Below the pieces are notes generated by a model. It was not told the origin of the DNA. It did not search any database and was given only the letters and a program-made list of their open reading frames with translations. A stretch of DNA of 38,296 nucleotides. Source: Psychrobium sp. (GTDB lineage Bacteria > Pseudomonadota > Gammaproteobacteria > Enterobacterales > Psychrobiaceae). The translations under genes and the position numbers were made by a program. Shown here in pieces: positions 1 to 38,296 of the stretch. The stretch is taken from assembly GCA_013214905.1 (NCBI GenBank), contig JABSRV010000013.1, positions 1 through 38,296 on the forward strand. Direction: 5' to 3'. Within the stretch, counting starts at the first letter, position 1. Each line of letters opens with the position of its first letter.

Positions 1-2
1 AA

Positions 3-716
3 GAGTCATTGGTATCTATTGAAAAAAATGTCGCGCTGCGCCTTGATATAAAGATGGGTGACCAGCTGAGCATCTTACTTGGCGCAGAAGAGATAGTGGC
101 TACGGTTACTAACATTCGCAACGTTCATTGGCAGTCGATGCGACCAAATTTCATCTTAATATTTAATAGAGCCGCGCTTGGCGATATGCCCTCAACGTAT
201 ATTTCTTCGTTTTATCTACCTATTGATAAAAAAGACATGTTACGTGAATTGCTAACTCAGTTCCCGACGTTGTCATTAATCAAGATTGACCGGTTAATCA
301 AAAAGCTACGAGAGATCATTGAGCAAGTCTCCTTAGCGTTGTCTTACATTATGTTTTTAGTCATTTGTGCCAGCGTCTTGGTATTGTTGGTGCAGATTCA
401 GGCCAGTTACCAGCAGCGCCATCACGATTTGGTTATTTTACGCACCCTAGGGGCAAGCAAAAAATTGCTAAAACGCGCTATCGCCATCGAGTTTCTAATT
501 TGCGGCGCCTTAGCCGGTTTTATTGCCGCCTTAACCACAGAGTTAGCCTTATGGCTTATTCAAACCCTGGTGATTGAAATGACGTGGCAACCACATCCAA
601 CACTGTGGGTATTAGCTACGGTGCTTGGCGCACTATTTGTCTCGTTTATTGGTACACGAGCGTGTAAAGACTTAACCGAATTGCCACCAAACGAGCTGAT
701 TAGGAACTTGTCGTAA
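3..716 (+). CDS. ABC transporter permease, FtsX-like (YbbP-type), C-terminal part; gene begins upstream of window
   Basis: Frame is open to the window start. C-terminal FtsX-like TM architecture (LSYIMFLVICASVLVLLVQIQASYQQRHHDLVILRTLGASKKLL...) and terminal 'PPNELIRNL'. Confidence 0.8.
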   Translation, partial: ESLVSIEKNVALRLDIKMGDQLSILLGAEEIVATVTNIRNVHWQSMRPNFILIFNRAALGDMPSTYISSFYLPIDKKDMLRELLTQFPTLSLIKIDRLIKKLREIIEQVSLALSYIMFLVICASVLVLLVQIQASYQQRHHDLVILRTLGASKKLLKRAIAIEFLICGALAGFIAALTTELALWLIQTLVIEMTWQPHPTLWVLATVLGALFVSFIGTRACKDLTELPPNELIRNLS

Positions 717-808
717 TTTGGTGAGGGGGTTCACTCAAAACATCGTCATCCCCGTGGTCTCACCGCAGCCGTCATCCCCGTGGTGTTTTTATCAGGGAGG
801 TGGGCGAC

Positions 809-879
809 TTGCAGGATGACGAGGGGTCTGAGTTGCAGGATGACGAGCGGTCTGACTTACAGGATGACGACTATTTTTG
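809..879. repeat. Three tandem ~24-bp units 'TTGCAGGATGACGAGSGGTCTGAS', preceded by two 'CGTCATCCCCGTGGT' units in opposite orientation (744-758, 770-784)
   Basis: Units at 809-832, 833-856 and 857-879 (the last diverges at its 3' end), read directly. GGATGAC and GTCATCC cores are inverted relative to each other. Confidence 0.8.
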
Positions 880-888
880 TCGGTATCA

Positions 889-926
889 AAAATAACAAAT
901 TATGCAGCAGCCTAATTTGTTATTTT
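889..926. terminator. AT-rich stem-loop, possible terminator
   Basis: AAAATAACAAATTA-tgcagcagcc-TAATTTGTTATTTT, perfect 14-bp arms. Confidence 0.55.
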
Positions 927-1145
927 AACAACAACTCAAAAATTTAATTAAATTTGATTAAATACAAAGTATTAACTCTTACTTATCAATATAGATATCA
1001 ACTCATAATACCCAACCTTATGCATAGTTATCAGTCTTATCGCATAGCCATGCATAGCATATAAGGTTATGGGGAGTTGCTAACTTGTAATTAGCTGTAC
1101 ATCTCGTAGAATCAGTCAAAATTAGTCAAATCATTCGGAGCTAGC

Positions 1146-2249
1146 ATGACAAATTGGTCAGTCTTAGAAACAAAAATCAAACAATATTTATGCCCTCCAG
1201 GCAACGGTGTTTTCACTGTCAATACCGCCCAAGAACGTAAAGCGTCTTTGCATACCCACTTATACGGTAGCAGCGAAAACGTAGTTGAATCATGGCAAGC
1301 ACAAATCACTAAACTAGCGGATGATACAAGACCTGTAGTCTTGGGTGTATGCAGCGATACCGGCGGCGGCATTTTACGTGGCGCCAACTGGGGCCCTTTG
1401 TTTTTGCGTCAAACGCTATTAAATGGCAACTACGATGTCGACTATTTTGACGTGGGTGATATTCGCGTTAATCCGCATTTATTGCATGACAAATACCTCA
1501 ACGACGCTACCATCACTAATTGTCGTAAGGCATTTTACCAAGATCCACAATCGCCTTTGCCGGTCAGCCCGTTATCAATTACCGAAGACTTTTGTGACGA
1601 ATTTCATAAGACTTTTCCTGAAAAACGCTTATTCGCCATTGGCGGTGATCACTCGGTTAGCTATCCATTAGTACGTAGTTACTTACGTGCTAAAAAGGAT
1701 CAGGGCAAAAAAGTAGCCTTGATTCACTTTGACGCGCATACCGATTTATTGGTTGAACGTTTAGGCATTGATATTTGCTTTGGCTCTTGGGTTACCCACA
1801 TTTTAGATGATTTACCATCACGCGATATGGCCTTTCAATTCGGCATTCGTTCTAGTGGCCGTGATCGTGGACATTGGGAAGAGACCTTTGGTGTTAATCA
1901 ATTCTGGACTCATGAGATTAATGAACGCGGCGCGCAAAGTATTGCCGATGAAACTATTGGCAAGTTAAAAGCTAATGGTATTGAAGAGCTATATGTTAGT
2001 TTTGATATCGATGCATTAGATGCACACTTTGCTGCGGCTACTGGCACGCCAGAGCCCGACGGCTTAAACCCTGATCAAGCGCTATTAATTATTAGCGAGC
2101 TGCGTAAGCACTTTAAGATCACCGGCGCCGACATGGTTGAGATAGCCCCGTTCCTAAAAACTAATGACGATGACGGCAACGATCAACAAAAAACCCTAGC
2201 CGCTGGTAGCCAAATTAGTGAACTATTGATTAATGCATTAACAGATTAA
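1146..2249 (+). CDS. Arginase/agmatinase/formimidoylglutamase (ureohydrolase) family protein
   Basis: Mn-binding motifs GGDHS, HFDAHTD and SFDIDALD; full-length ORF of 367 aa. Confidence 0.85.
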   Translation: MTNWSVLETKIKQYLCPPGNGVFTVNTAQERKASLHTHLYGSSENVVESWQAQITKLADDTRPVVLGVCSDTGGGILRGANWGPLFLRQTLLNGNYDVDYFDVGDIRVNPHLLHDKYLNDATITNCRKAFYQDPQSPLPVSPLSITEDFCDEFHKTFPEKRLFAIGGDHSVSYPLVRSYLRAKKDQGKKVALIHFDAHTDLLVERLGIDICFGSWVTHILDDLPSRDMAFQFGIRSSGRDRGHWEETFGVNQFWTHEINERGAQSIADETIGKLKANGIEELYVSFDIDALDAHFAAATGTPEPDGLNPDQALLIISELRKHFKITGADMVEIAPFLKTNDDDGNDQQKTLAAGSQISELLINALTD

Positions 2250-2338
2250 TTTGTCATTTCACGACAAACATTAAATAGTAGTTCGCGCTTAATTCTAATC
2301 TGTTCACCGCTAATAATGTTTTTTAAGTAAAGATGGTC

Positions 2339-2372
2339 AAAGTCCGATGATTGCAATCATCGGACTTTTTTA
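2339..2372. terminator. Rho-independent terminator, perfect 30-bp palindrome followed by T-tract
   Basis: AAAGTCCGATGATTG|CAATCATCGGACTTT followed by TTTT; downstream of the arginase-family gene. Confidence 0.85.
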
Positions 2373-2583
2373 TACCTCCGAGTAACCACTTTTACGGCAT
2401 TGCGCTTACGTGATACGTCTAGCGAAACATCGTCATTATGGTCACATACTCGTCTTTTCGTCGCTTAGCTGCCTCGTTTTACTCTATCTTTGGGAGTGAT
2501 GGCGCCATGTGGGTATTTTATCTTACTGACAGTGATAAGGTTCAACATTGGCTAAATCTAGACTAAAAGTCACGTTGAGAATA

Positions 2584-2619
2584 GCAAAAATGCGCATCAG
2601 CTATTAACTGACGCGCATT
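2584..2619 (-). terminator. Probable terminator of pstS
   Basis: Minus strand AATGCGCGTCAG-ttaatag-CTGATGCGCATT followed by TTT; lies downstream of the pstS stop. Confidence 0.7.
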
Positions 2620-2660
2620 CATTAGGCTTGAGTCGCACTAGTTACATCACAACTTCTCGT

Positions 2661-3629
2661 TTATAAACTGATGCCTAACTTTTTAAGTTCTTTGCCAGCA
2701 ACCTTAGCTGATAACGGAATATAACCATCTTTCTCGACAATCTTTTGCCCAACTTTTGATAACACCATTTTAACAAATTCACGCTCCATCGGTGCTAATG
2801 GCTTGTTTGGATGCTTATTAACATAAACGTAAAGATAACGTGCTAACGGGTAGGTGCCGTTTAACGCATTGGCTTTAGTCGCTGCAATAAATTTATTTCC
2901 ACGTTTGGCTAGCGGCACGGCTTTAACACTTGACGTTTTATAACCGATGCCTGAGTAACCTAGCGCATTAATCGACGACGCTACCGATTGCACAACAGAA
3001 GCAGAACCAGGTTGTTCGTTAACCTTGGTATTAAAGTCGCCCTTACATAAGGCTTTTTTCTTGAAATAACCATAGGTGCCCGATACCGAATTACGACCGT
3101 ATAATTGAATATCTCGACGCTTCCAATTGCCAGTTAAGCCTAACTGACCCCAACGATTAATTTCACTACCGCCACACTTGTGAGTAATTGAAAAAATGCT
3201 GTCAACTTGCGCAATGGTCAATCCCTTGATTGGATTGTCTTTATGAGCAAATACAGCCAGTGCATCGATGGCCACACGAACCGCTGTTGGTTTGTAACCG
3301 AAACGTTTTTCAAAGGCTTCAATTTCTCGCGACTTCATTTTACGACTCATCGGCCCAAACTGGGATGTACCTTCGGTGAGTGCTGGGGGCGCAGTAGATG
3401 AGCCAGCCGCTTGAATTTGAATGTTAACGTTAGGATAAAAGCCTTTAAATTCTTCTGCCCAAAATGTCATCATGTTAGCTAAGGTATCAGAGCCCACAGA
3501 AGACATGTTACCCGATACGCCGTGGCTTTTATGATACGCCGCGAGGTTTTTATCTGCTGCTAAACTGTTCGCTGACATTAATAAACCTAAGGTAATTGTT
3601 AGGCTGCTCGCTAGTGTACGTAATTTCAT
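2661..3629 (-). CDS. pstS: Phosphate ABC transporter substrate-binding protein, PstS family
   Basis: Signal peptide, '[25 protein letters not shown]' and '[23 protein letters not shown]'-like SBP motifs, '[13 protein letters not shown]'; adjacent to phoBR. Confidence 0.85.
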
Positions 3630-3660
3630 TTCTCACTCCAATGCTGATAACTTTTAACTT

Positions 3661-3689
3661 TATACCCATAATCAATGGTCACGGGTATA
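3661..3689. repeat. 29-bp inverted-repeat element TATACCC...GGGTATA in the pstS leader
   Basis: tatacccataatcaatggtcacgggtata; 7-bp perfect terminal inverted repeats. Confidence 0.6.
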
Positions 3690-3739
3690 AAAGTTTGTGT
3701 GTGGTTGTTTTGTTTGTTAACGAGGCTTAGTTTGCCCGC

Positions 3740-3783
3740 CCTATGTGAAGGTTACGTGACTAAGTGATGAAGCTTTTATGACA
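3740..3783 (-). promoter_or_regulatory. Putative Pho box array upstream of pstS
   Basis: Minus strand reads TGTCATAAAAG|CTTCATCACTT|AGTCACGTAAC|CTTCACATAGG, four degenerate TGTCAT-like half-sites at 11-bp spacing. Confidence 0.55.
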
Positions 3784-3785
3784 AA

Positions 3786-5084
3786 CTAAGATGCACTAAT
3801 GCGTTCATTATTAATAACAAAACTAAAACAGCTGCCTTTACCTAACGTACTGTCAATATTGAGTGTTGATTGATGGTGTAATAAAACATGTTTAACAATG
3901 GATAGGCCTAAACCGCTGCCGCCACTGCTGCTTGAGCGAGATTGCTCTATGCGATAAAAGCGCTCGGTCAAACGATGTAAATGAACAGGTGCAATGCCAG
4001 GGCCATCGTCGGTCACGCTAAACATCGCGCCTTCTGTACAGTGTTGCCACACGACCTTGATATGACTACCGTCTGGGCAATAACGAATAGCGTTAGTGAC
4101 TAAGTTAGTGCAGGCGCTAAATATTTGCGCTTCATCGCCATACACATCAAGATTAGGCGTAATATTAAATTCGATGCTTAAGTCACGCGTGCCGATAAGC
4201 GCCAACGCATCCTCTCTTAGCATATTGATTTGCGCTGACATCAGCACCACTTTTTTAATCAGCGCATGATTTGACGATTCAATTTTTGATAAGGCGAGCA
4301 GTTGCTCAACCATGCCCTTCATGCGACTTGTTTGCTGCTTCATCGCATTGGTTGCCATCTGCCAACTAGCATCAACCTCGTCGTTATCGCTCATTAACTC
4401 AAGGTATCCTTGCAAAACAGTGAGCGGCGTTTTTAATTCGTGCGATACATTGGCCACAAATTCGCGGCGCATGTCTTCAAGTTGCTGCAATCGAGTAATG
4501 TCTCGTGATACCAACAAAAATTGGTTGCGACCATACTCTATAATACGGTGCTCTAATATGATCAGCTCATTGCGCGGGCTAGGAATTATTAAGACTTGTT
4601 CAAAGTCATGTTCACTTAAATACTGTGAAAATTGCGGATAACGAATAAGATTGTCTAAACGCTGTCCTTGATCTTCTGGCCATTTAAGCCCTAGTAATAA
4701 TCGCGCTTGGCTATTACACCACACAATATTATTGTATTGGTTGTATACCACCACGCCGTCAGGCAGAGCATCGGCTCCTTGGCGAAATTGACCTAATGAA
4801 TGTATTAACTGCTGACGGCGGCGGCGATTACTGCGCTGAATATTTTCAACACCATAATACAGGTGATCCCACATCGACTGACCACCCACATGGTGCTTTT
4901 GCGGCACTTGCCATATCCATTGCAGCAGCTTATAAAATTGATGAATGTTAACGATAAACAAAGCCACTGTGCCGATTAACAATAATAAGGATAGTTGCTC
5001 TAATAAAAGCCCAGCGATCACTAATAAGGCGTAAATGGCCGCCAGTTTCCATAAAATTGCTTTAAGTAAGCCTTTGTCTAACAT
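3786..5084 (-). CDS. phoR: Phosphate regulon sensor histidine kinase PhoR
   Basis: HisKA 'FVANVSHELKTPLTVLQGYLE', HATPase motifs 'DDGPGIAP' and 'GGSGLGLSIVKH', PAS-like region; 3 bp from phoB. Confidence 0.93.
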   Translation of the reverse strand: MLDKGLLKAILWKLAAIYALLVIAGLLLEQLSLLLLIGTVALFIVNIHQFYKLLQWIWQVPQKHHVGGQSMWDHLYYGVENIQRSNRRRRQQLIHSLGQFRQGADALPDGVVVYNQYNNIVWCNSQARLLLGLKWPEDQGQRLDNLIRYPQFSQYLSEHDFEQVLIIPSPRNELIILEHRIIEYGRNQFLLVSRDITRLQQLEDMRREFVANVSHELKTPLTVLQGYLELMSDNDEVDASWQMATNAMKQQTSRMKGMVEQLLALSKIESSNHALIKKVVLMSAQINMLREDALALIGTRDLSIEFNITPNLDVYGDEAQIFSACTNLVTNAIRYCPDGSHIKVVWQHCTEGAMFSVTDDGPGIAPVHLHRLTERFYRIEQSRSSSSGGSGLGLSIVKHVLLHHQSTLNIDSTLGKGSCFSFVINNERISAS

Positions 5085-5087
5085 TGA

Positions 5088-5777
5088 TTAAACTCGTATT
5101 GAAAATCGATAACCAGAGCCACGAACGGTTTGCACGAATTTTTCATGACCAAGACCGGTAATCGCTTTGCGTAAACGCCTGATATGCACATCCACAGTGC
5201 GATCTTCAACGTAAACGTTGGTGCCCCATACTTGGTCCAGCAACTGTTCACGACTAAAAACACGCTCGGTGTGGGTCATAAAAAAGTGCAGTAATTTAAA
5301 TTCAGTGGGTCCCATATTGAGCTGCTCGCCACCTAAACTTACCCGGTGACTCACGGGATCTAACTTCAGGCCTTGGATCTCTATTTCGTCGGCCAAACAC
5401 GTTGGATTCGCGCGACGTAATACCGCCTTAATGCGCGCTATTAACTCTTTAGGTGAAAACGGTTTAGTGATGTAATCGTCAGCCCCCACTTCCAAGCCTC
5501 GAACCTTGTCTTCTTCTTCACCACGGGCGGTAAGCATGATAATAGGGATTTCTTTGCTGTAATCGTTACGCTTTATTTCTTTAGCCAAACCAATGCCATT
5601 ACCACCTGGAAACATCCAATCTAGTAAAATTAGATCGGGGTAAGGCTCCGTTAAACAGGCCACAGCACTTTGGTAATCTTGCGCCTGCACCACGTCAAAT
5701 CCCTGCTGATTTAACACAAAACATAACATCTCGCGAATCGCGGCTTCATCTTCAACTACTAATATCCGTGCACTCAT
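5088..5777 (-). CDS. phoB: Phosphate regulon response regulator PhoB
   Basis: OmpR/PhoB-type receiver plus winged helix: '[13 protein letters not shown]', '[15 protein letters not shown]', '[18 protein letters not shown]', 'RGSGYRFS'. Confidence 0.95.
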
Positions 5778-5821
5778 GTTAACCCATTCCTTAAATAAAC
5801 AATCGCAAGCATTATCATCAG

Positions 5822-5854
5822 TAATTATGACAATAATATGACAATAATATGAAG
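5822..5854 (-). promoter_or_regulatory. Putative Pho box array upstream of phoB
   Basis: Minus strand TTCATATTATTGTCATATTATTGTCATAATTA: three TGTCATA-like half-sites at 11-bp period, 45-77 bp upstream of the phoB ATG. Confidence 0.75.
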
Positions 5855-5899
5855 CAAGCGCAGTTTATCGCATATTTATTCAACGAACTAATTTTAAAC

Positions 5900-5930
5900 A
5901 AAAAAAAGCCGCTAATGAAGTAGCGGCTAA
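5900..5930 (-). terminator. Rho-independent terminator of the porin gene
   Basis: Minus strand AGCCGCTA-cttcat-TAGCGGCT followed by TTTTTTT. Confidence 0.85.
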
Positions 5931-5951
5931 TCATGTTTTTACTCAAATTTT

Positions 5952-6881
5952 TTAGAATTTATATTCCATGCCAATCGCTAAATGGCTAGCATCTGTGCCA
6001 TCGTCTAGGGAAGAATCACTGTAGAATGCATAAGTCTTTACGTTCTTCGCTAGCTTGTAATCAACGCCGATTGAAAAGCCGGTGCCTTGTGCTTTATCTT
6101 CACTGTCTTGATACTGTGCTTTAAGCGTCGTTTTACCCATAGAGTAGGCTACGTTAACTAAGAAACCATCGCCATCACTTGCGCCGTCAGCTGTTTCAGA
6201 GCTATTAAACATCGCGCCTAACTTAACGTCGCCTAACTTACCATACACAGTAAGACGTGTTGTATCACGACCAGCAACGTCGCTATCGAGTGCGAGGGCT
6301 GCGTAAAGATCTGAACGTTTAAGCTTTGCATCACCATACATTAAGGCCAAACTAGTGCCCGTTTTTCCGTCTGACTTTTTATTATCTTCGGCAATGACGG
6401 TAGCGCCAAATGAAAAGCCATTCATTGTTGGCGAAATATAAGTCAGCGTATCATCAAGACGATTTTCACCGTTGAACATATGCTTGATGTCACCGTTTAA
6501 GTCGTTGAACAAGTCAATTTTACCTTGCGACAATTTCAGCATAGTATCGTTACGACCCAATAATACCGTACCAAAGTTACCTTTAAGGCCAACCCATTGG
6601 CTGCGGGCTTTAAAGTTATCATTTTCGTCATCAGCAACATCTACTTGCCATTCTATTTTATAAATAGCACTAAGTTCGTCATTAATCTTAACTTTGCCTT
6701 TTACACCAATGCGTGAAGCATTTGATTTTACGTTTGTTTTTGAATCGCTATTCACATCGTCACTTTGGAACGATGCATTAACCTTACCGTAGACTTTGAC
6801 CTGTTCGCCGGCAAATGCGCCGCCACTTAATAATAAACCTGCAGTTAATGCGACGGCTGTTTTTTTAAAAAGAATAGTCAT
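5952..6881 (-). CDS. Gram-negative general porin
   Basis: Signal peptide, 'VKVYGKVNASFQ', 'SRIGVKGKVKINDELSAIYKIEWQVD', C-terminal 'GMEYKF' with terminal aromatic residue typical of outer-membrane barrels. Confidence 0.9.
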   Translation of the reverse strand: MTILFKKTAVALTAGLLLSGGAFAGEQVKVYGKVNASFQSDDVNSDSKTNVKSNASRIGVKGKVKINDELSAIYKIEWQVDVADDENDNFKARSQWVGLKGNFGTVLLGRNDTMLKLSQGKIDLFNDLNGDIKHMFNGENRLDDTLTYISPTMNGFSFGATVIAEDNKKSDGKTGTSLALMYGDAKLKRSDLYAALALDSDVAGRDTTRLTVYGKLGDVKLGAMFNSSETADGASDGDGFLVNVAYSMGKTTLKAQYQDSEDKAQGTGFSIGVDYKLAKNVKTYAFYSDSSLDDGTDASHLAIGMEYKF

Positions 6882-6932
6882 TCTAGTTTCCCTGTAAATA
6901 GATTATGTGTTTGTTTCGAAAGAGCATACGTA

Positions 6933-6956
6933 GTCATTATGACAACAATATGACAG
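6933..6956 (-). promoter_or_regulatory. Putative Pho box upstream of the porin gene
   Basis: Minus strand CTGTCATATTGTTGTCATAATGAC: two TGTCATA half-sites 11 bp apart, 52-75 bp upstream of the porin start. Confidence 0.75.
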
Positions 6957-6957
6957 C

Positions 6958-7164
6958 TATACCCGTCATATTTTAAACCGCAGTTTGATTAATAAATACG
7001 TCGTGTATTTCTCCAAAGGCCGCCACAAGCGACGTTCATAATATTTCCAGAATATTTTGTGGCGGCGTTTCGAAACTTGACGGCTTTGCCTACACGAATG
7101 TAGGTACTCCGGTTTTGTCTGGCACTGAAAACCTGCACTGCAATTCCAATAAATTTGGGTATAT
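6958..7164. mobile_element. MITE-like palindromic repeat element with TATACCC ends
   Basis: Begins tatacccgtcat and ends aaatttgggtata; internal inverted repeat GCCGCCACAA...TTGTGGCGGC and hairpin CCTACA-ttcg-TGTAGG (minus strand); no ORF. Confidence 0.6.
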
Positions 7165-7177
7165 ACTTCTGCTGTAG

Positions 7178-10100
7178 CTACCGCGCTAGCAATTCGATCT
7201 TACTCTGCCCATTGCCCAAAGCAGTAATTTGAATGCGCGTTCCTACGCGTTCAACTAACCCTTGTACGTGAGAGATGATACCAATTTGTCGGCCGCTCGC
7301 TTGCAGTGAATCTAAGCAGCTTAGCGCAACTTCTAGCGTATCGGGGTCGAGTGTACCAAAGCCTTCATCAATAAATAAAGTATTAATTTTAGTTTGTAAA
7401 CTGGTAATTGAGCCTAGCCCAAGCGCCAGCGCGAGCGATACTAAAAATGTCTCGCCGCCCGACAGACTATCGATGGAACGCACTTCATCACCCATGTCTT
7501 GATCGATCATTTGTAAATCGAGTTCAGCGCCCGGTACACGCTGCAATAAGTAACGCGGTGCTAATTCTTTTAAATGATGATTTGCGCTAACCAGCATTTG
7601 TTCAAGGGTTAGACTTTGCGCAAATGTTCTAAATTTAGCGCCATCTGCACTGCCAATAAGATCTTTCATTTCTAACCACAATTGTGTCGTCGCGCTTTGC
7701 TCTTCGATTTCTTGCTGCAACTGACCATGACGTATCATTGATTGATTATGTTGCTCTAATGCGCTGCGATAATTAAATTGCTCTTCACTGTACTGTTTGT
7801 GCTGCGCGGCAATGCTTTTTAATAACATTTCACGCTGCCCACAATCACTTAAACTTGGTTTAGGTGATAACTCAGGACACAACTGCAATAAAAGTTCATC
7901 CTTAGCGTTAAGCGCAACTCGCCCTTCATCGAGTCGTTGTTGCTGTTCTTTCAATACCGCCTGTACTTGATGATAATGTTGTAATAACGCCGCTTGCTGC
8001 TGCCGCTGTTTAAGCAGCCACTGATGATCGTAATTAAGCAGTGCGTTGAGCTCATCGGCGTTAATTCCTAACTTACGCTGCCACGCAATCCAATCGTCTT
8101 GCAAGGTCAATACATCGCCATTAAGCGCCACTAAATGCTGACTAATTTGCTGCAAATTATTTTGCTGCACTAATATTTCATTATGGCTATTCATTAGCGC
8201 CAACTCGGCGTTATTGCAAGCTTGGCTCAATTGATTCAATTGTTCTTCCAATGCTTTCTTATAGTGCACTGGATCTTGACCATCAGTTAGGGAAGTAAGC
8301 TGCGCTTGCCATTGTGCATGCTGTGTTTGATTTGCCTCATATTGCTGCTTTAATGGTTGCAGTTGCTGCGTCAAATGCTGTATTTGTTGCGTTAAGGCGA
8401 TATTATTTTGACTTAATTCAAGCGCCTCACTATTGAGTTGATTAAGGTAGTTACTTTTTTCAATGAACTGCTCAACGTCATTAGCCATCTGTCGTTTGAA
8501 ATCGCCAATAAGCACGGTATCACTTAATATTTCAGACCAATTGGCGGCCCCATAAAGATCTTGCAAAAAACCGATACGTTCATGCATTTGTGCCAAAAAT
8601 TGCTTGCTATACTGTTTAGCCAACAGTAAATCGCCGTCAAGACTGCGTGTTTTATGTTGCAGGTTATCAATGTGTTGCTTGCCAATTTCCACTTGGTGCT
8701 GTTCGTTAGTCACTTTCTGCTCAAGTACTCTGGCTTGCTCAACTAATTGCGACACTTGTTGATATTGCGTTTTGGCCTGTTCTATTTCTAATTTGGTTTG
8801 CGCTAGTTGCTCATCAACTTTTGCTAACATAGCCTTAGATACATCACCCAGTGACATCTCGTTGAGCAGGCCGTTTAATTCGGCTATTTCATCAATGATT
8901 TTCGTTAGGTGCTGCGCTTGTTGCTTACCAATAACATCAAGCTGCGTTAATTCAGTATTTAGCGCTTGGCTGCGTTGACTAAGCTGGCCATCACGTTCTA
9001 TCAATTGAGCAATGAGTTGGTCACCAATATTTAATTCTTTGGCGTAAGGGTGATCCTTACTGCCACAAAGTGCGCACGGTTCATCAACCACCAGCCCTTT
9101 TCTATGCTGACTTAAAGACATCACTTTTTGTGCTTGCAACAACGAACGATTAGCTTCCTCAGCGGCGGGTAAATGGCTCTGTAATTGCTGTTTAACATTT
9201 TGATAAGTAATGCGTGACTGAGTTAAATATTGCTGTATTTCTTGTTCTTGCTGCTGCTTTTGCCCAATCATATGTTGATATTGCAGCGCCTGAATAACCA
9301 ACTGCTGTTGCTTATTTAGCTCTCCATGATTGTATTGCAAGGCCTCAATCTGTGACTCCATCTGAGACAGGCTTGTCCCTGAAAATGACTCGACATATGT
9401 TTGTAGCTGTTGCGTTAAATCTTGCACTTGTTTTTGCTGTAGTTCTAATTCTTTATTAGCATCAATAAGCTGGCTGGACAACTGCTGTTGCGCTTGTTCA
9501 TCTTGAACTATTTGGTCTTGATACTGTTGATTATTTTGCTGTAATTGCAAGTAATCACTCATTGCTTGCTCTATGGTGCCAAGCTGATTGACCACCAATG
9601 ACAAGTGCTGATGATCGGTGACATAATCATTAAGCTGGTGTGTGACGTGACTATTTTGCTCGATTAAGCTTTCATTGCCCTGTAATTTTCGTTGTAGCGT
9701 AGATTGTTGCTGCTCAATCACTGTAATTTGCTGCTGTTTCTCTTGCAACTGCTCAGCCAATTGCGTCACCTCGACGCTTCGTCTAATCGCCAATTCCAAT
9801 TCAGGCAATTGCTGTTCAAAGTTTGTTTGTGCTTGGGTTTTACTGTGCTTTAGTTGTTCTACTTGGTGCTGCGTGGTGACATATGTTTGCTCTTGCGCGA
9901 CGATACTTGTTTGCTGCGCCGACTGCTGTTCGACCAAAGATACGTACTCTTCCTCGCGCTGTGCCAATTGCACTTTTACAACATTTGCACCTTGCGCCAA
10001 TTCAACCTTTTGAACTAATTGATTGTTGTCTTCCTGCTGCTTAATGTTGTTTTGTGCTTGCACTATTTTTTGCTGGCCATCGCTCATTTGCTGTGCGAGG

Positions 10101-10918
10101 CTAGCTTGCTGCGCTAGTTGTTGATCTAACCATTGCACCTGTTGTTGTTGCTGCGAAATTCTTGCCAGCGCTTCATTAACACCGCCAATTTTTTGTGCCA
10201 ATTGTTGTTGTTGTTCTTGGGACAATAAACTGACATCACCCTGCTTTGACTGCAGCAGTTGTAAATTATGCTCCTGCTCTTTTGCCGTCGTAAATGCCTT
10301 TTTAGATAATTGAGAATAAAGCTGCGTGCCAGTAATACGCTCAAGTAGATCTGAACGCTCTTTAGCCGGCGCTTTCAAAAATGCAGCAAAGTCGCCTTGC
10401 GCCAATAATACTGAGCGTTTAAATTGCTCGTAATTAAGACCAATAAGCGATTCAATGATGGCTAATACTTCGGTTTTTTTACTGGCAATCACTTGCTCTT
10501 TTTGACAATCAAACAGCTGCATTTCTTGCGCTTGAAAACGGCCACTAGCACTGCCTCTAGCTCGTTTAACTGACCAACGAGCGCTATATTTCTGACCATT
10601 ATCTAATTGAAAAACCACTTGAGCAAAACCACTGGCCGCCCCTCGGGTTAATATATGGCGTACGTCATTGCTTTTCAGCCTTTCACTTTCCTGCGTATCC
10701 ACATGGCCGATTGAGGGGACGCGACGATTAGTACTAAAACGTGGCATCGCGTCAAACAAACTTAGGCAAATGGCGTCCAGTAAGGTGCTCTTGCCCGACC
10801 CTGTATTACCACAAATGGCAAATAAACCGGCGTCAGCTAAGACACCTTGCGCAAAATCAATATGAAACGGCGCCGCTAAACTCGCTAAATTCTCACCGTC
10901 TAAGGAAATGATTTTCAT
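7178..10918 (-). CDS. sbcC: SbcC, AAA/SMC-like subunit of the SbcCD nuclease
   Basis: Walker A 'GNTGSGKSTLLDAI', zinc hook 'CALCGSKDHP', signature 'SLSGGETFLVSLALALGL', Walker B 'LFIDEGFGTLD'; long Gln-rich coiled coil. Confidence 0.95.
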   Translation of the reverse strand: MKIISLDGENLASLAAPFHIDFAQGVLADAGLFAICGNTGSGKSTLLDAICLSLFDAMPRFSTNRRVPSIGHVDTQESERLKSNDVRHILTRGAASGFAQVVFQLDNGQKYSARWSVKRARGSASGRFQAQEMQLFDCQKEQVIASKKTEVLAIIESLIGLNYEQFKRSVLLAQGDFAAFLKAPAKERSDLLERITGTQLYSQLSKKAFTTAKEQEHNLQLLQSKQGDVSLLSQEQQQQLAQKIGGVNEALARISQQQQQVQWLDQQLAQQASLAQQMSDGQQKIVQAQNNIKQQEDNNQLVQKVELAQGANVVKVQLAQREEEYVSLVEQQSAQQTSIVAQEQTYVTTQHQVEQLKHSKTQAQTNFEQQLPELELAIRRSVEVTQLAEQLQEKQQQITVIEQQQSTLQRKLQGNESLIEQNSHVTHQLNDYVTDHQHLSLVVNQLGTIEQAMSDYLQLQQNNQQYQDQIVQDEQAQQQLSSQLIDANKELELQQKQVQDLTQQLQTYVESFSGTSLSQMESQIEALQYNHGELNKQQQLVIQALQYQHMIGQKQQQEQEIQQYLTQSRITYQNVKQQLQSHLPAAEEANRSLLQAQKVMSLSQHRKGLVVDEPCALCGSKDHPYAKELNIGDQLIAQLIERDGQLSQRSQALNTELTQLDVIGKQQAQHLTKIIDEIAELNGLLNEMSLGDVSKAMLAKVDEQLAQTKLEIEQAKTQYQQVSQLVEQARVLEQKVTNEQHQVEIGKQHIDNLQHKTRSLDGDLLLAKQYSKQFLAQMHERIGFLQDLYGAANWSEILSDTVLIGDFKRQMANDVEQFIEKSNYLNQLNSEALELSQNNIALTQQIQHLTQQLQPLKQQYEANQTQHAQWQAQLTSLTDGQDPVHYKKALEEQLNQLSQACNNAELALMNSHNEILVQQNNLQQISQHLVALNGDVLTLQDDWIAWQRKLGINADELNALLNYDHQWLLKQRQQQAALLQHYHQVQAVLKEQQQRLDEGRVALNAKDELLLQLCPELSPKPSLSDCGQREMLLKSIAAQHKQYSEEQFNYRSALEQHNQSMIRHGQLQQEIEEQSATTQLWLEMKDLIGSADGAKFRTFAQSLTLEQMLVSANHHLKELAPRYLLQRVPGAELDLQMIDQDMGDEVRSIDSLSGGETFLVSLALALGLGSITSLQTKINTLFIDEGFGTLDPDTLEVALSCLDSLQASGRQIGIISHVQGLVERVGTRIQITALGNGQSKIELLAR

Positions 10919-10950
10919 TGAATGGAGTAATCCCTATTTATTGTTCTGGG

Positions 10951-12195
10951 TTATGGTTCTGAGTTATCTTGCTGACAATCGCTAAGCAGCTGGCTAAACG
11001 CCGACAAATATTTTGCTTCTGGCTGCTTATTATATTGCTGAAAATACTTTAATGAAAAAACATGTTCCGGCTGCAATTGTTCTAATATTTCGCCATCAAA
11101 TGCCGGCGTTTTAGCATCTTTTTCATGATATTGGCTAGTAATCTTAACTAATCGCACGGGCTTGTCCTGCAATGCCTGATTAATTTTCTCACGTAACATC
11201 GCTTGAGGTTTGTCTAGTAATACCACCACCTCTAACAGGGGTTGTAAATGTGGGTCAAGCCAAGGCAAATCAATGTTGGCAAGCAGCGCTAATACTTCAT
11301 CCAACGGCTGCGCTATACTTGGTATTTTCATTAACTGCACGGTTCTTGGAATGTGCAGGCTATTCACCGAACTTAGCTTGCCCTCAGAAAAATCGACGAC
11401 TTTAACTTGATGTTTATAGTCTTTTTCTGCCAATGACATGGGGATAACCGATCCCGAATAATAAACGTTTTGACCACCCAATTGCTGAGGCTTATGTAAG
11501 TGCCCAAGTGCCGTATAATCAAAACGCGTCGCAAATATATCAATCGGCAAGGCATGTTGATTGCCCCCCAATATACGCCGTTCAGACATTTCACTAATTT
11601 GACTCGACACTAAATACGCATGAGCCATCGCAACACTGGCCTGGTCATCGTTATTTCGCCGTGCAATTTCGTCGCCGATTTGCTGATAGACTCTTTCGAC
11701 GCCTGCCACCAGTTTGTCGTTAACGTCCTTGTCTAAGGTACTTAAATCAAGGTCGCCAGCGCGCAAAAAAGGCACCGCAGCCACTCTAACCGCGACTTCA
11801 CCCGTTTTATCTTTTAACTCAATAATTAATTTATCAAGATCTAGACTATTATCGTCATGACGAGGTAAGGCGCCGATAAGGTGAATATCAAACGCCCTGA
11901 GTAGATGATCTGGCGCGTCAAGTTTACTCGGTGAGTCATGGTTGCCCGCCATCAATAATAAATCAAGGGAAGGCAATGACTGCTTCACTTTGGCTAAAAA
12001 TTGATACAGTAAACGCCATGACCATGCGGGCGGATTAGCGCTGTCAAATATATCGCCAGCAACAATCAATGCGTCCGCTTGTTGTTCTTTAAGCTGTTCA
12101 AACAACCAGTTTAAAAAAGCTTGTTGCTCAAACTCACGTGAGATACCCAATAATTGATGCCCGAGGTGCCAGTCTGACGTATGAAAAATTCGCAT
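10951..12195 (-). CDS. sbcD: Exonuclease subunit SbcD
   Basis: 'MRIFHTSDWHLGHQL', 'VAGDIFD', 'MAGNHDSPSKL', 'ALGHLHKPQ'; adjacent to sbcC. Confidence 0.95.
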   Translation of the reverse strand: MRIFHTSDWHLGHQLLGISREFEQQAFLNWLFEQLKEQQADALIVAGDIFDSANPPAWSWRLLYQFLAKVKQSLPSLDLLLMAGNHDSPSKLDAPDHLLRAFDIHLIGALPRHDDNSLDLDKLIIELKDKTGEVAVRVAAVPFLRAGDLDLSTLDKDVNDKLVAGVERVYQQIGDEIARRNNDDQASVAMAHAYLVSSQISEMSERRILGGNQHALPIDIFATRFDYTALGHLHKPQQLGGQNVYYSGSVIPMSLAEKDYKHQVKVVDFSEGKLSSVNSLHIPRTVQLMKIPSIAQPLDEVLALLANIDLPWLDPHLQPLLEVVVLLDKPQAMLREKINQALQDKPVRLVKITSQYHEKDAKTPAFDGEILEQLQPEHVFSLKYFQQYNKQPEAKYLSAFSQLLSDCQQDNSEP

Positions 12196-12408
12196 AGTAC
12201 TTTATCTAATTCCCTGCGCTAATTTTTTGCTATTTTGAGTAGATTCAACTATTTTTAAAGCTAATCACATCATAGTTTCAATATTTAGACGCGTTATTTT
12301 AACGTGATGGCGTTGACTATACGCAAAGTGATTACGGTTGCAATAATTGCATGATGATTTAACAAAATCAGTGAGATTTTTATATTTTACCATTAATGGA
12401 GATTAAGA

Positions 12409-14085
12409 ATGGCGACAGTCAGCATTTCGAATCGACTGCTAAGCAGGGTTCTGTCTTCATATATTATTCTTTCATTTAGCGTAACGTTATTGCAAGTCGC
12501 ATTTACCTATGTTTCGGTAAAAAGTGAAATGTATAAAGAAGTTCAACAACTGGAAAAAACGATCAGTGTCAGCCTTAGTCAGGCGATTTGGGAGTTAAAC
12601 GAAGAACAAATTGCTGCGATAGGCAACGGTCTGGTTGAAATGACACTCGTTAAAGCCGTATTGATTCAGGATGAAATGAGCAAAGAAATATTTATCAGTG
12701 GCATGCTCGAAGGTTTTGAAACCTCAGAAAATCAGTCTCTAAATACAGCTAAAAAAGTCCAATATAACGAACTGTTTGGCTTAGAAAATCAGCTATCTTT
12801 TAGCTTGTCTGGCACACCAACCCATGTCGGTCGCATCATTATTTTCTCTAGTTATTCTACAATTTACAACAAAGTGATGGTGCAGGTGCTTTTCCCAATC
12901 ATTGGTTTACTCATCAGTATTTTGTTGTTGAGTTTTTTGATCAAACGATTATTTCACCGTCTGCTTACTAGCCCTCTTGAACAGTTAAGTTACGGCATTG
13001 CACAAATTGATTTAGAAAACTTAAGCCAATCACGACTAATACCGCCAAGTGAGCAACAAGACGAACTTAACATGCTGACCCATTCCTTTAATTTAATGTT
13101 AGTTAAATTAGAAGAATACAAACTTAATCTTGAGAAAACTAAATTAGCACTAGTCAACGCCAATAAAAAACTTGATTTGCAAAACATGTCACTTGAGCAA
13201 GAGGTCAGTAAAAAGACCGCGAATCTTAGTCTTGCAATCTCAGAGCTAGCACAACAAAAAACCGAATTAGAAGAAAGCGAGCGTGAATTAATTGACTCGC
13301 TTACGCGCTTAAAACAAACACAAACGCAACTGGTACATTCAGAGAAAATGGCGTCTCTAGGCAGTCTAGTTGCTGGTATTTCACATGAAATAAATACTCC
13401 AGTGGGTATCGGCGTCACCGCGGTCTCCTATTTAACCGAATGTGTTGGCAACTTAGATATCGCCATTAAAAACAAAACGTTAACTAAAACCCACATGGGG
13501 AAATTTATTGATGACGCCAACAACAGTTGCTCGTTATTAACCACCAACTTAAATAAAGCGTCGCAACTCATTCAAAGTTTTAAAGACATCGCGGTTGATC
13601 AAACAAGCGAAGCGATTAGAGATGTTAATTTGTTTGACTACCTCAACGAAGTCATCACCTCATTACAGCCTAAATTAAAACGCACACAGCATAGAATTAT
13701 TGTCGAAGGCGATAAAGATATTGTGATCCATTGCCGAGCGGGTTCATTATCACAAATGTTCACCAATCTTATCCTTAATTCACTAGTGCATGCGTTCGAC
13801 GATATTACAAAGGGCGACATGACCTTTCATTTGAGTCGTGACGAAACGCTGGTCTATATCACCTACCAAGACAATGGTAGCGGCGTTAGCCAAGATAACT
13901 TGAAGCAACTTTTTGAACCATTCTTCACCACCAAACGTGGCCAAGGTGGCAGCGGGCTTGGCACTCATATTTTGTACAACATTGTGAACCAATCTCTCAA
14001 TGGTAAAATTAGCGCGCAAAGCGAACTCGGTGACGGACTAAAATATTCAATTCAATTTCCATTATCTCAAATTAATAGTAAATAA
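12409..14085 (+). CDS. Sensor histidine kinase with periplasmic sensor, HAMP and HisKA/HATPase
   Basis: 'SEKMASLGSLVAGISHEINTPVGIGVT', 'NLILNSLVHAFDD', 'YQDNGSGVSQDNLKQLFEPFFTTKRGQGGSGLG'; two TM segments and a coiled coil. No adjacent response regulator. Confidence 0.88.
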   Translation: MATVSISNRLLSRVLSSYIILSFSVTLLQVAFTYVSVKSEMYKEVQQLEKTISVSLSQAIWELNEEQIAAIGNGLVEMTLVKAVLIQDEMSKEIFISGMLEGFETSENQSLNTAKKVQYNELFGLENQLSFSLSGTPTHVGRIIIFSSYSTIYNKVMVQVLFPIIGLLISILLLSFLIKRLFHRLLTSPLEQLSYGIAQIDLENLSQSRLIPPSEQQDELNMLTHSFNLMLVKLEEYKLNLEKTKLALVNANKKLDLQNMSLEQEVSKKTANLSLAISELAQQKTELEESERELIDSLTRLKQTQTQLVHSEKMASLGSLVAGISHEINTPVGIGVTAVSYLTECVGNLDIAIKNKTLTKTHMGKFIDDANNSCSLLTTNLNKASQLIQSFKDIAVDQTSEAIRDVNLFDYLNEVITSLQPKLKRTQHRIIVEGDKDIVIHCRAGSLSQMFTNLILNSLVHAFDDITKGDMTFHLSRDETLVYITYQDNGSGVSQDNLKQLFEPFFTTKRGQGGSGLGTHILYNIVNQSLNGKISAQSELGDGLKYSIQFPLSQINSK

Positions 14086-14247
14086 AAATCTTCATTAAAT
14101 TTGCCGAGTAAGTTGTGATTGCTAACTCTGAAACTTTTCCCTACACTCTATGCCATTCTCCTTTTAAACGATTTACGGATCGTTTTTCAACCAATTGTAT
14201 TAATGAAGTGACCAATTTTGTAGTGAGGATAAACGGATTAGAGCACA

Positions 14248-14338
14248 TGTTCATAGTTCCAGACTGAACATAAGCACCCACATCCTTGTGGGCGAAGCAT
14301 TTATTTCTTATTGTAGTTATTCTACAAAGAAAATAAAT
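14248..14338. repeat. Cluster of three stem-loops in the intergenic region upstream of rdgC
   Basis: TGTTCA...TGAACA (14248-14270), CCCACA-tcct-TGTGGG (14277-14292), ATTTATTTCTTATTGTAG-ttatt-CTACAAAGAAAATAAAT (about 14299-14338). Confidence 0.6.
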
Positions 14339-14358
14339 AACGCCGCTATTATTCGTTT

Positions 14359-14517
14359 ATACCAATTCCATTAATTATGTGATCTTGTTGTGCGACGAAA
14401 AAATCAGCTAGAACAAGGCGCTCGATTGACTAATAGCTGGCTATTAGGATAGAGAGCAACGATGTAATAGTTAATTTTAACAAGCACAAGTTATCAGATC
14501 ATTACTGGAATTAGTAT
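14359..14517. mobile_element. 159-bp MITE-like palindromic element, copy A
   Basis: Ends ataccaattcc...ggaattagtat; core 'aggcgctcgattgactaatagctggctattaggatagagagcaacgatgta' is shared without gaps with copy B at 26610-26768. Confidence 0.75.
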
Positions 14518-14577
14518 TTCACCATGAAAAATGATCAAAGCGTTTGTGCCATTGGTATTACTTATAAAGTGACTATT

Positions 14578-15495
14578 ATGTGGTTTAAAAATTTAATTGT
14601 TTATCGTTTATCCAAGCCTATTGACCTAACACCCGATCAACTTGAAACTCGTTTAGAAGAGTTTTCATTTCATCCCTGTACCAGCCAAGAGCAAAGCAAG
14701 TTTGGCTGGGGCAAGCCAATGGGTAAACACGGCGACTCATTAATTCATGTCACCGACGGTAATATCTTATTGTGTGCGCGCAAAGAAGATAAGATGCTAC
14801 CTGCCTCTGTGATAAAAGAAGCACTGGACGAGAAAGTTGAAAAAATAGAACAAGCGACGTCACGCCCGGTTAAGAAAAAAGAAAAAGACGCATTAAAAGA
14901 AGAAATTATTCATACGTTGTTGCCGCGTGCATTTTCTAGAATGGGTTCAACTTTCGCCTACATCTCGCCAAAGATGAACTTAATCATTGTTAATGCATCA
15001 AGCCATAACAAAGCTGAAGATTTACTCGCTTTATTACGTAAATCAATAGGTTCATTAGCGGTGCTACCTGTGCAAAGTAAATCACCTATCGATCAAACCA
15101 TGACTCAGTGGTTAACCGATGATGTATCGACCCACCCTTTTAGTCTGTTAGAAGAAGCTGAGCTGAAAAGCCCATTAGAAAATGGCGCGATAATTCGTTG
15201 TAAGAATCAAGATTTGATATGCAACGAGCTAAAAGCCCATATTGAAAACGGCATGTTTGCGGTTAAAGTGGCGATGCAATATGGCGAGTCCATGAGCTTT
15301 GTGCTTAGTGAAGATTTGACCATTAAACGCGTTAAGTTCACTGACGTAGTGACCGAGCAGCAAGAAGATCAAGATAAGGATGATAGAGCGGCCTGTTTCG
15401 ATGCGGATTTTTCTATTATGGCGGGAGAATTTGAAACCTTTATCCCTGCATTACTTGAATTACTTGGCGGTGAAGAAGTCGCTAACGCTGAATAA
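14578..15495 (+). CDS. rdgC: Recombination-associated protein RdgC
   Basis: 'MWFKNLIVYRLSKPIDL', 'FGWGKPMGKHGDSLIH', 'LLCARKEDKMLPASVIKEAL', 'EKDALKEEIIHTLLPRAFSR'; internal ATG chosen by similarity to the conserved N-terminus. Confidence 0.95.
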   Translation: MWFKNLIVYRLSKPIDLTPDQLETRLEEFSFHPCTSQEQSKFGWGKPMGKHGDSLIHVTDGNILLCARKEDKMLPASVIKEALDEKVEKIEQATSRPVKKKEKDALKEEIIHTLLPRAFSRMGSTFAYISPKMNLIIVNASSHNKAEDLLALLRKSIGSLAVLPVQSKSPIDQTMTQWLTDDVSTHPFSLLEEAELKSPLENGAIIRCKNQDLICNELKAHIENGMFAVKVAMQYGESMSFVLSEDLTIKRVKFTDVVTEQQEDQDKDDRAACFDADFSIMAGEFETFIPALLELLGGEEVANAE

Positions 15496-15518
15496 TTAAC
15501 TAAACCTGCAGGCTTTGT

Positions 15519-15554
15519 AAAAGGGCGTAGATAATATTATCTACGCCCTTTTTA
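15519..15554. terminator. Rho-independent terminator after rdgC, perfect loopless palindrome
   Basis: AAAAGGGCGTAGATAAT|ATTATCTACGCCCTTTT followed by T. Confidence 0.85.
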
Positions 15555-15648
15555 GATCATGAGTCTTTGTACCTAGAATCAGTAGTCGAACCACGGATAA
15601 TAGCGCAGCTCCTTGATTCGCGTCTAACCGCTGAATCTAGCTTAAAAT

Positions 15649-17436
15649 CTAATCTTTCTTTTCTTTTTTCTCTGGGAAATCTACCCCTAACCACGCTTTA
15701 AAGAAGGATTTTTGCGCCTTAGTCGCGTCCTTCACTGTTTTTACTTGCGGTATTTTGTCCATTTTCTCAGCAAAAGTTAGACTCTTCTCTTCTAAACGAT
15801 CACGTCTAAACAAACTTAAGGTCACTGTTTCACCCGCTTTATATTGCGCTAAACGTGTTTTAAGACTGCTTTGAGTTATCTTAAGACCATTAATCGCGAC
15901 GATTTGATCACCCGTTGTCAGCCCTGCCTGCCATGCGACTGAGTCTTTAACCACGCGTGTAAGTGTTACTAAACCGCCACTATCGCGACTAGAGAAACCT
16001 GTGTCAGCAATGCCTTTACTTTTCTTAGGGTATGAGAAGGTTAATCCTGCATTTTCTAATAACGCGTCAAAATCAATCGATAACGGCGTTTCAACATTTT
16101 GCTGCCACCAGGTGCTGTAATCTTTACCCGTTAATGATTTAGCCAAGTTTTTAACGTCTTGTGCATTAAAAGATTTTGGTAAACGATGTTGCTGATATAA
16201 CGCGTTATGCAGCTCGCTATAACCCGCCTTAAGATTACTGTCTTTAAGCATTTGAAAGTCTAACGCCAACGACGCCATGAAACCTTCCGAATAAATATTT
16301 ACACTGTGGTTATTAGCAAAATCACCGCCTTTAGCAATCCAACTTTCATGGCTAGACTCGTTAACCGATTGCACTTTCCGACCAGGCTTATGGGTGTGAC
16401 CATCGATTCTTTTGGCTAACTGCTCAAAGAACTCTTTTTGCTTCATTAATCCAGCTTGCAACAACAAGTGACTTTGGAAATAGCTTGTTGAGCCTTCCGA
16501 AATCCATAACAGATCAGTGTAATTCTCTTTTTGGTAATCATAAGTCGCCAAGTCACCGGGACGGTAAGCCTTAACATTCCACGTATGCACTAATTCATGT
16601 GCTGCCGTGCCTAAAAAGCTAAGGTATTGCTTACGCGGTGCGAACGTAAAACGATTGCGTTGAATAATCGTTGAGTTTAAATGCTCAGTCGCCCCACGCG
16701 CGCCAGTTGTCGCGTGTACCATAAATACGTATTTGTCGTATGGATAACCCTGCCAAATATTTTGGCTAGTCGACACTAATTTCTTTAAATCTTCAGCCAT
16801 CTTAGGCGCGTCGTAGTTGCCTTCGCCCCAAATAACTAATTGGTAATCTTTACCATCTTCTTTAAAATCAAATACGGTGCTAATGCCCGTCTCAATTGGT
16901 GAGTCAACCAATACATCATAATTGTCAGCTACAAAATGATGAGTGCCTGCACTGTCCATGCCTGAATAACTTTTCCAGCTTTTAGGCACGTTTAACTTCA
17001 CTGATACATCTTCATTACGGCGCGCAGGATCGTACATGAACACACCAGTGGCATCGAGATACGCATGAGTATCATCGATATGGCGCGTACGCAGGCCAAG
17101 TTCGTTTGCGTAAACACTGTAAGATACTGTGATAGCACTCTTATTTGGGTTAATAATCTCCCAACTAGACTTATCTGTATGTTGCCAGCTTAATTTATTT
17201 CCCTTGTCATCAACGGCCTCAAAATCTCTCACGCCGTTGGCCAAGTCTAGTATTTGGTATTTCCCTGTGCGCCACGCAGGCATCATCACCGTTGCGTCAC
17301 CGCTGCCAGCAGGCAATGTCATGGTGATTTCCCCCATGTGGTGTTCAGGCGTAGATAAATCAATTTTATAGTCAACGGTGGCACTTGCGCCAAAACTTGC
17401 TAGCAATAATGCAGCAATACTTAATTTTGTTTTCAT
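15649..17436 (-). CDS. M61-family (glycyl aminopeptidase-like) metallopeptidase with C-terminal PDZ domain, secreted
   Basis: HExxH motif 'AAHELVHTWNVKAYRP', 'LLWISEGSTSYF', PDZ 'KDSVAWQAGLTTGDQIVAINGLKI'; signal peptide from internal ATG MKTKLSIAALLLASFGASA. Confidence 0.9.
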   Translation of the reverse strand: MKTKLSIAALLLASFGASATVDYKIDLSTPEHHMGEITMTLPAGSGDATVMMPAWRTGKYQILDLANGVRDFEAVDDKGNKLSWQHTDKSSWEIINPNKSAITVSYSVYANELGLRTRHIDDTHAYLDATGVFMYDPARRNEDVSVKLNVPKSWKSYSGMDSAGTHHFVADNYDVLVDSPIETGISTVFDFKEDGKDYQLVIWGEGNYDAPKMAEDLKKLVSTSQNIWQGYPYDKYVFMVHATTGARGATEHLNSTIIQRNRFTFAPRKQYLSFLGTAAHELVHTWNVKAYRPGDLATYDYQKENYTDLLWISEGSTSYFQSHLLLQAGLMKQKEFFEQLAKRIDGHTHKPGRKVQSVNESSHESWIAKGGDFANNHSVNIYSEGFMASLALDFQMLKDSNLKAGYSELHNALYQQHRLPKSFNAQDVKNLAKSLTGKDYSTWWQQNVETPLSIDFDALLENAGLTFSYPKKSKGIADTGFSSRDSGGLVTLTRVVKDSVAWQAGLTTGDQIVAINGLKITQSSLKTRLAQYKAGETVTLSLFRRDRLEEKSLTFAEKMDKIPQVKTVKDATKAQKSFFKAWLGVDFPEKKEKKD

Positions 17437-17531
17437 TATATGATCTTGTTTTATTGTTAGAATGAGGGTATTTTTGGTTATAATATACCAATTTCTGATA
17501 ATAATAAAAATATAATAAGAAATCATAATTG

Positions 17532-19802
17532 ATGCAAAAATACAGCCTAAAGTTTATCTTATCAATGACTCTTTTCACGCTCATTTATTTGATACCTAAT
17601 GCAGTACAAGCACGAAACTTACTACATGTACCGTTAAGTAAGTTGGCGGCCCAAGTAGCTAAGTTACCGCTCGAAAAGCGTCTGCCATTTATAGAGCAAG
17701 CACTCAAGAATGCTCCCCTGACCAAAGATTTGGCCAAGCACATTACTTTATTGTTGATGAAGGGGAATTATTACTATAAAAAACAAAATAACAAACTCAT
17801 ACAAGTGATATTGGATGACGTATTTGTGTTGCTTAAGGACAAACAACTCCCTTTATTATTAGCGAACACTCATTATTTGCATGCGATGAATAAAAGCATG
17901 TTGCAGCGCCAATATGACGAAGCAACAGCAATATTCAAAACGGCCATTAGCACGCTTCAACAAAATTCGTTTTTAAACGAACAGCAGTTGCCCGCACAAA
18001 AGCTATTATTGGCATCAACCTACAAACTAGCCTCTTTGTTATTATTGTTGCAACAACCAGACAATGCGAAAAGCTATTTAATGGAGGCAAAAATACTTGC
18101 AGCAACACTCAATGATAGCGAATATCAAATAAATGCAGCAATGAAGTTAAGCCAGTATTACGTTGCGACAGATCAATTAGTTAAAGCAGAACAAGAGTTA
18201 ATGGCGACTTACCAGCTAGCACTCGCTCAAAAAAGTAACAGACTTAGCATTGTATTGGTGCAGTTTTCACGCTTTTATCGTAAGAATCAACAATTTGAAT
18301 TAGCGATAGAATATGCATTAAAAGCCGTAGATTTGGCCAGAGAAAGTTATATTGGCATTACTGTTGATTCTCCTTTGCCAGCACGCATTAGACAAGCTGA
18401 CGTCGCATCATCCGTTTATAATAATCTAGCAATTTGTTATGAAGAGTCCGGTGATCTTAATTTAGCCATGGTGCATTATCTCAACATTATTAATTCATTA
18501 AAAATCAATACTAGAAATATATATTATTCACTGGCTCACCATAATCTTGGCCAGCTCTATAAAAAACAGCAAAATCTCGCTAAGGCTTTGTATTACTTTA
18601 AAATTTCTGGTGAACATTTCAAGGAAATTGGCCACCAATTTTATTTATTATCCAATAATTTAAGTTTAGCTGACGTTTATATGCAGCAAAAGAATTACCA
18701 ACAAGCCATTGTTATTGCAGAAAAAGCATTGATTATTGCCAAAGAACGTAAGGCGTTAGCCCTGCAGAAAACCGCACACCAGTATTTAAGTGAAAGCTAC
18801 CTTCAAACACAGCAATATCAGCAAGCCAGTATCCATTATGCTGCGTTATTGATCATAACAGTGCGCCAGCAGGCTCGATTAGAAGAGAAAATAGTCGCGT
18901 TGAAAAATAAACCGCAGCCGCAAAGCATCAACCTGCAGCAACAAATAGCGCAACTCAATGATGAGCTGGCGCAGAGTCAAAAAGACAATGAAAAGGCAAT
19001 CACCGTGCTTAGTTTATTAAAACTTGTCATTGTATTACTTGGCATTACTTTCCTTATCTTTGCGCTACGGCTTAAGCTAACGAAAAAACCTGAAAATATG
19101 GTTAACCATGTCCAGCGATCGCTAACGCGTTATAATATATCCTTCATTGCTAATACCGCACATTTCCTTCAAATTTTTCAAGAGAACTACGCCAGTCGGC
19201 AATATTTGATGACGTTAGAAGTCATGAAAATTGATGCGTTATTTAAATACATGAATTATGAACAAGCGAGCCAATTGATCGAGCAATGGTTTATCGAATT
19301 ATCAAATGTCATTAAGCAAGACATTTATTTACTCAATAGTTCAACCATCATTTTCGCGGCGAGCATACAAGACAGCGCTCAGCAAAATACCCAGCAAGAC
19401 ACCTCACATAACATTGGCCAATTCTTATCGTCAGTGCTGCAAAACATAAATGAGGCGATGCCAATTCAGCTGCAAGAGCTTAACGATGAATCTTTATTTA
19501 TTACCACAATTGGCTGCACCACTATTGATAAGGGGCACGCTGAGAATAGACTCATTGATATCACTAATTATTTAAATTTAAGCCTGACCGCGTTAAATGG
19601 GGTACAAACCATTAGCCACCAACAAAGTAATAAAAATTGGTTGTGCATCAGTCCTAAAACACCGAACATTGATATCATGTCACCAGACCGTAGCCGTTGG
19701 CTCTATGCCATTGAAAATAATTTAATGACGATGCACTGCGGCCATGATTTGACAAATGAACATACCATTGATTGGCAAACTACGTTCTACCAGATACAGT
19801 AG
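17532..19802 (+). CDS. TPR-repeat protein with signal peptide, TM helix and degenerate C-terminal domain
   Basis: Repeated TPR units ('VYNNLAICYEESGDLNLAMVHYLNII', 'AHHNLGQLYKKQQNLAKALYYFKIS', 'ADVYMQQKNYQQAIVIAEKAL'), TM 'LLKLVIVLLGITFLIFAL'. Confidence 0.8.
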   Translation: MQKYSLKFILSMTLFTLIYLIPNAVQARNLLHVPLSKLAAQVAKLPLEKRLPFIEQALKNAPLTKDLAKHITLLLMKGNYYYKKQNNKLIQVILDDVFVLLKDKQLPLLLANTHYLHAMNKSMLQRQYDEATAIFKTAISTLQQNSFLNEQQLPAQKLLLASTYKLASLLLLLQQPDNAKSYLMEAKILAATLNDSEYQINAAMKLSQYYVATDQLVKAEQELMATYQLALAQKSNRLSIVLVQFSRFYRKNQQFELAIEYALKAVDLARESYIGITVDSPLPARIRQADVASSVYNNLAICYEESGDLNLAMVHYLNIINSLKINTRNIYYSLAHHNLGQLYKKQQNLAKALYYFKISGEHFKEIGHQFYLLSNNLSLADVYMQQKNYQQAIVIAEKALIIAKERKALALQKTAHQYLSESYLQTQQYQQASIHYAALLIITVRQQARLEEKIVALKNKPQPQSINLQQQIAQLNDELAQSQKDNEKAITVLSLLKLVIVLLGITFLIFALRLKLTKKPENMVNHVQRSLTRYNISFIANTAHFLQIFQENYASRQYLMTLEVMKIDALFKYMNYEQASQLIEQWFIELSNVIKQDIYLLNSSTIIFAASIQDSAQQNTQQDTSHNIGQFLSSVLQNINEAMPIQLQELNDESLFITTIGCTTIDKGHAENRLIDITNYLNLSLTALNGVQTISHQQSNKNWLCISPKTPNIDIMSPDRSRWLYAIENNLMTMHCGHDLTNEHTIDWQTTFYQIQ

Positions 19803-19833
19803 ATCACTAACGATTATCGATGCAGGAGGCAAT

Positions 19834-21072
19834 ATGATTATAAAAATTAGCCCACGAGGCAGCCTAGAGCAACTATCACAGATAGAAACGGCCAAGCTCA
19901 AGAATGACGTAAACTCAACGCATTATCAGTTATTTAGAAAGTGCGCATTGGCGGTATTATGCTCAGGTATTAAAACCGATGATGCAGATACCATCATGCA
20001 GCAATATCACGACTTTGATATTAACGTGATTATTCGTGAACGCGGTGTGCAATTAGAGTTAATTAACCCGCCGCAGCAGGCCTTTGTTGATAATGAAATA
20101 ATCATTGGTTTACAGGAGCATCTATTTTCGACGCTGCGTGACATTGTTTATTTGAGTGATCACTATCATATCGAAAACGATGCCTCTCAATCACCGAGCG
20201 AGGTGATCACCAACCGTGTTTTTCGCGGTTTAAGAAACGCCAAGCTGATTGGTCAAGCGATAGTTCCCAATATAGTGGTATGTTGGGGCGGACATTCAAT
20301 TAACGACATTGAATTTGCCTATACACGTGATGTCGGCTATGAATTAGGTTTGCGTCACCTCAACATTTGCACGGGTTGCGGCCCAGGTGCAATGGAAGGC
20401 CCGATGAAAGGTGCCACCATTGGCCATGCCAAGCAAAGAGTAGAAAATCGTCGCTATATCGGTCTGACAGAGCCGTCTATTATTGCGGCCGAACCCCCGA
20501 ATCAAATCGTTAACGAATTGGTGATTTTGCCCGACATTGAAAAACGCCTAGAAGCCTTCATTCGAGTCGGTCACGGTATTGTGATCTTTCCTGGCGGCGC
20601 GGGCACTGCAGAAGAATTATTATACCTGTTGGGTATTTTGCTAGATCCAGCCAATAAAAATTATCCGTTCCCGTTGGTATTAACTGGCCCTAAAGAAAGC
20701 AAAGCTTACTTTGAACAAATAGATTTATTTATTGGCCAAACATTAGGCGCGCAAGCACAAGCGCTTTACACCATAGTGATCGACGACAGCCAACTCGTGG
20801 GCCAGTTATTAAAGCAAGGGATGAGTGATGTACGCCAATACCGGAAAACTCGCGAAGACTCTTACCGTTTTAATTGGAGTTTAAACATTCCGCTCGTTTT
20901 TCAAACGCCTTTCGATCCTAGTCATCAAAATATGAGTCGTTTGAACCTCAGTTATGATCAAAGCACTCAATCGTTAGCCGCCAACCTGCGTTGTGCCTTT
21001 CAGGCATTGTCGCCGGCAATGTTAAACACGAGAGCATTTTGGCGATTAAGCGACAGGGATTGTTTTAATTAA
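19834..21072 (+). CDS. ppnN: Pyrimidine/purine nucleotide 5'-monophosphate nucleosidase PpnN (YgdH), apparently C-terminally truncated by frameshift
   Basis: '[57 protein letters not shown]', '[16 protein letters not shown]'. RBS 'aggaggcaat' before the ATG at 19834. The frame diverges from the family after ...AANLRCAF. Confidence 0.92.
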
Positions 21073-21188
21073 GTGGCGATCAGGCACTCATGGAAAAAAT
21101 GGATACTTTGCTAAGTAGTTTTGTCGAGCAATGCCGCATGAAACTGCCGGGCAGTAAATACATTCCCTGTTATCAAATTAAGAAATAA
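21000..21188 (+). pseudogene. Out-of-frame C-terminal remnant of ppnN
   Basis: In the -1 frame: [61 protein letters not shown], matching the expected PpnN C-terminus; TAA at 21066-21068. Confidence 0.85.
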
Positions 21189-21988
21189 TGAAACATAAAC
21201 AACCTATGATCCACCTTGTCATCATTGATGCGTTAAATCTTATTCGACGTATTGATGGTGCCTTACGCGGCTTTTCAAGCGATGCCTCGCTAGACAGCGA
21301 GCAATTAATCAATTTGACTTTACAGGCTTTAAAAAAGTTAATCAGGGGCCATCAACCAACGCATATTGTGGCGATATTCGATGGCGATGGCAATAATTGG
21401 CGTAAAGCGTTATACCCGCAATACAAACATGATCGTAAGCCCATGGCAGAGGATTTGGCTCTTTTGCTGCCTAAAATTATTGAGCAATGGCAAGATATCG
21501 GTGTTGCGTCCTATCAACCGCCACACGATGAAGCCGACGATATTATAGCGACCCTTAGCACTAAAATAGCGCAGCGAGGTGCTAAGTGCACCGTTATTTC
21601 AACCGATTTAGGCTTTTTGCAGCTATTGTCGCAGCAAACAAAGGTCTGGGATCATTTCGCTAGCCAATGGCAAGATGAGCAATTAGTACAGAAAAAATTC
21701 AATGTTAGTTCACGCCAGCTTCTTGATTACTGGGCCATCGTTGGTCAAAGTGGTAACAAAATACCTGGGGTAGCTGGCATGGGCCCCAAGGCTGCACTTA
21801 CACTGCTCACCCAATTTGGTACACTTAAAGACGCGTTTTCGGCGCAGACAGACGAAAAAAACAAACTGTTAAGCAAACTGCATAACAATAAACAGCCAGC
21901 GCAATTAAGCTATCAACTAGTTCGATTGAAAAAAGACATCGCGCTTGGGGTTAATTTACATGACTTTATTTATCGACAGCCTCATTAG
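21188..21988 (+). CDS. xni: Flap endonuclease Xni (exonuclease IX family)
   Basis: 'HLVIIDALNLIRRID', 'AIFDGDGNNWRKALYPQYKHDRKPM', 'DEADDIIATL', 'VGQSGNKIPGVAGMGPKAALTLL'. Confidence 0.93.
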   Translation: MKHKQPMIHLVIIDALNLIRRIDGALRGFSSDASLDSEQLINLTLQALKKLIRGHQPTHIVAIFDGDGNNWRKALYPQYKHDRKPMAEDLALLLPKIIEQWQDIGVASYQPPHDEADDIIATLSTKIAQRGAKCTVISTDLGFLQLLSQQTKVWDHFASQWQDEQLVQKKFNVSSRQLLDYWAIVGQSGNKIPGVAGMGPKAALTLLTQFGTLKDAFSAQTDEKNKLLSKLHNNKQPAQLSYQLVRLKKDIALGVNLHDFIYRQPH

Positions 21989-22002
21989 GATTTATTGTTA
22001 GC

Positions 22003-23811
22003 ATGACTACTAAGCAAAGCGATTCATTGCTGCCATTAATCTTCGAGCAACGCCAACAACTAGACGATGCGTTTAGTATCGCCTGCGTTAAAATATCGGT
22101 GTCCAACGCCCATAAACTAAAAGTGCAAATATTAGTATTATTTGACTGGTTATGGCATTTGTCCCCCGCAAGTTTAGATACAGTGATAGCAATGTCGTTG
22201 TATCAACCCAATGATATTTCTAGTCTAGCCAATCAAGCGTTTTGCCGCGGGGCCATCGCGGCAAAGCTTTCACAACAACAGCTTTATCACGCCACCAGTG
22301 CCCGCAGCTTAATTAGTGGCGCGATTGTCATGGATATTAGCCTAGGGTTAAATTCAAATCCGTTGGCGCAGCACATATTCAAGCGTCAGCCTTTAACCAA
22401 AGAGCAACTGTACTTTTATCGCCAGCATCCATTACATTCAGCCAACTATTTACACAAGTTAAATGTGGTTGATCACAACGCCGTGCTGGGTATTATTGAG
22501 CATCAAGAATTACTTGATGGCAGTGGATTCCCTAAAAAACTTCGGCAGCAATCAATTTCTCCTTTGGGAAAGATCCTAGCTGTGATTAGCAAGTATGTTG
22601 AGCTAACAGCGACTAGAGCTAATCGACCTGCTTTTAGTACGCATCAAGCGCTAAGTTATTTAGCACAACGTCAGTCGTTATATTGCGCATTAATTTTGCG
22701 ACAATTAGTCACAGCAGTTGATAAAGCACTGCCCGGCATGGTTACTAAAATAGACAAACAAAAGTGGGGATTTATTCAAGCCGTCGAGCCTGACACACAA
22801 CGATTATCGCTATTGCTTTACCATGAGGATAATGGTTGCCTAACAATGGCATCGCAAGCAAAGACAGTGGCTATTGCAGACGTTGAGCACTGGCAATGTG
22901 CCGCTAATATATTTTCACAGCAAAAGCTTAGCGCCTTGCTAAAAGAGCAACAGATTGTGCAAAGAGAGGACTGTAGTGAGTCCAATAGTCGCCTTAAGCC
23001 ACCCCCTACGCTGACAATATTATTAAAGGAGCTAACACTAACCGCGCCAGATAAAGATAAGATAAAGCGCATGTTAGTCACTCTGCCTATACTGGAAAAA
23101 ACACTGATAGTGTGTTTATCGTCTTTATACCCACATAGCCAATTTAACGATAGTTTCCACGCGATTAAAATGATCGGTAATCAACAGATAGGACCTTTAC
23201 TCAGTTTATTAGCGCTGCAATCTCAACTTGAACAATACTATTTCCCCGCTCGTTTTGAGTTAAATCAAAGGGTGAAATGTATTGTAAATATTAGTCGGCA
23301 TATATCTCAACATACTCACGAAATATTACCCAATCAGTTAGCGATGTTTAGCCTGCTAAATTTAGCCCCACTGTACTTTGAAGGCGCTATCCATCAAGGG
23401 CATAAGCACAAGACTAACAGTGAAGACAATAAGAGTAATGAGGGCATAGCACCCATGCACCACGCTTATAGTCTGTTTGGCTTAGCGAGCAATGCCAAGC
23501 AACAAAAAATTAGTTTGGCGCTGGCACAACGCTGGCAAAATCAAAATTCAACACTAAGTTCAATGGCACTTTTGCATAATGAAAATATTGAACACCAACG
23601 TGATGAGCAGCAAATGGTGGCGGCATATCAGCTTGCGGTGCTCATTTGTCATCACGTATTTGATCAAACAGAATTAGATGATGCAAGGCTAAAAATTAAA
23701 TTGCAGCAAATTCTGCGTTGCTTAAAAATGAGCAATACGCATCTTGAACATCTACTGCAATTGGCTATGTCAGATCAGCCTATGTGTGAATTAACGAGAA
23801 GACGACGGTAA
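22003..23811 (+). CDS. Protein with degenerate HD-GYP-like domain and long uncharacterised C-terminal region
   Basis: 'LTKEQLYFYRQHPLHSANYLHKLNVVDHNAVLGIIEHQELLDGSGFPKKLRQQSISPLGKILAVISKYVELTATR' resembles HD-GYP, but the HD and HHE motifs are altered. Confidence 0.7.
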   Translation: MTTKQSDSLLPLIFEQRQQLDDAFSIACVKISVSNAHKLKVQILVLFDWLWHLSPASLDTVIAMSLYQPNDISSLANQAFCRGAIAAKLSQQQLYHATSARSLISGAIVMDISLGLNSNPLAQHIFKRQPLTKEQLYFYRQHPLHSANYLHKLNVVDHNAVLGIIEHQELLDGSGFPKKLRQQSISPLGKILAVISKYVELTATRANRPAFSTHQALSYLAQRQSLYCALILRQLVTAVDKALPGMVTKIDKQKWGFIQAVEPDTQRLSLLLYHEDNGCLTMASQAKTVAIADVEHWQCAANIFSQQKLSALLKEQQIVQREDCSESNSRLKPPPTLTILLKELTLTAPDKDKIKRMLVTLPILEKTLIVCLSSLYPHSQFNDSFHAIKMIGNQQIGPLLSLLALQSQLEQYYFPARFELNQRVKCIVNISRHISQHTHEILPNQLAMFSLLNLAPLYFEGAIHQGHKHKTNSEDNKSNEGIAPMHHAYSLFGLASNAKQQKISLALAQRWQNQNSTLSSMALLHNENIEHQRDEQQMVAAYQLAVLICHHVFDQTELDDARLKIKLQQILRCLKMSNTHLEHLLQLAMSDQPMCELTRRRR

Positions 23812-24870
23812 AATTTGAATCGCCACGGTCACTTCTTCACGATCGTGGTACAAATGTTTACATTGTAATTCATAACGCATACCGGCTTTTCTTAGCCGTG
23901 CTTGGATATGTTCTAAGCACTTTTGCACTTCGAGGTGACGTTTTTTCATCGGTAATTTCAGGTTAAAGATGGTTGCACGACACCATTGATTGACTAACCA
24001 ATCGCCCATTAAGTCTGCCACCTTCATTGGTTTTTCAACCATGTCACAAATCATCCAATCCACTGTTCGTTCGGGTTGATATTTAAAACCATCAGCCATC
24101 AAGTGGGTCACTTGTCCAGTATCCATTAACGATTGTGCCATAGGCCCATTGTCGACAGCTTTAACAAACAAACCTCGACGGACCAACTGATAAGTCCAGC
24201 CGCCTGGACACGCGCCTAAATCAACCGCTTTCATGCCTGAGTGCATGCGTTTTTCAATGATGCCTTTAGGTAAGAACAACAAAATAGCTTCTTCAAGTTT
24301 CAGCGTAGAGCGACTTGGTGCGTCACTTGGAAATTTAAGACGTGCAATGCCCATAAAGAAAGGTGAATTATTTTTAGGGTACGAATAACCAATAAATCCT
24401 TGACTAGAGTCAAGCAGCATTAAATGCAACACTGGTTTCTTATTGTGTTCTTTAGCCGTTAATACTTCTTGTTTACGTAGCGCAGCGCGAAGCGGCACAG
24501 TAAACTTTCGACAAAAACCCAACAACTCTTTCGCTTCGTTCGTATCAGGTGTCTCCACGCGAATATCACCACATAATGGCAAATGTTCGGTGGCCGCTAA
24601 CACAGCTGAGATTCGATCTTCACTTGGCAAGTCAGTTAGTTTATCAACCACAACGATCATTTGTCGTGCAAAAACCAACTGATTAAACGAAATGTGGTTC
24701 GCTAACTTATCAGCTTCCGCTAAGTCGGTGGTGACATATAACACATAGCCAGAATTATCACTTACTACGCAATAACCGTAAACTTCCTGCTCAGTCGCCA
24801 ACTGCTGAATTTCACCGGCACATTCTTTTTCAAAGCCGCGACGGCAATATAACAACAACCCATTATTCAT
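23791..24870 (-). CDS. rlmM: 23S rRNA (cytidine(2498)-2'-O)-methyltransferase RlmM
   Basis: 'LLLYCRRGFEKECAGEI', 'MKAVDLGACPGGWTYQLVRRGLFVKAVDNGPM', 'DWMICDMVEKPMKVADLM'; next to DUF423 and gcvA as in enterobacteria. Confidence 0.95.
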   Translation of the reverse strand: MNNGLLLYCRRGFEKECAGEIQQLATEQEVYGYCVVSDNSGYVLYVTTDLAEADKLANHISFNQLVFARQMIVVVDKLTDLPSEDRISAVLAATEHLPLCGDIRVETPDTNEAKELLGFCRKFTVPLRAALRKQEVLTAKEHNKKPVLHLMLLDSSQGFIGYSYPKNNSPFFMGIARLKFPSDAPSRSTLKLEEAILLFLPKGIIEKRMHSGMKAVDLGACPGGWTYQLVRRGLFVKAVDNGPMAQSLMDTGQVTHLMADGFKYQPERTVDWMICDMVEKPMKVADLMGDWLVNQWCRATIFNLKLPMKKRHLEVQKCLEHIQARLRKAGMRYELQCKHLYHDREEVTVAIQILPSSSR

Positions 24871-24873
24871 AAT

Positions 24874-25257
24874 TTAATCTCTCGGTTTATGTCGCCAAGC
24901 AACAACTAACAAGGCTAACCAGCCCATAATAAAACATACACCGCCAATGGGTGTTAAAAAGCCGGCAATTTTAGCGCCAGTAAAGGAAAATAGATACAAC
25001 GGATAGCTAAATAATGTGATGCCCAGCGCAAATAGCCCGCCGCTTATTAACCATGCCCGCTCACCGCGCTGCATATACGCGATAGTCACCAGCAATAGTG
25101 CTAATAAATGCACGTAATGTTGTGTGCTGGCTTTGTCAAAGACACCAACCAAATAGCTGGAGCTGTTTAAGGTGGCATTATGGCTAGCTAACGCGGCTAA
25201 CATGGTGGCTAAAGCACCATTTAGTGCAATAAAAATCACTAGTAATTTAAGTTTCAC
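24874..25257 (-). CDS. DUF423 family inner membrane protein (YgdD-like)
   Basis: 'KLLVIFIALNGALATMLAALASH...FDKASTQHYVHLLALLLV...GGVCFIMGWLALL'; GTG start inferred from family length. Confidence 0.85.
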   Translation of the reverse strand: MKLKLLVIFIALNGALATMLAALASHNATLNSSSYLVGVFDKASTQHYVHLLALLLVTIAYMQRGERAWLISGGLFALGITLFSYPLYLFSFTGAKIAGFLTPIGGVCFIMGWLALLVVAWRHKPRD

Positions 25258-26173
25258 GTAAATCTCCTGGCATGCGACTGCTTGCCTTTTCTTGTTCAAA
25301 TAGAGCCAACATCCATTGTCTAAACGCTTTAATCTTACCCAACTCACTTTGGCTTTCTTCAGACACGATATAATAAGCGTCTTTGCTCATTAAAAACTCA
25401 TCGAAAGGACATACTAATCGTCCTGCTTCTATTTCAGGGCGTGCAAATACGCTATAACCTAACGCAACACCTTGCCCATAAATGGCGGCTTGCATCACCA
25501 ATGATGACAAACTAAAAATAGGGCCGTGATTGACATTAAGTGAGACAACGCCAGTTTGTCGACACCAGTTTTTCCAGTCTTTGCGCGACAGATCATGTAG
25601 CAGAGTATGTTTGGCTAAATCTGACGGTTTATTTAACGGTTTATCTCCTGTCAATAAACTTGGTGAGCAAACGGGAATTAAATATTCATCGCGTAATTTC
25701 TCAGCGTCAATACCAGGCCAAAGCCCCCGCCCATAATATATAGCAATATCGACATCGTCGTTCAGAAATCCCTCATCAAGATCGATGGCTTTAATGCGCA
25801 CATCAATCTCAGGATGCAATTCACTAAACTGGGCCAAGCGTGGCACTAGCCACTGAATAGCAAAACTGGGCTGCGACGCGACTGTTAATGTGCCACTAGC
25901 AGTTCTTGACAATAGTTTTTCTGTGGCTTGAGACAAGGAACTAAAGATATCTTTTATATCTAAGAAATAACTTTGTCCTTCTTCGGTCAACAGCAAGGTT
26001 CGATTTTTACGGCGAAACATTTTCATCGACAAATTTTCTTCAAGTGCCTTAATTTGATGGCTTACTGCAGCCTGCGTCACAAATAACTCTTCCGCAGCTT
26101 TGGTAAAACTTAAATGACGTGCTGCAGCTTCAAAAGCTTTTAATGCATTTAATGGAGGTAATCGTCTCGACAT
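25247..26173 (-). CDS. gcvA: LysR-family transcriptional regulator GcvA
   Basis: 'MSRRLPPLNALKAFEAAARHLSFTKAAEELFVTQAAVSHQIKALEE'; synteny gcvA-ygdD-rlmM. Confidence 0.93.
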   Translation of the reverse strand: MSRRLPPLNALKAFEAAARHLSFTKAAEELFVTQAAVSHQIKALEENLSMKMFRRKNRTLLLTEEGQSYFLDIKDIFSSLSQATEKLLSRTASGTLTVASQPSFAIQWLVPRLAQFSELHPEIDVRIKAIDLDEGFLNDDVDIAIYYGRGLWPGIDAEKLRDEYLIPVCSPSLLTGDKPLNKPSDLAKHTLLHDLSRKDWKNWCRQTGVVSLNVNHGPIFSLSSLVMQAAIYGQGVALGYSVFARPEIEAGRLVCPFDEFLMSKDAYYIVSEESQSELGKIKAFRQWMLALFEQEKASSRMPGDLRET

Positions 26174-26328
26174 ACCCGTCCCTATTAATTATTAGTTTTT
26201 CTAATGCGAAATATTACATTTTATCGTTTGTTGAAGCAACTTTAATTGACTACATTATCACCACGTTAGCAACGGTGCTAACCGAAATTAATACCATAAA
26301 CTTTAAACATCAACTCAAAGGAACCATC

Positions 26329-26610
26329 ATGAACACCCTAATCAAAGCCACTTTCGTTATCGCCAGCATCGCAATTTCGTTTGCAAGCAACGCAGCGATC
26401 GATAGTGAGATGCAGTTAAATTCAGCTCTTACGGAACAAGAAGTTGTTAGCATGTTAGGTGATGATATGAAGATGAATAAAATTGAACTGAAAAAAAACA
26501 TCAGCTTTAAAGCATCGAAACCTCTATCACCAAAAACAGAAAATTTTGGTTTGGTAACAGTGCGCACGATCAATACCCCATCAATGATCATGACCGTCAG
26601 CAAACGCTAA
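26329..26610 (+). CDS. Small secreted protein of unknown function (93 aa)
   Basis: RBS-like 'aaagga' before ATG at 26329; signal peptide MNTLIKATFVIASIAISFASNAA; no recognised domain. Confidence 0.6.
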   Translation: MNTLIKATFVIASIAISFASNAAIDSEMQLNSALTEQEVVSMLGDDMKMNKIELKKNISFKASKPLSPKTENFGLVTVRTINTPSMIMTVSKR

Positions 26611-26768
26611 TACCAATCCTCGTTGAAGAGTGATCTTGTTATGTGTAGGTAAAGCTGGTGAAGACTAGGCGCTCGATTGACCAATAGCTGGCTATTGGGA
26701 TTGAGAGCAACGACGTATTCAGCTGCTTTAACCAGCATAAGTGGGCAGTCTTTAATGTGGATTGGTAT
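26610..26768. mobile_element. 159-bp MITE-like palindromic element, copy B
   Basis: Ends ataccaatcc...ggattggtat (10-bp perfect TIR); core shared with copy A at 14359-14517. Confidence 0.8.
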
Positions 26769-26773
26769 CATAT

Positions 26774-26814
26774 TAATTAGGAACGAGCTTATCGCTCGTG
26801 CTCTCCCCTAATTA
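26774..26814. repeat. Nested inverted repeat (TAATTAGG...CCTAATTA with inner ACGAGC-ttatc-GCTCGT)
   Basis: Read directly between copy B and the kdsA terminator. Confidence 0.55.
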
Positions 26815-26820
26815 GATAAT

Positions 26821-26850
26821 AAAAAAGCCAGTTACATAACTGGCTTTTTT
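26821..26850 (-). terminator. Rho-independent terminator of kdsA (symmetric, possibly bidirectional)
   Basis: AAAAAAGCCAGTTA-cat-AACTGGCTTTTTT. Confidence 0.85.
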
Positions 26851-26876
26851 GATCATAACACACTGGCTCTTATCCG

Positions 26877-27731
<855 letters not shown>

Positions 27732-27734
27732 TCA

Positions 27735-28976
27735 TTAAAGTGCAATAAATTTCAGTACCAAACCACAAAAATATGCACCGATAGTACCGACAAGATAACC
27801 AAATACGGCCAATAATACGCCTACTGGCGCTAACGCAGGATTAAATGCAGCGGCAACAATTGGCGCAGACGCCGCGCCGCCAACATTCGCTTGCGAGCCA
27901 ACCGCCATAAAGAATAATGGGGCTTTAATTAATTTAGCCATGCCTAACATAAGCGCAGCATGTATTAGCATCCAAATACCACCAAGGACAAAGTATTTAG
28001 GTGTTTCAACAATTTTAGTCACATCCATATGCATACCAATGGTCGCGATAAGAATGTATAAATAAACCGTCCCTATTTTTGATGCGCCAGTAGATTCCAA
28101 TTTACGTGCTTTGGTAAAGGACAAGCCTAAACCAATAAAAGTACAAGTAATGATTAACCAAAAGAATTTACTGTTTAAGCTGAATTTTTTCGCCAATTCA
28201 AATTGTTCGAAAAATGGCGCAATCAAGTCAGCAGCTACATGAGCAATGCCCGTTGCGCCAAAACCAACAGCAACAATTAGCATTAGATCTTTAGTGCTTG
28301 GAATGCGCGAGTTTTGTGCTTGATACTCAGATATTTTCTTGCCTAGCGCTGTAATAGCGGAAGTATCAGCCCCCGTTTTAGCATCAATCTCTTTAGCTTT
28401 GTTGGCTAGGATCAGTAATACCGCCATCCATAAGTTGGCAACAATAATATCAACGGTAACCATGATACTGAAAATATCAGGTCCCGCTTCAAAAATCTCT
28501 TTCATCGCCGCTTGATTAGCGCCGCCGCCAATCCAACTACCAGCAACGGTAGTCATGCCGCGCCATACAGCTTCAGGACCATCAACACCAATCATTTCTG
28601 GATAAATGCTCGACATAATAAGCAGCGCAATCGGTCCGCCAATCATGATGCCCAATGTGCCTGTAAGAAACATCACAATGGCTTTAGGCCCTAGGCTAAG
28701 TATCGCTTTTAAATCAATGCTAAGGATTAATAAGACCAAACAAGCTGGCAATAGGTAACGTGATGCAACGAAATAAAGCTTTGACTCATCGGGGTTAACA
28801 ATGCCAAAACTATACAATAACGACGGCAAGAAATAACACAGCAACAATGCGGGTATAAATGTAAAAAACTTCTTTAAAAAAGGATGTTCGCTTTGGCTTG
28901 CATAAAAAATACCGCCTAACATTGTGGCTAAAATGCCGAGTATCACGGCATCGTTGGTAATAAACGCAGGTTCCAT
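27735..28976 (-). CDS. DUF819 family membrane protein (YjcL-like)
   Basis: Multi-TM protein with 'GTLGIMIGGPIALLIMS', 'TTVAGSWIGGGANQAAMKEIF', 'VGSQANVGGAASAPIVAAAF'. Confidence 0.85.
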   Translation of the reverse strand: MEPAFITNDAVILGILATMLGGIFYASQSEHPFLKKFFTFIPALLLCYFLPSLLYSFGIVNPDESKLYFVASRYLLPACLVLLILSIDLKAILSLGPKAIVMFLTGTLGIMIGGPIALLIMSSIYPEMIGVDGPEAVWRGMTTVAGSWIGGGANQAAMKEIFEAGPDIFSIMVTVDIIVANLWMAVLLILANKAKEIDAKTGADTSAITALGKKISEYQAQNSRIPSTKDLMLIVAVGFGATGIAHVAADLIAPFFEQFELAKKFSLNSKFFWLIITCTFIGLGLSFTKARKLESTGASKIGTVYLYILIATIGMHMDVTKIVETPKYFVLGGIWMLIHAALMLGMAKLIKAPLFFMAVGSQANVGGAASAPIVAAAFNPALAPVGVLLAVFGYLVGTIGAYFCGLVLKFIAL

Positions 28977-29028
28977 ATTATTCTCTCTTATTATTATTAT
29001 GCTTATATATTATTTTTATGTTTGTAAT

Positions 29029-29847
29029 TTAATGCATCACGACAGATTGCGTTTTAAGTTTGTCGATATGCCCTTTTAATACTTCACTGTTAGGGTGTTC
29101 AGGACAGTGCTCGATAAAAAAGGCAAAATCGATGGCCGCGCCACAGTAATAATCTAACTGCTGCAAAATAAAACCACGCTCCATGATTTGATTTGGATCG
29201 TCAGGCACCAGCTCTAATATTAATTCGCTAAACATTAAACCCAATTCATAATCTTCGTCCAACAAACAGGCTTGTTTTAAACTGGCTAAAAAACGCTTCT
29301 TTACAGTTACCTCACCTGCCGCCATTAAATGCTCATCTTGTAAACGTATGTGATCACCTAAATGCCCGCGTACTAAAGATTCCATTAAATGGTTACTTAA
29401 CGCTTTGCCGTTCAATGGATCAATATATTGGCCACTGAGGCCATTAAGTTTAATAACAAAAGGTCCCGGAAAATCGATAATTTGCGGCTGTAACTCAAGT
29501 AAGTTCAATAAGTGTTCAACCAGAATGGTTGATAATGCATTATTGCCGATGCGATGTTCAATGAAGTGATAGAGATTATTGCTTTTAATCGAAAAATAAT
29601 CACTTTCGTCAATCGCAAAATGCCAATGACCATAAAACAATTCATTAAATGCAAGCCAACGCTGTTCAAGTGATTGCTCTTGCTCACTAATCGCAATCAC
29701 TTGATTAGTGAGCTCTATTAGCAAAGCCTTGCATTTTTCGATGTCTAACTCTTCGCTAGTAGCTTCTGAGCTAAATAGTAATATCTCAAAGGCGGTCATC
29801 GCATGAATGTCTGGAAGGTTGTCAATTAAATGCACAGTATTACCCAA
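29029..29847 (-). CDS. SirB1 family protein (transglutaminase-like/TPR)
   Basis: 'NELFYGHWHFAIDESDYF', 'YIDPLNGKALSNHLM', 'MERGFILQQLDYYCGAAIDFAFFIEHCPEHPNSEVLKGHI'; between sirB2 and kdsA as in enterobacteria. Confidence 0.85.
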   Translation of the reverse strand: MGNTVHLIDNLPDIHAMTAFEILLFSSEATSEELDIEKCKALLIELTNQVIAISEQEQSLEQRWLAFNELFYGHWHFAIDESDYFSIKSNNLYHFIEHRIGNNALSTILVEHLLNLLELQPQIIDFPGPFVIKLNGLSGQYIDPLNGKALSNHLMESLVRGHLGDHIRLQDEHLMAAGEVTVKKRFLASLKQACLLDEDYELGLMFSELILELVPDDPNQIMERGFILQQLDYYCGAAIDFAFFIEHCPEHPNSEVLKGHIDKLKTQSVVMH

Positions 29848-30229
29848 GGATCATTGCTTGCTTTAATACCGCTAACTTACCAGCGATTAATACCCAACCC
29901 ACGGCGCCGATGCTTGTTAGCAGCTTCGTTTTAACCGTTTCGGCTTTGTACAGCGCAATATAAGCCAACACAATGTAAGCGATAACAGCAATCACTTTCT
30001 CGGTTAACCAATTATCAACAAATGGTGTTTGATTGATAATAATACACAGCATTATTGCGGTAATAATTAATAAGGTATCAACGGTGCGCGAAGTTATTTT
30101 TGCCCATTTTTTCTGGTGAATTGATTTATTGGCGAACATGAGCGCCACGCGAACAACAAAGAAAAGCACGCTAAAAGCAACAAAGCTTAAATGCATGTGT
30201 TTAATAGGGAGATACATTGATTCCATGAA
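29840..30229 (-). CDS. SirB2 family membrane protein
   Basis: 'MYLPIKHMHLSFVAFSVLFFVVRVALMF', 'RTVDTLLIITAIMLCIIINQTPF'; overlaps the start of sirB1. Confidence 0.85.
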   Translation of the reverse strand, partial: FMESMYLPIKHMHLSFVAFSVLFFVVRVALMFANKSIHQKKWAKITSRTVDTLLIITAIMLCIIINQTPFVDNWLTEKVIAVIAYIVLAYIALYKAETVKTKLLTSIGAVGWVLIAGKLAVLKQAMILG

Positions 30230-30336
30230 AATAGTCCACATATTTTAGTTGCAGACATTTTACTGACTTTCTTTCATATAGCTAATTTAGGCGCACTAAA
30301 AGATTCAATTGTCGATTATTCAATCAACTCCCACGG

Positions 30337-31890
30337 TTAATGCGGGTATTTGTTCATAATAATCATAAATTGTTCCAGATTATCTAAAAACAAATCCACC
30401 AATTTTGGTTCAAATGCAATACCACGATTCTCTTTAATAAAATTCAAACAAAAATCCAAATCAAATGCTGGTTTATAACAACGCCTGTTGTATAACGCGT
30501 CGAACACATCCACAAGCGATACAATTCGTCCATAAAGGTGAATATTTTCCCCTGCCAGTTTATTTGGATAACCGCTACCATCCCAGCGTTCATGATGATT
30601 CAGCGAGATAATGGCGCCAACTTGCAAGATTAAACGACGAGAGTCATGCAGTAAATCATAACCAATTTGCGCGTGGGTTTGCATAATTTTCCATTGTTCA
30701 TCATCTAGTTTGCCTGGATAATTTAACACATCGTCTGGAATGCCTATTTTACCAACATCATGCAATGGCGCTGCGAGTTTTAGCGTTCTTACTTCTTGCT
30801 GCCCTAGGCCGTAAAGCTCTGCCAACAACGCAGAAAAATGAGCAACACGCTTTAAATGATTACCCGTCTCTTTAGATCGGGTTTCGAGTGCGCTGCCTAA
30901 TCGATAAACAATTTCTTCCTGTGTATCTTCAATGTCCTGATCCAAAATAATATTGTCGTAGGCGATTTGCACATTGCGTGAAAAAATCTCTATCAAGTGC
31001 CTATCATTTTCACTAATATCATCGTGAATACCACTAATAAAAACCAAGGTTGAATATTGCTGCGGATCTCTACCGTAATAGAAAATATAACCTTCGCCAA
31101 ATTGTAATTGATTATTACTTTGTGTCTTTAAGTAAATTCTATTAAGCGCTGGCGGCAATACGTCATGTACCATTTCCCCTACGCTGCCTGCAAAATCACC
31201 TTGCGCGGCAACCACAGTTAAGTTGTGATCTTGTTTGTTAGGACCATGCAACTCAGCGACTAATGAATTCAACTGAAACCCATTATCACCACGAGAAAAT
31301 ACAGCGCCAAGTTGGGTCAGTAACCCATCAATGAACTGATGCATATTATGGCTAGAAAATAAATCACAGGACGCACTAATCACTCGCTCTAGGCCTTGTC
31401 GGTTCGATTCAATGGCCGATAAGTCTCTAAACGAGCGTAGTGCAGAAACGATGGTGGTAAATAACCGTTGTGACGTTAGCTCTGTTTTAGATTTATAGTC
31501 ATTTATATCATAGGCTAAAATCACTTCTCGCTCTGGTGCTTGCCCAGGCTGACCGGTGCGTAAAACAATGCGTACCAATTGATTGTTAGCTTGCTCTCGC
31601 ACGTACCTTGCAACTATTAGCCCTGCATCGTCGGTTTCCATGACTACATCAAGTAAGATAACCGCAATGTCAGTTCGCTCATCAACAATTTTTTTTGCCT
31701 GCTCGCCGCTATAAGCACTGATAAATTCAATCTCGCGCCCTTGAAATTCAAAGCCACGCAGTGCTAACTTAGTAACCGTGTGAATTTCTTCTTCATCATC
31801 AACGATAAGCAACTTCCAGCGCTCTAGCGGTATCGCGGTGCTATCTTCTACTTCTATTTCCTCGGCAAATATAAAATCGTCCATATGCAC
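30337..31890 (-). CDS. Response regulator with DUF3369-like and intact HD-GYP domain (c-di-GMP phosphodiesterase candidate)
   Basis: Receiver 'LLIVDDEEEIHTVTKLAL...VILLDVVMETDDAGL', HD-GYP 'APLHDVGKIGIPDDVL...HHERWDGSGYPNKL'. Confidence 0.92.
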   Translation of the reverse strand: MHMDDFIFAEEIEVEDSTAIPLERWKLLIVDDEEEIHTVTKLALRGFEFQGREIEFISAYSGEQAKKIVDERTDIAVILLDVVMETDDAGLIVARYVREQANNQLVRIVLRTGQPGQAPEREVILAYDINDYKSKTELTSQRLFTTIVSALRSFRDLSAIESNRQGLERVISASCDLFSSHNMHQFIDGLLTQLGAVFSRGDNGFQLNSLVAELHGPNKQDHNLTVVAAQGDFAGSVGEMVHDVLPPALNRIYLKTQSNNQLQFGEGYIFYYGRDPQQYSTLVFISGIHDDISENDRHLIEIFSRNVQIAYDNIILDQDIEDTQEEIVYRLGSALETRSKETGNHLKRVAHFSALLAELYGLGQQEVRTLKLAAPLHDVGKIGIPDDVLNYPGKLDDEQWKIMQTHAQIGYDLLHDSRRLILQVGAIISLNHHERWDGSGYPNKLAGENIHLYGRIVSLVDVFDALYNRRCYKPAFDLDFCLNFIKENRGIAFEPKLVDLFLDNLEQFMIIMNKYPH

Positions 31891-32268
31891 AGTCCCTGGT
31901 TTGATTAGTTATATACCCGTCATCATTGAAACCTCAGATTTATTGTCTGAAGATTAAATAACATCCACCATTAATGCGTGAGCTAATACGTTTAAATACT
32001 TGGTAGCCCATTGACATTTCAATGATTATTGGTAAAAAGCAACTAAATTCGTCGGTAGCAGAAATTAAAGCATAAAATAACGGCATAGCGACGCTCAAAA
32101 AAACATACAAAACCATCAAAAACAAGTTTGTGCCTGTATTGAGTTGGTATTATTTAATGATAGTAAATGAATTAGAAATATGGGGGTTAAATAACGAAAT
32201 AAGTATTATTCACGCCGTTATTTTTCTTAGCTTATGAAATGAATTAGGGGTATTCGTATCTTGTGCAT

Positions 32269-33117
32269 TTATCTTCTTTGAGCGAATGTTACTCGGTCTA
32301 AACCTGCCAAGTCTTTGAGCGTAGCGGCTTCAACAAAACCCGCCATAGTTAGGATATTGCGGACTGATTCGGCTTGTTCAAAGCCATGTTCAAACAACAA
32401 ATAACCGCCAACTTTTAGATAATCAACCGCTTGAGCGGTAATATCCATGATGTCTTGCAAGCCATCATTTTTTGCAACCAAGGCTGATAATGGTTCAAAT
32501 CTTACATCGCCTTGTGCAAGGTGTGGATCATTTTCGTCGATATATGGCGGATTTGACACGATAAAGTCACATGTTCCTAACCATTGCTTATCAACATTTT
32601 CAAGCCAACTCGATTGTAAAAAAGTGGCGTTCTCAATAGCGAGTTGTTGCTGATTACTTTGGGCTAACGCCACCGCCTGCTCACTGTAATCAATACCCAA
32701 TAACGACCATTGTGGTTGCTCGCTTGCTAACGCCAACGCAATAGCCCCCGTTCCAGTCCCTAAATCAATGCCCATTGCTTTGGGAGTTGAGACAAGTTCT
32801 AACACGGTTTCAACTAGCAGTTCGGTTTCGGGACGAGGGATTAGCGTGGAGGGTGCGACGCGCAAAGACAATGACCAAAATTCTTGCGTTTGAACGATAT
32901 AGGCAATGGGCTCACCTTGCTCGCGTCGATGTAACAACAACTCAAATGCCTGAATATTTTCTTTGCTTATCTCTTTTTCAGGCCAGGCATAAAAATAACT
33001 ACGCCCAACCTGTAATACCTTTGCCAATAATATTTGTGCGTCTAATAACGCACTATCACTGTGTGCAAGTCGCGTGCGTGCGGTGGCTAATACATCAGCA
33101 ATGGTATTATTGGTCAT
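32269..33117 (-). CDS. prmC: Peptide chain release factor N(5)-glutamine methyltransferase
   Basis: 'GEPIAYIVQTQEFWSLSLRVAPSTLIPRPETELLVE', 'DLGTGTGAIALALA', 'IVSNPPYID'. Confidence 0.96.
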   Translation of the reverse strand: MTNNTIADVLATARTRLAHSDSALLDAQILLAKVLQVGRSYFYAWPEKEISKENIQAFELLLHRREQGEPIAYIVQTQEFWSLSLRVAPSTLIPRPETELLVETVLELVSTPKAMGIDLGTGTGAIALALASEQPQWSLLGIDYSEQAVALAQSNQQQLAIENATFLQSSWLENVDKQWLGTCDFIVSNPPYIDENDPHLAQGDVRFEPLSALVAKNDGLQDIMDITAQAVDYLKVGGYLLFEHGFEQAESVRNILTMAGFVEAATLKDLAGLDRVTFAQRR

Positions 33118-33120
33118 AAT

Positions 33121-34215
33121 TTATTGTCTATATTCTTCAGACAATGCAGCTAAAAGATCAGCTTGCTGTTCATGCAATAACGGTTCGATAATCATGCTGA
33201 TATCGCCCTGCATCATCTCAGTTAGACGATATAACGTTAGGTTAATGCGATGATCGCTCACTCGCCCTTGCGGATAGTTATAGGTACGAATTCGCTCACT
33301 ACGATCACCACTAGCGACTAATGAACGACGAGTCGACTCTTCAGCTAAACGGCGTTTTTCGTCTTCGGCTTGTTGCAAACGCGCGCCAAGTACCGACATT
33401 GCTTGTGCTCTGTTTTTATGTTGCGAGCGCTGTTCTTGACACTCAACAACAGTACCCGTTGGAATATGCGTAATACGAATAGCTGAATCTGTTTTATTAA
33501 CGTGCTGACCACCGGCACCAGAGGCGCGGAATGTATCAACTTTTAAATCTGCAGGATTAATCTTAATCGCATCAGCTTCTGGAATTTCAGGCATGATTAC
33601 CACGGTACAGGCAGACGTATGTACACGGCCCTGAGATTCGGTTTCAGGTACACGTTGTACGCGATGGCCACCAGACTCAAATTTCATGTGGCCATAAATG
33701 CCCTCACCGATGATCTTGGCGATAACTTCTTTAAAGCCGCCTTTATCAGATTCATTAAGGGTAAGAATTTCTAAACGCCATCCTTTACTTTCAATGTAAC
33801 GAGAATACATTCTAAATAAGTCACCAGCAAAAATAGCTGCTTCATCACCACCCGCACCGGCACGAATTTCTAAAAATGCATTACGATCATCGTTTGGATC
33901 TGTTGGCAATAATAATATTTGCAGATCAGCTTCAATTTGAGCAAGTGCGGCCTTAGATTCTTTATATTCGTCTTGCGCCATCTCGCGCATGTCAGGATCT
34001 TCATCCTTTAGCATCTCTTGTGCCGAAGAATAATCAAGTTCCGCTTGCTTATAGCTAGCAAATGTCTCAATGACAGGACCAAGCTTGGCATATTCTTGAT
34101 TTAACGTGCGAAATAAATCTTGATTGTTAATAGTAGCGATGTCGCCTAACAAAGCTTCAACTTCTTCATGACGCTCTTGCAAGCCTTCAAGCTTAGCGTA
34201 AACAGTTGGTTTCAT
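33121..34215 (-). CDS. prfA: Peptide chain release factor 1
   Basis: '[25 protein letters not shown]', '[22 protein letters not shown]', '[20 protein letters not shown]'. Confidence 0.97.
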
Positions 34216-34301
34216 TGTCTTATTTTCTCATATTAAAAGCACTAGAGATTCATTATGCGACTGATGCGCACAGACTAGTGTCGATATTTGTTGCTATTGT
34301 A

Positions 34302-35555
34302 TTAGGTATTGTCACCAAGTCCCAGTGCATTAGAGATAATATTTAGTTTTTCATTATCTCCAGCGTGGCTGGCACTGCTCATGGCACGTGTTGGATGGTG
34401 AATTAATTTATTGGTGAGTTTATTGGCCATTTCAATCAATACTTTTTGAGGGTCATTACCTTGGGCAATTTTTTGCAGTGCTTTTTCCAATAATTCATCT
34501 TTACTGGCAAAACTCGCTTGTCGATAGTCTTTAATATAGTCAACTGAGTCGAGTGCACGAAACCAAGCCACAAAATCTTCTGCTTGCGCTTTGGTAATCA
34601 GCTCAGCTTCGTCTGCTGCCGCGCGACGTGATGCCATGTTCTGTTGCACAATATCTTGTAAATCATCAACCGTATAAAGATATACATCGTCAAGTTCTGC
34701 CACTTGAGATTCAATATCACGCGGCACCGCAATATCAATTAACAATAGCGGTTGATGGCGCCGTGATGATACGGCCGTTTCCACTAACCCCTTCCCTAAT
34801 ATAGGTAAGGTGCTAGCAGTAGACGAAATCACCACATCGGCGCTGGCCAAGTGTTCTGGAATTTGCGCCAAGGTAATCGCTTTCGCACCGATTTGCTGCG
34901 CCATCTGCTCACCACGGGCCAAGGTACGATTTGCCACTGTAATATTACTAACACCGGCCTCAATTAAGTGCTTTGCCACTAATTCAACGGTTTCACCAGC
35001 GCCAATAAGCAAGACATTGGTATCATTTAAGTCCGCGAAGATTTGTTTGGCTAGACTCACGGCCGCAAACGCAACCGATACCGCATTGGCGCCGATATTA
35101 GTATCGGTGCGAACTTTTTTAGCCACAGAAAAAGTACGTTGGAATAGTTTATCTAAGGTCACTGAAATAGAGCCGGCAGACTTTGCCGTACTATAGGCTT
35201 GCTTAATCTGCCCCAGAATTTGCGGTTCACCCAGTACTAATGAATCAAGGCCACAAGAAACACGCATTAGGTGATTAACCGCTGCCACGCCATGGTGTAA
35301 ATAAAGGCTTTTCTCTAGCAATTCGCGATCCACTTGATGGAAATTAATTAACCAATCAACCATTTGCTGCGCTTGATTTTTATGGCAATACAATTCCGTT
35401 CTATTACAAGTAGACACGATCACGGCTTCGCTGCCCAAATTAAGCCGCTTTAATTGTTGCAACGCCTCGATCATTTGATCGGGCGAAAAAGAAATTTTTT
35501 CACGCAATTCAATGGAGGCTGTATTGTGGTTGACACCTAAGGCGACTAAAGACAT
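34302..35555 (-). CDS. hemA: Glutamyl-tRNA reductase
   Basis: '[20 protein letters not shown]', '[11 protein letters not shown]', '[23 protein letters not shown]', '[10 protein letters not shown]'. Confidence 0.97.
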
Positions 35556-35698
35556 TTATTTGGGTTCGATTAAATCTATCAGCATTTTATGACGCTAATT
35601 TTACATGAAAGCACAGGTCAATTGAAAGCACCCCTAGAGGTTAAGTTAAAAAGAAGCTACTCTATATTGAATCTAAGTCAAACTTTTAGACAATTTAC

Positions 35699-36268
35699 GT
35701 GATTAAACGATTATTATTCTTATTAATGACAACAATATTAGTTGGTTGTAGTACTACAATCGATCCTAATAAGCTTGTCGGCCCCGTCACCCAGCAATGG
35801 CAATTTAACGGTAAATTTGCCGTGCGCTCGGTAAAAGAAACAAAATCAGCCAAAATTAATTGGCAACAACTTAACGATCAATTCGACATTAACCTCTACA
35901 CCACATTTGGTATCACCGTGATGAAAATCAATGGCGGACGTAATCATGTGCAAATAGATGACGGCAGCGACACGTATAAAGGCACCTCGGCAGGTCACCT
36001 TATTTGGCAACTTACCGGTTGGCATGTACCCATTGACCAAATGCAGCAATGGGTTCAAGGGGATGTCAAACAGGCTATTAATGTTAAATTAGATCAATAC
36101 GGACGCTTCAAAAGTGGCGACATTATCGGCGAAAACGGTCAAGTTTGGCATTTAAAACTGAGTAAGTACAAAAACGTTGATGGCTACATCCGCCCTCATA
36201 GTCTGTTACTAAGTCAGCAAAAACTATTTTTCAAACTCGCAATATCAAAGTGGCAAATACAAAAATAA
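35699..36268 (+). CDS. lolB: Outer membrane lipoprotein LolB (GTG start)
   Basis: Lipobox 'TTILVGCST', 'QWQFNGKFAVRSVKETKSAKINWQQ', position between hemA and ispE. Confidence 0.9.
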   Translation: MIKRLLFLLMTTILVGCSTTIDPNKLVGPVTQQWQFNGKFAVRSVKETKSAKINWQQLNDQFDINLYTTFGITVMKINGGRNHVQIDDGSDTYKGTSAGHLIWQLTGWHVPIDQMQQWVQGDVKQAINVKLDQYGRFKSGDIIGENGQVWHLKLSKYKNVDGYIRPHSLLLSQQKLFFKLAISKWQIQK

Positions 36269-37128
36269 TGAATACAGAAAACACCTGGCCAGCACCCGCG
36301 AAATTAAATTTATTTCTACATATCACCGGTAAACTCGACAATGGTTACCATACACTGCAAACCATCTTTCAATTTTTAGATCATGGCGATACATTGTCTT
36401 TTTCAGTCAATCAAACGGACAAAATATCTATTGCCCCAGATGTCGTTGGCATTGCGTTAATAGATAATCTTATTTATCGCGCCGCGATTTTATTAAAGCC
36501 ATACGCTAATAAAAACGCTGGCGTGCATATCGATCTTGATAAAGTATTGCCTATGGGCGCGGGTTTGGGCGGCGGCTCATCTAATGCTGCCACTACGTTA
36601 GTGGCATTAAACCATCTTTGGCAAACAAATTTATCTAATGAGAAACTAGCGCAGCTAGGGCTAAGCCTTGGCGCTGACGTGCCTATTTTTGTGCACGGTT
36701 TTGCAGCCTTTGCGCAAGGTGTCGGCGAAGACCTCACGCCAGTAACACCACCTACTCCCTATTATTTGGTTATTTGGCCGGGCATTAGCGTTAGCACTGC
36801 AGATATTTTTCAAGCGCCAGATCTACCCAGAAATACTCCCATGCTGACATTAGAGCAGCTCGCAACCGCGCAACTGGGTAATGACTGCCAACAAGTCACA
36901 AAAAATCGTCATCCTGAGGTTGCCAGCGCCCTCGACTGGTTGATAGAATACGCACCAGCAAAAATGACAGGGACTGGCAGTTGTGTTTTTGGAGAATTTG
37001 ATAGTGAGCAGGCAGCGAACGCCGCACTGGAAAAATTACCCAACTCAATGCATGGATTTGTCGCTAAGGGCATGAACAGCTCACCATTAGCGATAAAATT
37101 AGCGCAACAACAGTCATCATTATTGTAA
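36268..37128 (+). CDS. ispE: 4-diphosphocytidyl-2-C-methyl-D-erythritol kinase
   Basis: 'WPAPAKLNLFLHITGKLDNGYHTLQTIFQFLD', 'VLPMGAGLGGGSSNAATTL', 'MTGTGSCVFGEF'; ATG overlaps the lolB stop (TAATG). Confidence 0.96.
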   Translation: MNTENTWPAPAKLNLFLHITGKLDNGYHTLQTIFQFLDHGDTLSFSVNQTDKISIAPDVVGIALIDNLIYRAAILLKPYANKNAGVHIDLDKVLPMGAGLGGGSSNAATTLVALNHLWQTNLSNEKLAQLGLSLGADVPIFVHGFAAFAQGVGEDLTPVTPPTPYYLVIWPGISVSTADIFQAPDLPRNTPMLTLEQLATAQLGNDCQQVTKNRHPEVASALDWLIEYAPAKMTGTGSCVFGEFDSEQAANAALEKLPNSMHGFVAKGMNSSPLAIKLAQQQSSLL

Positions 37129-37396
37129 TATACCCAAGTTACTTGAAAATGCGAGTTTCAGAGCTCGGGTAGGATGCCAGAACAAGGCATGACTTGTAAG
37201 CAATGGTTATTCCCTTACTTAGAGTCATAACGCCGTGCTGGCTTTCTACCCGAACTCCCGCTGAGAAAGGCGATAAGCGACCAACTACGGCGTTATAAAA
37301 CCTTGATGTAGAGTGACTAGAACGGCGGTCTTATGCCTTGTATTTGGCACGCTTCTCGACTTGCTGAGTTCTGCATTTCCAGGTAGCTTGGGTATA
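37129..37396. mobile_element. About 268-bp MITE-like long imperfect palindrome between ispE and prs
   Basis: Left end tatacccaagttacttgaaaatgc; reverse complement of right end tatacccaagctacctggaaatgc (21/24 identical). Internal arms ataacgccgt...acggcgttat. Confidence 0.75.
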
Positions 37397-37469
37397 AATT
37401 TACTATTAGCTAATATTTAGCTAATGAACTGGCGGATTCACACCGCCCACCAACCCCCTGAGGTTTCAC

Positions 37470-38296
37470 GTGCCTGATATTAAATTGTTTGCTGGGAATG
37501 CCATTCCAGAACTAGCTAAGAAAATTGCCGATCGTCTTTCTCTAAAATTGGGTCAAGCGACTGTGGGTCGTTTTAGTGCCGGCGAAATTAGTGTACAGAT
37601 CAACGAAAATGTTCGTGGGGCAGATGTCTTCATCTTGCAATCAACTTGTTCGCCAACCAATGATAACCTGATGGAATTATTGGTTATGGTTGATGCCCTT
37701 CGACGAGCTTCTGCTGGCCGAATTACTGCTGTAATTCCTTATTTTGGTTATGCGCGTCAAGATCGTCGTGTACGAAGTGCCCGCGTACCAATCACCGCTA
37801 AGGTAGTTGCTGACTTCTTATCTAGTGTTGGTGTTGACCGTGTATTAACAGTGGATTTACACGCGGAGCAAATTCAAGGTTTCTTCGATGTGCCAGTGGA
37901 CAACGTATTTGGTACGCCGGTATTACTTGAAGATATCAAAGAACGTAAGTTTCATAACCCAATCGTGGTATCTCCAGACATTGGCGGCGTAGTACGTGCA
38001 CGTGCGCTAGCTAAATTATTAGACGATGCAGACCTTGCTATTATCGACAAACGTCGTCCAGCAGCTAACGTTGCTCAAGTAATGCATATCATTGGTGATG
38101 TTAAAGGCCGTGATTGTATTATTGTTGATGACATGATTGATACCGGTGGCACCTTGTGTAAAGCCGCTGAAGCGTTAAAAGAGCACGGTGCTCGCAGCAT
38201 CTATGCTTACGCTACGCACCCAGTATTTTCAGGCAGCGCCGTGACTAACATTGCTAACAGTGTGATTGATGAGTTCGTCGTGACTGATTCAATCCC
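37470..38296 (+). CDS. prs: Ribose-phosphate pyrophosphokinase (partial, continues beyond window)
   Basis: GTG start: [50 protein letters not shown]..., PRPP motif '[22 protein letters not shown]'. Confidence 0.96.

Follow-up and report, generated by a model that had tools for sequence, protein, structure and literature searches.

Bacterial MITEs are commonly viewed as DNA parasites, with palindromes derived from transposon ends. The described systems closest to the repeats studied here are ERIC (IRU, RU-1), RUP, and Correia/NEMIS. In Yersinia, ERIC copies at the 3' ends of genes are co-transcribed and, when inserted in one of the two orientations, make an RNase E site accessible (PMC2229807, PMC10969869). 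RUP of Streptococcus pneumoniae, a short palindromic repeat, is thought to be moved by IS630-Spn1 via matching ends (PMC2229807), and Correia/NEMIS of Neisseria is a MITE with a transcript hairpin processed by RNase (PMC2229807, PMC10969869).

The window (the whole analysed stretch of 38,296 bp from Psychrobium sp.) contains two copies, A and B, of an element that is like ERIC in being intergenic, about 130-160 bp long and present in many copies, in its TA-type ends, and in its predicted folding into one long stem-loop. The initial annotation had described two 159-bp segments, 14359-14517 and 26610-26768; these do align without gaps, with 107 of 159 positions identical, and the core common to both was quoted correctly. 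The mobile unit itself, however, comprises 157 bp, the flanking bases being part of a TNA target duplication. The features of both copies are as follows, with bit scores for covariance model R1, which is based on 75 non-redundant copies, and for model R2, based on copies with differing termini:

14360..14516, + strand: copy A, 157-bp MITE TACCAATTCC...GGAATTAGTA
14357..14359, no strand: left target-site duplication of copy A, TTA (right counterpart TTT, 14517-14519, one change)
14388..14489, + strand: conserved predicted RNA fold of copy A (R1 108.7 bits; R2 84.3 bits)
14430..14447, + strand: apical hairpin of copy A, CTAATAG-CTGG-CTATTAG, with the covarying pair T14431-A14446
14189..14560, + strand: older sister-family (family b) MITE hosting copy A at TTA, also with a hairpin insert of ~49 bp from 14246
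26611..26767, + strand: copy B, 157-bp MITE TACCAATCCT...TGGATTGGTA, with subfamily B ends
26608..26610, + strand: TAA, both the stop codon that ends the upstream ORF (26119-26610) and the left target duplication of copy B
26639..26740, + strand: conserved predicted RNA fold of copy B (R1 104.1 bits; R2 84.1 bits)
26681..26698, + strand: apical hairpin of copy B, CCAATAG-CTGG-CTATTGG, with the covarying pair C26682-G26697

The insert of ~49 bp within the family-b element (CATGTTCATAGTTCCAGACTGAACATAAGCACCCACATCCTTGTGGGCG, window 14246-14295), to which similar ones exist in Colwellia copies (L104, L186), looks like a REP-type nested repeat. Immediately downstream of copy A, rdgC is situated (window 14578-15495; NF001462, 424 bits) with its likely start at 14578, 61 bp past copy A, and copy A may lie in the 5' leader of this gene.

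Concerning mobility, the element exhibits the features of bacterial MITEs: It is short and non-coding with terminal inverted repeats (157 bp, TACCAAT...ATTGGTA), it is flanked by a 3-bp TNA target-site duplication, with an empty site for copy A, and it occurs in many dispersed intergenic copies (94 model matches; 157 of the 158 copies examined are intergenic). The middle base of TNA is identical on both flanks in 36 of 47 copies, compared to 17 expected (p=3e-8), which indicates that insertion duplicates TNA. Removal of copy A together with one target copy restores a sister-family sequence, ATTCGTTTA joined to (C/G)ACCA, and the site is empty elsewhere. In IS630 elements of the genus, about 1.1 kb in length, both ends match the respective MITE ends around a two-frame transposase (left end TACCAAT..TGATCT, right end TACCAAT..TGATCA/TGACCA), with distinct left and right motifs as in the MITE; one such element (L063) is present in the own genome of copies A and B. 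The transposases of the genus belong to IS630 according to NCBIfam (NF033545, E=4.7e-45) and carry Pfam DDE_3. These insertion sequences and the MITE have about 28 terminal bp per end in common, whereas the insertion sequences possess the transposase and lack the conserved core, and the MITE exhibits the reverse. While the target duplication of IS630 is the dinucleotide TA, the MITEs duplicate the 3-bp TNA, as do several IS copies, such that their ends are to be regarded as IS630-related with a variant target. Judging from the matching ends, copies A and B are very probably MITEs mobilised in trans by IS630. RUP likewise is a short palindrome with IS630-type ends, but it differs by its length of 107 bp, its TA target, and the lack of a reported function or structural signature, whereas copies A and B show TNA and an interior conserved in its fold. 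In two of the IS630 elements (L063 and L065; G000:C90 and G004:C223), the transposase is encoded in two frames overlapping at an A-rich stretch, a split that resembles programmed frameshifting, and their duplication is frequently TNA instead of TA.

With copy A as query, BLAST gives 41 hits at E<1e-12 within the own 3.9-Mb genome, and R1 yields about 50 strong matches there, with the above 94 at E<=0.01; the likeness of copies A and B is therefore no chance resemblance. BLAST with copy A also found matches in nine of the nine congeners searched, R1 matched in 104 of 395 genomes within the order, and the exact core is found, among named genomes, mostly in Colwellia and furthermore in Psychrobiaceae, Psychromonas, Pseudoalteromonas, and Alteromonadaceae. 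The element is absent from the plasmids and from the phages searched, and its absence from plasmids means that there is no sign of plasmid spread. In Rfam, neither the copies nor the core match any family at the gathering score; sub-threshold matches, also those at permissive thresholds (MicC with 36 bits, SNORD104, MIR7996), were rejected as chance. In the literature searched on MITEs of Colwellia, Shewanella, and Pseudoalteromonas, none with such a structure was found, and some members may have been named earlier. A longer variant carries an extra hairpin of ~48 bp (TTCGACATGGATGTCGA...GGAGCACGTTGCC) in the left half of the core (L025, L056, L227, L228, L230, L231); it is found in the own genome and in congeners, and recurs in elements with differing ends. 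Another genome of the order (G099, family f12) contains near-identical copies of a sister element by the dozen, and many lie at contig ends, which suggests that the amplification is very recent and fragments the assembly.

Regarding structure, the initial annotation had pointed to one compensatory change, in which T14431-A14446 of copy A is replaced by C26682-G26697 in copy B, and had noted that this single event is what structural selection would yield. The pair is real, and its interpretation is supported by the family-wide alignment of 75 non-redundant copies (A3), in which the pair is CG in 46 copies, UG in 14, UA in 13, and unpaired in 2. Strong covariation is found in this stem and in 22 other pairs, at a level that none of 500 shuffles reaches. 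Two-sided changes occur in 23 of 31 pairs; 91.6% of the cells are paired, with the qualification that the selection of Colwellia copies by core pattern and of remote ones by covariance model inflates core conservation and pairing there. The covariation score of A3 is 0.388, compared to 0.178 after shuffling (exceeded in 0 of 500) and 0.055-0.108 in slid registers. The central hairpin exists as described, but folding extends over the whole element from end to end and is not confined to the centre; of the 7 bp originally assigned to the apical stem, 6 are conserved, whereas the outermost C-G is no feature of the family (in class 1, C-G 21 and G.G 17). The conserved fold is predicted as a single long hairpin, in which two conserved internal loops (AAGGC/AACG and GAUUGA/GGAUUGA) lie beneath a 6-bp apical stem. 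Its unpaired columns (AGGC, GATTGA, GGATTGA, and AACG) are conserved like the stems; in the BLAST-selected set, conservation of loop columns amounts to 91-100%, the exceptions being the position that varies ahead of the apical stem and one flanking A (79%). The internal loop GAUUGA/GAUUGA could accommodate two tandem G.A pairs enclosing two U.U pairs, an arrangement that is common and stable in RNA.

Complementary arms might also be expected in an ordinary MITE without RNA function, be it through hairpin correction during replication (quasi-palindrome template switching) or through a common origin from transposon ends. Palindromes are usual in MITEs, the ends do match those of IS630, and most copies are merely DNA inserted between genes; yet such correction would also remove the internal loops, whose columns rank among the best conserved, and the covariation reaches far inside the transposon ends. 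Furthermore, hairpin correction is symmetric with respect to the strands, and palindrome upkeep at the DNA level predicts equal frequencies of G.U and A.C mismatches, whereas G.U exceeds A.C: The BLAST-selected set contains 129 GU (188 expected) versus 41 AC (99 expected), and the 75 copies of A3 contain 144 GU versus 31 AC, with a ratio of 2.5 (95% 2.0-3.6) between their observed/expected values. We therefore consider an explanation without RNA function unlikely. The tolerance of G.U well above A.C on the + strand indicates selection on this strand as RNA (or single-stranded DNA), beyond a DNA palindrome. In line with this, 83 of 88 copies fold better as + RNA than as - RNA, by a median of 6.2 kcal/mol, although the 88 copies are not independent and the asymmetry in fold energy partly stems from the common ancestry of the core. 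Sister families with other apical domains exhibit a weaker strand bias (12 of 18, p=0.05).

As G.T is also stabler than A.C in DNA hairpins, the strand asymmetry cannot separate RNA from a + strand folding as single-stranded DNA, with a hairpin that serves transposition or replication. Transposases of the IS630 and IS5 types are, however, DDE enzymes working on double-stranded ends, no single-stranded DNA step is indicated by the analysis, and IS630 copies in the same genomes exist without the core; such a use of the hairpin appears quite improbable. That selection acts on the fold of the + strand is, on the other hand, well supported by the comparison of copies and probable in our view. Comparison of the copies shows the RNA fold, and we infer transcription and an effect on the mRNA. 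Together with the identity as an IS630-type MITE, the folding strand is new beyond the initial annotation.

The core is not restricted to elements with TACCAAT ends. Within the order, further families yield weak R1 matches, which have the arms in common (AGGAAAAAT..CAAGGC / AACGC..ATTTTAACC) and differ in the apical part. A search at the class level found the core CAAGGCG..AATAGC/GCTATT..CAACG with the ends GGAACCTCTGATT...GATCAGAGGTTCC and 4-bp YTAR-like flanks, and it is also present in elements with TATACCC ends (L078, L310). The ends GGAACCTCTGATT...GATCAGAGGTTCC (GGAA(C/G)CTCTGA) presumably resemble those typical of IS5-type transposons; a search with PF01609 for an IS5-type partner found transposases, none of which could be shown to have GGAA(C/G)CTCTGA ends on both sides. 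In a set of 30 copies with differing termini, the covariation score is 0.585, compared to 0.171 after shuffling, with two-sided changes in 29 of 34 pairs and 77 GU versus 7 AC, numbers inflated by the selection of remote copies with a model that scores pairing. Independent support for the core beyond the family comes from the coherent ends, which are outside the model, and from the repeated copies per genome. Model R2 has matches in 75 of the 399 genomes that were sampled from the whole phylum, other classes included. We see about an even chance that a single RNA core without an Rfam name was spread over Pseudomonadota on MITEs of three or more unrelated end types, i.e., IS630-type TACCAAT with TNA, ERIC-type TATACCC, and IS5-type GGAA(C/G)CTCTGA with YTAR-like flanks. 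In the window, a 268-bp palindrome with ERIC-type ends (TATACCCAAG...CTTGGGTATA) is situated at 37129-37396, downstream of an ispE-like gene; it contains two opposed R2 matches (37158-37260 on the + strand, 29 bits; 37264-37365 on the - strand, 26 bits) and folds at -110.5 kcal/mol.

Concerning ERIC itself, copies A and B correspond to it in the end-to-end stem-loop predicted in transcript orientation, whereas the TATACCC ends and the central sequence of ERIC are lacking; ERIC possesses another apical domain, while copies A and B possess TACCAAT ends and the TNA duplication. Class 3, with the same core and the ERIC-like ends TATACCCGT...ACGGGTATA, aligns globally to the published ERIC of 127 bp (PMC2759123) better than 300 of 300 shuffles do. 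The folding energy of ERIC is -61.8 in the same orientation versus -45.2, a strand bias as in the present family. Copies A and B were rejected as members of ERIC, given a local alignment score not above that of shuffles and the wrong ends, and ERIC of E. coli was found by neither R1 nor R2. The family is possibly a distant relative of ERIC, presumably behaving like it without being classed as ERIC.

Concerning genomic placement, all but one of the 158 copies are intergenic, and 10 coincide precisely with a stop codon; as TAA and TGA are among the TNA trinucleotides, an insertion there can spare the gene. The upstream gene lies in sense in 95 cases versus 62 (p=0.010), a modest bias obtained with a crude ORF caller. 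In the favoured account, IS630-family transposases very probably recognise the MITE ends in trans, and insertion at TNA duplicates 3 bp, such that copies can land harmlessly on stop codons. Transcripts reading through in the + sense, mostly those of the upstream gene, would then fold into one long hairpin, which may work in cis as a binding or processing site on the mRNA and may alter its 3'-end processing or stability, as published for Yersinia ERIC, the precedent on which this mechanism is based (PMC2229807, PMC10969869). Correia/NEMIS resembles what is proposed here as a MITE forming a transcript hairpin; it differs in its ends and its host, and RNase processing is a feature of Correia/NEMIS. 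Alternatively, the element might yield a trans-acting small RNA, or act as terminator or attenuator, instead of influencing stability in cis. The stable isolated hairpin would fit this, as would the 41 copies in convergent versus 29 in divergent spaces, but this difference is not significant (p=0.19), and in the alignments the hairpin is not followed by a T-tract, the ends being TACCAAT/ATTGGTA; we regard this alternative as rather improbable. The account as a whole, an IS630-mobilised MITE whose transcript would fold into a cis-acting, ERIC-like mRNA hairpin, is slightly favoured by us, and its ERIC-like effect on the mRNA, including putative recognition by a protein or RNase, is suggested tentatively by analogy.

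The element can thus be characterised as an apparent IS630-type MITE, ERIC-like in its presumed behaviour, whose notable traits are the strong strand-specific covariation expected of RNA and a core common to MITEs with unrelated ends. Through it, a repeat common in marine bacteria is linked to an identified family of transposases, a connection seldom made for bacterial MITEs (PMC2229807), and the covariance model offered here is able to find the whole group of elements. The interior of this MITE appears to evolve as RNA, with compensatory pairs, wobble on one strand, and kept loops across hosts and types of ends. If the spread of one core by MITEs with unrelated ends holds true, the RNA module, and not the transposase, would be the common denominator and the selected part of these MITEs. 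The question of a role of ERIC-like repeats at the RNA level thereby becomes directly testable in culturable Colwellia.
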